From Verrucomicrobiota bacterium (lineage in GTDB: Bacteria > Verrucomicrobiota > Verrucomicrobiia > Opitutales > Opitutaceae), in NCBI GenBank assembly GCA_947471035.1, contig CANIWJ010000006.1, positions 1-61,076 of the forward strand: 61,076 bases of DNA, in the 5' to 3' direction. The first letter of the stretch is position 1. Each line of letters begins with the position of its first letter. This document shows, in pieces, positions 1 to 61,076 of this stretch. A model generated the notes under the pieces. That model was given only the letters and a program-made list of their open reading frames with translations, was not told the origin of the DNA and did not search any database. A program made the translations under genes and the position numbers.

Positions 1-1
1 C

Positions 2-38
2 TTTCGATGCGCCCCAGGTCGGGGCGCGTTTCGATGCG
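2..38. repeat. short hairpin flanked by a 10-bp direct repeat
   Basis: The arms GCGCCCC (9-15) and GGGGCGC (21-27) enclose a 5-nt loop. The 10-mer TTTCGATGCG occurs on both sides (2-11 and 29-38). No strong T-run follows on either strand, so I do not call it a terminator. The rest of 1-327 holds no convincing gene on either strand. Confidence 0.5.
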
Positions 39-327
39 TTTTGTTGTGTCCTCCAAAATTTCCTAGGTTTTGAGTCGGACAGCAGCCGAAGCTGCGCGAA
101 AAGGATGTGCCGGGTTTGGTGGCTGGGTGGCGGGTGGGAGTGGCGCGAAGGTTGCGAAATGCTTGGTCGCGCAAAATTAGGCAAAGAGAGAGCGCGGGCT
201 TTAGGCAAGCCGGGAGTCTGTTAACCCACGCGGCGGCGGGAGCTAGCAGGGACTTTAATGTTCGTTAGTCGCCATTTTGAAGCGTCGTATCAACCGAGTC
301 GCTGGGGACACTTTCAGGGGCGTCGGT

Positions 328-364
328 TAAAAAGGATCGGAGGGCCGGACTCGCGTCCGGCCCT
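328..364 (-). terminator. Rho-independent terminator of the 374-745 gene
   Basis: A perfect 10-bp stem, AGGGCCGGAC (341-350) with GTCCGGCCCT (355-364), closes a 4-nt TCGC loop. Read on the minus strand it is followed by CCGATCC and then a T5 run (329-333). It lies just past the stop codon of the 123-aa gene. Confidence 0.7.
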
Positions 365-373
365 CGCAGGGTT

Positions 374-745
374 TTAGGGCTTGGCGGGCTTAGCGGTGAT
401 GCGGCGACCGGGGGACTTGCGCTCGCTCTTGCGGGTGCCGCCGACGAGTTCGTATTCGTCGGAATCCTCGCCAAAGTAACCGGCGATGACCTTGCGCGCC
501 TGCACCAACACGGTGTTTAGGCGCGCGGCCTTTTCGTTTCGGGCGTTGAGCAACGGGGTGAGCTCGACGCGTTTCGCGTCTACCAGATCATCGGCTGTCT
601 TTACCTCGGCCTCCAGGGTCACGAGGTCGGCGGCGGTAAAGTCTTTCTTATCCACCTTGATCTTCAGGTCGGCCGTGGTCTGGAAGATTTTGATGATGGA
701 CTTGGCTTGGTCGCGGACATCGTCCGGTGCATGGATGGTAGGCAT
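374..745 (-). CDS. hypothetical protein, 123 aa
   Basis: I do not recognise a named family. The protein is mainly charged and helical: residues 5-85 are rich in Lys, Asp, Glu, Ala and Leu, with no signal peptide or membrane segment, and could form a coiled coil or helical bundle. The C-terminus (about 100-123) is basic, with repeated Arg/Lys-Ser and Lys-Pro motifs that could bind nucleic acid or be disordered. It is monocistronic, ends in a good terminator and has a 0.5-kb gene-free stretch upstream. The ATG start at 745 gives a full-length frame. It is probably a real gene because codon use is regular throughout and a terminator follows directly. Confidence 0.6.
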   Translation of the reverse strand: MPTIHAPDDVRDQAKSIIKIFQTTADLKIKVDKKDFTAADLVTLEAEVKTADDLVDAKRVELTPLLNARNEKAARLNTVLVQARKVIAGYFGEDSDEYELVGGTRKSERKSPGRRITAKPAKP

Positions 746-995
746 GGCTGGATTTTGTTTTATGGGTTAATGCTTAACGCCTCTAATTAGCGTTCACCGC
801 ATAAACAGCATTTTGGCAGCCAGTTCCACCTCTTGACCTGAACCTATTAGATTTTATTTTCAGCGACTTACAGCAAGGGCGCGCCCTATTGCATTAAGTC
901 CTGACCCGGAGACGATGCTTTCGCATAAAATTTTAATGGAATAGCGTCTTAAGCAGTTAAACTTGGCAAAAACGGCCCCAAATCCCGTCGAATTA

Positions 996-1038
996 AGGTG
1001 GGAAGCATACGATATGACATATCAGAGGCTTCCCACCT
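996..1038. repeat. nested inverted repeat
   Basis: The outer arms AGGTGGGAAGC (996-1006) and GCTTCCCACCT (1028-1038) are perfectly complementary over 11 bp. Inside the loop is a second perfect palindrome, GATATG-A-CATATC (1011-1023). It could be a folded RNA, a protein-binding site or a remnant of a mobile element. There is no T-tract, so it is not a typical terminator. Confidence 0.6.
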
Positions 1039-1072
1039 GATATGGACTGGCCTCTATGCCATAGAAGATCGT

Positions 1073-1105
1073 CGATATAAGATAAGGGAGCGCCGATATA
1101 AGATA
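1073..1105. repeat. two 12-bp direct repeats, 21-bp period
   Basis: CGATATAAGATA occurs at 1073-1084 and again at 1094-1105. The start-to-start distance of 21 bp is two DNA turns, as for paired protein-binding sites. It lies about 35 bp from the nested hairpin. Confidence 0.5.
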
Positions 1106-1264
1106 GCGGGCTGTCTATACGTTAAATGGGGTGCCTGAGATACGCCGGGAACAAGCATTCGCCCTATTTCGGTGCGTTTCCGGGCTATTTCGGGCTGCTT
1201 AACGGTTTCTAATGCTGTGCAATAAATTGGCCCGGAGAGCAGATTTGCTCGGGGCTACGCACGC

Positions 1265-1834
1265 TCAATCGTAGTCGTAAAGCACGGGGTCGCGGCGGGG
1301 GGCGGTGGTGGCGCGGCGCACTCGCCAGCGCATGCGCGCTTCCTTGATTTCACGTTCGTTTTTGGGCGCACCGCCGTCCCCGCTCATGCCTTGCCCGTAG
1401 GGATCGTCCTCGCCATCACCACCGGCTTCGGAGCCCGAGCCGAATTGCTTCTCCAGTTTTTCCGGGTCCATGCCTTCCTCCAGCTTGCGCACGACTTCCT
1501 CCATCTCGACGTCGATTTTCTCGCCGGTTAGATCGGCCATTTTGCGCATCATGCGGGCCATGGCGCGGGGATCGTTTTCATCCACCGATGCGAAATCCTG
1601 CTCCATGCTGGCCATCGCCGCCTCCATGCGCGCGTCGTCCGGTTCGCCTTCGGGCCCGGCTTCGGTGGCGGGCTCGACCGCGCGGCCAGTAAAGGCGAAT
1701 TGCGAGACGGTTTTCTGCATCGGCCAAGCCGGGTTGTCGGGGCACTTCGGCACGGATTTTCCCTGGGCCAGAGTCTTGGCGTAAAACTGGTAAACGGTGT
1801 GGTTGCGGGGACAGTAGTATTCGTAGATCGGCAT
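1265..1834 (-). CDS. FmdB-type zinc-ribbon protein with acidic C-terminal extension
   Basis: The N-terminus MPIYEYYCP, followed by a second Cys about 22 residues later (PKCPDNP), is the start of the FmdB/CxxC_CxxC_SSSS putative regulatory zinc-ribbon family. The usual paired CxxC motifs are reduced to single cysteines here, so zinc binding is uncertain. Residues 50-150 form an acidic, Met- and Glu-rich helical region, followed by a Gly/Asp-rich linker and a basic tail, so the 189-aa protein is roughly twice the usual family length. I chose the ATG at 1834 because it begins exactly at the conserved MPIYEY; an in-frame upstream extension to 1888 lacks homology. It lies 63 bp downstream of the xer gene and is probably cotranscribed with it. 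Function unknown. Confidence 0.75.
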   Translation of the reverse strand: MPIYEYYCPRNHTVYQFYAKTLAQGKSVPKCPDNPAWPMQKTVSQFAFTGRAVEPATEAGPEGEPDDARMEAAMASMEQDFASVDENDPRAMARMMRKMADLTGEKIDVEMEEVVRKLEEGMDPEKLEKQFGSGSEAGGDGEDDPYGQGMSGDGGAPKNEREIKEARMRWRVRRATTAPRRDPVLYDYD

Positions 1835-1897
1835 GGTCGAGATACGGTCCCGGAAAAAAACCGGCCGCGCCCGAGTTTCAAGTCGCACGGAGCAGAC

Positions 1898-2896
1898 TCA
1901 AGCTCGCGGGTGGGCTTTGTCGTATACCTCGCGCAGACGGGCCACCGTGACGTGAGTGTAAACCTGAGTCGTGTTCAGACTGGCGTGGCCGAGCAGCTCC
2001 TGCACCAGCCGCAAGTCCGCACCGGCGTTGAGCAGGTGGGTGGCGTAGCTGTGCCGTAGTTTGTGCGGGGTCAGGTCGAGCGGCAGACCGGCCAGCGCCA
2101 GATAGCGTTTCAACATCAGTTGCACGGTGCGGGGTGACAGGCGGCGGTGGTGAACATCCACCAGGACCGGCGCGTCGGGCGCGGTGTCGCGCGCAAATTC
2201 GCGTCGCCACTTGGCCAGCACACCGGCGGCGACTTTTCCCAGCGGACACAGCCGCTCTTTTTTCCCTTTGCCGAGCACGCGGGCCAGAGTCGCGTCCGCC
2301 TCGAGCGAACCGTAGTCGAGCGCCACCAATTCGCTCACGCGCAGGCCCGCCCCGTAGAGCAGCTCCATCGCCAGACGGTCGCGCCACGCGATGAAGGGCG
2401 ACTCGGTGCCGTTTTCGAGCAGGCGCTGCGGACCGGTCAGCAGCAGTTTCATCTGCGCTTCGGTTAAAAACAGAGGCAGGCGTTTCTCCAATTTGGGCAG
2501 CACAAGCCCGACCAGCGGGTTTTTCTCCACCCGGCCCTGTCGTTGCCAGTATTTGAAAAACGCCCGCAAGCCCGACGCGTGGTTGTGCAGGGTACGCCGA
2601 CCGAAGCGACCTTGGGCCTCGATCACAAAGTCCCGCATCACCCTTGGGGTCAGGCCATCCAGCTCGCGCCCGCGCCCCGCGTCGCCCAGGGAGGCGCGCC
2701 GCCAGGCCACGAAATCCACGAAGGCCTGCTGGTAGTTGCGCAGCGTATAGACCGAGTAGCGCCGCTCCAGTGCGAGATGTGCGGCGAAGGGCTGCCACCA
2801 GGAAACGGTCAAGGCGTCCGCTTCGGCGGCACTGGCGGCAGTGTCGGCGGCGGGCGGCCCGTTCGCGGGCGGGGGTTCAGGCTTGGCTTTGGCCAT
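1898..2896 (-). CDS. xerC: tyrosine recombinase, XerC/XerD type
   Basis: A 332-aa integrase of the size expected for chromosome-dimer resolution (family about 300 aa) plus an Ala/Pro-rich N-terminal extension of about 30 residues. The N-terminal SAM-like core-binding domain covers about 35-130. The catalytic domain shows the full set: Arg in GLRVSEL, Lys in GKGKKER, HKLRH, LGHAS and the Tyr nucleophile in TQVYTH. Known role: XerC and XerD resolve chromosome dimers at dif. No integrase-specific cargo or att-like repeat is next to it, so a housekeeping role is more likely than a phage one. Whether it is the C or D paralogue cannot be told here. The ATG at 2896 overlaps the mazG end by 20 bp. 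Confidence 0.88.
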   Translation of the reverse strand: MAKAKPEPPPANGPPAADTAASAAEADALTVSWWQPFAAHLALERRYSVYTLRNYQQAFVDFVAWRRASLGDAGRGRELDGLTPRVMRDFVIEAQGRFGRRTLHNHASGLRAFFKYWQRQGRVEKNPLVGLVLPKLEKRLPLFLTEAQMKLLLTGPQRLLENGTESPFIAWRDRLAMELLYGAGLRVSELVALDYGSLEADATLARVLGKGKKERLCPLGKVAAGVLAKWRREFARDTAPDAPVLVDVHHRRLSPRTVQLMLKRYLALAGLPLDLTPHKLRHSYATHLLNAGADLRLVQELLGHASLNTTQVYTHVTVARLREVYDKAHPRA

Positions 2897-3548
2897 GGCG
2901 TTCGACCGCGGCCTTGACTGCATCGGTGCGACGACGCAGCGCCCCCTCGGGGTCGAGTCCCTTGGCGCGGGCGGCGGCGCAAAGATCAAAGAGCTGGCGG
3001 CCCAGTTCCGCGTCATCGAGCGCGAGGCCGAGCGCTTGAATGCGGCCGACGTCCACCGCATCGCCGATCGGCAGCGATTTTTTCTCGATCTGTTTCCACG
3101 CCGCCTCGGCATACATGGTGGCAGGCAGGCGCGGCGGCTGGTCCTTGAACAACCCGGATTGCGCGGGACCGTTTTTCTTTTCCTGCGCTTTGATCTGCTC
3201 CCACTTCAGGATGACGTTGTCGGCGGTGTCGATTTTGCCGTGGTCGCCAAAAACGTGGGGGTGGCGGCGAATGAGTTTTTCGTTCACCTCACGCGCCACC
3301 GCATCGAGGTCGAACTGGCCGCGTTCGGAGGCGATCTGGGCATGAAAAACCACTTGGATCAACACGTCGCCCAGCTCCTCGCGCATATGCGGGTAGTCCT
3401 CGCGGTCGATGGTGTCGATCAGCTCGCTCACTTCGTCGATCAGACAGCGCACGAGGGATTGGTGGGTCTGCTCAATATCCCACGGACAACCGTCGGGAGC
3501 CCGCAAGCGGGCGATGGTCTGGCGCAATTCGTCGAGGGCCTGGCTCAT
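2877..3548 (-). CDS. mazG: nucleoside triphosphate pyrophosphohydrolase MazG
   Basis: All-alpha NTP pyrophosphatase that hydrolyses NTPs or dNTPs to NMP and PPi and helps clear non-canonical nucleotides. The N-terminal domain carries the MazG signature: CPWDIEQTHQSL, then the metal-binding EVSEL and EELGD motifs (about residues 38-65) and RRHPHVF. The 223-aa length is a little short of E. coli MazG (263), the difference lying in the second domain. I preferred the ATG at 3548 (MSQALDEL) over the TTG at 3560. It lies between opcA and xer in the same minus-strand run. Confidence 0.92.
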   Translation of the reverse strand: MSQALDELRQTIARLRAPDGCPWDIEQTHQSLVRCLIDEVSELIDTIDREDYPHMREELGDVLIQVVFHAQIASERGQFDLDAVAREVNEKLIRRHPHVFGDHGKIDTADNVILKWEQIKAQEKKNGPAQSGLFKDQPPRLPATMYAEAAWKQIEKKSLPIGDAVDVGRIQALGLALDDAELGRQLFDLCAAARAKGLDPEGALRRRTDAVKAAVERHGQSQA

Positions 3549-3596
3549 GCCGTCAGCCAAGCCTTAGCCACGCGCCATATCCAGCACGCTTTTGCC

Positions 3597-4586
3597 TCAG
3601 AAAAACATCGCCTCGGCCAGCGCGGCTTCGGGGCTGAGCAGCGCGATGGCGGTGGCGAGTTCGGTTTTGGTGCCGCGCATGGTGGTCGCGATGTGCGCGC
3701 AGCCCCGCTCGAAATCGCCGAGGAAACGGAAATGGTTGCCGTTGCTGTAGCTGAATTCGATTTCCACCGCATCGGCCGGAGTATCGGCGGCGGCGGGTTC
3801 GACCAGAGGAGCGAGACCGGCGTCTGCGCCGCAGGCGATGAGGCGTTCGCGCGTCCACTTGGCCAACACCCCGGCCTCGGCGCGACGGCTCGGGCTGTGG
3901 CGAACGGTTACGCCCGAAAGGTTCTCCACCAAGGCGGACGGAGCGTAGGCACTCAGAAATTGGCCGATGGTCTGGCGCACCGGGAGCAGACGGGCGCTGA
4001 CCAGATCGCGCACGGCCTCGGGGTGCGGCCAGGTGAGTTCGCCGCAATCGTCCTCGGGCACGCGCGAGCGGTCCAGCAGCACGCGCTTGGCCCGGCCGAG
4101 CAGATACTGGTAGGCGCCGAGTTTGGCCGAGGAGGAAAAATTATGCGCCCAGTAGTAGAGCGGCAGGTCGGTCGAGAGACAGGTGGAGACCTGGTTTTCG
4201 AGAAAAACCCGGGCGGCGGTCGGGTAACTTAGAATCACGAACTCGCAGCAACGCAGGTCCCCGCGGGTTTTACCGGGATGGCATTCGCCGTAGATTTTTG
4301 CCCTGAGCTCGGCTTCCTTGGCGCTTTCGTCGCGCGTCAGACACAGGACAACGACCCGGCACGGGTAACGTTGGGAAAAGCGGGTGGCGGTCTGGAACTG
4401 CGCGAGCGCGTCCTCCGGCGTGGTATGGATGCCGAAGTGGAGCACGAAATTCACCTGCGTGGCCTTGGAGTCTTCGCCGGGCAACAGGGCAGGACGCTCG
4501 TCTGTCGTCCACATGCGTGCCAAGTTCTTGGATATGGCTCCGACCGGGGTTTCCTGGCCGGGGAGCGCGTCAAAAATCGAGAACAT
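3597..4586 (-). CDS. opcA: OpcA-like glucose-6-phosphate dehydrogenase assembly protein
   Basis: Homologue of OpcA, which in cyanobacteria and actinobacteria activates or assembles glucose-6-phosphate dehydrogenase. Support comes from the overall family look (an N-terminal domain with RVVVLCL and a Cys-rich CCEFVIL stretch, then LPLYYWAHN around residue 145) and from position: it starts 16 bp after zwf on the same strand. At 329 aa the length is usual for the family. It is soluble, with no signal peptide. OpcA redox-links G6PDH to thioredoxin in cyanobacteria; whether that holds here is inference. Cysteines are present, including GECHPGKTRGDLRCCE. Confidence 0.85.
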   Translation of the reverse strand: MFSIFDALPGQETPVGAISKNLARMWTTDERPALLPGEDSKATQVNFVLHFGIHTTPEDALAQFQTATRFSQRYPCRVVVLCLTRDESAKEAELRAKIYGECHPGKTRGDLRCCEFVILSYPTAARVFLENQVSTCLSTDLPLYYWAHNFSSSAKLGAYQYLLGRAKRVLLDRSRVPEDDCGELTWPHPEAVRDLVSARLLPVRQTIGQFLSAYAPSALVENLSGVTVRHSPSRRAEAGVLAKWTRERLIACGADAGLAPLVEPAAADTPADAVEIEFSYSNGNHFRFLGDFERGCAHIATTMRGTKTELATAIALLSPEAALAEAMFF

Positions 4587-4602
4587 CGCGGGAGAAATCG
4601 GC

Positions 4603-6141
4603 TTAGGGCTGGCGCCAGACGTGGTTGTTTTTCGAGAGCAAGGCGTCGGCGTTGGCCGGACCCCAACCGCCGGCGGCGTAGCTGTCCATGCCCTCGCGAC
4701 CGGCGGCGGCCCAGGCCTTGAGCACCGGGGTGTAGAGTTGCCACGAGGTCTCGGCCTCGTCGCCGCGAATGAAGAGCGTGCCGTCGCCGATCATGGCATC
4801 GAGCACAAGGCGCTCGTAGGCCTCGGGTGTGTTGGAGCCGAATGTCGTCGAGTAACGGAAGTTCATCTTCACCGGCTGGGTGCGGGTTTCGAGGCCGGGC
4901 ACCTTGCCGTTGAGAATGAGCGACAGGCCCTCGTCGGGCTGGATTTGAAACGCGAGGGTGTTGGGCGCGAGGTCGAAGCGGTCACTGCCGGCGAACAGGG
5001 TGCCGGGCGGGCGTTTGAACTGGACTGCGATTTCCGTGACGCGACGGGCCATGCGTTTACCGGAGCGGAGATAAAACGGGACGCCTTGCCAGCGCCAGTT
5101 GTTGATCGAGAGCCGCACGGCGGCGTAGGTCTCGGTGCCGGACTGAGCATGGATGTCCTGCTCCTCCAAGTAACCCTTGGCGGGTTTGCCGCCCATCATG
5201 CCGGCGGCGTATTGGGCGCGGGCGACATCGCCGCCGGGCCCAAGGTTGAGTGGCTGGATGGCCTTGAGGACTTTGACCTTTTCGTTGCGCACCGCCTCCG
5301 CATCGAGCGACACCGGCGGCTCCATCGCGGTGAGCGCGACCAGCTGCATGGTGTGGTTCTGGATCATGTCTCGCAGCGCGCCGCTCTGCTCGTAATAGCC
5401 GCCGCGGGTGCCTACACCGACCTCCTCGGACACCGTGATCTGCACGTGGTCGATATAGTTACGGTTCCAGAGCGGCTCGAAAATCGAGTTGGAGAAACGC
5501 TGTACCAACAAGTCCTGCACCGTCTCTTTGCCGAGGTAGTGGTCGATGCGATAAACCTGATGCTCCTCCAGCACTTCGCGAATGACGCCGTTGAGGGCGA
5601 CGGCAGAATCGAGGTCTTTGCCAAACGGTTTTTCGATGATGACCTTGGTGTGCAGCGGCGTGCCGAGATGACGGGCGGCGAGACCGGCGGCGCCGAGATT
5701 GCGCAGGATGGGGGCGAAAACCGAGGGCGGGGTGGAAACGTAAAACAGCACCTGCACCTCGCGGCCGAGTTTGCTTTCCAAGGCGTCGATGTGGGCGGCG
5801 AGGCGTTCAAACGCCTGGATGTCGTCGTAGCCCCCGGCCACGTAACTGGTGTTGGCGGCGACGTGGCTCCAGACGTCGGGGTTCAGCTCGCGACGGGAAA
5901 ACTCCTTGATCGCACCGGCGGCGATGTCGCGGAACTCGTCGTCCGGGATGGCCTTGCGCCCGTAGCCGACGAGGAAGAAGTCGGCCGGCAGCAGGTGGTC
6001 GAACGCGAGGTTGTAGATGGCCGGGATGAGCTTTCGGGCGGTGAGATCGCCGGAGGCTCCAAAGATAACGATCACCGTGGGCGGAGTGCCGCGGTGTTTG
6101 CTGAGACCTTGGAGGAAGGGATGACGGGGCGCTTCAGGCAT
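4603..6141 (-). CDS. zwf: glucose-6-phosphate 1-dehydrogenase
   Basis: Oxidises glucose 6-phosphate to 6-phosphogluconolactone with NADP+ or NAD+, the entry to the oxidative pentose phosphate pathway. The N-terminal Rossmann motif IFGASGDLTARKL sits near residue 25, and the substrate and catalytic motif RIDHYLGKE follows about 200 residues later with EKPFGKD before it. The 512-aa length matches bacterial G6PDH. The ATG at 6141 is chosen because the longer frame to 6225 adds a non-conserved leader. opcA follows 16 bp downstream, forming a functional pair. Confidence 0.96.
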   Translation of the reverse strand: MPEAPRHPFLQGLSKHRGTPPTVIVIFGASGDLTARKLIPAIYNLAFDHLLPADFFLVGYGRKAIPDDEFRDIAAGAIKEFSRRELNPDVWSHVAANTSYVAGGYDDIQAFERLAAHIDALESKLGREVQVLFYVSTPPSVFAPILRNLGAAGLAARHLGTPLHTKVIIEKPFGKDLDSAVALNGVIREVLEEHQVYRIDHYLGKETVQDLLVQRFSNSIFEPLWNRNYIDHVQITVSEEVGVGTRGGYYEQSGALRDMIQNHTMQLVALTAMEPPVSLDAEAVRNEKVKVLKAIQPLNLGPGGDVARAQYAAGMMGGKPAKGYLEEQDIHAQSGTETYAAVRLSINNWRWQGVPFYLRSGKRMARRVTEIAVQFKRPPGTLFAGSDRFDLAPNTLAFQIQPDEGLSLILNGKVPGLETRTQPVKMNFRYSTTFGSNTPEAYERLVLDAMIGDGTLFIRGDEAETSWQLYTPVLKAWAAAGREGMDSYAAGGWGPANADALLSKNNHVWRQP

Positions 6142-6231
6142 GGCGTAAAAGAGGGCGAAACTAGGCGGAGCGCAAATGGCGCGGGCAAGGTTAATGCGGT
6201 GAATTCGCAGCATCAAACCGATCAATCCGGG

Positions 6232-6741
6232 TCATTCGTGACGGTGGTTCGTCCTATTGGGAAACAAGGGCACGTCGCGGTAGTGCCAAACCAACGAGCC
6301 ATCGCGCGCGGTCGCGGCCAGGTGTGGCTCCAGCGCCATGGCTCGCATCGCGGCGGCGTGGGACGGATCCACATCGTGGGCGACTTCGACGATGTCGAAA
6401 CGATAGGATTTGGCCGGTGGTCGCAAACGCGCGAGGTAGGCGCGGCAAACCCGCAGCAGCACCTTTTTCTTGCGGGTGTTGACCGCATGGTAGCCGCTCA
6501 CCCGGGCACCGGCGGCACGGGTTTTTACTTCAACGAAGACCAGCACCTCTTGATCCTGGCAAACGAGGTCAAGTTCCTCGCGGGTATCGGCGGGATTTCG
6601 CCAGTTTCGAGCCAGGACGCGCAGGCCGGCGGCGCGCAAGTGCGTTTCGGCGGCGCGCTCCCCCGCCTCCCCGATGCGGGCGCGCTCGGGAGTCGAATTC
6701 CCCGCCCAGAGTTGGCGGATTCTGGCCCAGATAGCGTGCAT
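6232..6741 (-). CDS. yraN: YraN/UPF0102 family nuclease-fold protein
   Basis: Member of the UPF0102 (YraN) family, which has a restriction-endonuclease-like fold and an unproven role in DNA processing. Visible family motifs are [16 protein letters not shown], then [17 protein letters not shown] and VFVEVKTRA (the D...E-x-K core, about residues 45-75). The 169-aa length is slightly above the usual 120-130. I chose the ATG at 6741; a longer frame reaches 6777. It heads the minus-strand run to fmdB, with 90 bp between its stop and zwf, and is divergent from the gspE-like gene. Confidence 0.88.
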
Positions 6742-6827
6742 GGGCTTTGTCGTTGCGGCTTGGGGGCGGGGGCGCAACCTCGCGTTTACGTGATTTTCTC
6801 ACGTCACCCACTCTCCTTTTTTCGTCC
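6742..6827. promoter_or_regulatory. divergent promoter region between yraN and gspE-like gene
   Basis: These 86 bp separate the two divergent starts and must hold both promoters. A short palindrome, ACGTGA (6788-6793) with TCACGT (6799-6804), lies 24 bp before the gspE-like ATG and could be an operator or leader hairpin. No clear -35/-10 pair was found. Confidence 0.4.
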
Positions 6828-9017
6828 ATGGCCACGCCCGCTATCGTAAATACCCTTCGTCGTTCGCTGCTGATCAAGGTCATCTCCAAGCCGCAGCCAA
6901 GTCGTGAAGACATGGCGCATGTGATCGAGCTCACCGCCTCCAAGGTCGTGGAGGCGCTGCAAGCCCAGTCCATGACGCTCTACGTGGTGGAGGGAAACGA
7001 GATCGCGTTTAAACATATTTACTACTCCCCTACCCTTTGGGGAACGAACAAGGAGTCCGAGGCCAAGTTTAAGGCCACCGCCGAAAAGCTCCTTCAACTC
7101 AAATTACCGATGGATCGCGGCGTGGTAGGCAAGGTGGTGACGACCGGCGAAGCGGCGTTTTTCCGCAACAGCGAGACGCAGGCCCCGTTCATGAACTCGT
7201 TGTCCAGCACCACGGGTTTCGAGGTCCGCTCGATGCTCACCGTACCGTTGAAAACCACCACGGTGATCGGGGCCATTCAGGTGCTTAACAAAGAGCTCAC
7301 CGCCGGCACCAAGGGTGAGTTCACTCCCGGCGACCTCGCCCTACTTCAGGAAGTAGCCGAGTATTCGGCCTCGCTCATGCAGCGCATGCTTGACCCGAAA
7401 TTCCAGCTCGGGCCGGAAGACACCGCCAAGTTTATCGCCCGCCTAACCGATCACCCCTTGGTGACCGCAGCGGACCAGCTCGGCGAAGTGGATGATAAGC
7501 TAATCGAAATCGTTGGTGATGCGCTCATCCGCCGAGAAGGCGTTTTCCCCTACCGCCGCATCGATAAACACAGTGTGGCCGTGCTGATGAGCAACCCGCT
7601 CGACTTCGCCAAACGAGAAGCATTTCAGCAAGCCACCGAACTGGTCATCGACGAAATAAGCGTAGTGCCGGCCACTCTGATCGACACACTGCTTAAGAAG
7701 CATTTTAAAGACTCCAAAGCCCCGGGAGATGGCGACGTGGACCTCGGCTCCGTGACCGAGGCGATCAGCACGGCCTATTCCTCCGATGGGGGCGGCGGCG
7801 GTGAACTCAAAGCCGAGGATTTGGAAAGCGAGGAATCCGCCCCGGTCATTCAGCTGGCCAACCGAATTATCGAAGACGCCTATATCTCCGGCGCTTCCGA
7901 TATTCACATCGAACCGATGGAAAAGGATCTCGTGATCCGCTACCGCATCGACGGCCTTTGCCAGGAAAAGCTACGTCTGCCCAAGCAGGTCACCGGCGCG
8001 CTGATCTCCCGGCTGAAGATCATGTGCAACCTCGACATTTCCGAGCGTCGCCTGCCGCAGGACGGCCGTATCGTTTTCAAGAAATACACCAAGAAAAACA
8101 TCGATATCGATCTGCGCGTCGCCACCGGCCCGATGAACCATGGCGAGAAGGTGGTCATGCGTATTCTCGACAAGCAGAAATCCACTTTGCCGCTGACTGC
8201 GCTCGGCTTTTCCGAAGAAAATCTGACCAAGTATCGCGAGTGCATCCGCCAGCCTTACGGCATGATCCTGCACTGCGGTCCGACCGGCTCCGGAAAGTCG
8301 ATGACACTCTACTCCGCGCTCGCCGAGGTAAATACTCCCGACGTCAACATCCAGACCGCCGAGGACCCGATCGAGTATACGCTGCCCGGCCTCAACCAGA
8401 TGCAGATGAGCCGCGCCATCGGCCTGACCTTCGCCCGCGCCCTTCGCTGCTACCTGCGTATGGATCCGGACATCATTCTGGTCGGTGAGATCCGCGACGA
8501 AGAGACTGCGCAAATCGCCGTCGAAGCCGCGCTCACCGGTCACTTGCTGGTCTCGACCCTGCATACAAATGACGCGCCCAGCACCGTAGCCCGTATCGGG
8601 GAAATGGGGGTCGAAGCGTTTAACATTTCCGCCTGTTTGGTCTGCGTCTGCGCCCAGCGTCTGCTTCGTCGCGTCTGCAAGAGCTGCAAGCAATCCTACG
8701 AACCGGTGGGCCGGGAAAAAGCCCTGCTGGAAAAGGCAATTGGCTGGAGCGGAACAATCTTCAAAGCCAACCCCCAAGGCTGCCCGACCTGCAATGGCCT
8801 CGGCTACAAGGGCCGGGTGGGCATCCACGAACTGATGACGAATTCCGAGGATCTCACCGCGGCGATCAACAAGGAGGCGGAAGTCGCCGAGTTGAAACGC
8901 ATAGCGATGAAGGACGGCATGAAGACCCTCCATCAGGACTCGATGCTGAAGGTCAAAATGGGCCTCACCACCATCGAGGAAGCCCTGGCCAACGTGCCGC
9001 CGGATTTGATTTCTTAG
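6828..9017 (+). CDS. GspE/PilB-type secretion ATPase with N-terminal GAF domain
   Basis: Hexameric traffic ATPase for a type II secretion system or type IV pilus. Domains in order: a GAF-like sensor (about 20-185), an MshEN/T2SSE N-terminal-like region (about 195-290), then the ATPase core. The core shows IHIEP, Walker A GPTGSGKS (484-491), the Walker B/Asp-box region [14 protein letters not shown], the His-box [13 protein letters not shown] and a late CxxC...CxxC zinc finger (CKSC...CPTC) typical of GspE and PilB. At 729 aa it is about 150-200 longer than usual because of the GAF domain. The ATG at 6828 follows a pyrimidine-rich leader. It stands alone, with no gspF, pilC or pilin gene beside it. 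T2SS versus pilus cannot be resolved. Confidence 0.93.
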
Positions 9018-9041
9018 CGCGATTTCGGCCGCGATTTCGCC

Positions 9042-10400
9042 TTACAGCCCACCCATGTCGGCGAACTGGTCGGTCGGGGCGCGATCGCCACCGTCCGGCC
9101 AGAGGATCATGCCGGCGCCCACGGTGGCGTTGGTAAACTCGTCGATCAGGATAAAGCTGCCCGTCGTGCGGTTGCGTTTATAGGGGTCGATCATCAGCGG
9201 CGTGGCGGTGCGCACATGGATGCGGCCGATGTCGTTCATGCCCACGCTCACGTCTTCGGTTTGTTTGCGGAGGGTGTTGATATCGACCTTGTAGCGGACG
9301 GCCTTGAGCGCGCACTTGGTCTCGCGGGTGGTGTGGCGCAGGATGTATTTGCCTGCCGGATTCAGCGGTTTGGGCGAGAACCAGCAAACCATCGCCTCAA
9401 TGTCTTGGGTGACGACCGGCTGGTTGTTGAGCTTGGCGAAAAGGTCGCCGCGCGAGCTGTCGATCTCGCGGTCCAGGGTAATGGCGACCGACATGGGCGC
9501 GAAGGCCTCGGCCAACTCGCCCTCGGGACCGTGAATGCTCTTGATCTTGGCGGGCAGGCCGGAAGGCAGGGAAACGATGTCGTCGCCGGGCTTGAAGACG
9601 CCGCCCGCAACGCGTCCCGCGAAGCCGCGGAAATCGTGATGCGCGTCGTTATTGGGCCGGATGACGGTCTGGATCGAGAAGCGCGGGTCCACGTGGTTGT
9701 GGTCGCTGCCGATGTAAACGGTTTCGAGGGTGTAGAGCAGCGCGCCGCCTTGATACCAGGGAGTGCGGTCGGACTTATCAACGACGTTGTCGCCGTGCAG
9801 AGCGGAGATGGGTATGAACTTGATGTCGGGGATATTCAGGCGGGAGGCGAACTCGCTGAATTGGGCGACGATCTCATTAAAGCGGGCTTCGGAGAAATCG
9901 ACCAAGTCCATCTTGTTGACCGCCACCACGACGTGCGGAATGCCGAGCAGAGAAGCGATGAAGGAGTGGCGGCAGGTCTGCTCGATCACGCCCTTGCGGG
10001 CGTCGATCAGGATAATGGCGAGGTTGGCGGTTGAGGCGCCCGTCACCATGTTGCGCGTGTATTGGATATGGCCGGGCGTATCGGCTATGATGAACTTGCG
10101 CTTGGGCGTGGCGAAGTAGCGGTAGGCGACGTCGATGGTGATACCTTGCTCGCGCTCGGCACGCAGGCCGTCGGTGAGGAGCGCAAGGTTGAGGTTGTCC
10201 TCGCCGCGCTGCTCGGTGACGCGTTCCAGGTTTTCCAGGGTGTCCTCGAAGATCGCCTTGGAGTCGTAGAGCAGGCGGCCGATGAGGGTGGATTTGCCGT
10301 CGTCCACCGAACCTGCGGTGGTGAAACGCAGGAGGTCCATGGAGAGGTAGTGTTCGTCAGTGTGGAAAGGAGCAGTAGCGGAGGAAGATGCGGCGGACAT
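9042..10400 (-). CDS. cysN: sulfate adenylyltransferase subunit 1 (GTPase) CysN
   Basis: Large GTPase subunit of ATP sulfurylase; GTP hydrolysis drives formation of APS from sulfate and ATP by CysD. The elongation-factor-like G domain is intact: G1 GSVDDGKST near residue 30, switch region GITIDVAYRYF, G3 DTPGHIQY, G4 NKMDLV. EF-Tu-like beta barrels follow. At 452 aa there is no fused APS kinase, consistent with a separate cysC upstream. The stop faces the gspE-like stop only 24 bp away. It is separated from cysD by 508 bp containing an inserted GxxExxY gene, although cysD and cysN are normally adjacent. Confidence 0.95.
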   Translation of the reverse strand: MSAASSSATAPFHTDEHYLSMDLLRFTTAGSVDDGKSTLIGRLLYDSKAIFEDTLENLERVTEQRGEDNLNLALLTDGLRAEREQGITIDVAYRYFATPKRKFIIADTPGHIQYTRNMVTGASTANLAIILIDARKGVIEQTCRHSFIASLLGIPHVVVAVNKMDLVDFSEARFNEIVAQFSEFASRLNIPDIKFIPISALHGDNVVDKSDRTPWYQGGALLYTLETVYIGSDHNHVDPRFSIQTVIRPNNDAHHDFRGFAGRVAGGVFKPGDDIVSLPSGLPAKIKSIHGPEGELAEAFAPMSVAITLDREIDSSRGDLFAKLNNQPVVTQDIEAMVCWFSPKPLNPAGKYILRHTTRETKCALKAVRYKVDINTLRKQTEDVSVGMNDIGRIHVRTATPLMIDPYKRNRTTGSFILIDEFTNATVGAGMILWPDGGDRAPTDQFADMGGL

Positions 10401-10419
10401 TTGAAGAAAAAATAGGAGG

Positions 10420-10459
10420 TTTAACGCAGAGGCACGAAGGCGCAGAGGGCGCAGAGTTA
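10420..10459. repeat. left inverted arm of the GxxExxY insert
   Basis: A 40-nt arm starting TTTAACGCAGAG and made of four 8-9-nt units of the form CGCAGAGG. Aligned without gaps to the reverse complement of 10861-10900 it matches at 30 of 40 positions. It begins 19 bp from the cysN start codon. Confidence 0.8.
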
Positions 10460-10473
10460 GGAAGAAAAAAAGA

Positions 10474-10854
10474 TTAGAGATGATTAACGATGCGGTGGAT
10501 GCCGTCTTTAACTAGGCGCTCACCGAAATTGATCACGAGGCCAAGACGTAGGCCAGTAAGACGCAGGTAGGTCAGCATCTGGGCATCGAAGATTTTATTG
10601 TATTCGTTGACGGCCTTGGGATCGACAATGACCAGATTATTGACGCGCAGATCGAGCCGAAGGGGGGTGGAAAGTAGCTTACCCTTGTAACGAAGCGGAA
10701 CCTGCTGCTGACGTTCTACAATAAGGCCCCTCAAAGTAAGTTCTTCGGCCAAGGCCTCTTCATAAACACTTTCCAACAAACCCGGGCCACCCATGTGCCG
10801 ATGCACCTCAATGGCTGCATCAACAATGATTTGGCTGAGCTGGTTTTCCTCCAT
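10474..10854 (-). CDS. GxxExxY protein (PD-(D/E)XK nuclease-like family)
   Basis: Small protein of the GxxExxY family, which is grouped with the PD-(D/E)XK nuclease fold (PDDEXK_3); its role is unknown. The name motif is present as GLLESVYEEAL near residue 25. The putative nuclease core is RLDLRVNNLVIVDPKAV (about 67-83), giving D...D-x-K instead of the more common D...E-x-K. FDAQMLTYL and LGLVINFG complete the family pattern. At 126 aa the length is typical. It is cotranscribed in direction with cysD and cysN but unrelated to sulfate activation, and lies inside inverted repeat arms, so it looks inserted. Confidence 0.88.
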   Translation of the reverse strand: MEENQLSQIIVDAAIEVHRHMGGPGLLESVYEEALAEELTLRGLIVERQQQVPLRYKGKLLSTPLRLDLRVNNLVIVDPKAVNEYNKIFDAQMLTYLRLTGLRLGLVINFGERLVKDGIHRIVNHL

Positions 10855-10860
10855 GGTTCG

Positions 10861-10900
10861 GAACTTTGCGATCTTTGCGTCTTGGCGTCTTTGCGTTAAA
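10861..10900. repeat. right inverted arm of the GxxExxY insert
   Basis: A 40-nt arm ending in TGCGTTAAA. Read on the minus strand it begins TTTAACGCAAAG and consists of four near-identical 8-nt units of the form GCAAAGAC. It ends 8 bp before the last base of the cysD stop codon. Confidence 0.8.
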
Positions 10901-10908
10901 TTATCGCC

Positions 10909-11814
10909 TTAGAAATACCCCGCCTTCTTGCGGTCTTCCATGGCGGACTCGGAGCGTTTGTCATCCGCGCGGGTGCCGCGCTCGGTCACGCGGGCCGAGG
11001 CGACTTCTTGGATGACTTCGGCCAAGGTGGCGGCGGGAGACTCGACCGCGCCGGTGCAGGTGCTGTCGCCGACGGTGCGGTAGCGCACAACGCGCTCTTC
11101 GTATTTTTCGCCCTCAAGCAAGGTGATGTACGGCGACTCGGCGAGGAGCACGCCGTTGCGATTTACGATGCGGCGGGTGTGGCTGAAGTAGATCGACGGA
11201 ATGCGGAGTTTTTCGCGGGCGATGTATTGCCACACGTCCATCTCAGTCCAGTTAGAGAGCGGGAAAACGCGGAAGTGTTCGCCGAGGTTTTTGCGGCCGT
11301 TGAACAAGTTCCAAAGCTCGGGGCGTTGGTTTTTGGGGTCCCATTGACCGAACTCATCGCGGTGGGAAAAGAAACGCTCTTTAGCGCGGGCTTTTTCCTC
11401 GTCGCGGCGCGCGCCACCGAGGCAGGCGTCGAATTTGAACTCTTCGATGGTATCGAGCAGGGTGATGGTCTGGAGGCCGTTGCGCGAGGGATTCGGGCCT
11501 TTCTCCTCCTGGCAGCGACCGGCCTTGATCGAGTCTTCCACGTAGCGAACGACCAGGCGTGCACCGATATCCTGGGCGAACCAATCACGATACTCGATGG
11601 CCTCGGCGAAGTTGTGCCCGGTGTCGATGTGCACCAAGGGAAACGGAATGCGTGCGGGGGCGAAGGCTTTTTGCGCGAGCCGGGCCATCACGATGGAGTC
11701 CTTGCCGCCGGAAAACAGCAGCGCCGGGCGCTCAAACTGGGCGGCGACTTCGCGCAGCACAAAGATCGCCTCGTGTTCGAGTTGGGCCAAGTGGGTCAGG
11801 TTATAGGAGGACAT
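10909..11814 (-). CDS. cysD: sulfate adenylyltransferase subunit 2 CysD
   Basis: Catalytic subunit of ATP sulfurylase, a PP-loop (adenine nucleotide alpha hydrolase) enzyme that adenylates sulfate to APS. The PP-loop SGGKDS is at residues 35-40, and the later motifs LGGARRDEEKARAKER and the C-terminal GRGTRADDKRSE-like segment (TERGTRADDKRSESAME) are characteristic. At 301 aa it matches the E. coli enzyme (302). It follows cysC by 42 bp; its normal partner cysN is displaced by the inserted GxxExxY gene. Confidence 0.96.
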   Translation of the reverse strand: MSSYNLTHLAQLEHEAIFVLREVAAQFERPALLFSGGKDSIVMARLAQKAFAPARIPFPLVHIDTGHNFAEAIEYRDWFAQDIGARLVVRYVEDSIKAGRCQEEKGPNPSRNGLQTITLLDTIEEFKFDACLGGARRDEEKARAKERFFSHRDEFGQWDPKNQRPELWNLFNGRKNLGEHFRVFPLSNWTEMDVWQYIAREKLRIPSIYFSHTRRIVNRNGVLLAESPYITLLEGEKYEERVVRYRTVGDSTCTGAVESPAATLAEVIQEVASARVTERGTRADDKRSESAMEDRKKAGYF

Positions 11815-11856
11815 GAAGAATAAAGGGATCGGACGCGTTACGGTTTGGGCGTCAGC

Positions 11857-12495
11857 CTAGCGCGACGCAGAGGGCAGCTGAATGCGGGGCAAAACCGCCG
11901 CATGCAAGGCCGCGAGGCAGGCCTCGGGAGCAAGGGTCTCGGTATCGAGCACCAGGGTGCCGCGATCCTCCGCGTCGGGCGTGAGTAGCGGAGGCTCGAA
12001 GGCGGAATCCTTCCCGGTAAACTGCCCCACCCCGTTGGCTGCGGCCTTGGCGTAAAGTCCCTTGGGGTCACGTTGCGCGCAGGTCGCGAAACTGGCTTGC
12101 ACGTAAACCTCCAAGAGGTCGTCGGTCCCGATGATACCCCGGGCCAATTCACGCAAACTCCGGAGCGGCGTGATGAAGGAGCACAGGGTAACGAGTCCCG
12201 CGTGGGCATGGAGCTTGGCCACTTCGGCGACCCGGCGAATGTTCTCCGAGCGATCCGCATCGGAAAACCCGAGCCCGCGATTGAGCCCACTGCGAATGTT
12301 ATCCCCATCCAGAAGCTGAGTGGCAAACCCCTCGGCGTGCAGGCGACGCTCCAGCGCAATAGCCAAGGTGCTTTTGCCCGAACCCGACAAACCATAAAGC
12401 CAGATCACCTGCCCGCGTTGCCCCAGCCGTTGCTGCTTGTCCGAGCGCGCCAAAACGCGGTCGAAGATCGGGTGAAGATTCGCGGCAGCGTCCAT
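11857..12495 (-). CDS. cysC: adenylylsulfate kinase CysC
   Basis: Phosphorylates APS to PAPS with ATP. The Walker A motif GLSGSGKST is at about residues 35-43, followed by LLDGDNIRSGLNRGLGFSDADRSENIRR, which binds APS, and the family motif KGLYAKA. At 212 aa it is a stand-alone kinase. It is first of the cysC-cysD-cysN group. No PAPS or APS reductase and no sulfite reductase are in the window, so the PAPS may serve assimilation elsewhere or sulfation. Confidence 0.95.
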   Translation of the reverse strand: MDAAANLHPIFDRVLARSDKQQRLGQRGQVIWLYGLSGSGKSTLAIALERRLHAEGFATQLLDGDNIRSGLNRGLGFSDADRSENIRRVAEVAKLHAHAGLVTLCSFITPLRSLRELARGIIGTDDLLEVYVQASFATCAQRDPKGLYAKAAANGVGQFTGKDSAFEPPLLTPDAEDRGTLVLDTETLAPEACLAALHAAVLPRIQLPSASR

Positions 12496-12541
12496 ATGTT
12501 GAGTAAGTTGATAAAGATTTAGATGATTGAGCTGGGCGACA

Positions 12542-12573
12542 AGTTAATTCCCTTAAGAATTCGGGGATTAACT
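12542..12573. promoter_or_regulatory. inverted repeat upstream of cysC
   Basis: AGTTAATTCCC (12542-12552) and GGGGATTAACT (12563-12573) form an 11-bp stem with one mismatch around a 10-nt centre, about 50 bp before the cysC start. No T-run follows on the minus strand, so it may be an operator for the cys genes rather than a terminator of the gene upstream. Confidence 0.4.
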
Positions 12574-12604
12574 TAACAAAAAGCATAACCAATTTTAGAA
12601 GAGA

Positions 12605-13432
12605 TTATTGCGTTATGGCTTGGACGGCTTTCTTCGCAGGCGGAGGCAGGTATTGCAAAGCCGGCGCTATCTGCAAATCCGCTTCCAGCGCCCGAATTCG
12701 TTCCAAAACAATCGGGGCCTGCGCGAAGGGATTCTCCGGGGCTAATTTGGGGTGAAGCTCCTTGAGAAAGGCATAAGCCTCGGCCTGGCGGTTCATTTTT
12801 CGCAGGAGTTCCGCGTAAATCCGGGCGGCGTAGAAAGGCGCGTCCGGGTGTTTAGTCGCCTGCAAATAATAGCGGGCCGCGCCTTCCAAGTCCTTGAGCC
12901 GGTTCAGGTAAATGTTGCCAATTTCCAGTGTCAGTAACGGGTGTTCGGGGTGAAATGCGAAAGCACCCTGGAGGTAGGCGATGGCCACCTGGGCCTGCTC
13001 TTCGTCAAAACGTCTTTGCACCACCGTGGGCGTGGCTTCGTAACCACCCGCGCGGGCGATTCGCCAATGCGGCATATCGTAGGCGATCATGCGCGAACCA
13101 TTGAGCCAGAAGGTCAGCGGCCGCGGGTCGATCGCGGTCACGATTTTAATCGAGGTCTGGGTGCCGGGCAGGTCGGTATCCTCCCACAATGAGTTCGTGC
13201 GCAGCCAAAAAAAATCCGCCGCGATGGCGCGAAACCCGCCGAGCAGTCCCACGGTAATCCCTTGGCCAAGCGCATCTTTTATGGACTCAAGGGCCAGCGC
13301 GGGCTGACTGGCGCGCACTTTCGACCAAGCCGTGCGCTCCAGCGGCTGGCTCGCCAACCCGGCGAGTAACAAACCGGCCAGCACGCCGAATCCCGTGCGC
13401 GCCGGACGAAAGGCGGTGGCGTCAAATCTCAC
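12605..13432 (-). CDS. membrane-anchored protein with TPR-like C-terminal half
   Basis: No named family recognised. An N-terminal hydrophobic helix (about residues 12-32, GVLAGLLLAGLASQ) anchors it, followed by a region with FWLRTNSLWEDTD. From about residue 150 there are TPR-like helical pairs: QVAIAYLQGAFAFHPEHPLLTLEIGNIY and the next repeat with ARIYAELLRKMNRQAEAY. The GTG at 13432 overlaps the ABC permease stop by 11 bp, which favours translational coupling; a longer TTG start at 13465 is possible. The context suggests it is an accessory to the ABC-2 exporter. 275 aa. Confidence 0.7.
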   Translation of the reverse strand: MRFDATAFRPARTGFGVLAGLLLAGLASQPLERTAWSKVRASQPALALESIKDALGQGITVGLLGGFRAIAADFFWLRTNSLWEDTDLPGTQTSIKIVTAIDPRPLTFWLNGSRMIAYDMPHWRIARAGGYEATPTVVQRRFDEEQAQVAIAYLQGAFAFHPEHPLLTLEIGNIYLNRLKDLEGAARYYLQATKHPDAPFYAARIYAELLRKMNRQAEAYAFLKELHPKLAPENPFAQAPIVLERIRALEADLQIAPALQYLPPPAKKAVQAITQ

Positions 13433-14273
13433 GGTGACGAAAACTATAAACCGCCAGCCCGCCAATCACCCCGATGTAAAAAAATCCGTAAGCGGCGACG
13501 CGCAGCGCCAAAGCGCCATCGATCCCCGCGCCCTGTCCGATGGAGTCCGCCAGATTAAAGAGCTGAAAATTCGGAAAAACCACTCCGAGCAAACGCACCG
13601 CCAAAGCGCCGATCACGCTGTCCACATGCCGCCAGGCATCGCTCGCGAGGTGTTGCAAATGACAGATCACCAAAACGAAAAACCCCATGACGACCGTAAA
13701 AAGGTTGGTATTCGAGAAACTCGCGACCAGCAGCACGATCGCCGCGAGCACGCCGAACTTGATCCACTGAAGGGCGCCGACGATCAACAAATCGCCGTAT
13801 TGGATGATCCGCCCTCCCGCAAAAGCTTCGGGGTCAAAGCGCATAAGCTGCGTCTCGCGTTGCCAGAGGAGCGCGATCAAAAGGCCGACGGTCAGCGCGC
13901 AAAAGACCCCGATCACGGCGAAAACCCCCAGCAACTTACCGAAGATAAATTCCGCGCGCCAAATCGGCTTGGCCAGCAAGGTGAGCGCGGTGCGGTTTTC
14001 TATTTCGCTGAAAAACAACTGCGCGGTCGTCGCAATGGTCAGCGCCGAACCGAAAAACACGAGGGCCCCGAAACCGAAGTCGGCGATAAATTTCAGCTCC
14101 GAAGAACCGAAATTGAACTCCCGGAAAAACTGCGCGCTCGCCACCAGTCCCACCGACAAAAAGAGCAGAAACCCAAAGAGCTTTTGCCGCACCGCCTCCA
14201 GAAAGGTATTCCCGGCGATGAGGCCAAGTCGCCCGGGCGAAAACGGAACGGAAGGAACAAAAGCGACGCTCAT
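13422..14273 (-). CDS. ABC-2 type permease
   Basis: Integral membrane subunit of an ABC-2 exporter, 283 aa, with about six hydrophobic helices (for example LFGFLLFLSVGLVASAQFF, FGALVFFGSALTIATT, LLGVFAVIGVFCALTVGLLI). The LISHKY-like motif of NosY/ABC-2 permeases appears as IAGNTFLEAVRQKLF near the N-terminus and FFSEIENRTALTLLAKPIWRAEFIFGKLLG around residues 90-120. The ATPase gene ends 73 bp upstream and the TPR-like protein overlaps its end. Substrate unknown. Confidence 0.85.
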   Translation of the reverse strand: MSVAFVPSVPFSPGRLGLIAGNTFLEAVRQKLFGFLLFLSVGLVASAQFFREFNFGSSELKFIADFGFGALVFFGSALTIATTAQLFFSEIENRTALTLLAKPIWRAEFIFGKLLGVFAVIGVFCALTVGLLIALLWQRETQLMRFDPEAFAGGRIIQYGDLLIVGALQWIKFGVLAAIVLLVASFSNTNLFTVVMGFFVLVICHLQHLASDAWRHVDSVIGALAVRLLGVVFPNFQLFNLADSIGQGAGIDGALALRVAAYGFFYIGVIGGLAVYSFRHREI

Positions 14274-14346
14274 GGGATTTTCAGCAAGTGGGTGAATCAG
14301 GGTGACTCAAGGGTTTCTCAGCGGTGCGGGTGCGACGGTGCGGCGC

Positions 14347-15198
14347 TCAACGGCGGGCGACGTGATCCAGAAACACCTGGTCGAGCCGGGCGCGCGGCTG
14401 CTCCACCGCGTTCAAATGATGCCCCCGCTCCTCCAGCCACACCTTGAGCGCTGCGAGATCCGCCGGAGGCAAGGGATCCACGATCAGGGCTTGCAGGTCG
14501 CGTTTCCCGACCAAATCGCCGACCGCGCCCTCGATCATCAGTCGGCCACGATCCAGGATGGCCACGCGGTCACAAACGTCCTCGATCTGCGCCAGCAAAT
14601 GCGAGGTGATCAGCACCGTCTTGCCCTGATTTTTCAGTTTGCGGATGAGTTCGCACATCTCCGCTGAACCGACCGGGTCCACACCCGCCGTCGGTTCATC
14701 CAGGACGATAAGTTTCGGGTCGTGAACCAAAGCCTGGGCCAATCCGATGCGCTGTAACATCCCCTTGGAATACGTGCCCACCCGGCGTTCCGCCGCGCCG
14801 GAGAGACCAACCCAGTCGATCACTTCATCAACGCGCGCCTTGAGCGCCGATTTCTTTACTCCGCAGACCCGCGCATAAAACCGCACCAGTTCGCGACCGC
14901 TCAGGTAGCGGTAAAAATAGGGCGCTTCCGGCAAATAGCCCACATTGCAACGCGCCTCAACCCGGCCGCTCGGCACCCCGAAAACCTTCACCTCTCCCTG
15001 CGTGGGTTCGAGCAAACCCAGGATGATTTTAATCGTGGTGCTTTTACCCGAACCATTCGGACCCAAGAGTCCATAAACCTGCCCCTCGGCCACCTCTAGA
15101 TTAAGCGTATCGACTGCACGTAACTTTACCCCGCGCAAGGTTATGGAGAAGTCCTTGATCAGGCCCTGAATCGAAATGGCGGCGACCGGAGACGACAT
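14347..15198 (-). CDS. ABC transporter ATP-binding protein
   Basis: Nucleotide-binding subunit of the exporter with the permease at 13422-14273. Walker A is GPNGSGKST (about 51-59), Q-loop region VGYLPEAPYFYRYLSGREL, the ABC signature is a degenerate YSKGMLQRIGLAQAL, Walker B LIVLDEPTAGVDP and the switch His in VLITSHLL. The C-terminal domain resembles the CcmA/NatA-type extension of ABC-2 ATPases. The ATG at 15198 is chosen over a TTG at 15216 that would overlap the acylphosphatase stop. Gap to acylphosphatase 4 bp. Confidence 0.92.
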   Translation of the reverse strand: MSSPVAAISIQGLIKDFSITLRGVKLRAVDTLNLEVAEGQVYGLLGPNGSGKSTTIKIILGLLEPTQGEVKVFGVPSGRVEARCNVGYLPEAPYFYRYLSGRELVRFYARVCGVKKSALKARVDEVIDWVGLSGAAERRVGTYSKGMLQRIGLAQALVHDPKLIVLDEPTAGVDPVGSAEMCELIRKLKNQGKTVLITSHLLAQIEDVCDRVAILDRGRLMIEGAVGDLVGKRDLQALIVDPLPPADLAALKVWLEERGHHLNAVEQPRARLDQVFLDHVARR

Positions 15199-15202
15199 GG
15201 GA

Positions 15203-15481
15203 TCAGCGAATTTCAAACCCTTGGAAAACTGGCGGACGGGTTTGTTTCACCTGCTCGGATTTATGGATGTAGCCATGCATACGCTCGCCCAGTGCCTCGA
15301 TAAACGCCTCGATTTCCGAGGCCCGTCCCTCCGCCTCCAACTGCACCCGTCCGTCGGCAAGGTTTTTAACCAGCCCAGCAACCTCAAATTCCTTTGCCAC
15401 CTGCAAAGTCGTGTAACGAAAACCGACCCCTTGGACATGGCCGGAGAAATAAACCGTCGCGTGGGTGACTGGGGCGCTCAT
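15203..15481 (-). CDS. acyP: acylphosphatase
   Basis: Small enzyme that hydrolyses acyl phosphates such as acetyl phosphate or carbamoyl phosphate. The signature HVQGVGFRYTT (residues 14-24) holds the catalytic Arg; Asn is in GLVKNLADGRVQLEAEG, which matches the G-x-V-x-N-x-x-D-G-x-V motif. 92 aa, normal for the family. The ATG at 15481 (MSAPVTHATVYF) is the sensible start; the frame continues upstream without similarity. It appears to be first gene of the ABC-2 exporter run. Confidence 0.93.
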   Translation of the reverse strand: MSAPVTHATVYFSGHVQGVGFRYTTLQVAKEFEVAGLVKNLADGRVQLEAEGRASEIEAFIEALGERMHGYIHKSEQVKQTRPPVFQGFEIR

Positions 15482-15639
15482 GGGGAGGGGTGAAAAAGCC
15501 CCAAAGCTCAAGAATTTCAACCAGTAACCCCATTGGTTCCCGACATCGTCAGAGTTAGTGTTCAAAAATGGGCTTTTTCCCGTTGCGTTTAGGTCCCGCC
15601 GAACCACGTTGCATACAGGGTTTCGACCCTACTTCACCC

Positions 15640-16356
15640 ATGGGCAACACCAATTCCGAAAACCCGTCCGATCACGAGTGGGAAGATCGCGGGGAGCTCG
15701 TTTGGAACGAATTTGATTGGGAACGCTACCTGCGCCAGCAGGACGAGACCGTTCTCCGCTACCTCGCTTACTACGAGCAATTGAAGGGCCACGCCGAGCG
15801 GCTCGACGAGTCCGCCCGACTCATGGGTTGGGGCGTGGATGACTGGACCAGCGAAGGCACTTTGGACGGGGACGACGACGATAATGAGAATGACGACAAC
15901 GGCCCCACCGAGGTGGATCTCGGCGATGAAGCCGACCCCTACACGCTGCACAAAAACCCCATCTTTGTCGCTACTCGCGCCCTATTCCTGAGCCTCAAAC
16001 GCACTTGGGAACAGTTGGCGGAAGGTGAGCAGAAGGTGCCTCAAAAGCTTGCGCTTGGTTATTATGCGGCACTTTTACGTACGGAAGATCAAGCTATGCA
16101 AGCCGTCTCGGCCTTGGATTTTGGCGACTACGCCATGGCCATAAGCCTGTTCAAACGTGCGCTTCGCGACCTGAACGCCACCCTATCCCATTTGGATGCG
16201 GACGCCTGCGAACACAGCCGCGCCCTAGCCCACTACCGGACCCAAGCGCTGCCCCGTATTTTTGATCTCCGCGAAGTCTGGCTACGGGTAATGGGCGAAT
16301 GTCGTGAAGAACTCTCCCGCCCCTCTGACGACTCCGAAGACGACGACGAAGACTAG
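15640..16356 (+). CDS. hypothetical acidic protein
   Basis: A 238-aa soluble protein I cannot assign. It has a helical core and two strongly acidic segments: residues about 73-100, with runs of Asp plus Glu and Asn, and the very C-terminus (SDDSEDDDED). A helical segment at about 150-215 (GDYAMAISLFKRALRDLNATL and following) resembles a TPR-like or four-helix unit. The ATG at 15640 (MGNTNSENPS) is chosen over an upstream in-frame ATG at 15568 because the extra leader looks non-coding. Ends in a good terminator. Transcribed divergently from acyP. Confidence 0.7.
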   Translation: MGNTNSENPSDHEWEDRGELVWNEFDWERYLRQQDETVLRYLAYYEQLKGHAERLDESARLMGWGVDDWTSEGTLDGDDDDNENDDNGPTEVDLGDEADPYTLHKNPIFVATRALFLSLKRTWEQLAEGEQKVPQKLALGYYAALLRTEDQAMQAVSALDFGDYAMAISLFKRALRDLNATLSHLDADACEHSRALAHYRTQALPRIFDLREVWLRVMGECREELSRPSDDSEDDDED

Positions 16357-16391
16357 TCGCTGCTCGTTCTAAATCAATTCTTCTTCCCCCT

Positions 16392-16421
16392 ACCACGAAC
16401 CCTTGAGGTTCGTGGTTTTTT
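16392..16421 (+). terminator. Rho-independent terminator of the acidic-protein gene
   Basis: A perfect 10-bp stem, ACCACGAACC (16392-16401) with GGTTCGTGGT (16407-16416), 5-nt loop, and T6 to 16421. Confidence 0.85.
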
Positions 16422-16462
16422 GTTTCGTCGAAATGCGAAGGAGTCGGTTTTGTTTAAAAACT

Positions 16463-16498
16463 AAAAAACCCTGGTCAACTTCCGTAAGTTAATCAGGG
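16463..16498 (-). terminator. Rho-independent terminator after tRNA-Arg
   Basis: On the minus strand an 11-bp stem (arms 16488-16498 and 16469-16479, one A-C mismatch and one wobble) is followed by T6 (16463-16468). It lies 6 bp past the tRNA 3' end. Confidence 0.75.
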
Positions 16499-16504
16499 CC
16501 AAAA

Positions 16505-16581
16505 TGGTGCAGCTGTAGGGAATCGAACCCCAAACCTTCTGATTCGTAGTCAGACGCTCTATCCAATTGAGCTACAGCTGC
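16505..16581 (-). tRNA. tRNA-Arg (ACG)
   Basis: Read on the minus strand this folds as a cloverleaf. The 7-bp acceptor stem is GCAGCTG with CAGCTGC, discriminator A, and the CCA end is encoded (16505-16507 complement). The D-arm contains GCTCAATTGGATAGAGC. The anticodon stem TCTGA/TCAGA encloses loop CTACGAA with anticodon ACG. The T-loop is GGTTCGATTCC. ACG is normally edited to ICG by TadA and reads CGU, CGC and CGA. 77 nt including CCA. Confidence 0.97.
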
Positions 16582-16719
16582 GTGCTGGGAGGCGAGAGAA
16601 AGCAAGGTTCCGAAAAGCAGGGCAAGCGCTTTTTTAATTAAAAAAATCCCCGAAGTTTTACCTCACCTTTCCCGACCTGTCCCAAGGTAACGCAGGACGA
16701 AAATAAACCGAAGGTTGAA

Positions 16720-17034
16720 ATGCTTCTGTCATCACCCAAGTTGTCTGTTTTAATTGTGGCTACCAACTCCAACGTTACCGCGGCCGTCGAACCCAAGATC
16801 CCTTCATTCGAGGAGGCGATGACTCGCCTCGAAAGCATCGTCGAAAAAATGGAATCCGGGGATGTGCCGCTCGATGAATTACTCGCCCAATACGAGGAGG
16901 GCAGTCGGCTGCTCACCGTTTGCGAACAACGGCTCAAGACAGCCGAACTAAAAATCGAGCAACTCAAGCGCCGCAAAGACCCCGCCTCAGCCGCCCCAAG
17001 CTTCCAAATTACAGATTTTCCCGACCCGGCCTGA
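16720..17034 (+). CDS. xseB: exodeoxyribonuclease VII small subunit
   Basis: Small subunit of ExoVII, which with XseA degrades single-stranded DNA in both directions. The family core PSFEEAMTRLESIVEKMESGDVPLDELLAQYEEG occupies about residues 28-62, followed by EQRLKTAELKIEQL, all helical. The mature homology begins at about residue 26; the ATG at 16720 gives 104 aa, and a GTG at 16756 giving 92 aa is an equally plausible start. It precedes dxs by 63 bp, an arrangement seen in many bacteria. xseA is not in the window. Confidence 0.9.
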   Translation: MLLSSPKLSVLIVATNSNVTAAVEPKIPSFEEAMTRLESIVEKMESGDVPLDELLAQYEEGSRLLTVCEQRLKTAELKIEQLKRRKDPASAAPSFQITDFPDPA

Positions 17035-17097
17035 AATCAGCTACAAGCCTGACTCCGTTTACACCGCCACTTTTCCGACTTTCCTCTTTTTATTCAC

Positions 17098-19041
17098 GTG
17101 CCCGCTTCTTTTCAGCCCAGTCAACCCGCCTCCGTCCTTTTGGCCGACGGTCCACGCCTGCTCCCGACCATCACTTCCCCCAATGACGTCAAGGGCCTGT
17201 CAGCCAGCCAGTTGCCTCAGCTAGCGGCAGAGATTCGCGAAGAACTCATTCGGGTCACGGCCTTAAACGGCGGCCATATTGGACCTAATCTAGGCGTCGT
17301 TGAATTGACCATCGCACTGCATCGCGTGTTTTCCACTCCGCGCGATAAATTCGTCTTCGACGTCGCCCACCAGGGCTACGTGCATAAACTTTTAACCGGA
17401 CGTCGCGAACTTTTGCAAAAAGTTCGCCAGACGAATGGGGCTTCCGGCTTTCTCTGCCGCTCCGAGAGCCCGCACGATTCCTTTGGCGCCGGTCACGCCG
17501 GCACCGCGCTCTCCGCCGCCTTGGGCATGGCTACCGCCAGAGATCTGGCTGGCACCGATGAACACGTGGTGGCGCTTTGCGGAGACGCCGCCTTTACCTG
17601 CGGCATCACCCTGGAGGCGCTCAACAACGTCGTCTCGTCCACCAAGCGCCTCGTCGTTATCCTGAACGACAACGAATGGTCCATCGCCCGCAACGTCGGC
17701 GCCATCGCCAAATATCTGACCAAGCTTTCGACCAACAGCACCTACAACAAGCTCCACCACGACGTGGAAAAGTTCTTCCGCAGCCTGCCCGGCGGCGACG
17801 ACATGCACCGGGTCTGGAGCAAGTGGAAACGCGAGACCAAAGACTTCTTCGTCGAGTCCTCCCTCTTTGAAAAATTCGGCCTGCGCTACATCGGCCCAAT
17901 CGACGGCCACAATATCGAGGAGTTGATCAAAAACCTCGAATTCGCCCGCGATACCGACACCCCCGTCCTGCTCCACGTCATCACCGAAAAGGGCCGGGGC
18001 TTGGATGCCGCGCGCGCCCACCCGGAAAAGTTTCATGGTCTCGGTGCCTTCGACCCGACCACGGGCGAGAGCAAAGGCTCCGCTTCGGGCGCTCCCGCCA
18101 ATTATCAGGACGTTTTCGGGCGCGAAATGGTCAGGCTTGCCCAACAAAACCCAAAGATCATCGGCATCACTGGAGCCATGCCCAGCGGCACCGGGCTCAA
18201 CCACCTCGCCGCCGCCGTACCGAAGCAGTTTTTCGACGTCGGCATCGCCGAGGAGCACGCAGTGATCTTCGCCGCCGGCCTGGCCACCCAAGGCTTTCAT
18301 CCCGTTGTCGCCATCTACTCGACGTTCCTGCAACGCGCGTATGACAACATTATCCACGACGTCGCGCTTCAAGGTCTGCCCGTAACCTTCTGTCTGGATC
18401 GTTCGGGTTTGTCCGCCAACGACGGCCCGACCCACCACGGCCTGTTCGACGTGGCCTATCTGCGTTGCGTCCCTCATGCGGTTATCATGGCCCCGCGCGA
18501 CGAGCATCTGCTCACCGCCATGCTCCAGACCGCGCTCGCATATCAGGGTCCGGCATTTATCCGCTACCCGCGTGGTGCCTCCACCGGGCGTCCCGGTCCA
18601 GCCGTGCCGACCGCCCTGCCCTTGGGAACCGCTGAACTGCTCCGTCCCGGTACCGATGTCATGATCTGGGCGCTCGGCACGATGTGCGCCGATGCCCTCG
18701 TGCTGGCCGATACCCTGGCGCGCGAAGACGGAATCTCCGTGGGAGTCGTCGATGCGCGTTTCGCCAAACCGATTGATCGCCAACTACTCCTTTCCCAGGC
18801 CGCGGAAGTGCGCTTATTCGTAACCCTGGAAGATCATGTGGTAACCGGTGGCTTCGGCACCGCCGTGCTCGAAACCCTCTCCGACACCGAACGCCCGGTC
18901 CCGGTCGAACGTCTCGGTTGGCCAGACGAGTTCGTCGGCCATGGATCGTCGATCGCGGAATTGCGCGCCGCGCATGGCTTGGCCCCGCATCAGCTCGTCG
19001 CCCGAGTGCGCAGCCGTTTGGCAATGCTTCAGACCGTTTGA
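17098..19041 (+). CDS. dxs: 1-deoxy-D-xylulose-5-phosphate synthase
   Basis: Thiamine-diphosphate enzyme that condenses pyruvate and glyceraldehyde 3-phosphate, the first step of the MEP isoprenoid pathway. Seen: GGHIGPNLGVVELT, DVAHQGYVHKLLTG, the ThDP motif with GDAAFT (162-167) and NDNEW (190-194), the catalytic Glu in DVGIAEEHA and the domain II segment DRSGLSANDGPTHHGLFD. The usual GDG of the ThDP motif is GDA here. 647 aa against about 620 in E. coli. GTG start at 17098; no better ATG near the homologous N-terminus. Transcribed with xseB and ybeY. Confidence 0.92.
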   Translation: MPASFQPSQPASVLLADGPRLLPTITSPNDVKGLSASQLPQLAAEIREELIRVTALNGGHIGPNLGVVELTIALHRVFSTPRDKFVFDVAHQGYVHKLLTGRRELLQKVRQTNGASGFLCRSESPHDSFGAGHAGTALSAALGMATARDLAGTDEHVVALCGDAAFTCGITLEALNNVVSSTKRLVVILNDNEWSIARNVGAIAKYLTKLSTNSTYNKLHHDVEKFFRSLPGGDDMHRVWSKWKRETKDFFVESSLFEKFGLRYIGPIDGHNIEELIKNLEFARDTDTPVLLHVITEKGRGLDAARAHPEKFHGLGAFDPTTGESKGSASGAPANYQDVFGREMVRLAQQNPKIIGITGAMPSGTGLNHLAAAVPKQFFDVGIAEEHAVIFAAGLATQGFHPVVAIYSTFLQRAYDNIIHDVALQGLPVTFCLDRSGLSANDGPTHHGLFDVAYLRCVPHAVIMAPRDEHLLTAMLQTALAYQGPAFIRYPRGASTGRPGPAVPTALPLGTAELLRPGTDVMIWALGTMCADALVLADTLAREDGISVGVVDARFAKPIDRQLLLSQAAEVRLFVTLEDHVVTGGFGTAVLETLSDTERPVPVERLGWPDEFVGHGSSIAELRAAHGLAPHQLVARVRSRLAMLQTV

Positions 19042-19108
19042 GCACTAGTCGCGGGGTTCCGCTGTTCGCTTGCCTCGCGACACCCTCGGGTTCGTATTCG
19101 CCTCCCGC

Positions 19109-19672
19109 ATGTCGCGCGAAATCGAGATCACGAATCGTCATTCGGACCTGCGCCTCAAACGCAGGGAACTCGCGCGCGCGATCAGCTACCTGGATGCGCA
19201 TTTTGCCTACACCAGCGCAGATTGGCCTACGCTACTCCCTGCGGCCTTACTCCGGGCTAAAAAAATGGCGGCCGACGTCCCGTCAGGCATTTCCGCCGTG
19301 CCCACCGGAGAGCTTTCCATCACCTTTCACAGCGATGCGGCCCTCGCCAAACTCCACGGCGACTTCCTCGACGACCCGACCACGACCGATGTGATCACCT
19401 TCGAAGGTGACGAAGCGCTTGGCCACGCCGGCGATATATGCGTGTCGGTGGACACGGCCCTGACCTACGCCACCCGGCACAATCTTACATTTAACGAAGA
19501 GCTTATGCGCTACGTCATCCACGGCTGGCTGCATTTGGCGGGTTACGACGATTTGGAACCGAAAAAAAAACGCCGCATGCGGGCGGCAGAAAATCGCGCC
19601 CTCAAAATCCTATGCGGCGCCGGACTGCTCCCCCAGTTCGAGCTCAAGCCGGCAATCAAATCAAAACGTTAA
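19109..19672 (+). CDS. ybeY: endoribonuclease YbeY (rRNA maturation factor)
   Basis: Metal-dependent RNase involved in 16S rRNA 3' maturation and ribosome quality control. The metal motif is H138-GWL-H142-LAGYD-D148: two His and an Asp where many homologues have a third His. DDPTTTDVITFEG and GDICVSVD are also typical. The ATG at 19109 (MSREIEITNRH) gives 187 aa; a TTG at 19070 would add 13 residues. Between dxs and the recO-like gene. Confidence 0.9.
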   Translation: MSREIEITNRHSDLRLKRRELARAISYLDAHFAYTSADWPTLLPAALLRAKKMAADVPSGISAVPTGELSITFHSDAALAKLHGDFLDDPTTTDVITFEGDEALGHAGDICVSVDTALTYATRHNLTFNEELMRYVIHGWLHLAGYDDLEPKKKRRMRAAENRALKILCGAGLLPQFELKPAIKSKR

Positions 19673-19700
19673 CCCGCCCTTAGCCGGGTGTTGATAAACT

Positions 19701-20333
19701 ATGCCTGGCCCTGTTCATCAAACCGAAGCTCATGTGCTCGCCAAAACCGCGCACACCGGCGACCACTGGATGCTCACCTGCTTTTCCCCGACCGACGGGC
19801 TGATCAGCGCCTTACTACGCTCCGCCCGCAGTAATAAAAACGACACCGCACCCAGCCCCGACCTCTTTGACCATTTGGCCCTGGAGCTTCAGCACGGACG
19901 TGGCTCACCCGGCAACGGCCCGTGGTTCGTGCGCGAACACCGCATAATAACGCGTCACTCCGCCATCGGCCGCGACTACCCTACTCTAGCGGCGGCTTCG
20001 CGCCTGGCGCGAAACATCACTCGCAATCCTGGTCCCGAAGACAGGCGAGCCGCGATTCACGCCCTGCTCGGACAGGCGTTCAACGCACTGGAGCGAGTCG
20101 GCACCCGGCCGGAACTGATATACTTCAAAAGCCTTTATTGCCTCGCCCGCGATGAGGGCCTGCCGATCAAGCAGGAATGGCTGCCATCCTTGCCCGCCTC
20201 GGATCAGGCGGTGGTGGCTACTGCACTCAGGGAACCGGCCGAATCACCTGAACCCCCGACCCCCGACCTCACCCGTCTGGCCAAACGCCTGGAGTCCTAC
20301 CTCTCCAGCGGCCACGACCTGATTTTTGATTAA
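19701..20333 (+). CDS. RecO-like DNA repair protein, short form
   Basis: The N-terminal 80 residues look like the RecO OB-fold: HQTEAHVLAKTAHTGDHWMLTCFSPTDGLISALLRSARS, with the usual sense of a strand, turn and basic loop. A helical domain follows (RLARNITRN...ALLGQAFNALERV). At 210 aa it is shorter than standard RecO (about 240) and lacks the CxxC...CxxC zinc finger. RecO loads RecA on gaps together with RecR. Placement next to ybeY supports recO, as in many genomes. The identification is moderate. Confidence 0.55.
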   Translation: MPGPVHQTEAHVLAKTAHTGDHWMLTCFSPTDGLISALLRSARSNKNDTAPSPDLFDHLALELQHGRGSPGNGPWFVREHRIITRHSAIGRDYPTLAAASRLARNITRNPGPEDRRAAIHALLGQAFNALERVGTRPELIYFKSLYCLARDEGLPIKQEWLPSLPASDQAVVATALREPAESPEPPTPDLTRLAKRLESYLSSGHDLIFD

Positions 20334-20346
20334 CGCCCCTTTAAGC

Positions 20347-21795
20347 TCAAGTAGCGCCCGATTTCGGCGGTTTTTCACCGAAGCCCAGCCCGCCCAAGTG
20401 CCGCCCAAAGCGACGCATCACCAGCAGGTGCACCAGCGCTTGCGTCAGGTTATAAAAATACCACGGCAGCGTCGGGGTGAAGTCGTGAATCGCCGCCAGC
20501 ACGCAGGTGCGATTTAACATTTCTCGGAACTCGAGACGGCCTTTGCGATTATTGGCGGTTTTGGCCAGCACTCCGCCCGTAATGTAGAAAAGCACCCGGT
20601 CTGCCGTGCTGCGTTCATGGGAGTAGGTTAACTCCAAAAGCAGCAAATGCCGTGAGCCGAGGTAAAATCGACAATGCCCGTCCTCATCGACCTCACATTT
20701 GAGCAGGGGCCAGACAAAACGCGGCAACCAGCCGTAATACTCCAACGCCACGCGTTGGGCGGAAAATTCAGGCGGCAGGGGAAGTCGCTGGACCGAGCGC
20801 ACACGTTTCGCCGCCCTAATAACGCGAATATCGCGCGGCCGGAGTTTATCCAACTGGGTCAAAGCCAGCCGGTGATCCACATCGAGCGAAGCCCTTAATG
20901 CCTGCTCAAACCCCATTGCCCCCACCGCCAGGCGAGTAAGCAAGGGATTAGGCGCGGCGCACATATCGTGGTTTAAACTATCCACCAAGGGGCCGACCAA
21001 AGCGCGCGAAGCGCCGCCAACCATACTCACCCACGCCTTCAACAGCTTTGCCGGCAGCGCCGGCACCGCAATCATCCAGCGTCGACACCCCAATACCCGC
21101 GCGGTCATTTGCAGTATCTCACGATAACACAAAACATCGGGTCCCCCGATGTCGTAATGCGCTCCAAAATACTCTGGCGCGCCGATCACCATATCGACCG
21201 CCCGGACCACGTCTTGAATGGCCACCGGCTGCATACGCCGCTCGGCCCAGGAAGGCAGAAACAGCACGGGCATACGGCGAACAAGATTAACCAGAATCCG
21301 CAGCGAAGAGCCGCCCGGCCCTACCACCAAACCGGCGCGCAAAGCGGTCACTGGGCTGCTGCCCGAGCCCAATGCTTCCTCCACCTCCAAGCGGCTCGCG
21401 AGATGCGAAGAAAGGTGTGGGGTTACGGGGATTAACCCGCCGAGGTATATTATCTGTTGGATTCGGTGCAGTCGTGCCGCACGGGCGAAATTGTCGGCTA
21501 AAATCAGGTCCAGATCGACAAACGTGCCTTGGGTTAATCGGGACGAAGGCAACATTGAATGCACCAGATACACCGCGTAGTCGGCATCACGCAGCGCCTG
21601 CTCGGTCTCAAGCAGTGAAAATAAATCGCACACCCGCCACGCGACGCCCGTTTCATCCAAATGATCGGCCACATGGGTGAGCGAACGCGTTAACGCCACC
21701 ACCCGAAAACGTTTCGATAATTGAGCGCAAATCGCCTGTCCGATAAAACCGCTCGCCCCGGCCACGACCACGGTTTTTCGCAGCTCGGGTTTCAT
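20347..21795 (-). CDS. NAD(P)-binding SDR-family protein with C-terminal DUF2867-like domain
   Basis: The N-terminal 300 residues are an atypical short-chain dehydrogenase/epimerase: the dinucleotide motif VAGASGFIGQAI (about 11-22), then DYAVYLVHSM, IYLGGLIP and a substrate domain with PVAIQDVVRAVDMVIGAPEYFGAHYDIGGPDVL. The C-terminal 150 residues (from YYGWLPRFVWPLL, through LTYSHERSTADRVLFYITGGVLA) look like the DUF2867/SRPBCC-like domain found fused to such SDRs, and end near a hydrophobic TLPWYFYNLTQALVHLLV segment. 482 aa. Substrate unknown. Convergent with recO-like, 13 bp apart. Confidence 0.78.
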   Translation of the reverse strand: MKPELRKTVVVAGASGFIGQAICAQLSKRFRVVALTRSLTHVADHLDETGVAWRVCDLFSLLETEQALRDADYAVYLVHSMLPSSRLTQGTFVDLDLILADNFARAARLHRIQQIIYLGGLIPVTPHLSSHLASRLEVEEALGSGSSPVTALRAGLVVGPGGSSLRILVNLVRRMPVLFLPSWAERRMQPVAIQDVVRAVDMVIGAPEYFGAHYDIGGPDVLCYREILQMTARVLGCRRWMIAVPALPAKLLKAWVSMVGGASRALVGPLVDSLNHDMCAAPNPLLTRLAVGAMGFEQALRASLDVDHRLALTQLDKLRPRDIRVIRAAKRVRSVQRLPLPPEFSAQRVALEYYGWLPRFVWPLLKCEVDEDGHCRFYLGSRHLLLLELTYSHERSTADRVLFYITGGVLAKTANNRKGRLEFREMLNRTCVLAAIHDFTPTLPWYFYNLTQALVHLLVMRRFGRHLGGLGFGEKPPKSGAT

Positions 21796-21872
21796 GCCCG
21801 AAAAGCTAGCGATACCGCCTCATCGTGGCGACAGAAGATTCCGCCGAGTTTCGACCGAATCGCGGACTTGGT

Positions 21873-22541
21873 TTAATCTAACTTAAAACCCAGCGCGACC
21901 ACTTCACTGAGGTGAAAGGGGGCGGCGGCGAGGAGTTCCTGCACGTTGCTCAGTGCGGTGGGTAAACTGGCCGAATCCAGCGAAGCCGACCCGTCCTCGG
22001 CGTCGTGCAGTTGCACACGCCAAGTCGTGGGCGCATCCGGGTGAAAAAACTCCATGATCGCGCCGTAAAGATAATTACCAGGCAGGCCCAAACGGGGGCC
22101 GGCGCCCGGCACGAGAAATAGACTGTGCATCGGATCGTGCACGGCAGTCGTCGTTTCCTGCGCGGTAGCAGTGTGTTTTCGATGCAAAATGGAACGCCCC
22201 ACCGCCTTGGCACGGTGCGTCTCCGCCTTGGTTTGAAGAGCGGCGGGCAACGACTGCACGTAACGGTCGAAAATCGGGCCATTCGACTCAAGTTCAGCCA
22301 CGGGGATTTTCCCCGAGGTCAAAGCGTCAAGATTGGCCGCGAAAAAAGCCGGCTGCAGCGCCACCTTTCGCACTGTGACGTGACCATCCTTGTAGTCGGC
22401 CGAAGCATAAACCTGATGCGAAGCATACAGGCGGCGCAGCGCGTCTTGATAAGTCGGCGTATGCGGCACCGCTCCCACCGGGCTGAGCTCGATCATATCG
22501 AGGACGGATTGATCAAGCTGCGCGTGAGGATCTTGAGACAT
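21873..22541 (-). CDS. hypothetical protein, 222 aa
   Basis: Not recognised. It is soluble, without signal peptide or membrane helices. An N-terminal part contains PHTPTYQDALRRLYASHQVYASADYKDGHVTVRKVAL, and a central part has HDPMHSLFLVPGAGPRLGLPGNYLYGAIMEFF; the last 60 residues are Ala/Leu/Ser-rich and helical. The ATG at 22541 is favoured; a longer frame to 22664 has an unlikely Arg/Cys-rich leader that would overlap trpF. It follows trpF on the same strand. Confidence 0.65.
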   Translation of the reverse strand: MSQDPHAQLDQSVLDMIELSPVGAVPHTPTYQDALRRLYASHQVYASADYKDGHVTVRKVALQPAFFAANLDALTSGKIPVAELESNGPIFDRYVQSLPAALQTKAETHRAKAVGRSILHRKHTATAQETTTAVHDPMHSLFLVPGAGPRLGLPGNYLYGAIMEFFHPDAPTTWRVQLHDAEDGSASLDSASLPTALSNVQELLAAAPFHLSEVVALGFKLD

Positions 22542-22635
22542 GCACCGTTGGTTTATCGAGGCTTGACGCAACAAACGAGGTTCAACTTGGCCACACCGCG
22601 AGAATAACCACGCGCTCTGATGCGGGTGAGCGGAA

Positions 22636-23286
22636 CTAATCCCGCAGCGCCGCAACCAACGCATCCAACTTGAGCGGGGCTTTTACCCCGGGACGCGTTT
22701 CCACCCCGCTGTTAACATCCACGAAGTGCGCGCCGCTTTGTGCCCGCGCCGCGCGAATGTTCTCAGGGGTTAGCCCGCCGGCCAGGATCCATGTCTTGTC
22801 CGGGTGGGCCGCCGCCAAGTGCGCGAAGCCGGTCCAGTCCCCCGTGCGCCCCGAACCGCCGAAGCCTTCAGGGTGGTAGGTATCGACCAAGAAGCTGTTC
22901 GCGTAGTCCAACCATGCACCGGGAAATTCAATGCCTGGGGGTAGTTTTGGCGCCAGCCAGAGTGCGCCGGGCCCAACGATTGCGGACCAACTTGCCACGA
23001 TTTCCAAACCGACCTCGGGCCGCGCATGAATCTGAAATCGCTCAAAACCCAATGCCCGGATTGCTTGCAGCTCATCGGCTCCGGGCTCGACCAACACCGC
23101 CACCCGCTTAGGACCCGCCGGCAAATTAATCGACAAAGCGCGGTAGGCCTCGGGCGGAAGGTAACGCGGTGATTTTGAATACAGGATAAAACCAAGGAAA
23201 TCCGCACCCAGATTAGCCGCCCGTTGAGCATCTTCCAAACGGGTAATCCCACAGATTTTTAAAAAAGCATTTCCGATCATCGTCAT
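22636..23286 (-). CDS. trpF: phosphoribosylanthranilate isomerase
   Basis: Third specific step of tryptophan synthesis: PRA to CdRP in a TIM barrel. The catalytic Cys is in LKICGITR (about residues 10-17) and the general acid Asp in the FLVDTYHPEGFGGSGRTGDW segment; the phosphate loops ILAGGLTPEN and VDVNSGVETRPG are intact. The family VQLHG is replaced by FQIHA. 216 aa, normal length. It begins 53 bp after nuoN on the same strand and is away from other trp genes. Confidence 0.94.
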   Translation of the reverse strand: MTMIGNAFLKICGITRLEDAQRAANLGADFLGFILYSKSPRYLPPEAYRALSINLPAGPKRVAVLVEPGADELQAIRALGFERFQIHARPEVGLEIVASWSAIVGPGALWLAPKLPPGIEFPGAWLDYANSFLVDTYHPEGFGGSGRTGDWTGFAHLAAAHPDKTWILAGGLTPENIRAARAQSGAHFVDVNSGVETRPGVKAPLKLDALVAALRD

Positions 23287-23339
23287 CAGTCAAAGTCACG
23301 AACCCTGCGTGGACAAGCAACGAACCGAACTCGTCCGCT

Positions 23340-24788
23340 TCAAAATAGCCCTAGCACCAACGAAGGCCAAAGGCCAAGCAGCAGGATCAGGCCTGCGGCA
23401 AACACCAGCGTGATAGCCGTGACCGGATGCACCGGGATGCTTTTCACCGTATCGGGACTGACCGGTAGCACCAGCGCCGGCTTCAGGATTTGCAGATAAT
23501 AATATAGGGCCACCGCGCTAAGTAAAATGGCCAGCAGCGCCAGCCACGCAGTCATGCCCCCCACTTGTAGCGCACTGGAAAACACCAGAAACTTGCCCAC
23601 GAAACCGGCCAGCGGCGGAATGCCCGCCAGCGAAAGCACAAACACCATCAAGCAGCCGGCCAAAAGCGGGGATTTGGTCCGCAGTCCGGCGAGATCAGCA
23701 AGGTTTACGCAAGGCTGATGCCGCTCCACCGCCGCAATAACGCCAAACGCTCCCACCGTGGCCAAACCGTAGGTTATAACGTAATAGAGTAAAGGTGCCG
23801 CCCCAACCCAGCCGGCGGCGATCACACCAAGCAGCAAGGCCCCGGCATGCGCGATGGCGGAGTAAGCCAATACCCGGCGAACCTTGGTTTGCGCCAACGC
23901 CACGAAATTACCCAGCAGCAACGAAGCCAGCGCGAGCCAAACCACGACCGTGATCCACCCGGCCATGCCATTCCCGTCCCCGGCGACGCCGCCGAGTCCC
24001 GGCCAGAGCAAACGCAGAAACAACGTAAACCCAGCTAGCTTCGAGGCCGAAGCGATAAGCGCCGCCGCCGGAGCCGGAGCGCCTTGATAAACATCCGGAG
24101 CCCAGAGGTGGAACGGTGCGGCGGCAGCCTTAAATCCGAAGCCCACCAGCACCATGACCAAGGCAACCAAGAGCAAGGGACTCGGGGCGGACAAAGCGAG
24201 TTGGCGGGCGATTTCCGGCAACTCGATCGACCCGGTCAGCCCGTAAATTAGGCTGAAACCGAAAAGCATAAACGCGGCCGACACTCCGCCGAAGAGAAAA
24301 TACTTCAGACCGGCCTCGGCCGATTCCGCCCGGGTTTTATCAAACCCCGCCAGCACGTAGAGGGACAAACTCGCCAATTCGAGGGCGAGAAAGGCGAGGA
24401 GCAGTTGTTGCGCACCGGCCATGAGGGCAAAGCCCGTAATCGCGAAGAGGATCACGGCCACAAATTCTGCCGGATTGCGCAAACGCGTCGTCCCCGCCGT
24501 GATCCCGAGCGTCAGCAAGCCGAGGCCAAAAACACCGCCCCGTGCGACAAGTGCCAGGGTATCCAAGACCAGCACCCCGCCCCAGATATTCCCCAGGTTG
24601 CCCACGCCAAGCAACGAAACCAAAGCGGCCAGCAATGCGGCCGCACCCATACCGCAGGAAATGTGGGTGCGTTGCTCCAACGAGCGTTTCGTTTTGGGCA
24701 AATCCACCGCGAGCACCAGCAAGGCACCCACCACCAGGCAGAGCTCCGGACGGAGAGCACTGAGCAATTCAGCATAGGCAAAGTTCAT
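23340..24788 (-). CDS. nuoN: NADH-quinone oxidoreductase subunit N
   Basis: Antiporter-like proton-channel subunit nearest the heel of complex I, about 14 transmembrane helices in 482 aa. Family motifs: the E-containing FLALELASLSLYVLAGF (TM5), the Lys in GFGFKAAAAPFHLWAPDVYQGAP (TM7) and IASASKLAGF (TM8). Last gene of the operon; its start overlaps the nuoM stop by 4 bp (ATGA). Confidence 0.96.
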   Translation of the reverse strand: MNFAYAELLSALRPELCLVVGALLVLAVDLPKTKRSLEQRTHISCGMGAAALLAALVSLLGVGNLGNIWGGVLVLDTLALVARGGVFGLGLLTLGITAGTTRLRNPAEFVAVILFAITGFALMAGAQQLLLAFLALELASLSLYVLAGFDKTRAESAEAGLKYFLFGGVSAAFMLFGFSLIYGLTGSIELPEIARQLALSAPSPLLLVALVMVLVGFGFKAAAAPFHLWAPDVYQGAPAPAAALIASASKLAGFTLFLRLLWPGLGGVAGDGNGMAGWITVVVWLALASLLLGNFVALAQTKVRRVLAYSAIAHAGALLLGVIAAGWVGAAPLLYYVITYGLATVGAFGVIAAVERHQPCVNLADLAGLRTKSPLLAGCLMVFVLSLAGIPPLAGFVGKFLVFSSALQVGGMTAWLALLAILLSAVALYYYLQILKPALVLPVSPDTVKSIPVHPVTAITLVFAAGLILLLGLWPSLVLGLF

Positions 24789-26302
24789 GGGGTGCCTCCG
24801 TTCATGACGGCCTTAAAGGCCGGGGATTGCAGCGCAGGGACGATCCAATCGAGCAACACATCCGGCTTAAGCCCCACCCAAAGTGTGGCGGCGAGCAGCA
24901 GAAGCGCACCGGTTTTTTCCGGCCACGAAATCGGTGCCATCGCGTGTGCATCATCGTGGTGCCCGGCTTCCGCAAGCGGCGCAGTTGCTCCGGTGCTGCC
25001 AAAAAACGCCACGTGAATCGCACGCAGGGTAAACGCCCCGGCCACCACGATGCCCAGCGCGGCGCACACCGCCCATAGCGGCTTCGCCTGCCACGTGCCG
25101 GTCAAGATACTCAACTCCGCTGGGAACCCGCTAAAACCGGGCAAACCTAGTGAAGCAAACCCGGCCAGCACGAAGACCACGGCGGCAAAGGGCAGCAAGC
25201 GATGCAAGGGCAGCGCCTGCAATGCCCCCAGTTCCCGGGTATGAGTGCGTTCGTAAACCATACGACCGACCACCGCGAAAAGCAGCCCGGCGATGATCCC
25301 GTGCGAGACCATTTGCAGCACCGCGCCCGCCAGCGCGAGCGGAGTGGCGGCGGCCAGCCCGAGAAGGACGAAGCCCATGTGGCTCACACTCGAATAGCCG
25401 ATCACGAACTTAAAATCCGACTGCACCAGCGCGATGAACCCGGCGTAAACGATGCCCGCAATCGCCAGCCAGGCGATCACCGGCTGGCAAACAGCGAATG
25501 CGCCCGGAAACAGCGGCATTGCGACTCGCAGGCAACCATAAGCCCCGAGCTTCATCACCACCCCGGCCAGCAGCATCGATGCACCGGTCGGGGCCGCCAC
25601 GTGTCCGGTCGGCGCCCAAGTATGAAAGGGAAACAAACCGGCCAGCACCGCGAACCCGAGAAACAGCAAAGCAAAGATCGCGATCTGCGACCCCGCCGGA
25701 ATATGCCGCGCACCCTCCGCCAATTCCGCCAAACCATAGCCCGTCGCGCCTCCCGAAGCGTGCGCCCAAAGCAAACCGATCAACACCAGCGCGCTTCCCG
25801 CAAAGGAATAAAGCACCAGCTTCATCGCGCCGTATTCCCGATTGGTCGAGCCCCAGACCGCGACTAGGAAATACTTCGGCACGATCGCTATTTCGTAGAA
25901 AACAAAGAGCAGAAACACGTCCGCGCTCATAAACACCCCGTAAACCCCGCCGATGAGCGAAAGGTAAAAGGCAAAAAACTCCCCCGTGCGTTCCTCGATA
26001 TTCCACGAGAACAAGATCCCGGCGGTCGCCGCCAGTCCGGTAAGCACAAGCAGACTCAGGCTGATCCCATCCACCGCGAGGTGGTAGCGCACGCCGCGCT
26101 CGGTTATCCACGGCACATTGACCAGGGTTTGCAGCTCCGGCGCGGGCACGAATTCCCGGGCGGCCAACAAGGTAAGCGCCAGCCCGGCAAGCGCGGTGCC
26201 CAGCGCCACCCAACGGGCGGCCGCCGCCGAACGCGTTCCCGCCAGCAGTGCCAACAAGGCACCGGCAAACGACACGTAAATGGTCCAGGGCAATAAGTTC
26301 AT
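24785..26302 (-). CDS. nuoM: NADH-quinone oxidoreductase subunit M, copy next to nuoN
   Basis: Antiporter-like subunit, 505 aa, about 14 helices. The TM5 Glu is present (FYEIAIVPKYF), as are the TM8 Lys (LAGVVMKLGAYG) and the TM12 Glu (GFPAELSIL). The TM7 Lys that is expected in the FAVK-P motif is Leu 220 here (FAVLAGLFPFHTW); the lysine is part of the proton path in known NuoM. It is one of two NuoM-like genes in tandem. ATG at 26302 overlaps the upstream nuoM stop by 4 bp. Confidence 0.93.
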   Translation of the reverse strand: MNLLPWTIYVSFAGALLALLAGTRSAAAARWVALGTALAGLALTLLAAREFVPAPELQTLVNVPWITERGVRYHLAVDGISLSLLVLTGLAATAGILFSWNIEERTGEFFAFYLSLIGGVYGVFMSADVFLLFVFYEIAIVPKYFLVAVWGSTNREYGAMKLVLYSFAGSALVLIGLLWAHASGGATGYGLAELAEGARHIPAGSQIAIFALLFLGFAVLAGLFPFHTWAPTGHVAAPTGASMLLAGVVMKLGAYGCLRVAMPLFPGAFAVCQPVIAWLAIAGIVYAGFIALVQSDFKFVIGYSSVSHMGFVLLGLAAATPLALAGAVLQMVSHGIIAGLLFAVVGRMVYERTHTRELGALQALPLHRLLPFAAVVFVLAGFASLGLPGFSGFPAELSILTGTWQAKPLWAVCAALGIVVAGAFTLRAIHVAFFGSTGATAPLAEAGHHDDAHAMAPISWPEKTGALLLLAATLWVGLKPDVLLDWIVPALQSPAFKAVMNGGTP

Positions 26303-27819
26303 GGCAGTTGGCTGACCCACGTGGTCACAAGCGGGTTAATGAGGCCGACCAGCAACTGCGGCAGCACTCCGAGCAGCACCATCAAAACAACCAGCGGCAG
26401 CAGGGTAAAAACCTCCACCCGATCGAGGTCGCGAAACGTGGCCACGGCGGCACCGGTCGGCCCATGGAAAACGCGTTGCCAAAACGTGAGCAGAAAGAGC
26501 GCGGTCGCGAATAAACCCAGACAGGCCACCCCCGCCGCCCAGGGCGCGAGGCCAAACACGCCGCTGAAAATCATGAACTCTCCCACGAAGCCGTTCAGAC
26601 CGGGCAATCCAAGCGAGGAGAACATCGCCACCCCGCAAAGACCGGCGAACAAGGGGGCCACGGTGCGCACTCCGCCAAAATCGTGAATACAACGCCGTCC
26701 GCCCGAACGCGTTTCGAGCATCCCGACGCAGGCAAACAAGGCGGCGGCGGAAAGTCCGTGGTTAAACATCTGGAGCAAAGCGCCGCTAAAGGCCGCGGTC
26801 GCCGCCGGGGCATTGCTCGCCCCTGCCACCGCGAAAAGTGCCAGCAGACAATAGCTCACATGGTTGATCGAGGAATACGCGACCATGCGTTTCAAGTCGG
26901 TCTGCTTCAGCGCCGCGAACGCGCCAAACACGACGCCGCCCAAGGCCAGTCCGAGCAGACATGGCGCGGCGGCATGCAGCTCCGCCGGGAAAAGGGGCCA
27001 GAGTATGCGCAGAAATCCATAAACGCCCATTTTGGACATGATCCCGGTCAGAAACATGGATACGCCGCTCGGCGCTTCCGCGTAGGTTGCGGGCAACCAG
27101 GTGTGAAACGGAAACAGCGGGGCCTTTACCGCCAGACCAAGGAAAACCCCGATAAAAATCACCTTGGGCCAGAGGCCGCCCAACAGGGCGAGCTTGGCTG
27201 CCAGTTGGCCCGAAGCCGCCAAAGTCGCGAGTCCGGTAAAGTTAAACGTGCCGGTCGCCACCGCAATGGCCGCAAACGCGAGCAGCAGACACGCACCGCC
27301 GGCTAGAGTATAAATCACAAACTGGTAGGCCGCCCGGGTCGCTCCCGCCCCTCCCCAGATTTTGATCAGGAAAAACGCCGGCACCAGACTGAGTTCCCAA
27401 AAGAGAAACCAATGGAAAAAATCCAACGCCAAGAATACCCCGAGCGCTGCGCCTTGGAGCAAAAGAAACAAGGCCGCAAAGTGATGAGGTGCGCGTTGGA
27501 TTTTCCAGGAGGCCAGCAGACACAGCGGCGACACCAAGCCGGTCAGCAAAACCAGCAAAAGGCTGAGTCCATCGAGCCCAAGGTGGTAATCCACCCGCAA
27601 GGCCGAGATCCAACTGTGCCGCTCGACAAATTGATAACCCGCGCCCGCAGGCGCGAAGTTCGCCAAAATAACCAGGGCCAGCGCCAGCGTTGAACCGCTG
27701 CTTAACAAGCCCAACGCCCGCGCACTTTTCTCGCCGAGTTTCTTCCCCAGCGATGCCAAAACCAAGGCGCCCAACCAAGGCGTAAAAACAAGGAGCGATA
27801 GCAATGGAAGTGCGCTCAT
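26299..27819 (-). CDS. nuoM: NADH-quinone oxidoreductase subunit M, copy next to nuoL
   Basis: Second antiporter-like M subunit, 506 aa. It has the TM5 Glu (FFHWFLFWELSLVPAFFLIKIWGG), the TM7 Lys 232 (LAVKAPLFPFHTWLP), the TM8 Lys (LTGIMSKMGVYGFLRI) and the TM12 Glu (GFVGEFMIFSG), so its proton path looks complete. It is clearly diverged from the other NuoM in this operon, so it is not a recent duplicate. Overlaps nuoL by 4 bp. Confidence 0.93.
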   Translation of the reverse strand: MSALPLLSLLVFTPWLGALVLASLGKKLGEKSARALGLLSSGSTLALALVILANFAPAGAGYQFVERHSWISALRVDYHLGLDGLSLLLVLLTGLVSPLCLLASWKIQRAPHHFAALFLLLQGAALGVFLALDFFHWFLFWELSLVPAFFLIKIWGGAGATRAAYQFVIYTLAGGACLLLAFAAIAVATGTFNFTGLATLAASGQLAAKLALLGGLWPKVIFIGVFLGLAVKAPLFPFHTWLPATYAEAPSGVSMFLTGIMSKMGVYGFLRILWPLFPAELHAAAPCLLGLALGGVVFGAFAALKQTDLKRMVAYSSINHVSYCLLALFAVAGASNAPAATAAFSGALLQMFNHGLSAAALFACVGMLETRSGGRRCIHDFGGVRTVAPLFAGLCGVAMFSSLGLPGLNGFVGEFMIFSGVFGLAPWAAGVACLGLFATALFLLTFWQRVFHGPTGAAVATFRDLDRVEVFTLLPLVVLMVLLGVLPQLLVGLINPLVTTWVSQLP

Positions 27820-29843
27820 CGACTACCTCCCAGAATGACCAATAGCATCAGCACAACAAAACCCATGGCGATAAAACGTAGGTAACTCTGGGGCTCTCCG
27901 GATTGGGCCCGCGAATAGGCGCGGCCGCTATCCCGGAACGATTCACTGACGGCGTTGAAACCGCCATTGATCGCGCTTTCATCGTTCTCGCGGTTCACCA
28001 CCCCGGTAAATTCACCCAGGCGGGCCAGCATCGTAACCGCGCCACCCCACACGTAACGGTCGAAAAAGTCGGCCACCGTCGCACCCGCAGTTACCAAGCG
28101 ACCGAGCGTTGCGGCATAAAGTTCGTCGAAACCGAGGCGGTTCCCTAGCGCGGCGATTACCCCGGGGGCTGCCTTGGCTAGCGGGTCCACCGCCTCCACC
28201 GCGACTCGCGGCCTGCGACCGTAAATCGCCCAGCCCGCGCCCAAACCAACCGCGACCAACACAATCGAGAGCATCATTAACCCGGCGCTTTCAAAGATGG
28301 GATGCCCGTGCACCTCCGTCTCGCCCAGCAGGCGGGCCTGCAACCAAGGAAAGGCCGGCGTGCCCAGGAAACCGAGCGCCACGGCGCCGATCGCCAGCAA
28401 GACGAGCGGCACCGTCATTACCGCCGAATTCTCATGCGCGTGCCCGGTCTCCGCCGTGCGCGCTGTCCCGAAAAAAGTCTCGGCGACCAGCCGTGTCATG
28501 TAGAACGCGGTCAGCACCACCGCGATGAGTGCAGCCCCGAATGGCAGATGGGAAACATGCCAGCCGTGTGCGGCGTGCAAAATGGCCTCTTTGCTCCAGA
28601 AGCCGGAAAACAAAAAAGGCACGCCGGAGAGCGCCATCATGCCAATGGCGAAAGTGGCAAAGGTGATCCGCATCCGGCCGCGCAGACCGCCGAGGCGGCG
28701 AATATCTTGCTCGTGGTGGGCGGCGTGGATGACCGAGCCCGCGCCCAAAAAGAGCAGCGCCTTGAAAAAGGCATGCGTCAGCAAATGGAATATCGCCGCC
28801 ACCCACGAACCCACCCCAAGCGCCAGCATCATGTAGCCGAGCTGGGAAACGGTGGAAAAAGCCAGCACGCGCTTAATGTCGTTTTGTGCGACCGCGATGG
28901 TCGCGCCAAGCAGCGCGGTGATGGCTCCGATAAAGGCCACCACCGTCAAGGCATGCAGCGGCACCTGCGGCAGCGCCAGATCGGCGGACATCAGGGGATA
29001 CACCCGGGCGATCAAAAACACCCCGGCCGCCACCATCGTCGCGGCGTGAATGAGCGCACTGACCGGCGTCGGACCTTCCATCGCGTCGGGCAGCCAGACA
29101 TGCAGCGGGAACTGGCCGGATTTACCGACGGCCCCGCAGAAAATAAGCAGCCCGATGGCCGTGGAAACCGCCAGGCCGCCGACTGTCACCTGACTGGCCA
29201 GCGAACCGAGCGCCGCCACTTCCAGCACACCTTTGCCGCCGTCGTAGAAAAGCAAGGAACCGGTGGAGTCAGCCAACCAGAGCAAACCCAGGAGCAAACC
29301 GAGGTCGCCGATGCGCGTGGTGATAAAAGCTTTTTTCGCGGCTGCGGCGGCGGCAGGTTTTTGAAACCAGAAACCAATCAACAAATACGAGGCGAGTCCC
29401 ACCAGTTCCCAGCAAATGAAGAGTAGAAGCAGACTGTTCGCGATCAGGATACCGAGCATCGCGGCGGCAAATAAGCTCAGAAAACAGAAGAACTGTTTAA
29501 AATTAGCGTCCGCCTTCATGTAGCCGGTGCTGAAGATGAAAATCAGCGAAGCGACGAAGGTCACCATCACGCACATGAACGCGGTCAGCGGATCCAGCAG
29601 CCACCCCAGCCGCATCGCGCCTGAACCGACATCGAACCACGCGAAATTCGCGACCAACTTTGCCGCTGGATCGGCGAGTGCGGTGTGCAGCGCGAGGCAC
29701 GAAACTAGGAACGCCGCGATCATGGCGGCAATCGCGGCCCCGGCCGCTGCGGCCCGGCCGCTGCGTGGCACCAGCGCGGCGATGCCGGCAGCCAGCAAGG
29801 GCAACGCAGGAATGAGCCAAAGAAGGGAGACGGGAAGGTGCAT
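27816..29843 (-). CDS. nuoL: NADH-quinone oxidoreductase subunit L
   Basis: Distal antiporter-like subunit with the long lateral helix at its C-terminus. 675 aa against about 613 in E. coli, so somewhat long. Key residues: Glu in FICWELVGLASYLLIGFWF, Lys in GAVGKSGQFPLHVWLPDAMEGPTPVSALIHAATMV. The C-terminal end (about 600-675) includes a charged stretch before a last hydrophobic helix. A longer NuoL is of interest because two NuoM-like subunits would need an extended lateral helix. 3 bp after nuoK. Confidence 0.96.
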   Translation of the reverse strand: MHLPVSLLWLIPALPLLAAGIAALVPRSGRAAAAGAAIAAMIAAFLVSCLALHTALADPAAKLVANFAWFDVGSGAMRLGWLLDPLTAFMCVMVTFVASLIFIFSTGYMKADANFKQFFCFLSLFAAAMLGILIANSLLLLFICWELVGLASYLLIGFWFQKPAAAAAAKKAFITTRIGDLGLLLGLLWLADSTGSLLFYDGGKGVLEVAALGSLASQVTVGGLAVSTAIGLLIFCGAVGKSGQFPLHVWLPDAMEGPTPVSALIHAATMVAAGVFLIARVYPLMSADLALPQVPLHALTVVAFIGAITALLGATIAVAQNDIKRVLAFSTVSQLGYMMLALGVGSWVAAIFHLLTHAFFKALLFLGAGSVIHAAHHEQDIRRLGGLRGRMRITFATFAIGMMALSGVPFLFSGFWSKEAILHAAHGWHVSHLPFGAALIAVVLTAFYMTRLVAETFFGTARTAETGHAHENSAVMTVPLVLLAIGAVALGFLGTPAFPWLQARLLGETEVHGHPIFESAGLMMLSIVLVAVGLGAGWAIYGRRPRVAVEAVDPLAKAAPGVIAALGNRLGFDELYAATLGRLVTAGATVADFFDRYVWGGAVTMLARLGEFTGVVNRENDESAINGGFNAVSESFRDSGRAYSRAQSGEPQSYLRFIAMGFVVLMLLVILGGSR

Positions 29844-29846
29844 ACC

Positions 29847-30158
29847 TCAGCCTTTAAGACGGTTGATCGAAGCGAGGCGGATGGTTTTCTGGTGCCGGTA
29901 AACCGCGATCACCAAGGCGAGCCCGACAGCGGCCTCGGCGGCGGCGACGGCGATGGAAAACAAAACAAACAACACCCCGGTGCCCGCTTCGGGATTCGGA
30001 CCATAGCGCCAGAACGCGATGAAATTGATATTGGCGGCGTTGAGCATCAGCTCGACCCCCAGCAATACGAGGATGGCGTTGTTACGCGCCATGGCCGCGA
30101 CCAGCCCCACGCAGAAGAGCAGACTCGAAAGCAGCAGACACAGTTGCAGCGGACTCAT
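29847..30158 (-). CDS. nuoK: NADH-quinone oxidoreductase subunit K
   Basis: 103-aa membrane subunit with three helices. The conserved Glu residues of the E-channel are in LVLLGVELMLNAANINFIAF and in AAAEAAVGLALVIAVYR. Overlaps nuoJ by 4 bp. Confidence 0.96.
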   Translation of the reverse strand: MSPLQLCLLLSSLLFCVGLVAAMARNNAILVLLGVELMLNAANINFIAFWRYGPNPEAGTGVLFVLFSIAVAAAEAAVGLALVIAVYRHQKTIRLASINRLKG

Positions 30159-30673
30159 ACCTCATCCTCCTGGCTCTTGACGTTTTCCTCGGCGGCCAGA
30201 ACCACCGCGCCCAGCAGCGAGACGGTGAGCAAAATACCGACGACCAACAACGCGACTACGTGCGGGCCCATAAGCTGCGCCCCGATTTGTTTCACCGTTA
30301 AGACCGGAACCGCGTTCGGAACCGTGGCCGTAAGCGGCGTTCCCAGCACTGCCCCGACCAAGACTCCCGCCACACCGCCGCCCGCCACCAGCGCCAGGAT
30401 GAACCGTTGCAACGAAGCATAACCTAGCGTTTCGGATGCGGTTCCCTGCCGCGTCAGCAGGACGGCGAAGAGCACGACCATCGAAATCGCACCGACGTAA
30501 ACCAGCCCTTGAGCGAAGGCGACAAACTCGGCCCCGGCCCACAAGTAAAACGCCGCGATTCCCGCCCAGCAGGCCACCAGCAATAACGCGCTGTGGATGA
30601 GATTGCGCAGCGCCAAGGCCACGATGGCGCTGCCAAGGATGAGCACGGAAAGAAGGATCAGCGCGAGGGTCAT
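30155..30673 (-). CDS. nuoJ: NADH-quinone oxidoreductase subunit J
   Basis: 172-aa membrane subunit with five predicted helices. The typical segment is HSALLLVACWAGIAAFYLWAGAEFVAFAQGLVYVGAISMVVLFAVLL, with the pi-bulge region YVGAISMVVLF. The ends overlap nuoH and nuoK by 4 bp each. Confidence 0.95.
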   Translation of the reverse strand: MTLALILLSVLILGSAIVALALRNLIHSALLLVACWAGIAAFYLWAGAEFVAFAQGLVYVGAISMVVLFAVLLTRQGTASETLGYASLQRFILALVAGGGVAGVLVGAVLGTPLTATVPNAVPVLTVKQIGAQLMGPHVVALLVVGILLTVSLLGAVVLAAEENVKSQEDEV

Positions 30674-31932
30674 GACGTGGCGTAGCGGTAGGTGCGCGGG
30701 GCGCGGCCGCCATTCAGTTTGCGGCTAAGTAAAACAAAGGGGCCGACGACAATGGCGGCGGAGATCACCCAACGCACCAGTTGCAGTGCGCCGGTCCAGT
30801 CCCGCGTGAGCGCCCAGAACGCGGCGTTGAGCAGGTTGATCAAAGCCAGCGGCACGATGAACTGCCAAGCCAGCCTGGTCAGTTGGTCGATACGAAGACG
30901 CAGCAAGGTGCCGCGCACCCAGATGAAAAAGCCGATCATGCCGATCAGCTTCAGCATGAACCACGCATACGAAGGCACAAAGCCGAGGAAGGCCACCGGA
31001 GCCTGCCAGCCGCCGAGGAAGATCGTTATTCCCAGTCCGCTCAGCGCGGTAAGGCCGAAATACTCCGCCATGAAAAACAGCGCGTATTTAAAACCTGAGT
31101 ATTCGGTCAGGTGCCCGGCGACCAGCTCACTCTCCGCCTCGGGTAAATCGAAGGGTGACCGGTTACTTTCGGCCAGCGCCGCAACGAGGAAAAGCAGGAA
31201 TCCGGCGAAGCCCCAAGGCGTGAAGACGTGCCAGTGTGGAATGATCCCAAAGGTCCAACCGCCTTGGGCGAGCGCGATTTCCTGGGTCGATAGTGAACCG
31301 ACTACCAGCACGACCGGGACTACGGAAAGCATCAGCGGGAGCTCGTAGCTAATCACTTGGGCCAGCGCGCGCATGGCGGCCAGAAGCGAATATTTGTTAT
31401 GACTCGCCCAACCGGCCATGAAGATGGTGAGTTCGGTCGCGGAACCGGCGGCGAAGAAATACAGCAGGGCCGAATCCAGCTCCACCGGGATCAGATTCCG
31501 GCCAAAAGGCAGCACCGCGAAGGTCAGTAACGAAAAAGCCACGACCAATACCGGAGCGAGGAAGTGAAGCAGCTTATCGGCGGCGGCAGGGACGATGTCC
31601 TCCTTCGTTAGGGCTTTGACCGCGTCGGCAAAGGGCTGGGAAAGTCCGAACAGCGTGTGTTTAAAACGCCAGGGCAGGATGGAAAACTGCGGGACTCCGG
31701 TGCGGTTGGGGCCACGACGATTTTGCAGACGTCCCAGAAGCTTTCGTTCTGCAATCGTCGTAAACGCAAAGAAGAGCCCGAACACCGCCAGGATCGCGAC
31801 GATGGTGATCAGGTGATGCACCAGCCACTGGGTCGGCGCCGGTAAGAGTTGCACCAAGGCATCGCGCAACAGCAGCGGCGCGCGCTCTAGAAAGGGTTCG
31901 GAGCCGGCAACGGCCATGGCGTAAGCACTCAT
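30670..31932 (-). CDS. nuoH: NADH-quinone oxidoreductase subunit H
   Basis: Membrane subunit at the quinone chamber. Motifs: ERKLLGRLQNRRGPNRTG, ADAVKALTKEDIVP, the E-rich loop ESNRSPFDLPEAESELVAGHLTEYSGFKYALFFMAEY. 420 aa against about 325 in E. coli: extra residues lie in the loop between YFFAAGSATELTIF and the central conserved region and at the C-terminus. Overlaps nuoI by 4 bp. Confidence 0.96.
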   Translation of the reverse strand: MSAYAMAVAGSEPFLERAPLLLRDALVQLLPAPTQWLVHHLITIVAILAVFGLFFAFTTIAERKLLGRLQNRRGPNRTGVPQFSILPWRFKHTLFGLSQPFADAVKALTKEDIVPAAADKLLHFLAPVLVVAFSLLTFAVLPFGRNLIPVELDSALLYFFAAGSATELTIFMAGWASHNKYSLLAAMRALAQVISYELPLMLSVVPVVLVVGSLSTQEIALAQGGWTFGIIPHWHVFTPWGFAGFLLFLVAALAESNRSPFDLPEAESELVAGHLTEYSGFKYALFFMAEYFGLTALSGLGITIFLGGWQAPVAFLGFVPSYAWFMLKLIGMIGFFIWVRGTLLRLRIDQLTRLAWQFIVPLALINLLNAAFWALTRDWTGALQLVRWVISAAIVVGPFVLLSRKLNGGRAPRTYRYATS

Positions 31933-32552
31933 GCGGCGGGAGGGGGCGTGGGCGGGGTCGCGGCGGCGGCCTTGGCAGCGGCGGCAGCGGCTTTGGCTAG
32001 CGCGGCGGCCTTGGCTTTTTCTTCGGCGGCGAGACGTTCGGCAGCCAGACGGGCGTCCACTTCGGAGGCCTCGGCCGGGCGGATCGAGTGGTAGTAACTG
32101 TTGGGCTTGGCCAGTTGGTCGCGTTCCAGCAGCAAACCGGTGAAACGGTTCGTGGCCGTAACCTCGAAAACCTTGTCCATTTTTATGGAATCAAAGGGGC
32201 AAAGTTCAGCGCAAATGCCGCAGCCCATGCACACGGCGGTATCGATCGTGAAGATAACGGGGTAAAGCTGCGGTTTGCCGGTGGCATCGGGCTTCTTGTC
32301 TTTGCTCTTCTCGATGTAAATGCACTGCGGCGGACACTCCTTTTCGCAAATAGTGCAGGCCACGCAGCGCAAGGTGCCCAAGGGGTCGGCGGCGTCTTCG
32401 CACACCAGCAAGGGGAAGCTCCGGTAGTGCTCGCCCAAGGGCGCGCGTTCCTCCGGATATTGCACGGTGGCCATGCGTTCGGGATCGTAAAAGCTGCCCG
32501 CGAAATTCTTCGCGGTGACAGCCAGACCTTTGAGTATGCCGGAGCCTAGCAT
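31929..32552 (-). CDS. nuoI: NADH-quinone oxidoreductase subunit I
   Basis: Ferredoxin-like subunit with clusters N6a and N6b. Two 4Fe-4S motifs are intact: CVACTICEKECPP (about 63-75) and CMGCGICAELCPFDSI (about 109-124). The last 45-50 residues are an Ala/Lys/Glu-rich tail (AAERLAAEEKAKAAALAKA... ending in a Pro-Thr stretch), not part of the fold and unusual for NuoI. ATG start at 32552, 5 bp after nuoD. 207 aa. Confidence 0.95.
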   Translation of the reverse strand: MLGSGILKGLAVTAKNFAGSFYDPERMATVQYPEERAPLGEHYRSFPLLVCEDAADPLGTLRCVACTICEKECPPQCIYIEKSKDKKPDATGKPQLYPVIFTIDTAVCMGCGICAELCPFDSIKMDKVFEVTATNRFTGLLLERDQLAKPNSYYHSIRPAEASEVDARLAAERLAAEEKAKAAALAKAAAAAAKAAAATPPTPPPAA

Positions 32553-32557
32553 GGCGG

Positions 32558-33742
32558 TTAGCGATCGACCTCCCCAAGCACGATATCAATGGAGCCGAGG
32601 ATGACCACGGCGTCGGCCACGGTGTGGCCCAGGCACATCTCTTCGAGGAGCGTCAGGTTAATCAAGGAAGGGGGGCGCACGCGGTAGCGGTAGGGGTTCG
32701 GCGTGCCGTCGCTGAGCAGGTAAAAACCCAGTTCGCCTTTGGGGCTTTCGAGCCGGCCGTAGGCTTCGCCGGCTTTGGGACGGAAACCGCGGATCTTCGC
32801 CTTCGGGTCCATGATCGGGCCGGCTGGCAAGGTTCGGAACGCCTGTTGCAGGATTTTGACCGACTCCCGCATTTCCAAAATGCGCATCATGTAGCGGTCG
32901 TAGGTGTCGCCATGCTCGCCGAGCGGCACACGGAAATCGAAACGCGAGTAGAACCCGTAGGCATCCACCTTGCGCAAATCATAATTAACCCCGGCGGCGC
33001 GGAGCACGGGACCGGTTATGCCGGCGTTGATGGCATTCGCTGCCTTCAGCCGACCGACTCCTTGGGTGCGGGCCAGCAGGATTTCATTACCCGTCAGCAT
33101 GCGCTCGTACTCGTCCAAGAAACGGGGGAAGTTATCTACCAAACGACTGGCGGCGGCGAGCCACTCCGGCGATGGGTCGATACGGCAACCGCCGAAGCGC
33201 TGATAATTGCACATCATGCGCGAGCCGCTCAGGGCCTCGAACAGGTCGATGATTTTTTCGCGCTCGCGGAAGGCGTAAAGCAGAGGCGTAAACGAGGTGC
33301 CCAGGTCGTTGAAAAGAAACCCGACCAGACAGGAGTGATTCACGATTCGGGTGAGCTCCGCGAGGATGATGCGCAGATACTGCGCCCGATCCGGGACGGC
33401 TTGCCCTGCGAGCTTTTCCACCGCGAGGGCATAGGCCCAGTTGGTGGACATCGAACAGAGGTAATCGAGCCGGTCGGTGTAAGGCATCGACGCCAAGTAA
33501 CTCGTGTTCTCCGCGATCTTCTCGTGGTTGCGGTGCAGGTAGCCGAAAACCGGTTTGAGTTTAACAATGACCTCGCCGTCGAGCGTCACATCCATGCGGA
33601 AAACACCGTGGGTTGACGGGTGTTGCGGCCCCATCGATACCTCCAGCAGATCACCATGAAACGCATCGGTCACGGTGCGAACCGTGGGGCCGGATGGCGC
33701 GCCGAAAGGTGACGGTGCCTGAAAAGGAGCTGCCGGGCTCAT
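32558..33742 (-). CDS. nuoD: NADH-quinone oxidoreductase subunit D
   Basis: 49-kDa subunit forming the quinone-binding cavity with NuoB. The conserved His motif [12 protein letters not shown] is at about 38-49 and the Tyr near the quinone head in [16 protein letters not shown]. 394 aa, stand-alone, not fused to NuoC. The ATG at 33742 overlaps the nuoC stop by 4 bp; a longer frame to 33904 is an Arg/Ser-rich artefact inside nuoC. Confidence 0.96.
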
Positions 33743-34413
33743 GGTTTGGCCTCCGCTTGCGCTTGATCCGCCACGCTTGGGGTCGCGCTTGGGTAGTGGG
33801 CTTGGGCTCGCTCCAGCACCTCGGCATGAGGCGTCGGCTCCCACTCGTAATCGTCGGGGGCGACGTAATCCTTGCGCATCGGATGGTCTTTGAATTCGTC
33901 CCACATCAGCAGACGGCGAAGATCGGGATGCCCTTCAAAAACGACGCCGAAGAGATCGAAAATCTCCCGCTCCTGAAAATCGCACGAACGCCAGACCGGC
34001 GTTAAGGAAGGGATGGTCACCTGATCACAACGATTACCGGTGCGCAGGCGAAGAATCACCGGGCCATGGCGCAGCGCCATCGAGTAGAGGTGATACACCG
34101 CTTCCAGCCGGCCCGGCTCGATACGTTTGGTTTTTTCCTCGATTACTTTGGCCGGGCCGCCGGCGGGATCGGCCACGCTGACCTTCTTGGTTTCCACGAT
34201 TTCCTTCTCCGGCCAATCGATACCCGTGACATTGGAACAATAGTCGAGCTGGAGCGCCGGATCATCGCGGAGAAAGCGGGCGATCTCGAACGCATGCGCG
34301 TTGTCCAAGCTGAGCGTATGCTCGGCGGCGGGACCGGGATTGAGCACGAGCGTGAACGTTGCGCCCGGGAAACGGGCCAGCAGGCGGTCACGGATCTGTT
34401 CGAGGGATTCCAT
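33739..34413 (-). CDS. nuoC: NADH-quinone oxidoreductase subunit C
   Basis: 30-kDa peripheral subunit. The signature [36 protein letters not shown] lies near residues 140-180. 224 aa; an insertion with GWPEKE...KEKTKR (about 65-100) makes it a bit longer than a minimal NuoC. Separate from nuoD, with a 4-bp overlap. Confidence 0.95.
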
Positions 34414-34416
34414 GGT

Positions 34417-35094
34417 TCAGCCTTTACCCAAGCGCCCCAACGGAACGGGCGGGGTCCATACCGCCGGATTGTGCGTGGGTTCTATATCGTGGGCCCCGCA
34501 GGTCGGCACGGCATACTCGCTGGGCGCATCGGCCCGCGTATGTTTGGCCGCGTCGGGACCGGTTAAATGCTCTCCGCGAATCTTCTTCTGCAACTGCATC
34601 AGCCCATTGAGCAAAGCCTCGGGGCGGGGCGGGCAGCCGGGTATGTAGATATCCACCGGAATGAACCGATCCACCCCCTTAAGCACGTTGTAACCCTGCT
34701 TAAAAGGACCGCCGGAAATCGCACAGGCCCCCATGGCGATGCAGTACTTGGGCTCCGGCATCTGGTTCCAAAGCCGCACGACTTGCGGAATCATCTTTTT
34801 CGTCACCGTGCCGGAGACAATCATCAGATCGGCTTGCCGGGGTGAGGGCCGGAAAATCTCCGCCCCAAAGCGCGCGATGTCGAAACGGGCGGTCGCGGCG
34901 GCGATCATCTCGATCGCGCAGCAAGCGAGGCCGAATTGAAGGGGCCAGATGGAGTTGCTGCGTCCCCAGTTATACAGCTCTTGCAGGCTGGTGAGCAGAA
35001 CGCCATTGCGACGCAGGTTCTCCCGGTCGGCATCGGAGATATTGCCGGCAGCCGGAAACGGCTCGGGCGCGGATCTGGGTGCAGGCGTGCTCAT
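34417..35094 (-). CDS. nuoB: NADH-quinone oxidoreductase subunit B
   Basis: Holds the terminal cluster N2. Cys ligands are seen in [21 protein letters not shown] and [12 protein letters not shown]. 225 aa; the C-terminal 50 residues ([14 protein letters not shown] region) extend beyond the fold. The ATG at 35094 overlaps the nuoA stop; a long in-frame upstream stretch overlaps nuoA and is not coding. Confidence 0.96.
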
Positions 35095-35462
35095 TTCCAA
35101 TCGAGATGGCCGCGATGCCAGGCCCAAACCAAGCCCTCGGCCAGCAACAGCATAAACACCAACATGGCGATCAATGCGCCGACCGGTAATTGGGTGAAAT
35201 TGACCGCGAAAGGCAGGAGGAACAACACCTCGACGTCGAAGATGAGAAACAAAATCGCGTAGAGGTAATAGTGGGCTTTGAACTGAATCCATGAATCGCC
35301 GGACGAAGCGAGACCGCACTCGTACGTGGTATTTTTCATCGGGCCCGGTTTGGCCGCTTGAAAACACCTGACCCAAAGTTGCGCCACCCCAAGAAGGATC
35401 AGCGGAAACGCCAAGGCTACGCCGGCAAACAGAGCCAGAAATGCGTAGGGGTGGTCGTTCAT
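35091..35462 (-). CDS. nuoA: NADH-quinone oxidoreductase subunit A
   Basis: 123-aa, three-helix subunit and first gene of the operon. Typical motifs: [19 protein letters not shown] and [27 protein letters not shown]. The promoter should lie in the 189 bp between it and the DegT gene. Confidence 0.96.
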
Positions 35463-35651
35463 GTCGCAGACACCAAGCTGCCCACCCCCTTAAAACGCCT
35501 CAACGACCAAGCCTGTTCAGCAAATGGCTAAAGCTCCTCATTCGTTGTCTGCCAGGCAACAAATAGCACAAAAGCAAAAACCTAAGAGTGATACCCGCCA
35601 AGACACCTGTAACCAATCCCCCCCGTATCGCTTCCGTGCTAATCAGACTAC
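35463..35651. promoter_or_regulatory. nuo operon upstream region
   Basis: The only non-coding gap of any size upstream of the 12 nuo genes; the operon's promoter must be here or further up in the DegT gene. No clear -35/-10 pair or operator repeat could be assigned by eye. Confidence 0.35.
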
Positions 35652-36755
35652 TTATCCCGTGAAGGCGTTTACCGAGAGGATAACATGCTCAACCTGCGCG
35701 TCCGTGAGTTCCGGGAAAATCGGCAAACTGAGCACGGTGGCACAGGCTCGTTCTGCGACCGGCATAGAACCTTCCGCATAGCCAAGATGGGCGTAACAAG
35801 CCTGCAGATGCAAAGGCACCGGATAGATGAGATCCGTACCCACGTCGCAGGCCGCAAAATGAGTGCGCAGCGCTTCACGTCGCGGATGCCTTAGGGTAAA
35901 CTGATGCCACACGCTTTCGCCCTCGGGACGTCCCGCAACCGGTAGAATCGTTTCCACCAGCTTAATACCTTCGAGGTATCGAGCTGCAATGGCCCGCCGC
36001 CGCGCCGTCCACTCCGCCAAGTACGGCAATTTAACGCTCAATAGCGCGCCTTGAAACCCGTCCATGCGGAAATTGAAGCCCACGTGGTCATGGTAATAAC
36101 GGCGGCCGGAACCATGCACGCGTAACAGTTTCGCTTTGTTAAACAGCTCGTCGCGACGCGAGACAAACGCGCCTCCCTCGCCGCAGCCTCCGAGGTTTTT
36201 CGTCGGGTAAAAGCTAAACGTGCCTGCATCGCCCAAGAGCCCAACCGGCGTGCCTTGGTAGTGCGCGCCTGCGGCTTGGGCACAATCCTCGACCACAAAC
36301 AGGCCATGCTTACGCGCGATAGCTAAAATTTCCTGCATCCGTGCCGGCTGGCCGAAAAGATGAACCGCAATGATGCCCTTGGTCCGTGGCGTGATCGCCG
36401 CCTCAATTTTGGCCGGATCCAAGTTAAAGGTATCCTGCTCGACATCGACAAACACCGGGGTGGCGCCGACATAGCTTATGCCCCACACGGTGGAAATAAA
36501 CGTGAAGGGCGGCGCGATTACTTCGTCGCCCGGCCCCCAGCCCGCCAGCGTGGCAGCCAGATGCAAGGGGGATGTGCCGCTGTTCACCGCCAAAGTTGCA
36601 GGGTAGTTTAAGGTCTTGGAAAACGCGTTTTCAAAATCCTCCACATCCTTGCCGAGACAGAAGCGAGTAGCGTCGTAGGTAGCCGTCAAAGCGGCCAGAG
36701 CCTGTTCGCGAAGGGCGCGGTGCTGAAGCGAAAGATCAAGAAAAGGGACTTTCAT
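35652..36755 (-). CDS. DegT/DnrJ/EryC1-family aminotransferase
   Basis: PLP-dependent sugar aminotransferase, fold type I. N-terminal MKVPFLDLSLQ is family-typical; the substrate loop is VNSGTSPLHLA, the aspartate contacting PLP is in VEDCAQAAGA and the Lys forming the Schiff base is in SFYPTKNLGG. C-terminal EDIYPVPLHLQ-like segment (LIYPVPLHLQ). 367 aa, usual. Such enzymes aminate 3- or 4-keto nucleotide sugars. A GnnB-like role in lipid A diamino-sugar synthesis is a possibility given the GnnA-like gene beside lpxB 7 kb away, but it is not proved. ATG at 36755 chosen over 36767. Confidence 0.9.
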   Translation of the reverse strand: MKVPFLDLSLQHRALREQALAALTATYDATRFCLGKDVEDFENAFSKTLNYPATLAVNSGTSPLHLAATLAGWGPGDEVIAPPFTFISTVWGISYVGATPVFVDVEQDTFNLDPAKIEAAITPRTKGIIAVHLFGQPARMQEILAIARKHGLFVVEDCAQAAGAHYQGTPVGLLGDAGTFSFYPTKNLGGCGEGGAFVSRRDELFNKAKLLRVHGSGRRYYHDHVGFNFRMDGFQGALLSVKLPYLAEWTARRRAIAARYLEGIKLVETILPVAGRPEGESVWHQFTLRHPRREALRTHFAACDVGTDLIYPVPLHLQACYAHLGYAEGSMPVAERACATVLSLPIFPELTDAQVEHVILSVNAFTG

Positions 36756-36807
36756 GGGCGGCCACATATCGCTCGCCCGCGACGTTCTGACAACACACGA
36801 AAAAACG

Positions 36808-36839
36808 AAAAAGCGGCACCCCGAAATTCGGAGCGCCGC
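36808..36839 (-). terminator. Rho-independent terminator after the YugP gene
   Basis: On the minus strand, arms at 36827-36839 and 36813-36825 pair over 13 positions with one GT wobble and one mismatch, followed by T5 (36808-36812). Confidence 0.65.
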
Positions 36840-36873
36840 CGGAAGTCACTGCGCGTCGAGTAAGCGATACGGA

Positions 36874-37563
36874 TTAATCATCACGACGCCCCGAGAGCAT
36901 GAGCAGGATATGCAGGAGCGAGCCCAGCGCGGCGACAAACGCGGCGACATAAGTCAGCGCGGCGGCATTGAGGGTCTCGTTGACTCCGCTCATTTCATCA
37001 CGGTCGAGAATACCCAAACCGACCAACTGTTCCTTGGCCCGGCGACTGGCGTCGAACTCCACCGGCAGAGTCACCAGCTGGAAGAGGCATATCACCGCAA
37101 GCGCGATGGCACCCACAACGAGCAGCTTTCCGCCGATTGCGGTGCTGAGCAGGAAAATGCCCGCGATCATTACGAAGTTGGAAACGCTGGCGGCGATCTG
37201 GGTCGCAGGCACGAGCGTCTGGCGAACCGTCATCATGGAGTAGCCGACCTTGTGCTGGATGGCGTGCCCGGCCTCGTGGGCCGCCACACCGAGGGCGGCG
37301 AGGCTGTGGCCGTGATAATTATGCTCCGACAGCGCGAGCTCCTTGGTCATCGGGTTGTAGTGGTCGGTCAACTCGCCCGGAACCTCGATGATTTTTACAT
37401 CATTGATTCCGGCCGAGCGTATGACCGCCTCGGCCGCCTCGCGGCCGGTGATGCGGCTGCGCGAGCCGACCTGGCTGTTCTTTTGGTAAGCGCTCCGGAT
37501 TTTCATCTGGGCGTAGAAGCCGAAGAGCATGGGAACGATAACGAGTATTATCCAGATAGGCAT
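36874..37563 (-). CDS. membrane zinc metallopeptidase (YugP family)
   Basis: Membrane-bound zinc protease-like protein of the YugP/Peptidase_Membr family. N-terminal helix MPIWIILVIVPMLFGFYAQ; the zinc motif HEAGH lies in AALGVAAHEAGHAIQHK near residue 115; three further hydrophobic helices follow (MIAGIFLLSTAIG, LLVVGAIALAVICLFQLV, LTYVAAFVAALGSLLHILLML). 229 aa, normal for YugP. Substrate unknown. The ATG at 37563 is the family start; the longer frame to 37761 overlaps the Gfo/Idh gene end. Confidence 0.9.
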   Translation of the reverse strand: MPIWIILVIVPMLFGFYAQMKIRSAYQKNSQVGSRSRITGREAAEAVIRSAGINDVKIIEVPGELTDHYNPMTKELALSEHNYHGHSLAALGVAAHEAGHAIQHKVGYSMMTVRQTLVPATQIAASVSNFVMIAGIFLLSTAIGGKLLVVGAIALAVICLFQLVTLPVEFDASRRAKEQLVGLGILDRDEMSGVNETLNAAALTYVAAFVAALGSLLHILLMLSGRRDD

Positions 37564-37634
37564 GGTAGGAATGAGTTGAGTTACGCGTAAGAGGTCTGCC
37601 TTGCCGCGCTTTGCAAGTGGAAGTGGCCGCGCAT

Positions 37635-37668
37635 GAAAAAGCCGGTGCGATTTGTAACCGCACCGGCT
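37635..37668 (-). terminator. Rho-independent terminator after the Gfo/Idh gene
   Basis: A perfect 10-bp stem on the minus strand, AGCCGGTGCG (complement of 37659-37668) with CGCACCGGCT (complement of 37640-37649), 9-nt loop, then a T-run (37635-37640). Confidence 0.85.
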
Positions 37669-37736
37669 CACCACCCCAAAGGGTAAAATCCGCGTCGCAC
37701 GCACCACACGCCGACGCGGAAAATTCAAAATCGCAA

Positions 37737-38882
37737 TCAGAGCGAGGGCACATCCACCCACTTGCGCTGTGCCCAGCTTTCCAGGCTCAACTCGGCGAGT
37801 TGCACGCCCTTCGCGCCTTCCTTGAGGCTCCAGGGGAAAGGCTCGTTCTTAACCACATGGCGCAGGAAAAGCTCCCACTGGACCTTGAACGCGTTGTCGT
37901 AAACGCCTTGGTCAGGCACCCGGGTCCAGCCGTCTTTATATTTAATGGGGCTATCAATATCGGGATTCCAAATACAACGGGGTGTGGCGGCCATTGCCTG
38001 GGCCTTGCAGTCGCGCAGCCCGGCTACTGCGGTGCCGTGCGTGCCATCCACGTGCAGAGTGAGCAAATCGTCGCGATCCACGCGGGTGGCCCACGAGGAG
38101 TTGAAGTGCAGGATGGTGCCGTTCTTGAGCTCGAAGGTGGCGTAGGCCGCGTCGTCTGCGGTGCACTTGTAGGGCTTGCCTGTTTCGTCCCAACGCGTGG
38201 GGATGTGGGTCGCACCCAGACAGGTGAGGCTCTTGATGTCGCCGAAAAGGTTCTGAATCACATACTGCCAATGGCAGATCATATCCACGATGATGCCGCC
38301 GTCTTCTTCCTTGCGGTAATTCCACGAGGGACGCTGCAGCTTCTCGTGTTCGCCGGTGAACACCCAATAGCCGAACTCGCCGCGCACGCTGAGAATTTTC
38401 CCAAAGAAGCCTTGGTCGATCAGCCACTTGAGCTTCACCAAACCGGGCAGCCAAAGCTTGTCCTGAACGACGCCATTCTTGAGCCCGGCGGCAGTTACTT
38501 CATCGTAAAGTGCGAGCGCTTCCTTGGAGGTCGTCGCGGTGGGCTTCTCGCAGTAGATATGTTTCTTGGCCGCGATCGCCTTGCGTACGCCGGTGGGGCG
38601 CTGGCCGGTCAAGGTGGAGTCGAAATAGATCTGATTGCCCGCATCGGCCAGCGCCGCGTCGAGATCGGTCGAGTAGCGTTTCACGCCCACGCGAGCGGCG
38701 AGCGCGGCGAGCTTGGACTCGCTACGGCCGATAAGAATCGGATCGGGCATGATGACCTCGGAGTCATTCAAACGAACGCCTCCTTGATCGATGATGGCCT
38801 TGATGGAACGAATCAGATGCTGATTGGTTCCCATGCGTCCGGTGACGCCGTTCATGATGATGCCGACTTTGTGGGTGGTCAT
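37737..38882 (-). CDS. Gfo/Idh/MocA-family oxidoreductase
   Basis: NAD(P)-dependent sugar or inositol oxidoreductase, 381 aa. The N-terminal Rossmann region is VGIIMNGVTGRMGTNQHL, an altered nucleotide motif; EKPTATT (in IYCEKPTATTSKEALAL) is the EKP catalytic motif, and EEDGGIIVDMICHWQY carries the active-site Asp-x-x-x-His. The ATG at 38882 is divergent from an AraC regulator with a cupin sensor, and a single cupin protein is 1 kb on; a sugar-catabolic role is inference. Confidence 0.88.
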   Translation of the reverse strand: MTTHKVGIIMNGVTGRMGTNQHLIRSIKAIIDQGGVRLNDSEVIMPDPILIGRSESKLAALAARVGVKRYSTDLDAALADAGNQIYFDSTLTGQRPTGVRKAIAAKKHIYCEKPTATTSKEALALYDEVTAAGLKNGVVQDKLWLPGLVKLKWLIDQGFFGKILSVRGEFGYWVFTGEHEKLQRPSWNYRKEEDGGIIVDMICHWQYVIQNLFGDIKSLTCLGATHIPTRWDETGKPYKCTADDAAYATFELKNGTILHFNSSWATRVDRDDLLTLHVDGTHGTAVAGLRDCKAQAMAATPRCIWNPDIDSPIKYKDGWTRVPDQGVYDNAFKVQWELFLRHVVKNEPFPWSLKEGAKGVQLAELSLESWAQRKWVDVPSL

Positions 38883-39013
38883 GGTTTGGAAATCTTTTTG
38901 TGGGTGGCAGGGTAATAACGTAACAAAATGACTATACCTGAAGACGTCGCTTGCAGTTAGAACAATGCCGACACTTCCTAGCACACACCCGCCAACCTCG
39001 TTTCTTCCCCGCC
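38883..39013. promoter_or_regulatory. divergent promoter region, Gfo/Idh versus AraC regulator
   Basis: 131 bp between the two divergent starts. As usual for AraC-type regulators, binding sites for control of both genes are expected here. I could not identify a convincing repeat. Confidence 0.35.
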
Positions 39014-39784
39014 ATGCTCGCTTGGAGTCCCCTCTTGGTTCAGAAAATCGAAATTCACGCGCTCGGTTTCGTCCTGCGCAAACTACAGCTAAACCGGCAC
39101 CGCGAAGCTGAGGTCGCGTCGCATTCCCACGCCTTCCATCAACTGATCCTCTATCTGGCCGGCGAAGGGGTGCAAATCCTGCGCGACCGCCGGGTCGAGG
39201 CCCGGGCCGGAGATTTGTTTATGATCCCTCCCGGCGTAAACCACGGGTTCGCCATGGCGGGCACCAGTCGCCCGCTCTGTCTAGTACTGGAATATGAAAC
39301 CCGTCCAGGAACCCGTATCCAGCACCGGCATCTGCCGCAACATGCCCTGAATGAGTTGCACGCGCTTTTAGCCCGGGTGCCGACCAAGGGACGGCTCCTG
39401 CTCTCGGACTATCCGGCTATTTTATCCGTCGTCGCGCGCCTGCTTGAACCACCCAAAGGCGATGAGTCTCCCTTGCCACTAACCGCATCGCCGTTAGTCG
39501 CCCGCGTTCGTGAAAGTCTGCGCACCGCCAAAGCCTTTAATGAAATCGCGCGTGAAACCGGTTACGTTCGCGACGCGCTAAGCCGTCGATTGAAGCGCGA
39601 ACATGGGCTGAGTTTGCGCGGCCTGCGCGATCAGGAACGTCTGCAAGCCGCCCAAGCCGCCCTGCGCGAAGATGCCGGCATCGGCGCGGCCGCTGCCAAG
39701 GCAGGCTTCGATGATCCTAACTATTTCGCCCGCTGGTTTCGTAAACAAACCGGCCTCACCCCCAGCGCATGGCGCCGGCAGTGA
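39014..39784 (+). CDS. AraC-family transcriptional regulator with N-terminal cupin
   Basis: 256-aa regulator. The N-terminal cupin-like sensor (about 30-100) contains HAFHQLILYLAGEGVQILRDRR and AGDLFMIPPGVNHGF. The C-terminal AraC domain has two helix-turn-helix motifs: FNEIARETGYVRDALSRRLKREHG and AAAKAGFDDPNYFARWFRKQTGLTPSAWRR. It likely controls the divergent Gfo/Idh gene and responds to a sugar-related ligand. The ATG at 39014 is preferred; a TTG at 38951 would extend it. Confidence 0.9.
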   Translation: MLAWSPLLVQKIEIHALGFVLRKLQLNRHREAEVASHSHAFHQLILYLAGEGVQILRDRRVEARAGDLFMIPPGVNHGFAMAGTSRPLCLVLEYETRPGTRIQHRHLPQHALNELHALLARVPTKGRLLLSDYPAILSVVARLLEPPKGDESPLPLTASPLVARVRESLRTAKAFNEIARETGYVRDALSRRLKREHGLSLRGLRDQERLQAAQAALREDAGIGAAAAKAGFDDPNYFARWFRKQTGLTPSAWRRQ

Positions 39785-39831
39785 GGCCGTGAAAAGCCGA
39801 CTTTTAGACTCTTTATTGATCAAACCGAGTC

Positions 39832-39920
39832 TTTAACGCAAAGACGCAGAGCCGCAGAGAAAAAGCATTTCCCTCTTATGGGTTACGTCATGCTCTGCGC
39901 CTTGGCGTCTCTGCGTTAAA
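39832..39920. repeat. gene-less inverted-arm element related to the GxxExxY insert arms
   Basis: The left arm begins TTTAACGCAAAG (39832) and the right arm ends CTGCGTTAAA (39920); they match as inverted repeats over about 30 nt with a handful of mismatches, separated by about 26 nt. They share the terminal TTTAACGCA and the 8-nt unit (GCAGAGAC/GCAAAGAC type) with the arms at 10420-10459 and 10861-10900, but there is no gene between them. It lies between the AraC gene and the cupin gene, just beyond both stop codons. Confidence 0.75.
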
Positions 39921-39962
39921 AGGTCTGGATGCTGTGTAATTGGTATTAGGGTATGGGGTAAC

Positions 39963-40427
39963 TTAGCCGAGCGGCTTGGGCTCGACCTTGGTCCACTGCG
40001 CTTCCGCTCCCGGGGGCAAAGGCGGTATCTCCCCGGTGCCGGCCGGAGGCAGCGTTCCGTTGAGCTCCTGCCGCCAGTGCGCCACGTCACCACCTGGACA
40101 GTACACATAGATCATGTGCATCGGTTCGTCGCCGGTGTTGGTTAATTGATGAAATTTCCCCGGCGGCATATAAACCGCCTGGCCCGCTTTGATCGGCGAG
40201 CATTCATTATCGACGCAGATCTGCCCCTCGCCCTGCGTGATAAAATAGACCTCTTCCTGCTCCTGGTTGTGCCAGGGCACCTGCCCGCCCTTTGGGGCAA
40301 GTACGGAGAAGCCCATGGAAAACCCCTTGGCTTGAATCGGCTGGGTGGCCTGGCCCACCAGACTACGGCCCCAGCGTTGCGCGGGGAAAGTGCCCCCGGG
40401 AATTTTAGCGAGATCGGCGATAATCAT
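39963..40427 (-). CDS. cupin-domain protein
   Basis: Single-domain cupin, 154 aa. The first cupin motif is VPWHNQEQEEVYFITQGEGQI (about 50-70) with His and Glu ligands; the second is PPGKFHQLTNTGDEPMHMIYVY with the third His. Pro-rich C-terminal tail. Such proteins are isomerases, dioxygenases or sugar binding; nothing decides here. Convergent with the AraC gene. Confidence 0.85.
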   Translation of the reverse strand: MIIADLAKIPGGTFPAQRWGRSLVGQATQPIQAKGFSMGFSVLAPKGGQVPWHNQEQEEVYFITQGEGQICVDNECSPIKAGQAVYMPPGKFHQLTNTGDEPMHMIYVYCPGGDVAHWRQELNGTLPPAGTGEIPPLPPGAEAQWTKVEPKPLG

Positions 40428-40478
40428 AACGCCGCATGGTTAATCGCACGGTTCGCGCGTCCGCGAACTCATTCAATT

Positions 40479-40499
40479 CCGCTCCGCAAAGCGGAGCGG
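40479..40499. repeat. 9-bp hairpin upstream of the cupin gene
   Basis: CCGCTCCGC (40479-40487) and GCGGAGCGG (40491-40499) form a perfect stem with a 3-nt AAA loop. Only a short T-run follows on the plus strand. Possible regulator-binding site or minor terminator; uncertain. Confidence 0.4.
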
Positions 40500-40544
40500 T
40501 TTCGTCCTAACCCAGCCAGGGCTAACATAAGCCAAAAGCAGGGA

Positions 40545-40630
40545 ATTGGCCGGGGACGGCCAACGCTACACTAACCACAAAATCTTAGTAAGCTCGGTAT
40601 TAAATGTAGAGTTGGCCGTCCCCGGCCAAT
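40545..40630. repeat. 86-bp MITE-like element with perfect 20-bp inverted ends
   Basis: ATTGGCCGGGGACGGCCAAC (40545-40564) is repeated as its exact reverse complement at 40611-40630, and a further CTACA/TGTAG match extends the pairing inward. The 46-bp middle is AT-richer (contains AAAATCTTAGTAAG). Such short elements with strong inverted ends behave as MITEs or as extragenic palindromic repeats. No transposase is present. Confidence 0.75.
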
Positions 40631-40656
40631 GCCGCTCAACGTGAACGCGAACACAG

Positions 40657-42768
40657 CTAAGCAAGCGCCAGACCGCTGCGCACCAGCAAGGCGGCGGGAT
40701 CCGCGTCTCGACCCATGAAACGCCGAAACAGCACCGCTGCATCCTCACTGTTACCTTTGCTCAGGATGTGCTCGACGAACTGCGCCCCGACCGACCGCGA
40801 GAACACCCCTTCCGCCTTCCAGCGCGTGAACGCATCGGCCTCCAGGACCTCCGCCCACTTGTAGGAATAGTAACCCGCCGCATAGCCCACCGGATCGGAA
40901 AACAAATGCCCAAAACGGCGCACGATAGTCCGGGCCGGAGGCTCGGTCGGCAGCATGCAATCCGCCACCAAGGCCCGCGTCTTGGTTTCCAAATCCCCCG
41001 TCACGAAATCCTGGGCGCTCAGGTGCAAAAGCAGGTCCATTTTGGCGAACTGCGTCTGGCGCATCGCCGCACACGCCGAACGGAAATTCCGTGCGCCGAC
41101 CATCTTTTGGAACAAGTCTTCCGGTATCGGTTCTCCTGTCTGGTAATGCCGGGCAAAGAGATCAAGCGAAGCGCGCTCCCAGCACCAGTTCTCCATGATT
41201 TGCGAAGGCAGTTCGACAAAGTCCCAGGCCACATTGACCCCGTTCAAGGACTTAACCGGAACCTCGCCCAAAAGATGATGCAGAAGGTGGCCGAACTCGT
41301 GGAAAATCGTCTCCACCTCGCGATGGGTGAGCAAGGCCGGCTGTCCCGGCGTGGGTGGCGACATATTGCCGCAAATATAGCCCAGATGCGGTGCGCGTCC
41401 CCCACCCGCTTCCAACGGGAGCGGGCCTCCTGTCACTAGGTAGCCCATCCAGGCACCGCCGCGCTTCGATTCACGCGGATGCCAGTCGGCGTAAAAGGAA
41501 CCGACGTGGCGGCCGTTTTCATCGTGCACCTCGTAGTACTTCACCTCGTCGCACCACTTTTCTTCCGCGGGGATGACCACTTCGGTGATGCGCAGCCCGA
41601 AGATGCGCGTCGCCAGCTCAAACAGACCGGCCTGCACCCGGGTTACCTCGAAATAGGGCCGCAAGGCCTCCTCATCAAAGGCATGGCGGGCAAGCCGGAG
41701 CTTTTCGGACCAATAGGATACCTCCCAAGCCTTCAAGCGCGAGAGCGGCTGGCCTGTCGTATCCGCCTTGAACTGCTCCAGTTCCTCGCACTCGCGGGTA
41801 AAAGCCACGCGGCACCGGGCCTCAAAATCCGTCACGAAAGCCAGGGCTTTTGCGCCATTTTTTGCCATGCGACGCGAAAGCACAAGATCGGCAAAATTAC
41901 TCCGGCCCAGCACGGCCGCTTTCTCGGCCCGCAGCGCCAGAATTTTCTGCACCAGCGGACCGTTATCCCATTTTCCGCCTTCCGCCTCGGCGGCCACCGC
42001 GACCGAGGCCGCCCAGATTTCGCGACGCAACGACTCGTCCTCGGCATACAGCATTACCGGCTCCTGCGAGGGCCCGTGCAAGGTGAAGCGCCAGACCGGC
42101 GCGGCGTCCGATCCGAGACCCTTCTTGCGCGCCGAGTCCCGCGCGGCGGCCACGGCGTGGGGCGGCAATCCGCTCAAACGCTTCGGGTCCTCAACCACCA
42201 GCTGCCAGGCATTGGTGGAATCGAGGGTGTTTTCGGAGTATTTCTGGGTCAGCTGGGCCAACTCCGCTTCGATCGCCTCCAGTCGCGCCCGGGAAGCCGC
42301 CGGCAAGTCGGCCCCGGCCTCGCGGAAGTTTTCCAAGGTCTCATCGCGGAGGCGTGCCCAAGCATCGGTCACGGATCGACCGCTGGACGAATCCGCCCCA
42401 GCTTGCAACGCGGCCCACAGCCGCGGGTTCAACGGAATGGCGGCGGTAAAGGCCGACACCCTTGGGAGCATCGCGTTGTGGGCTTCACGCAACGCGGGCG
42501 AATCGGCCACCGATTGCAGATGCGTTACCTTAGCCCAGGCGAAATTTAAACGCTCGGTAGCCGTCTCCAGCGCGACAAAGGTGTTTTCAAAGGTGGCATC
42601 CCCGCCTTCGGCCCGCGCGGCGATGGCGTCTAAGGCGGACTGCCCCTCGGCCAGCGCACTCGTTACGGCTGCCGCGATGAGTTCGGATCGGTGGTCGGCC
42701 CACCGAATACGAAAAGCTTCATCAAGAAAGGGATTGGTCGAGGTGGCGGCGGTAGAATCGGAACTCAT
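40657..42768 (-). CDS. M3-family oligopeptidase (oligopeptidase A / Dcp type)
   Basis: 703-aa cytosolic zinc endopeptidase that degrades short peptides. The metal motif HEFGHLLHH lies in REVETIFHEFGHLLHHLL near residue 490. The rest, with YAGYYSYKWAEVLEADAF near the C-terminus, is standard M3A. E. coli OpdA (PrlC) is 680 aa. The ATG at 42768 gives MSSDSTAAT and the first homology at NPFLDEAFRIRW. Followed by lpxB upstream on the same strand, 78 bp away. Confidence 0.94.
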   Translation of the reverse strand: MSSDSTAATSTNPFLDEAFRIRWADHRSELIAAAVTSALAEGQSALDAIAARAEGGDATFENTFVALETATERLNFAWAKVTHLQSVADSPALREAHNAMLPRVSAFTAAIPLNPRLWAALQAGADSSSGRSVTDAWARLRDETLENFREAGADLPAASRARLEAIEAELAQLTQKYSENTLDSTNAWQLVVEDPKRLSGLPPHAVAAARDSARKKGLGSDAAPVWRFTLHGPSQEPVMLYAEDESLRREIWAASVAVAAEAEGGKWDNGPLVQKILALRAEKAAVLGRSNFADLVLSRRMAKNGAKALAFVTDFEARCRVAFTRECEELEQFKADTTGQPLSRLKAWEVSYWSEKLRLARHAFDEEALRPYFEVTRVQAGLFELATRIFGLRITEVVIPAEEKWCDEVKYYEVHDENGRHVGSFYADWHPRESKRGGAWMGYLVTGGPLPLEAGGGRAPHLGYICGNMSPPTPGQPALLTHREVETIFHEFGHLLHHLLGEVPVKSLNGVNVAWDFVELPSQIMENWCWERASLDLFARHYQTGEPIPEDLFQKMVGARNFRSACAAMRQTQFAKMDLLLHLSAQDFVTGDLETKTRALVADCMLPTEPPARTIVRRFGHLFSDPVGYAAGYYSYKWAEVLEADAFTRWKAEGVFSRSVGAQFVEHILSKGNSEDAAVLFRRFMGRDADPAALLVRSGLALA

Positions 42769-42846
42769 GTGAACGCATCGATCTTTGTGCGCCCCAGGCC
42801 ATCCGCAAGCGTGCAGCCCGCTTTCCGCGGCTAGGAGAGCGACGCC

Positions 42847-43995
42847 CTAACTCAGTCCGCGACGGATTAACCAATCCACCACCGTGCCACCGGCTGTCTG
42901 GCGTAGGTGGGTCCGCAAACGCTCGACCTGCGCCCGGGTGGCGTCGAGGCGGGCGGGGTTTTCCAAGCAATCGCGCAGCTCTCTGGCCAGCGCCGTCGGC
43001 GATGCCGCGCCTTGGATATACTCCGGATACATGGACTCGCGCAGGAGCAGGTTATTGATCCCGAGGTAAGGAATTTTCACCAGCCAGCGCCCGAGCAAAT
43101 AAGTGATCGGGTTGGCCCGGTAAACGATCGCTCCCGGCAGTCCGGCCAGCGCGCAGTGCAGGGACATCGTGCCACTGGAGGTGAGCACGGCAGACGCGGC
43201 AACCACGCCGCCATTCGGCACCAGTTCCACTCCCCGGGGCACACCGTCTTGCTCAATTACCTCGCGGATCGCCGGACTGGGATGAATCACCCTCGCACCG
43301 CGTTTACCGTAGGCCAGGTAGCCGTCGCGCAGCACCGGCCAGATGCGGGCCACAGCCTGCTTGCGACTGCCGGGCAAGAGTAACACCGGCGCGTCGGGTT
43401 CGAAGCGCACCGGCGCGACATAGTCGTCGGCCAGAAACGGGTGGCCCACGAAATCGACCGGCAAATCCGTATCCGCATAACAAGCCACCTCGAAAGGGAA
43501 AATGCAGGCGAGCGCATCGAGATGCTTGGCCATGCTAAAACGACGCCCGGCCTTCCACGCCCAGATTTGCGGCGAAATATAAAACAGGAGTTTAACCGGT
43601 CCGCCCGCCTTGGCCGCCAGCCCGCGCTCGTTCAGCGCGGCGGCGAGGCGCAAATTCAGACCCGGGTAATCCACAAAACACACGGCGCGCGGCCGGTGCT
43701 CTTCGATCCAGCGCAGAATCTCGTAAAACAGCGTCTTAAAAAACGGGTAGTTCTTTAACACCTCCACCAGCCCGACCACGGAGGAAGCGGTTAGATCATG
43801 CAGCAACTGCGCTCCGCTGGCCGCGAGATGCCTGCCGCCCAGAGCGCATACATGCACTGCCGGGTCGCGACTGCGCAAACCGGCCACCATGCGCGCGGCG
43901 TGCTCGTCGCCCGAGTGCTCACCCGCAATCACGAGCAGGTCCACCCGGCCGGAGGCGGGAGGGGCAAGTCGAAAGGGCAGTGCCTTAACACTCAT
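42847..43995 (-). CDS. lpxB: lipid-A-disaccharide synthase LpxB
   Basis: GT19 enzyme that joins UDP-2,3-diacyl-GlcN and lipid X into the lipid A disaccharide. Motifs: VIAGEHSGDEHAARM near residue 22 (AGExSGD), CVLGG-like HVCALGGRHLAASGA, FVDYPGLNLRLA, FYISPQIWAWKAGR and FVGHPF. 382 aa, as in E. coli. ATG at 43995 overlaps the preceding Gfo/Idh stop (ATGA), indicating tight coupling. Confidence 0.96.
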   Translation of the reverse strand: MSVKALPFRLAPPASGRVDLLVIAGEHSGDEHAARMVAGLRSRDPAVHVCALGGRHLAASGAQLLHDLTASSVVGLVEVLKNYPFFKTLFYEILRWIEEHRPRAVCFVDYPGLNLRLAAALNERGLAAKAGGPVKLLFYISPQIWAWKAGRRFSMAKHLDALACIFPFEVACYADTDLPVDFVGHPFLADDYVAPVRFEPDAPVLLLPGSRKQAVARIWPVLRDGYLAYGKRGARVIHPSPAIREVIEQDGVPRGVELVPNGGVVAASAVLTSSGTMSLHCALAGLPGAIVYRANPITYLLGRWLVKIPYLGINNLLLRESMYPEYIQGAASPTALARELRDCLENPARLDATRAQVERLRTHLRQTAGGTVVDWLIRRGLS

Positions 43996-44990
43996 TTCTT
44001 CGCCGCTTTGATCTGTTCGGTGATCTGGATTGCGACTTCGAGCGCGGTCTTGCCCAAGGCCGCACCCACTTTGGGCTGCTTTAGCTCGGCCACGCTTTCG
44101 GCAAAATGTTGCAGCTCCAATTTCAAGGGCTCGTCCTTTTCAATGGGGATTTCCTGCACCGGGATGGAGCTGGCGTCGCCCGCCTTGGCCAGGCCGATCT
44201 TCACCTTTAAACCATAGGCGATGACGTCGCTCTTTTTCACCAGGTGCCCTTTCTGGTTCATGAAATCGAGCGAGAGGTAGGCATCGTCCTGAAAGATGCG
44301 AATCTCGCGGTTTTTCTTCAGGCTCATCCGGCTGGCGCTGAGGTTGGCCACGCAGCCGTTTTCAAACTCGATGCGGGCGTTGGCGATGTCCTCGGTTTTG
44401 GAGAGCACGTGCACCCCGACGCTGTCAATTTTACGAATGGGCGACTTTACCAAGGCGAGCACGATGCCGATGTCGTGAATCATGAGATCGAGCACCACGC
44501 CGACCTCGGTGCCGCGCGGCGTGTAGGGTGCGAGCCGCTCGGCGGTGATATATCCCGGACGGTCGATGTGCTTCTCCATGAAGCTCATGACCGGATTAAA
44601 ATGCTCAATGTGCCCCACTTGAACGATGCAGCCGTGGGCTTGGGCGGCGGCGAGCACGCGCTCGGCCTCCTCCAGCGTCGCGGTGATGGGTTTCTCGATC
44701 AGGAGATGGGTCTTTCGCTCCAGCAAGGGGATGGCCACCCGCTCGTGTTTATCGGTGGGCACGACGACCGAAATGGCGTCGCACGCCTCGCCCAGTTCCT
44801 CGAGCGTGGCGTAGCGTTTACAGTTATGACGGGCGCAGATTTCAGCCGCGCGGGCATCATCGGCCTCGAAAATCCCCATGAATTCCACATTGGGCAACGC
44901 GGCGTAAATGCGGGCGTGATGCTGGCCCAGCGAGCCTACGCCGGCGACGCCGCATTTTACTTTGGGCTTGGGAGAAGAGAAGAAGTTCAC
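43992..44990 (-). CDS. Gfo/Idh/MocA-family oxidoreductase coupled to lpxB (possible GnnA)
   Basis: 332-aa Rossmann-fold oxidoreductase. Nucleotide motif GVAGVGSLGQHHARIY (about 14-28), EKPITATLEEAERVL and the active-site motif VVLDLMIHDIGIVL. Next to and overlapping lpxB. In Acidithiobacillus GnnA, a Gfo/Idh oxidoreductase, with aminotransferase GnnB, converts UDP-GlcNAc to a 2,3-diamino sugar for lipid A; this gene's place beside lpxB makes that the best guess, but it is inference. GTG start at 44990. Confidence 0.88.
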   Translation of the reverse strand: MNFFSSPKPKVKCGVAGVGSLGQHHARIYAALPNVEFMGIFEADDARAAEICARHNCKRYATLEELGEACDAISVVVPTDKHERVAIPLLERKTHLLIEKPITATLEEAERVLAAAQAHGCIVQVGHIEHFNPVMSFMEKHIDRPGYITAERLAPYTPRGTEVGVVLDLMIHDIGIVLALVKSPIRKIDSVGVHVLSKTEDIANARIEFENGCVANLSASRMSLKKNREIRIFQDDAYLSLDFMNQKGHLVKKSDVIAYGLKVKIGLAKAGDASSIPVQEIPIEKDEPLKLELQHFAESVAELKQPKVGAALGKTALEVAIQITEQIKAAKK

Positions 44991-45124
44991 GGGTAAAGAA
45001 TGCCGAGAATTGTCTTAGCCAAACCCGCGAGGCGAGCGGGATATGCCATAGCCAGACAATCAGCTTAATTAATGCCCCGTTCCTCGCTCGACGTGCCCGC
45101 CCCCCGGTCAGCTATTCGCAATGT

Positions 45125-46390
45125 TTAACCGTTCGGTAACACCGATGGTTCGCGCTTCATCGCTTCCACCGGAACATCAGAAGTTACGGCGAGCCGTCCG
45201 GCGGCATCATCCACCTTAACGCCGCCACCTTCGCCGACAAGAACTTGCAGCGTGGAGATTTCCGTGGATCGAACGACGACTTCGACGGTGTTTTCAAGGT
45301 CAGTAAATGTGCCTCTGGCGCGACCTTCGTAAGTCCAGGAACCGGGATTTTTAATTGGATTTGTGGACGCTTTCAGCCGCCCTCCCGGCAGACCAAACCC
45401 CTGGATGGTTTGTTCGATCGAAAACGCCGGACCTTCGCCGTCGGCAAGCACATGCACACGCACCGAGGCACCTGGTGAAACGATCATCAACGCGTTCGGT
45501 GCCAGCTCCAGTTTTCCCCACTCGAATTTAAACTGTTTGTGTAGAGGCGTCGCGAGCAAGACCCCGATCACCATTATCAACACCCCAATAGCCAAAGCGC
45601 TGTTTTTGGCCCACGCTAACCAAGCCCCAACGCCAGAAGAGGTTGTAGCTGGCACTGCCGCGGTGTCGCAGGTTTCAGGCGTAGTTTCCGGCTCTGTTTC
45701 CATCCTAACAATAAAGTAATAAGCGAACCACACGGCCCACCACGTGATGAGCGCTGACCAAATTACATCGGATAAAAAGTGAGCGCCCGCCGCCATTCGC
45801 GCCGCTCCCATGCCGGCTCCAAGCAAGGTCGATAAGATAAACGCAGTCCACGCCAGTTTTGGCCGTCTGCGCCGGAAGAGGAGATAAAAAGCCACGTAAG
45901 CGAAGGCTACCGAAGGATGCCCGGCTGGGAACGACTTAGCTTTGCCTGCCTCGCCCTTGAGCAAGGGCGGACGGTACGTTTCCGGCCCATTGAACTGCAC
46001 GATGTGCTTTGGCCTTGGACGCCCCCAATGGTTTTTAAAAACCGCATTGACCAAAATTCCCGGCCCCAAAAGCAAGGTGACCAATAAGAACACGCCGTTA
46101 CGCTGCAATCTGCGCCTTTGCGGCCGTCTCGCCCCCTGCACGAAAGCCCAGACTGCGGCGATCAGCATCACCACCACCAAGAAAGGAGGCGCGTAATAAA
46201 AGAGTTTCACCCATGCTGCGTTCTCCAACCACCAAGGAGCAGCAGAATTGCTCGTATCGTAAAACAAACGAGCGGCCAAAATATCCAGTCCGGTAAGCCA
46301 AAAAAGCGGTGTTAAACTCACAGCTAACAGCAGCCAAACACCCAAAATGACCCAACGTGCATTGATCTTGGAATGAGTGGCGAAAGACAT
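45125..46390 (-). CDS. PAP2-family membrane phosphatase with C-terminal exported domain
   Basis: 421-aa membrane protein. PAP2 catalytic motifs are seen: KNHWGRPRP, SFPAGHPSVAF (Ala instead of the usual Ser in PSGH) and ARMAAGAHFLSDV. About six helices in the first 240 residues. A linker and a further helix (SALAIGVLIMVIGVLLA, about 270) are followed by about 130 residues of soluble, probably periplasmic beta-rich sequence (VRVHVLADGEGPAF... LQVLVGEGGGVKV) I cannot name. It may dephosphorylate lipid A or undecaprenyl-PP. ATG at 46390 or 46411. Confidence 0.8.
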   Translation of the reverse strand: MSFATHSKINARWVILGVWLLLAVSLTPLFWLTGLDILAARLFYDTSNSAAPWWLENAAWVKLFYYAPPFLVVVMLIAAVWAFVQGARRPQRRRLQRNGVFLLVTLLLGPGILVNAVFKNHWGRPRPKHIVQFNGPETYRPPLLKGEAGKAKSFPAGHPSVAFAYVAFYLLFRRRRPKLAWTAFILSTLLGAGMGAARMAAGAHFLSDVIWSALITWWAVWFAYYFIVRMETEPETTPETCDTAAVPATTSSGVGAWLAWAKNSALAIGVLIMVIGVLLATPLHKQFKFEWGKLELAPNALMIVSPGASVRVHVLADGEGPAFSIEQTIQGFGLPGGRLKASTNPIKNPGSWTYEGRARGTFTDLENTVEVVVRSTEISTLQVLVGEGGGVKVDDAAGRLAVTSDVPVEAMKREPSVLPNG

Positions 46391-46558
46391 TTTGCGAACA
46401 CGAGGAATCATCTTATTTCAAGCAATGCCCTTCACTGCTTGTGACACATTCGTAATAAACGTAACTTGAATGTTTCATTTAATAAGTGGAAATGAACTAT
46501 TCGTTCGAGTGAAGCCTAGTCATGCGAAGAAAGCCAAATACTTCACACAATTTAATCC
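46391..46558. promoter_or_regulatory. AT-rich divergent promoter region
   Basis: 168 bp between the divergent PAP2 and GT2 genes, markedly AT-rich for this window; promoters of both units are expected here. If the alternative PAP2 start at 46411 is used, the region shrinks by 21 bp. No -35/-10 pair was assigned with confidence. Confidence 0.4.
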
Positions 46559-47287
46559 ATGCCCATACCTGAGATTTCGATCATCGTGCCCTTCTATAAC
46601 GAGGCGGAGAACATTCTCGATCTTCTAACTGAGATCCGAGCCGCCTGTCCCGGGGCTGAAATCGTGGCAGTGGATGATGGTTCCACCGACTCCTCAAATG
46701 CGATTCTTCGCGCTGAGACCGGCATCCAAGTCGTTACTTTTCCGATAAATCGGGGGCAGAGCGCGGCCCTCTACGCCGGGCTGCGCCGTGCGAGCGGTCG
46801 GATTTGTGTGATGCTGGATGGCGACGGCCAAAACGACCCGGCCGACATTCCCGCCCTCATCGCCGCGCTCAACGATGCTGATCTGGCCTGCGGCTGGCGG
46901 CGTAACCGACGCGACACGTGGAATCGCCGCGTTTCTTCCCGAATCGCCAATAGCATCCGACGCGCCTTTCTGAAAGACGGCATCCGCGACACCGGTTGCT
47001 CGCTCAAGGCCTTGCGTCGTGAACACATCGATTTACTCGTCCCTTTTAACGGTCTACATCGCTACATCCCTGCCCTTTTGCGCAACGCCGGACTGCGCTT
47101 AGTCGAGGTGCCGGTGAATCACCGCCCCCGCCTGCGCGGCGTTTCAAAATATACGATTGGCGGGCGCGCCCTGCGAGGAATCCGGGACCTCTTTGGCGTA
47201 TCGTGGTTGCTGACCCGCCAGATCCGTTTTCCCGCAGGGGTTTTAGCACCCAATTCCGTGTCCATCCCGGTCGAAAAAACCTCCTAA
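46559..47287 (+). CDS. family 2 glycosyltransferase (dolichol/undecaprenyl-phosphate mannosyltransferase type)
   Basis: 242-aa GT-A fold transferase that would move a sugar from a nucleotide donor to a polyprenyl phosphate. Motifs: IIVPFYNEAENI near residue 8, the D-x-D-type VAVDDGSTDSS (about 38-48) and MLDGDGQNDPADIP (about 90-103). C-terminal segment VNHRPRLRGVSKYTIG is typical of DPM1/ArnC-like enzymes. It lacks the usual C-terminal membrane helices of ArnC. First gene of a four-gene envelope operon. Confidence 0.92.
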   Translation: MPIPEISIIVPFYNEAENILDLLTEIRAACPGAEIVAVDDGSTDSSNAILRAETGIQVVTFPINRGQSAALYAGLRRASGRICVMLDGDGQNDPADIPALIAALNDADLACGWRRNRRDTWNRRVSSRIANSIRRAFLKDGIRDTGCSLKALRREHIDLLVPFNGLHRYIPALLRNAGLRLVEVPVNHRPRLRGVSKYTIGGRALRGIRDLFGVSWLLTRQIRFPAGVLAPNSVSIPVEKTS

Positions 47288-47299
47288 TCCGCTAATTTT

Positions 47300-47617
47300 G
47301 TGAACGAAATTCTTCTGCGTCTTGATCTCGGCCCCATCCATCTGGTGATCACCGGCTGGAAACTGGTCGGCTACTTGGGCGTCGGCCTATTTGCCGGTCG
47401 CTGGGTCGTGCAACTCTTCGCCTCCCGGCGGGCCGGACGTCCGGTAATGCCCCGTGCTTTCTGGTATATGAGCGTCTCCGGCAGTCTCTTGCTGCTGGCC
47501 TACTTCACGCTGGGGAAAAACGACTCCGTAGGCGTGCTTTCTAATTTATTTCCGGCGTTCACCGCTGCCTACAATTTGTGGCTGGAGGTCAAGCCCCGGC
47601 CCGGCCAGGCGGTATGA
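47300..47617 (+). CDS. LAB_N domain membrane protein
   Basis: 105-aa protein with three hydrophobic segments and the lipid-A-disaccharide synthase N-terminal domain (LAB_N) pattern: GWKLVGYLGVGLFAGRWVVQLFASRRAGRPVMPRAFWYMSV and a last YNLWLEVK. The family role is uncertain; it occurs stand-alone near lipid A genes and resembles flippase-like small proteins. GTG at 47300. 12 bp after the GT2 stop; its stop overlaps the next ATG (ATGA). Confidence 0.85.
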   Translation: MNEILLRLDLGPIHLVITGWKLVGYLGVGLFAGRWVVQLFASRRAGRPVMPRAFWYMSVSGSLLLLAYFTLGKNDSVGVLSNLFPAFTAAYNLWLEVKPRPGQAV

Positions 47618-48309
47618 GCCCCGTAAAACCCATTTCGTATTGGGCCGTCATCTTACGACTTCACTCGGGGGCGTGGTCCGTTGCGTGGGCGAATCGGCGG
47701 AAATTCCTAATCGTATTCGCTATTCTTGGAGTTTCCCTGTTGGCGCTCCACAGCCTGGACCATCCGATCATGGATCAACTCGCGACTTGGCGCACCGAGA
47801 ATGTGGTCCAATGGGCGCAGTTAATCAGTTTGCTTGGAGAACTGCACATTGCCCCACTGATTATCGTGGCGGGGGTTTGGGCTTGGGCGGAATGGCGGCG
47901 TAACCATCAATTCCGAATTCCACTTATAGCCAGCGTTTTAGCTATGTTGACCAGTGGCGTATTGGTTTTGGTGCTTAAGAAAATCATCGGCCGTCCTAGG
48001 CCCCATCTGCCGGTTCCCGATCAGTTTGACTGGTTCCATCCCACTTGGAATTCGTTTCCCTCCGGGCACGCCATGCATTGGTCGGCCTTGATCGGGGCGC
48101 TTTGGATACTGTCCCCGCGTCTGGCCATCGCGGCGACGCCCCTGGCCTTGATCGTTATGACCGCCCGCTTGCTTGTCCCGAGACACTACCCGACTGATCT
48201 TTTGGCCGGTGCCGTTTTAGGCCTGCTTTGCGGAATTTGCTTCGGACTCGCGGCCCGCAAACTCACCCAAACGAGTACTCGGTTACCGGACTCGACCCAC
48301 CATGAATAA
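47614..48309 (+). CDS. PAP2-family phosphatase
   Basis: 231-aa membrane phosphatase with about six helices. Full PAP2 set: KKIIGRPRPHLP, FPSGHAMHWSALIG and ARLLVPRHYPTDLLAG. Substrate is likely a lipid phosphate; its place between LAB_N and the ArnT-like gene suggests lipid A 1- or 4'-dephosphorylation (LpxE/LpxF type) or recycling of polyprenyl-PP. Translationally coupled to LAB_N and overlapping the following gene by 8 bp. Confidence 0.9.
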   Translation: MSPVKPISYWAVILRLHSGAWSVAWANRRKFLIVFAILGVSLLALHSLDHPIMDQLATWRTENVVQWAQLISLLGELHIAPLIIVAGVWAWAEWRRNHQFRIPLIASVLAMLTSGVLVLVLKKIIGRPRPHLPVPDQFDWFHPTWNSFPSGHAMHWSALIGALWILSPRLAIAATPLALIVMTARLLVPRHYPTDLLAGAVLGLLCGICFGLAARKLTQTSTRLPDSTHHE

Positions 48310-49996
48310 CGTTCTCACCGGCCGATTCGCCCCCTTTTTCCTCTTGGGGTTTACCCTGCTGATGCTCCTTCCGGGCACGGGCACACTCCCACTGTTGGAT
48401 CGTGATGAACCACGTTTTGCCACCGCCAGCCGCGAGATGGCGGAGCGGAGCGATTGGATTATACCCACTTTCAACGGGCACGATCGCTTCGATAAACCGG
48501 CACTGTCTTACTGGTTGATGCGCTGTGGTTACGCGATTTTCGGGCAAAACGAATTCGGGGCGCGTTTCCCCAATGTGCTCTGCGCGGCCGGTCTCGTTCT
48601 GATTGTATGGTGGCTGGGTCGCCAGTGGTTCGGGGCCCATACCGGTTGGCTGGCCGCCATCGGCCTGGCCACTTGTATTCAGTTGTTTATCCATGGACGT
48701 CTCGCCCTGGCCGATATGCCTATGGTGCTCGCGATTACCGTTATTCAACTATCGCTGGCGGCCCTGCTCTTTCCGGCCAATCGTGTCTGGCGACCATCCG
48801 TTACGCCGTCCACCGCCGATGGAATCGCGGCTGATCATCATGATGCGCGCGGATGGTGGTGGGCGCTGTGGGTATCGGTTGCGGTGGGGTTTTTAGCCAA
48901 GGGGCCGATCACCCTGGCGGTGCCGTTGGTCAGTCTGCTTTTGCTGCGCTTCGCCTTTTGGCGGGAGCCATTGCCTTGGCACCGGCTGGCTGCGGGACGG
49001 GGCTCACTGCTCGCGCTTGCTTTGATCGCTGTGTGGGGAATCCCCGCGCTGATCGTCACCGATGGGCGTTTTTTCGCGGTCGGTATCGGGGAACACGTGG
49101 TTAAGCGCGGTTACGAGAAATTCAACGGACGCAGCTATAATCCGTTTTTTTACTTAACCACCGCCCCACTCAGCCTGTTCCCCTGGATCGTTTTTGCTCC
49201 ATTGGCGTGGTTCGCGCTCAAAACCCGCGACATTCGCCATCGCTGGCTGGCTAGTTGGCTAACCGCCCCGTATCTGATTTTCACACTCTATGCGACGCAG
49301 CTGCCCCACTACGTTTTACCCGCGTTCCCGGCTTTTTTTCTCCTTCTGGGCGAAGGACTAAATTTACCCCGCCCCGCCTGGCGGCGCGGCGGACTGATCG
49401 CGTTAACCGTCTTCGCGGTCGTCGTCATTATCGGCCTCGTTGTGCTTCAATTCCGCCCGCTCCCGGATTACGCTTCAATGCTACGCCCTGCTTTCTCTGG
49501 ATTACTTATCGTGGTTTTGGGGCTGCTTGGCATTGCCGGTGGAACGGTAGCGGGAGGGGCTAAATGGCTGCGCGCAGGACTGATCGGGGGTGGCCTGGGC
49601 GTTGCCTTCGGGGCCAGCCTGCTCGCCACCGGCCTACGCTCCGCCAGCCTGAGCATTTCCCTGCCTTCGCGCTGGACCGATGCCCCGAATGAGGCCCGGT
49701 TTATCGGAGCGGGTTTCACCGAGCCCAGCCTCGTTTTTTACAGTCATCGGCTGTGGCTGAATGAACTCACTCCTGCGGAACTGGCCGAGGAAATCGCCAA
49801 ACCAGGCCCCTTGGTATTGGTGACAGTGGACCGACAAATCGACCCGATTCACCTCTTCACTGGTCTTGACCGGTGGCGGGTGCAAACCGCCCCGCCCGCC
49901 GCCGTGACGTTACCGGGTTGGACTCGTCAGACCCTCGCGGGGTTCAATCCGGGTCGCACTCGCTGGCAGGAATTGTCCGTCTGGCGACGCGACTAA
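48302..49996 (+). CDS. ArnT/GT39-83 family glycosyltransferase
   Basis: 564-aa polytopic membrane glycosyltransferase of the ArnT/PMT type. The catalytic acidic motif LLDRDEPRFATASREMAE is in the first periplasmic loop (about 30-47), followed by FNGHDRFDKPALSYW, then some ten to twelve helices and an external C-terminal domain. ArnT transfers L-Ara4N from undecaprenyl phosphate to lipid A. With the GT2 making the polyprenyl-phosphate sugar it forms a likely lipid A decoration route. The sugar is unknown. Confidence 0.88.
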   Translation: MNNVLTGRFAPFFLLGFTLLMLLPGTGTLPLLDRDEPRFATASREMAERSDWIIPTFNGHDRFDKPALSYWLMRCGYAIFGQNEFGARFPNVLCAAGLVLIVWWLGRQWFGAHTGWLAAIGLATCIQLFIHGRLALADMPMVLAITVIQLSLAALLFPANRVWRPSVTPSTADGIAADHHDARGWWWALWVSVAVGFLAKGPITLAVPLVSLLLLRFAFWREPLPWHRLAAGRGSLLALALIAVWGIPALIVTDGRFFAVGIGEHVVKRGYEKFNGRSYNPFFYLTTAPLSLFPWIVFAPLAWFALKTRDIRHRWLASWLTAPYLIFTLYATQLPHYVLPAFPAFFLLLGEGLNLPRPAWRRGGLIALTVFAVVVIIGLVVLQFRPLPDYASMLRPAFSGLLIVVLGLLGIAGGTVAGGAKWLRAGLIGGGLGVAFGASLLATGLRSASLSISLPSRWTDAPNEARFIGAGFTEPSLVFYSHRLWLNELTPAELAEEIAKPGPLVLVTVDRQIDPIHLFTGLDRWRVQTAPPAAVTLPGWTRQTLAGFNPGRTRWQELSVWRRD

Positions 49997-50004
49997 ATTC
50001 CCTC

Positions 50005-50688
50005 CTAGCGGCCCACCGGAACCGCCGAAACCAATTCGACCGCGCCCTCTGCCGCCATGCGCCAACGCAGATTCCAGCCGGCGACCGTCATGCCATAGGT
50101 TCGCCCTGTTTCTTCAGCCTGATACGCAGGCTGCAAGTCCAACGCGAGCAACTGGCGCACCAGCACGAGTGTCTCCGGCGGCAAAATCGCCGCCCATTCC
50201 GGCGCGATCAGGATCTGCTCCGCACTCCGCGCCGCCGGCGCCCCCTGCGCCCAATCCGCCCGCGCGTCCGGGTGTGCTTCACAATAAGGCAGGTAAGGTT
50301 TCACGTCATAAACTGGCGTGCCGTCCACGCAATCGATGCCGCCCACCCGCAGCGCTCCGGACTCGACCGCGAGCAGCGTGACCAGTGAAAGCCCCAGCCC
50401 ATTCGGCCGAAGCGGCGAGCGCGAAGCGAAAACCCCCACCCGCTCATTGCCGCCTAGGCGCGGTGGCCGTACCGTAGCGGAGCCGTTCCAAGCCGGGTTT
50501 TTGTTAAACCCGGTAATTAGCCAAAGATGCGAAAACGCCTCGATGCCACGCATGAAATCGGGCGAAGAAAATGCGGGCAAAAACTCCACCCGCCCCTCGG
50601 CGGCGGGCACGATTCCACTCTGTCGCGGGATGCCAAATTTCTCCGCGAACGGCGTGCGCAGAAACGCCACGGGGCTGAGCTCGGTCAT
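50005..50688 (-). CDS. trmO: tRNA (N6-threonylcarbamoyladenosine) methyltransferase TrmO
   Basis: SAM-dependent TsaA/TrmO family enzyme that methylates t6A37 of tRNA. Features: FRTPFAEKFGIPRQSGIV-like segment near the start, FSHLWLITGFN, GVFASRSPLRPNGLGLS (the SAM loop) and DGTPVYDVKPYLPY. 227 aa, normal. ATG at 50688 chosen; the frame to 50751 adds a non-conserved leader. Convergent with the ArnT-like gene. Confidence 0.92.
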   Translation of the reverse strand: MTELSPVAFLRTPFAEKFGIPRQSGIVPAAEGRVEFLPAFSSPDFMRGIEAFSHLWLITGFNKNPAWNGSATVRPPRLGGNERVGVFASRSPLRPNGLGLSLVTLLAVESGALRVGGIDCVDGTPVYDVKPYLPYCEAHPDARADWAQGAPAARSAEQILIAPEWAAILPPETLVLVRQLLALDLQPAYQAEETGRTYGMTVAGWNLRWRMAAEGAVELVSAVPVGR

Positions 50689-50871
50689 AGCCGCGCCTCT
50701 CCCGAAATCCTCGAAACGTGGTGTGTTCGTGTCGTGTTGATCTGCGTTCAATCCAAAAAGAACCCCGCGAGGTCCAGTCCGATATTGCCCGATACCTCAC
50801 GCCAGCCTTGGGCGCGGCGCTTGATTTTTTGCCCGCATTGGTAACTTCTCACCCTCCCCTATCTTATCACC

Positions 50872-52734
50872 ATGTCCACCGATACCGCACCTGCTCCGCA
50901 ATCCTTCGAATTCCAAGCCGAGATCAAGCAGCTCCTGGATATCGTCATCCACTCGCTCTACACCGAGAAGGAGATCTTCATCCGCGAGCTCGTTTCCAAC
51001 GCCTCCGACGCCTCGGAAAAGCTCCGCCATCTCCAGCTCACCGAGAAAAACATCCACGACGCCGACCGCCCGCTGGAAATTACCGTCACCACCGACGAGA
51101 AGGCCAAGACCCTCGTCATCGAGGACGCCGGCATCGGCATGACCCGCGACGAACTCGCCAAAAACCTCGGCACCATCGCCCACTCCGGCTCCAAGGCCTT
51201 CCTCAAGGCCCTCGGCGAAGGCGGCCAGAAAAACTCCAATCTCATCGGCCAGTTCGGCGTCGGTTTCTACGCCGCATTCATGGCCGCCAAATCCGTCGAG
51301 GTCTTCTCCAAATCCTGGCAGGCCGACGCCCCCGCCCACGTCTGGCGCAGCGAAGGCACCGGCAGCTACACCCTCGAACCCGCCCCCGAATACACCACCC
51401 GCGGCACCAAGATCGTTCTCCAACTCAAGGACGACGCCGAAGACTTCGCCAAGAAGCACCGCGTCGAGGATATCCTCAAAAAATACAGCGCCTTCGTCTC
51501 CTTCCCCATCAAGCTCGACGGCGACCACGTCAACACCGTTACCGCGCTCTGGCTGCGCTCGAAAAACGAAATCAAGGACGAGGAATACACCGCCTTCTAC
51601 AAATTCCAGGCCCACGCCTACGACGAGCCCCGCCTGCGCCTCCACTTCACCGCCGACGCCCCGCTCCAGATCGCCTCGCTTCTATTCGTCCCGAAAGAGA
51701 ACCCAGAAAAATTCGGCATGCAGCGCGCCGAACCCGCCGTTTCACTCTACTGCCGCAAAGTTCTGATCGACTCCCGTCCCAAGGACCTGCTCCCCGAGTG
51801 GCTGCGTTTCCTCAAAGGCGTGGTCGATAGCGAAGACCTCCCGCTCAACATCTCCCGCGAGACGATGCAGGACAAAGCCCTGCTCGAAAAGATCGGTAAA
51901 ACCGTCACCTCCCGCTTCCTCAAATTCCTCGCCGACGAAGCCAAGGCCCGCCCCGAAACCTACGACGAGTTCTACGCCGAATTCGGCGTGTTCCTCAAAG
52001 AAGGCGCCGCCCTCGATTGGACCCACAAGGATGGTTTGGTGAAGCTCCTCCGCTACGAGTCCACCTTCACCGAAACCGGCAAGACCACCTCGCTCGCCGA
52101 CTACGTCACCCGTCTCAAGGAAGGCCAGTCCGAGATCTACTACCTCTCCGGCCCCAGCCGCGCCGCCATCGAAGCCGGCCCTTACCTCGAAGGCATGAAA
52201 GCTCGCGGCTTGGAAGTTCTCTTCTGCGTCGAAGCGGTGGACGAATACGTGATGAACAACGTGCGCGAATTCGACGGCAAAAAGCTCGTCGCCGCCGACA
52301 GCCCCGACGCCAAGCTCCCCGATGCCCCCAAGCCGCCCGCCGCCGACGGCGACCTCAGCGAAGACCAAGTCAAAGCGCTCTCCGAATGGCTCAAGACCAC
52401 CCTCGGCGACCGCGTGACCGAGGTGAAAGCCAGCGACCGCCTGGTGGACTCCCCCGCCCTCGCCATCAATGCCGACCGCTTCATGACCCCGCAAATGCGC
52501 CGCATGATGAAGGCCATGAAGAAAGACGAACCCGAGGCCCCGGTTAAGGTCTCGCTCGAGCTCAACCCCCGCCACGCCGTTATCAAGCGCCTCGCCGCCA
52601 CCCGCGAAGCCAACCCCGAGCGCGCCACCATGGTTGCCGAGCAAATCCTGGACAACGCCCTCATCGCCGCCGGTCTCTTCGAGGACCCCAGCAAGATGGT
52701 CGCCCGCCTCTACAAGCTGCTCGAACAGGTCTAA
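50872..52734 (+). CDS. htpG: molecular chaperone HtpG (Hsp90)
   Basis: 620-aa dimeric ATP-driven chaperone. GHKL ATPase domain: ELVSNASDASEKLRHLQL, EDAGIGMTRDEL and GQFGVGFYAAFM. The middle domain has LPLNISRETMQ with the catalytic Arg, and the C-terminal dimerisation domain is present. Length matches the family (about 620). Alone with its own terminator; the 183-bp gap before it must hold its promoter (a heat-shock element could not be identified). Confidence 0.97.
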   Translation: MSTDTAPAPQSFEFQAEIKQLLDIVIHSLYTEKEIFIRELVSNASDASEKLRHLQLTEKNIHDADRPLEITVTTDEKAKTLVIEDAGIGMTRDELAKNLGTIAHSGSKAFLKALGEGGQKNSNLIGQFGVGFYAAFMAAKSVEVFSKSWQADAPAHVWRSEGTGSYTLEPAPEYTTRGTKIVLQLKDDAEDFAKKHRVEDILKKYSAFVSFPIKLDGDHVNTVTALWLRSKNEIKDEEYTAFYKFQAHAYDEPRLRLHFTADAPLQIASLLFVPKENPEKFGMQRAEPAVSLYCRKVLIDSRPKDLLPEWLRFLKGVVDSEDLPLNISRETMQDKALLEKIGKTVTSRFLKFLADEAKARPETYDEFYAEFGVFLKEGAALDWTHKDGLVKLLRYESTFTETGKTTSLADYVTRLKEGQSEIYYLSGPSRAAIEAGPYLEGMKARGLEVLFCVEAVDEYVMNNVREFDGKKLVAADSPDAKLPDAPKPPAADGDLSEDQVKALSEWLKTTLGDRVTEVKASDRLVDSPALAINADRFMTPQMRRMMKAMKKDEPEAPVKVSLELNPRHAVIKRLAATREANPERATMVAEQILDNALIAAGLFEDPSKMVARLYKLLEQV

Positions 52735-52764
52735 AACGAACCACCTGCTTCCGTTCCCCTATCA

Positions 52765-52800
52765 CGCCGCACCGGTTTCCCGGTGCGGCGTTTTGTTTTT
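52765..52800 (+). terminator. Rho-independent terminator of htpG
   Basis: A perfect 11-bp stem, CGCCGCACCGG (52765-52775) with CCGGTGCGGCG (52780-52790), a 4-nt loop and a T-rich tail (TTTTGTTTTT). Confidence 0.9.
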
Positions 52801-52922
52801 CCCCAATAGCCAGCCAGCCCGTGCAACCCACACGCCATGATCCCGTAACTTTCGTAACTAAAATGTCATAAGTGAGAGTTTGCCGTAACGCACCCGCCGT
52901 CCTGAACGTGCGTCCAGACCCT

Positions 52923-54215
52923 ATGACCACGGCCACGCTCGCCCCCGAACCACACGCTCCCGTCGCCCTCCCGGACCCAAGCCCGTCCACCCGCCCCACC
53001 CCGCCCAAGAGAAATCCCGTGGACGCGCTTTCCTCGGTCATCGCCCGCTGGATTTTCAACGGCGTCCACGGCAATTGCCTCGTTTACAACACCTGCTGGG
53101 AGGATCCCCGTATCGACCGCGAGGTTATGCGCCTCGGCCCCGACGACGACGTCGTCATGATCACCTCGGCCGGTTGCAACGCCCTCGACTACGCCCTCGA
53201 CGGTCCTCGCTCCATCCACGCGGTGGACATGAATTTCCGTCAAAACGCGCTGCTCGAACTCAAGCTGGCCGGTATCCGCCGTCTCGATTTCGAACGTTTT
53301 TTTGAAATCTTCGGACACGGGGGCCATCGGGAGTTTTCCCAGTGGTATCGTCGCGAACTGCGTGACGACCTCTCCGCCGTTTCCTGCCAGTATTGGGATG
53401 ATCGCCAGCACTACTTTACCCGCACCCATCCGGAGCAATCCTTTTACCATCGCGGCACCACCGGACATTTCGGCCGCATCCTCACCGGCTATTTCCGCCT
53501 CGCCGGATTTTACGACGACGCCAAACGCCTCTTCCACGCCACCTCCCTCGACGAACAACGCGCACTCTACGAACGCTCCATCAAACCGCGCTTTTTTCGC
53601 GGTTCGCTGAAACACCTGCTGGAAACCGACCTCGCCCTCAGCGCCCTTGGCATTCCGCAAGCCCAACGCGAACACTTGGAACGCACCTGCGGCATGAGCA
53701 TGGCCGAATTCATGGAGGACTGCGTCGAGACCGTATTCACGCGGCTCCCGGCCCACGAAAACTACTTCTGGCACCTCTACCTCTACGGACGCTACAGCCG
53801 CACCTGTTGCCCGCATTACCTGCGCCCGGAATCGTTTGCCCGCCTCCGCGCCGGGCTCGCCGACCGCATCCACCCCCACACGTCCGATCTCGCCGGTTTC
53901 CTGCAAACCCATTCCGGCGATTTCTCCCGCTTTGTCCTCCTCGACCACATGGACTGGCTCAGCCACGAGCACCCGGACCTCCTGACCGCCGAATGGCAGA
54001 CCCTCATCAACCGCGCCCGCCCCGGTGCCCGCCTCCTCTGGCGCAGCGGTGGCTTCCATGTCGATTACGTCAACCCCATCGTCGTGCAACGCCCCGAAGG
54101 CACGCGCCGCGTCGGTGAACTCCTTCGCTACGACACCGCCACCGCCGCCGCCTGCCACGCCCGAGACCGGGTCCACACCTACGGCAGCTTTTACATCGCC
54201 GACCTCGTCGGATGA
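52923..54215 (+). CDS. DUF3419 protein, BtaA-like (SAM:diacylglycerol 3-amino-3-carboxypropyl transferase)
   Basis: 430-aa SAM-binding protein of the DUF3419/BtaA family. BtaA moves the 3-amino-3-carboxypropyl group of SAM to diacylglycerol, giving diacylglyceryl-homoserine. Motifs: YNTCWEDPRIDREVMRL and MITSAGCNALDYALDGP with HAVDMNFRQNALLELKLAG, the SAM pocket and Asp. YLYGRYS and the FVLLDHMDWL segment are also typical. ATG at 52923; a GTG at 52872 is an alternative. Translationally coupled (ATGA) to the next gene. A BtaB-like N-methyltransferase is not found here. Confidence 0.85.
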   Translation: MTTATLAPEPHAPVALPDPSPSTRPTPPKRNPVDALSSVIARWIFNGVHGNCLVYNTCWEDPRIDREVMRLGPDDDVVMITSAGCNALDYALDGPRSIHAVDMNFRQNALLELKLAGIRRLDFERFFEIFGHGGHREFSQWYRRELRDDLSAVSCQYWDDRQHYFTRTHPEQSFYHRGTTGHFGRILTGYFRLAGFYDDAKRLFHATSLDEQRALYERSIKPRFFRGSLKHLLETDLALSALGIPQAQREHLERTCGMSMAEFMEDCVETVFTRLPAHENYFWHLYLYGRYSRTCCPHYLRPESFARLRAGLADRIHPHTSDLAGFLQTHSGDFSRFVLLDHMDWLSHEHPDLLTAEWQTLINRARPGARLLWRSGGFHVDYVNPIVVQRPEGTRRVGELLRYDTATAAACHARDRVHTYGSFYIADLVG

Positions 54216-55369
54216 ACACGCCCCTCGCTGACGGTCCGGCCCGCCTCCTGTGGGGCGCGGCCGCCTTGGCCGCCTGCAACGACGCGGCCACCGAAAACGC
54301 CGCGTACTGGCGAGGTCTTCTCGCCGCAGGCCCGCAATCCCTGGTGGGCAACTACCACGTGCGCGCCGGCCTCCTCGTCCACGATGGCCGTGCCTGGCCC
54401 CTCACGCTCGGCCATCGCCCAAGCGCCGAAGCCTACCCTGCGTCACTGCACTCCCACTACGTTCGTTACCCAAAGGCCGAGCTTCATCTGGTGCCTTCCC
54501 CCCTGCTCCGGCGCGCCGCCCGCGCCGGGTTCACGCTCTTCGACGGGCTCACCCGGCTCGCCCGCATTGATCGCACCGTGCAATGGAGTAGCTGGCTCCT
54601 TTCCACCAATCTTCACCCGCCCGACATCGCCGCCACTTCACCGGAAATCACCGCCACGCTAGTTCGCTTTTTCCCCGCCTACGCCGTGCTCGTGCGAAAC
54701 CTCCACGATTACCTCGATCCCCATCTTAGTTCCCGCTTCGACTCCGTCGGTTACCACCTCCTCGCCGCCCGCCGCATATACCTTTTCGACGGCCGAACAC
54801 CGGATTTCCTCTCCCGCTATAACGTAAAAACCGACGCCAAGGCCCTTCGCCGTCTGGCCAGCCACCGCCTCGTTACCGTCGACGACATCACCGAAGCTGA
54901 CGCCCCGCGAATCACCGAACTCTACCGCCTGCTCTACCTAGAAAAACACTCACAGCTCAACCCTGCCTACAACCTCCACTTCGTTCGCCAAGCCCTGCGC
55001 GAGCGCTGGTTCGATTTTCGTGGCCTCCGCCACGAATCCGGCCGTCTCGACGCCGTGTGCGGCTCCTTTCACGCCCACGGCACGGCCACCACGCCTTTCT
55101 TCGGGTACGACACCACCCTACCACCCTCTCTCGGTCTCTACCGCCTGCTCGTCGCCCACTTGCTCGAAGACACCGCCGCTTCCCGCCGAGTGCTCAACTA
55201 CAGCTCCGGTGCCGGTGCCTTCAAACGCCACCGTGGAGCCATTCCTGTGCTCGAATACAACGCCCTGTTCACCCGGCATCTGCCTCCCCTCCAACGTACT
55301 GCCCACGCCCTCCTCCGCCTCTTTATCAACGGCCCCGGACGTCGATTCCTGGAAAACACCGACGTCTGA
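54212..55369 (+). CDS. GNAT/FemAB-like protein coupled to btaA-like gene
   Basis: 385-aa soluble protein with no signal peptide. I recognise no specific family, but the C-terminal half (FGYDTTLPPSLGLYRLLVAHLLEDTAA... LNYSSGAGAFKRHRGAIPVLEYNALF) looks like an acyl-CoA or aminoacyl acyltransferase core of the GNAT/FemAB type: a strand, Gly-rich loop, helix. The N-terminal 130 residues have RAARAGFTLFDGLTRLARID. Its start overlaps the btaA-like stop by 4 bp, so the two proteins act together. An N-acyl transfer to the homoserine amino group of the lipid is inference. Confidence 0.65.
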   Translation: MNTPLADGPARLLWGAAALAACNDAATENAAYWRGLLAAGPQSLVGNYHVRAGLLVHDGRAWPLTLGHRPSAEAYPASLHSHYVRYPKAELHLVPSPLLRRAARAGFTLFDGLTRLARIDRTVQWSSWLLSTNLHPPDIAATSPEITATLVRFFPAYAVLVRNLHDYLDPHLSSRFDSVGYHLLAARRIYLFDGRTPDFLSRYNVKTDAKALRRLASHRLVTVDDITEADAPRITELYRLLYLEKHSQLNPAYNLHFVRQALRERWFDFRGLRHESGRLDAVCGSFHAHGTATTPFFGYDTTLPPSLGLYRLLVAHLLEDTAASRRVLNYSSGAGAFKRHRGAIPVLEYNALFTRHLPPLQRTAHALLRLFINGPGRRFLENTDV

Positions 55370-55465
55370 CCCAAACAACGCCCGCCATCTCACCCGCAGC
55401 TGCCCGCTTACTTTAAAAAATTCTCCTGACTGGCCAAAGCCGAAGCACGCCCCGAACCTGCCACC

Positions 55466-55720
55466 ATGAACCTTTCCGAAGCCGACCAGGATTTCTTGCG
55501 CGACCTGGTCAAAACCTCCCGCCAACGCTCCCATAATGTCAGCTGGACGGATCGCGACGGTACCGCCCGAACCACCACCCTGACCCCAGCCGAAGCTTCC
55601 CGACTCAATGCCGTCGCCCACACCCTCGGCGTGAGCAAAGACGCCGCCCTGCGCCAATCCACCTTCTGGCCCGCAAAAAAAGCTTCGCCTGTCGCGCCCG
55701 CCGCTTCGGCCACCCCGTAA
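55466..55720 (+). CDS. small hypothetical protein, 84 aa
   Basis: Small soluble protein: MNLSEADQDFLRDLVKTSRQ..., then a Thr-rich part and an Ala/Pro-rich tail. No known domain; its ATG at 55466 follows a 96-bp gap after the GNAT-like gene. Same strand and only 30 bp before the ABC permease, so probably cotranscribed with it. Moderate confidence that it is real. Confidence 0.5.
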   Translation: MNLSEADQDFLRDLVKTSRQRSHNVSWTDRDGTARTTTLTPAEASRLNAVAHTLGVSKDAALRQSTFWPAKKASPVAPAASATP

Positions 55721-55750
55721 CCCTCGCCCCGCGCGCCGCGCCGACTCCCC

Positions 55751-57445
55751 ATGTCCCGCAACTTCGCGCGTTTGGTTTTTGGTTTAACGCTGCTGTTTTT
55801 CGCGGCGTTTTTCTTTTGGCCGGTTTTTCAGATTTTGCGCGGTGGCTTTCTCGACGCCGATGGCCACTTCACTCTGCGCACTTTCACGGCCCTGCTCGCT
55901 GATCCACTCTACCGCGAAGGATTGTTAAACGCCTTCGCCTTGGGGCTCGCCACTACCGCGCTCGCCTTTGCCCTCGGTCTTCCGCTCGCCTGGCTGGCCG
56001 ACCGTTACGTCTTCCCCGGCAAGACCCTGCTCGGCGCCTTCGTTCTTGTGCCCATGATTCTCCCGCCCTTCGTCGGCGCGATCGGCATCAAACAGATTTT
56101 CGGGCAATACGGCGCGCTAAACGCCCTGCTCGTTCAACTCGACCTGCGCCCCGAGGGCTGGACCTTCGATTGGTTCGCCGTCGCGCCGTTTTGGGGCATG
56201 GCGGCAGTCAGCGCGCTCTCGCTCTACCCGATCGTTTACCTCAACTGCGCCGCCGCCCTGGCCAACGTTGACCCCGCGCTGGACGAAGCGGCGGAAAACC
56301 TCGGCTGCACTGGCTTGCGCCGTTTCGTTCGAGTCACCCTGCCGCTTATCCGCCCCGGACTTTTCGCGGGTGGCACCATCGTTTTTATCGCGGCGTTCAC
56401 CGAACTCGGCGTACCCCTGATCTTCGATTACTCGCGCATTACTTCGGTGCAGATTTTTTACGGCCTCAAGGACATCGGCGGCAGTCCCGCGCCCTACGCC
56501 TTGGTCACACTGCTCCTGCTCAGTACCACCGCACTCTACTTGGTGGGCAAGGGGCTTTTCGGTCGTCGCGCCTACGCCATGATGTCCAAGGCTTCATCAA
56601 CCGGCGGCGCGCGTCCGCTGCCAACCGGCCTCGCCTGGCTCTGCACCGCGGGCTTCGCCACCGCCACCGCCGTGGCCATCCTGCCCCATTTCGGGGTCAT
56701 ACTCACCGCTTTTGCGACCGATTGGTATGCTGGGATCCTACCCGGCGGCTTTACCCTGAAAAACTTTGAACTCGCGCTCGGCCACCCGCTCACCGTTTCG
56801 GCCATTCGTAATTCCATCGTTTTCGCAGCCGCTAGCACCGTGATCGATCTCGGCCTCGGCGTCGCCATCGCCTACGTGGTGGTGCGCTCCCGCCTGCGCT
56901 GGCGCGGCCTGCTCGATGTGCTCGCCATGCTGCCCCTCGCCGTGCCCGGTCTGGTGCTCGCCTTCGGCTTCCTCGTGATGAGCCAGGAAGGCCGCTTCTT
57001 CGCCTTCCTGAATCCGATTCAAAACCCCACCGCCCTGCTCATCATCGCCTACTCCGTGCGCCGCCTGCCTTACGTGGTGCGCGCGGCGGCGGCGGGCCTG
57101 GAACAGACCAGCGAGACGCTCGAAGAAGCCGCCCAGAATCTCGGCTGCCCACCGCTGCGTGCCATCTGGAAAATCACCCTGCCGCTCATCGCCGCCAACT
57201 TGATCGCAGGCGGACTCCTCGCCTTTGCGTTCGCGATGCTGGAGGTCTCCGATTCGCTAATCCTCGCCCAAAAACAGGCATTCTACCCCATCACCAAGAC
57301 CATTCTGGAACTCTTTCAACTGATCGGCGACGGCCAGTTCATCGCCAGCGCGCTCGGCGTCTGGGCCATGACCTTCCTCGCCATCTGCCTCGGCGGCCTA
57401 AGCCTTGCGTTAGGCAAAAAACTTGGCGCGATTTTCCGGGTTTAA
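55751..57445 (+). CDS. iron(III)-type ABC permease with two permease domains
   Basis: 564-aa inner-membrane permease of the FbpB/ThiP-like type, about 12 helices in two halves. Each half has an EAA loop: DEAAENLGCTGLRRFVRVTLPLIRPG near residue 180 and EEAAQNLGCPPLRAIWKITLPLI near residue 460. Duplicated permeases of this kind move Fe3+, thiamine or similar solutes. Neither an ATPase nor a substrate-binding protein gene is adjacent, so the partners must be encoded elsewhere; substrate not decided. Confidence 0.9.
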   Translation: MSRNFARLVFGLTLLFFAAFFFWPVFQILRGGFLDADGHFTLRTFTALLADPLYREGLLNAFALGLATTALAFALGLPLAWLADRYVFPGKTLLGAFVLVPMILPPFVGAIGIKQIFGQYGALNALLVQLDLRPEGWTFDWFAVAPFWGMAAVSALSLYPIVYLNCAAALANVDPALDEAAENLGCTGLRRFVRVTLPLIRPGLFAGGTIVFIAAFTELGVPLIFDYSRITSVQIFYGLKDIGGSPAPYALVTLLLLSTTALYLVGKGLFGRRAYAMMSKASSTGGARPLPTGLAWLCTAGFATATAVAILPHFGVILTAFATDWYAGILPGGFTLKNFELALGHPLTVSAIRNSIVFAAASTVIDLGLGVAIAYVVVRSRLRWRGLLDVLAMLPLAVPGLVLAFGFLVMSQEGRFFAFLNPIQNPTALLIIAYSVRRLPYVVRAAAAGLEQTSETLEEAAQNLGCPPLRAIWKITLPLIAANLIAGGLLAFAFAMLEVSDSLILAQKQAFYPITKTILELFQLIGDGQFIASALGVWAMTFLAICLGGLSLALGKKLGAIFRV

Positions 57446-57469
57446 AATTCTTCTACCCTAAACCGACTG

Positions 57470-58333
57470 ATGTTCCTCCTCCTTTTTGTCTCCCTGCTCT
57501 GGGCCTTTTCCCCCGGCCTGATCAAACACTTCCTTGGCGACCTGTCTTCCCCCGCCGTAGCGACCGTGCGCCTAGGGCTCACGCTTCTCGTCTTCGCCCC
57601 GTTTCTCCGCCCTGCCAAGCTCGCCAAACGAACCGCCGTTTGGTTGGCCGGCATCGGAGCGATCCAGTTCGGTGTCATGTATCTGCTCTACCTTGAAGCA
57701 TTCAAACATCTCCAAGGTCACGAGGTGTATCTCTTCACCATCCTGACTCCGCTCTACATCGTCCTGCTCGATGGCGCTCTGGATAACAAACTCGCCCCGC
57801 GCCACGCCGCCGCCGCCCTGCTCTCCGCCGTCGGAGCGGGCGTTTTGGTGTGGCGGGGCGTCGGCACGCCCGACGCCATGATCGGCTTCACCCTCGTGCA
57901 AGGGGCCAATCTCTGTTTCGCCGCTGGTCAGATCGCCTACAAACGCACCCGTCCCGCCCTCGCCCACCTCGGCGAGCCTCACCTCTTTGGCTGGCTTGCC
58001 TTGGGCGGCTTCGTCGCCACCGCTCTCGTTTCGGTGCCCTTCGCCGCGTGGGCGGCCTTCACTCCGACCGCGACCCAATGGCTGGTCCTCGCCGGACTAG
58101 GGCTGGGGGCAAGCGGAGCGGGGTTTTTCCTCTGGAACATCGGCCTCTCCCGGGTCAACACGGGCACCCTCGCCGCCCTCAACAACGCCAAGATTCCCCT
58201 CGGCGTGACGGCGTCTCTCCTCATTTTTAACGAGCCCACCGACCCGGTGAAATTAGCCCTTAGTCTAACCCTGCTCGCGACCGCCGTCTGGCTGGCCGAA
58301 AGCGGGCCCAAACCCCGCTACACCGAGCATTAA
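57470..58333 (+). CDS. EamA/DMT-superfamily transporter
   Basis: 287-aa membrane protein with ten predicted helices in two EamA repeats (about 5-130 and 145-280). Typical sequence: LFVSLLWAFSPGLIKH near the start and LAALNNAKIPLGVTASLLIFNEPTDP in the second half. Probable metabolite or drug exporter; substrate unknown. ATG at 57470, 24 bp after the ABC permease stop, same strand. Confidence 0.9.
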   Translation: MFLLLFVSLLWAFSPGLIKHFLGDLSSPAVATVRLGLTLLVFAPFLRPAKLAKRTAVWLAGIGAIQFGVMYLLYLEAFKHLQGHEVYLFTILTPLYIVLLDGALDNKLAPRHAAAALLSAVGAGVLVWRGVGTPDAMIGFTLVQGANLCFAAGQIAYKRTRPALAHLGEPHLFGWLALGGFVATALVSVPFAAWAAFTPTATQWLVLAGLGLGASGAGFFLWNIGLSRVNTGTLAALNNAKIPLGVTASLLIFNEPTDPVKLALSLTLLATAVWLAESGPKPRYTEH

Positions 58334-58389
58334 CATCAACTCCGTCAGGGTGGCGTGGGTTGGTATGCGCCAAGCTACGACCATGGCGC

Positions 58390-58866
58390 ATGACCTCCTC
58401 CGTTTCCCTCCGTTTTGCTCCCCGTATACTCTTTGTTTTAACCGCTCTTGCTGCGCTTGGCCTGGGCGCCGCCCGCGCCGACGAAACCGTGCGGCGCGAG
58501 TACATCGACCCTCGCTCCAACGTCGGCGACCCGCGCGCCTTCAGCGCCGCCGTGCTCGTGGGCAACACCCTCTACATCTCCGGTCACATCGGCCTGACCG
58601 AAGCCAAAAAAGTCCCCGACACCGCCGAGGGCGAGGCCAAGCTTCTGCTCGACCAGGTCAAAGCCACGCTCGCCTCCGCCGGCATGACCATGGACGACCT
58701 CGTCATGGTGCAAATCCTCTGCTCCGACCTGTCACTCTACGGTACGTTTAACCAAATCTACCGTACCTATTTTAAGCAGGAATTCCCCGCCCGCGCCTTC
58801 CTCGGCACCAACCAACTGCTCTACAACGCCCGCTTCGAAATCCTCGGCGTCGCCGTAAAACGCTAA
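58390..58866 (+). CDS. RidA-family protein with signal peptide
   Basis: 158-aa protein. The N-terminal 30 residues, with a hydrophobic stretch FVLTALAALGLGA and cleavage site likely after ARA, form a signal peptide; the rest is the RidA/YjgF fold (VGNTLYISGHIGLTEAKK, LASAGMTMDDLVMVQILCSDLSLYGTFNQIYRTYF, EFPARAFLGTNQLL). RidA usually deaminates enamine or imine intermediates in the cytoplasm, with an essential Arg; here Arg is present in FPARAF. Export to the periplasm is unusual. The ATG at 58390 is chosen; an upstream start is possible. Confidence 0.88.
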   Translation: MTSSVSLRFAPRILFVLTALAALGLGAARADETVRREYIDPRSNVGDPRAFSAAVLVGNTLYISGHIGLTEAKKVPDTAEGEAKLLLDQVKATLASAGMTMDDLVMVQILCSDLSLYGTFNQIYRTYFKQEFPARAFLGTNQLLYNARFEILGVAVKR

Positions 58867-58898
58867 AAGGCGGAGGCCCGGGAGCCTCCGCCTTCTTT
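58867..58898. terminator. bidirectional terminator between ridA-like gene and tolB
   Basis: AAGGCGGAGGC (58867-58877) and GCCTCCGCCTT (58884-58894) form a perfect 11-bp stem with a 6-nt loop, T-rich on the plus side (TTCTTT). It serves the plus-strand gene and may also act for convergent tolB. Confidence 0.8.
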
Positions 58899-58933
58899 AG
58901 AGCTTAAAATCGCTTCAACTCGATCGCTGCGTC

Positions 58934-60166
58934 TCAGCGCGGATCCAGCACGCTGGCCTGCGAGAGCTTGCCCGCCGCCGCCGAGCTCAACTGCGTAGCC
59001 TTGCCGTTTTCGGTATCCAGAACCCACAGGCTGCTGGTTCCGGCCGCGCGCGCCGAGAATACCACATGGCGACCGTCGGCCAGCCAGCTCGGTTCGACCG
59101 CATCGAAGGGAGCTTTCGAGACCACCTTGGCGATGCCTGAGCTCAGGTCATAAACCGCCAGCTGAAATCCGCCGCCCATGCGCGCGGTAAACACAATCTT
59201 GGTCGGGTCAGCTTTGCTCCAATCCGGCTCCGCGCAGTATCCGCTTAAACGCGTGCCCAACCGACGCGCTTCGCCGCCCGCCGCCGACATCACATAAAGC
59301 TGGGGACCACCCGCCGCATCCGAGGTAAACACCAACTGCGAACCGTCCGGCGAGAAACAGGGCGAGGACTCGATCGCCCGGGTGCGCGTCTTGCGCGTGA
59401 TCTGCCGACCCTGAGCGTTGCCCACGTAAATCTCGGGGTTGCCTTCGCCGGAGAGCACCATCGCGACGTTGCGTCCGTCCGGGCTGAAACGCGCGCCGCT
59501 GTTGGTGCCCTTGAAGCTCACAAAGGTATTCCGCTGCAAAGAACCCAGATCGAGCATGAAAATATCAGGAAACCCGGTCCGGAAAAAACTCGTGTAAACC
59601 AACCGGCTGCCGTCCGGCGCCCAGCGTGGCGTGAGGGCCAGCGCCTTGTCGTTGGTGATCTGGCGCACCTCGCCCATGAATAAATCACCCACGTAAACCT
59701 CGGGCTTGCCAGTGCGCTCGCCGATAAATGCCAGCTTGGAGGCGAAAAACCCGGGCTTGTTGGTCATCGCCTTCACCGCCAGGTCGCCGGCGCGGAACAG
59801 CGCATTGCGGGGCGTGTTGCCCGAAACGACCTGGCTCAACACCGGCGTGCCCTGCCCGCGCGTCACCGTCACTTGCACTTGATTAGGCCCGCCGCCGGGA
59901 GCGAATTTCACGTCGTAAACGAAACCCTGTTCCACCCGACGAAAAGCCCCGTGGGCCGCGAAAGCCTGATTCGCCAGCGAGTTCAGCTCGGGCGTCGCGC
60001 CCGTTACCCGTATGGCGGTGTTCTTGAGCTCGGTGTTGATCGTCACATCGCCCATGTTTTTCACGGTCTGCGCCCGTGCCGGACTGACGCCGGGAGCGAT
60101 CGCCGCCAAAGCGACGGTCGCGATTAATGCCAAAGACTGGAAACGAGATGAAATGCGGGTGAACAT
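58934..60166 (-). CDS. tolB: TolB-like periplasmic beta-propeller protein
   Basis: 410-aa exported protein. Signal peptide of about 33 residues (helical hydrophobic stretch LALIATVALAAIAPG, cleavage after ARA). An N-terminal alpha/beta domain precedes repeated PD40 blades: TPRWAPDGSRLVYTS, GARFSPDGRNVAMVLS, SPCFSPDGSQLVFTSD and EPSWLADGRHVVFSA. TolB links the Tol system to Pal and the outer membrane. No tolQRA or pal is adjacent, so it could also be a related PD40 protein. Confidence 0.88.
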   Translation of the reverse strand: MFTRISSRFQSLALIATVALAAIAPGVSPARAQTVKNMGDVTINTELKNTAIRVTGATPELNSLANQAFAAHGAFRRVEQGFVYDVKFAPGGGPNQVQVTVTRGQGTPVLSQVVSGNTPRNALFRAGDLAVKAMTNKPGFFASKLAFIGERTGKPEVYVGDLFMGEVRQITNDKALALTPRWAPDGSRLVYTSFFRTGFPDIFMLDLGSLQRNTFVSFKGTNSGARFSPDGRNVAMVLSGEGNPEIYVGNAQGRQITRKTRTRAIESSPCFSPDGSQLVFTSDAAGGPQLYVMSAAGGEARRLGTRLSGYCAEPDWSKADPTKIVFTARMGGGFQLAVYDLSSGIAKVVSKAPFDAVEPSWLADGRHVVFSARAAGTSSLWVLDTENGKATQLSSAAAGKLSQASVLDPR

Positions 60167-60259
60167 GAAGAAGAGTGGGTGTGGCGTTGACGCCTCATCT
60201 ATTTACCCCGCCACTCGACCGCTCAACGCCAATTCCGTTTCTTTTTAATTTTAACCGCC
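60167..60259. promoter_or_regulatory. divergent promoter region between tolB and mrp
   Basis: 93 bp between the divergent starts of tolB and the Mrp/ApbC gene; both promoters must be here or further upstream. Nothing more specific was seen. Confidence 0.35.
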
Positions 60260-61076
60260 ATGACACCCGACGCCCTCAAGGAACACCTCAAACAGGTCAA
60301 ATACCCCGGCTTCAGCCGCGACATCGTGTCGTTCGGGCTGGTCAAATCCGCCGCCCTGCTCGACGGCACCGCCCGCGTCGCCCTCGCCATCACCACCGCC
60401 GACCCCAAGGTTCCCACCCACCTCAAACGCGAGGTCGAGGCCTGCCTGCGCGCCCTACCTGACGTCAAGGACGTGGTCATCGACATCGCCGTGGCCGCAC
60501 CCAAAGTCGCCCCCGGCGGCAACCTCGGCGGCAACGCCAACGCGCCCAAGACCATCCGCCACGCCGTCGCCATCGCCTCCGGCAAGGGCGGCGTCGGTAA
60601 ATCCACCTTCTCGGTCAACCTCGCCGTGGCCGCCGCCGCCCACCTCACCGCCCTCGGCCGCCCCGGTCGCGTCGGCCTGATGGACTGCGACATCTACGGC
60701 CCCTCCGTCCCCCTCATGATCGGCCTCCACGGCCAACGCCCCGAGGTCCAGGGCGAGGGCGAAAACTCCCGCCTCATCCCCATCGAGGCCCACGGTGTAA
60801 AAGTCATGAGCATGGGCTTCCTGGTGGACGACAACACCCCCGTCGTCTGGCGCGGCCCGATGATCATGAAAACCATCCAGCAGTTCGTGCAAAACGTCGA
60901 GTGGGGCCCGCTCGACCTCCTGCTCGTCGATCTGCCGCCCGGCACCGGCGACGCCCAACTCAGCCTCGTGCAAACCCTGCCGCTCGACGGGGCCGTACTG
61001 GTCACCACCCCCCAACCCGCCGCCACCCAAGTCGCACGCAAGGGCGGGCTCATGTTCCAAAAGGTCAACGTGCCCC
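60260..61076 (+). CDS. Mrp/ApbC P-loop ATPase, iron-sulfur carrier (partial, runs off the end)
   Basis: Read directly from the nucleotides: an ATG at 60260 (MTPDALKEHLKQVKYPG) opens 272 codons without a stop up to the end. An N-terminal DUF59/MIP18-like domain (about 1-85) is followed by the NBP35-type ATPase: the deviant Walker A KGGVGKST (about residues 113-120), MDCDIYGPSVPLM and DLPPGTGDAQLSL. Family members load Fe-S clusters onto apoproteins. The end of the gene is beyond the window. Confidence 0.92.
   Translation, partial: MTPDALKEHLKQVKYPGFSRDIVSFGLVKSAALLDGTARVALAITTADPKVPTHLKREVEACLRALPDVKDVVIDIAVAAPKVAPGGNLGGNANAPKTIRHAVAIASGKGGVGKSTFSVNLAVAAAAHLTALGRPGRVGLMDCDIYGPSVPLMIGLHGQRPEVQGEGENSRLIPIEAHGVKVMSMGFLVDDNTPVVWRGPMIMKTIQQFVQNVEWGPLDLLLVDLPPGTGDAQLSLVQTLPLDGAVLVTTPQPAATQVARKGGLMFQKVNVP

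Follow-up and report, generated by a model that had tools for sequence, protein, structure and literature searches.

The locus at the centre of this study raises a simple question: why do cysD and cysN stand 508 nt apart, and what is the gene that lies between them? In the window (the whole stretch of 61,076 nt analysed here), cysD (10909..11814) is the upstream and cysN (9042..10400) the downstream neighbour of an open reading frame (10474..10854) for a 126-aa GxxExxY / PDDEXK_3 protein, and all three genes lie on the minus strand. Both the separation and the common orientation had been noted in a preliminary description, and both agree with the coordinates; the assignment of the ORF also held, with TIGR04256 (E 3.4e-38, 130.6 bits against a cut-off of 35) and PF13366 (E 6.2e-36, 123.7 bits against a cut-off of 22) being the only profiles that it matched. 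On the whole, we lean towards the view that the block at 10420-10900 represents a single copy of a short mobile DNA element, and that its GxxExxY protein recognises the repeated units of the arms and acts in a manner similar to the REPIN/RAYT systems. In this proposal, the binding, cleavage and copying of the arms, and the role of the protein as mover, are all inferred. The finding is real, and it is broader than was first apparent from the window sequence.

The element proper is a 481-bp block within the spacer, which begins 19 nt from the start codon of cysN and ends 8 nt from the stop codon of cysD. The two arms had been placed at 10420-10459 and 10861-10900, with a length of 40 nt; they are indeed inverted and 75% complementary, but their actual extent is 44 nt each. 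The arm near cysN, on the 3′ side of the gene (10420..10463, plus strand), reads TTTAAC and then CGCAGAG, CACGAAG, CGCAGAG and CGCAGAG, and that near cysD, on the 5′ side (10857..10900, minus strand), reads TTTAAC and then CGCAAAG, CGCCAAG, CGCAAAG and CGCAAAG. The ends TTTAACGCA are shared by both arms of this copy, as had been described, but they are not one fixed sequence; the unit varies between copies. Similarly, each window arm contains four C[AG]C.[AG]A. units at steps mostly of 8 nt, which fits the earlier account of four near-repeats of an 8-nt unit, but elsewhere the conserved unit is a 7-mer, CRCNRAN, with spacers mostly of 1-3 nt. When the 5′ flank of the gene was aligned locally with the reversed 3′ flank, the window element scored 22, a value above the 95th percentile (18) and below the 99th (25) of swapped flanks from 93 loci, and one reached by none of 300 shuffles.

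In the rest of the 61 kb, unit arrays were found only in the two arms of a gene-less (solo) palindrome with similar units (39832..39920, without strand), which is predicted to form a long hairpin (z about -7); the four arrays compare with an average of 0.6 over 20 shuffles of triplet blocks. That palindrome is itself nested in a repeat of ~150 bp which recurs in the genome and has ATACC...TTGGTAT-like ends, a mobile repeat within a mobile repeat. The genome as a whole (3.64 Mb, 232 contigs) has four GxxExxY genes, all of them with inverted arms (flank scores of 28, 22, 24 and 25) and each with a different unit, namely, CGCAAAG at the window locus and CACAGAG, CGCTAAA and CGCGGAT at the others. 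The other three genes lie between housekeeping pairs (gatA-gatB, nadE-hemL and serS-tilS). Gene-less copies are frequent: with at most one mismatch, TTTAACGCANAGNC occurs 39 + 39 times in this genome (4 + 3 for a reversed control), largely as convergent pairs spaced by up to about 100 bp, and an AACC-initial arm pattern occurs 30 + 26 times (control, 0).

We did not accept the 27 TTTAACGCA solo palindromes taken from the fetched loci as independent insertions, since most of them have common outer flanks and form part of a larger MITE-like repeat. Their position inside that repeat would also suit a different explanation, in which another transposase (an HUH Y1/RAYT enzyme or one of the MITE type) moves arms and solos alike, and the GxxExxY gene is a passenger or selfish hitchhiker; for reasons given below, we regard this as unlikely, if by no means negligible. 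Strong hairpins were predicted for four solo stretches (z -4.3 to -7.2), as might be expected if the arms were regulatory or mRNA-processing structures, the GxxExxY proteins and the four-helix-bundle proteins discussed below being nucleic-acid-binding factors of a regulon that is not mobile. However, the predicted folding of the full 508-nt spacer does not surpass that of its shuffles (z -1.2), and in at least three cases in this genome one palindrome was seen by eye to be nested within another, neither of which is easily accommodated by a regulon. We consider that explanation quite unlikely.

What kind of protein might act on such arms? Among 19 aligned members of the family, E28, Y31, K80, N109 and F110 do not vary and D68 is almost constant, and the (D/E)xK motif of the window protein is D78-P-K80. 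An AlphaFold2 model built from the 19-sequence input had a pLDDT of 96.4. The only PDB match of this model below E 0.001 in Foldseek was SSO0001 (4ic1; E 4.3e-4, TM 0.47, rmsd 12.9), which we take to be a Cas4 protein, and a weaker match was lambda exonuclease (E 0.038). By its predicted fold, D68 and D78-x-K80, the GxxExxY protein meets the criteria of the PD-(D/E)XK nuclease superfamily; nuclease activity itself is inferred. A sequence search for solved relatives gave nothing significant, T7-type endonuclease I appearing at E 0.64-0.84. The protein is kept by purifying selection, as judged from a dN/dS of 0.03-0.19 in 9 of the 11 pairs tried (two, of unequal length, were skipped). None of the PADLOC anti-phage defence models was matched at E 0.1, and at E 1e-5 the protein was found in none of 50,697 phage records and in 6 of 72,556 plasmid records. 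To our knowledge, the nuclease family to which it belongs is not known as a transposase. We found no known function for GxxExxY proteins in the literature; the term GxxExxY is used in PMC8934634.

The preliminary description had named arms at other GxxExxY genes as support for an element of this kind, and the same design does bound most of those examined. We read 93 of 121 GxxExxY matches in 38 genomes of relatives (those left out were mostly lower scoring), together with 26 further loci from the window's phylum and a cross-phylum set made up of the best 80 of 582 pattern matches (about 14 bacterial phyla, as assigned from record titles, and one archaeal record), of which 77 had flanks. At the 93 loci, the median score of the flank alignment was 24, compared with 9 when flanks were swapped; the swapped 95th percentile was exceeded at 73 loci and not at the other 20. 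In the direct orientation, a tenth of the 93 loci scored at least 22.8, as would follow where whole palindromes stand on both sides of the gene, an arrangement seen by eye in L123 only. At that locus, between gyrB and gyrA of genome G006, each side of the GxxExxY gene carries what appears to be a complete palindrome, not a single arm.

The swapped-flank null proved unfit for the cross-phylum loci, where it is inflated by CACAGAG-like units common to unrelated elements. With it, 45 of these 77 loci (from the best 80 of 582 matches) exceeded the 95th percentile and 30 the 99th; the values for the 26 further phylum loci were 18 and 5. Because of this inflation, we tested for arrays against random stretches of the same loci. 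An array of three or more units on the expected strand was present in at least one flank at 142 of 196 loci and in both flanks at 92, compared with 12 and 0 of 712 control pairs (all of these totals include the set drawn from the best 80 of 582 matches). The corresponding numbers were 68 and 50 for the 93 loci of relatives (controls, 2/170 and 0; opposite strand, 9 and 3), 18 and 9 for the 26 further phylum loci (controls, 2/114 and 0; opposite strand, 3 and 1), and 56 and 33 for the 77 cross-phylum loci, again from the best 80 of 582 (controls, 8/428 and 0; opposite strand, 22 and 7). The link between arms and gene is a cross-phylum one, although the single archaeal locus (L271, also among the best 80 of 582) had no clear arms.

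Across these loci, an arm begins frequently with AAC (which precedes 104 of 232 arms), or with CAC or GCC, followed by the 7-mers at steps mostly of 8-10 nt. Units within one arm agree at their variable positions to 95, 74, 93 and 95% (234 three-unit arms), and those of the two arms of one element are identical at frequencies of.93,.80,.92 and.96, against.53,.38,.50 and.46 between elements (92 elements). Spacer identity between arms is.53 against.36, and the spacing pattern is equal in both arms of 82 of the 92 elements, compared with 21% of random pairs. Since the units match within and between arms while the spacers drift, the unit has the appearance of a repeated recognition site, an inference from sequence alone. 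Judged from the sequences, pairing alone needs neither a first unit equal to the second and third nor conservation limited to the units; repeated sequence-specific contacts would. The same point weighs against regulatory or processing structures, for which pairing would suffice without repetition inside an arm. More in keeping with a regulon is the tendency of the elements towards spacers between co-directional genes: the neighbours are co-directional at 99 of 166 scorable elements, and the GxxExxY gene points the same way in 84 of these 99 (neighbours were scored from longest ORFs, a source of noise when GC content is high). For upstream neighbours encoded on the same strand, the median distance between their stop codon and the beginning of the protein domain is 70 nt (n=123), or approximately the length of an arm; the window copy, 8 nt from the cysD stop codon and 19 nt from the cysN start codon, conforms to this arrangement.

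Arms and gene also go together at the level of whole genomes. AACC-type arms and the gene are both present in the same 30, and both absent from the same 8, of the 38 relatives; in G035, the single arm is the gene's own. A survey of 383 genomes from the phylum, each with a completeness of 90% or more, showed the gene in 247. At least one arm was found in 227 of these 247 and in 39 of the 136 gene-negative genomes, and at least three in 203 and 16, respectively, a difference that holds in four size bins; the mean number of arms per genome was 33 in the gene-positive and 1.6 in the gene-negative group. There are exceptions, in that 20 of the 247 lack the AACC pattern and gene-negative genomes with arms reach 41, and the p value of 2e-43 is uncorrected for descent, gene-negative genomes being clustered in some genera. 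Within the window's family, all 32 gene-positive genomes have at least three arms and all 6 gene-negative genomes have 0-2. Similarly, in 24 genomes reached through named records, the median number of CACNGAG arms was 33 where the source locus has CACNGAG (n=14) and 3.5 where it does not (n=10; p 0.0098), and a reversed-pattern control gave 0 in all 24. There are exceptions here as well: two genomes among the 14 had only 1 and 2 arms, and one among the 10 had 34. These groups were set by computed consensus; grouping by eye, in which two loci differ, gave p 0.0025.

Such co-occurrence alone cannot exclude a Y1 mover, because Y1_Tnp (PF01797) tracks the arms almost as well, being matched in 28 of the 30 relatives with arms and in 1 of the 8 without. 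A transposase of that kind would be at home here also in the light of a verrucomicrobium rich in GTAG-type REPs (reported in PMC3733652). However, despite the co-occurrence, none of 24 Y1 loci had a three-unit array over about 1.8-3.3 kb, whereas 68 of the 93 GxxExxY loci had one within 160 nt, and it is on this ground that we favour the GxxExxY protein as the partner of the arms. Arms also occur without a Y1 match in G002 (79% complete) and in G035, and Y1 without arms in G029.

A further point against another transposase is that the unit follows the GxxExxY protein. Protein similarity predicts unit similarity (Mantel r 0.52, reached by 0 of 2000 permutations) among the 154 of 196 elements that have a defined word, the best 80 of 582 cross-phylum matches being included in the set, and the correlation also holds between loci without matching outer flanks. 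Given that protein and unit diverge together, paralogues in one genome appear to serve different units. When gene arms and solos of a single genome were compared for exact words, the correspondence was clear in G015 (77% for the own set, as against 9 and 12% for the two sets of the other genomes); in G000 it was not specific (40%, against 23 and 40%), and in G024 it was lacking (28%, against 9 and 37%). A recognition code was sought at the residue after the invariant E (S29 in the window protein): where this residue is S or T, base 7 of the unit is G in 97 of 97 elements, compared with 7 of 57 for other residues. On the tree, the link was reached in 0 of 2000 runs with both characters simulated and in 5 of 2000 with one simulated against the observed other. 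As the correlation reflects mainly one deep split of the tree, we reduced this code to a hint.

The window junction itself differs among relatives. Of 26 cysD-cysN loci fetched, 24 were readable, and 22 had spacers long enough for the arm test. At 10 of the 24, the aligned ends lie 14-86 nt apart (distances that include the stop codon and any unaligned start; two of the 10 are contig-end fragments), in line with the expectation of adjacent genes in close relatives. It had been proposed that the idea of an inserted element would fail if all relatives carried the gene here; among readable junctions, only G004 shares it. Inverted arms beyond all 300 shuffles were present in 9 of the 22 spacers and in none of the other 13. 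The occupants are varied. G000 and G004 have the GxxExxY element, and G010 has a solo palindrome built of CGCAAAG-like units; palindromes of other types stand in G006, G007, G011 and G013, and G005 (L149) and G009 (L220) each have a four-helix-bundle gene flanked by arms of its own. In G027, the spacer also holds a four-helix-bundle gene, with no arms beyond those of the shuffles. Other junctions behave similarly. Between gyrB and gyrA, G006 has a GxxExxY gene and G014 a four-helix-bundle element that lies within an apparent GxxExxY-type arm remnant; between gatA and gatB, several species have GxxExxY and G023 (L210) has a four-helix-bundle gene; and between atpD and atpC, five species of one genus (L340, L356, L357, L358 and L359) have, by eye, apparently four kinds of palindrome.

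Turnover and nesting at junctions are the behaviour of insertion elements, and together with the gene-less copies they support the transposon-like, repeat-driven element first proposed for this locus; that the protein is the mover and acts on the arms is inferred. That all five species appear by eye to have some palindrome at atpD-atpC is what a regulatory function might predict, but the kind of palindrome and its unit vary at one junction between close species, and 13 of the 22 cysD-cysN spacers tested have no inverted arms beyond shuffles. One could also envisage homing, in which the protein cuts gene-less palindromes and its gene is copied in by recombination between homologous arms, so that the solos are targets, not offspring. 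The alternative occupants of one junction, the four-helix-bundle element in an apparent arm remnant and the predicted PD-(D/E)XK fold would all be compatible with this; nevertheless, homing still requires another route by which new junctions are reached, and we think it very unlikely. There are also observations against mobility as such. By eye, no target-site duplication was seen at cysD-cysN or atpD-atpC, where spacers are too diverged, or around nested copies, and no clean empty site is available. The gatA-gatB and nadE-hemL elements are syntenic across species and genera, from which it follows that the residence of some elements can be long, and many copies, being syntenic between species and in some cases between genera, look more like resident genes than like an active transposon.

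The arms of the four-helix-bundle genes deserve separate comment. Usable flanks were available at 29 of the 30 TIGR02436 loci that we read (L200-L229, a subset of the matches). The median arm score of these 29 was 19, compared with 9 when flanks were swapped, and the swapped 95th percentile was exceeded at 24. Most of the units, which are 7-9 nt long, belong to other types (TCAGGAG, TAGCGAG, ACCAATG and others), and the arrays lie outside rRNA; two loci in G031 carry CACAAAG, which fits the GxxExxY grammar. Comparable arms at a second gene family are again a point for a transposase other than the GxxExxY protein, and it may be that one shared factor serves both. The intervening sequence (IVS) is bordered by complementary ends, and its mobility is hypothetical, according to PMC4990558. 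The GxxExxY element resembles an IVS in having a small ORF between inverted ends, and four-helix-bundle genes use the same junctions as GxxExxY; it differs in its protein family and in its site, which is cysD-cysN and not 23S rRNA. Four-helix-bundle arms outside rRNA suggest a wider version of the IVS idea, either as a parallel system or through one shared mover.

Returning to the mobile element that we favour, we envisage that the units would be recognised by the GxxExxY protein, either by itself or within a complex, and that the protein would be a small PD-(D/E)XK nuclease of the Cas4/lambda-exonuclease kind. It might nick or cut the arms, probably once two inverted arms have paired as a cruciform or hairpin, whereupon host replication or repair would copy the element, with its gene or as arms only, into spacers between co-directional genes. 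Arm-only palindromes would then be non-autonomous copies used in trans, as is thought for REPINs and RAYTs. In REPtrons, the RAYT gene is usually single copy and housekeeping-like (PMC8266576). The likeness lies in a gene that adjoins short inverted palindromic repeats and in paired gene-less copies throughout the genome. In contrast, the GxxExxY element encodes a PD-(D/E)XK protein and no HUH Y1 transposase, and its arms consist of three or four iterated 7-mers with free spacers; of 225 arms, only 5 have GTAG/CTAC in the 12 nt that adjoin them on the outer side, and only 4 have it inside. In the absence of an HUH enzyme and a GTAG tag, the element is not a REPtron, though it may resemble one in its working. 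With MITEs it shares short, gene-less, intergenic copies with inverted ends, but GxxExxY-type copies have internal arrays instead of plain terminal repeats, and inspection by eye showed no target duplication. A likeness in kind, without a comparison of sequences, exists to the multicopy nucleotide sequences of Geobacter genomes, which are also intergenic repeat families, palindromic or with short direct repeats, and for which the accessible part of the description mentions no gene partner (PMC2996986).

Ends made of 7-nt repeats, found in numerous bacterial genomes both around the gene and in its absence, suggest a little-described kind of mobile DNA. We found no literature on GxxExxY genes with such arms in a search that did not extend to preprints, most subscription papers or supplements. 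The present results offer a testable role for a common protein family and, for the large class of palindromes between genes of several phyla, a partner. Were the protein the mover, a single small PD-(D/E)XK nuclease would by itself drive a mobile system, with parallels to Cas4 and RAYT biology; such a system would provide natural protein/word pairs from which a DNA-recognition code might be read, and would help to explain the large differences in operon spacers between close species. A bolder proposal, which we put forward only tentatively, is that GxxExxY enzymes run a cross-phylum form of mobile palindromic DNA unrelated to RAYT/REPIN. Here, the nuclease, akin to Cas4, would recognise a reiterated word of 7 nt by means of a code that can change, in which, for instance, the residue that follows the E of GxxExxY pairs with the final base; it would thereby distribute arrays of the word between operon genes, while four-helix-bundle (S23/IVS) proteins would run a parallel system.

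As for the cys genes themselves, a pattern scan of the cysD-cysN spacer revealed no promoter or terminator patterns, and an Rfam search of 10000-11300 gave no match. The preliminary description had considered that the operon may still be transcribed through the insertion; transcription reading through this copy into cysN is plausible, as a putative event only. Upstream of cysD and on the same strand, the ORF at 11857-12495 (minus strand) has, by eye, the look of an adenylylsulfate kinase (cysC-like).
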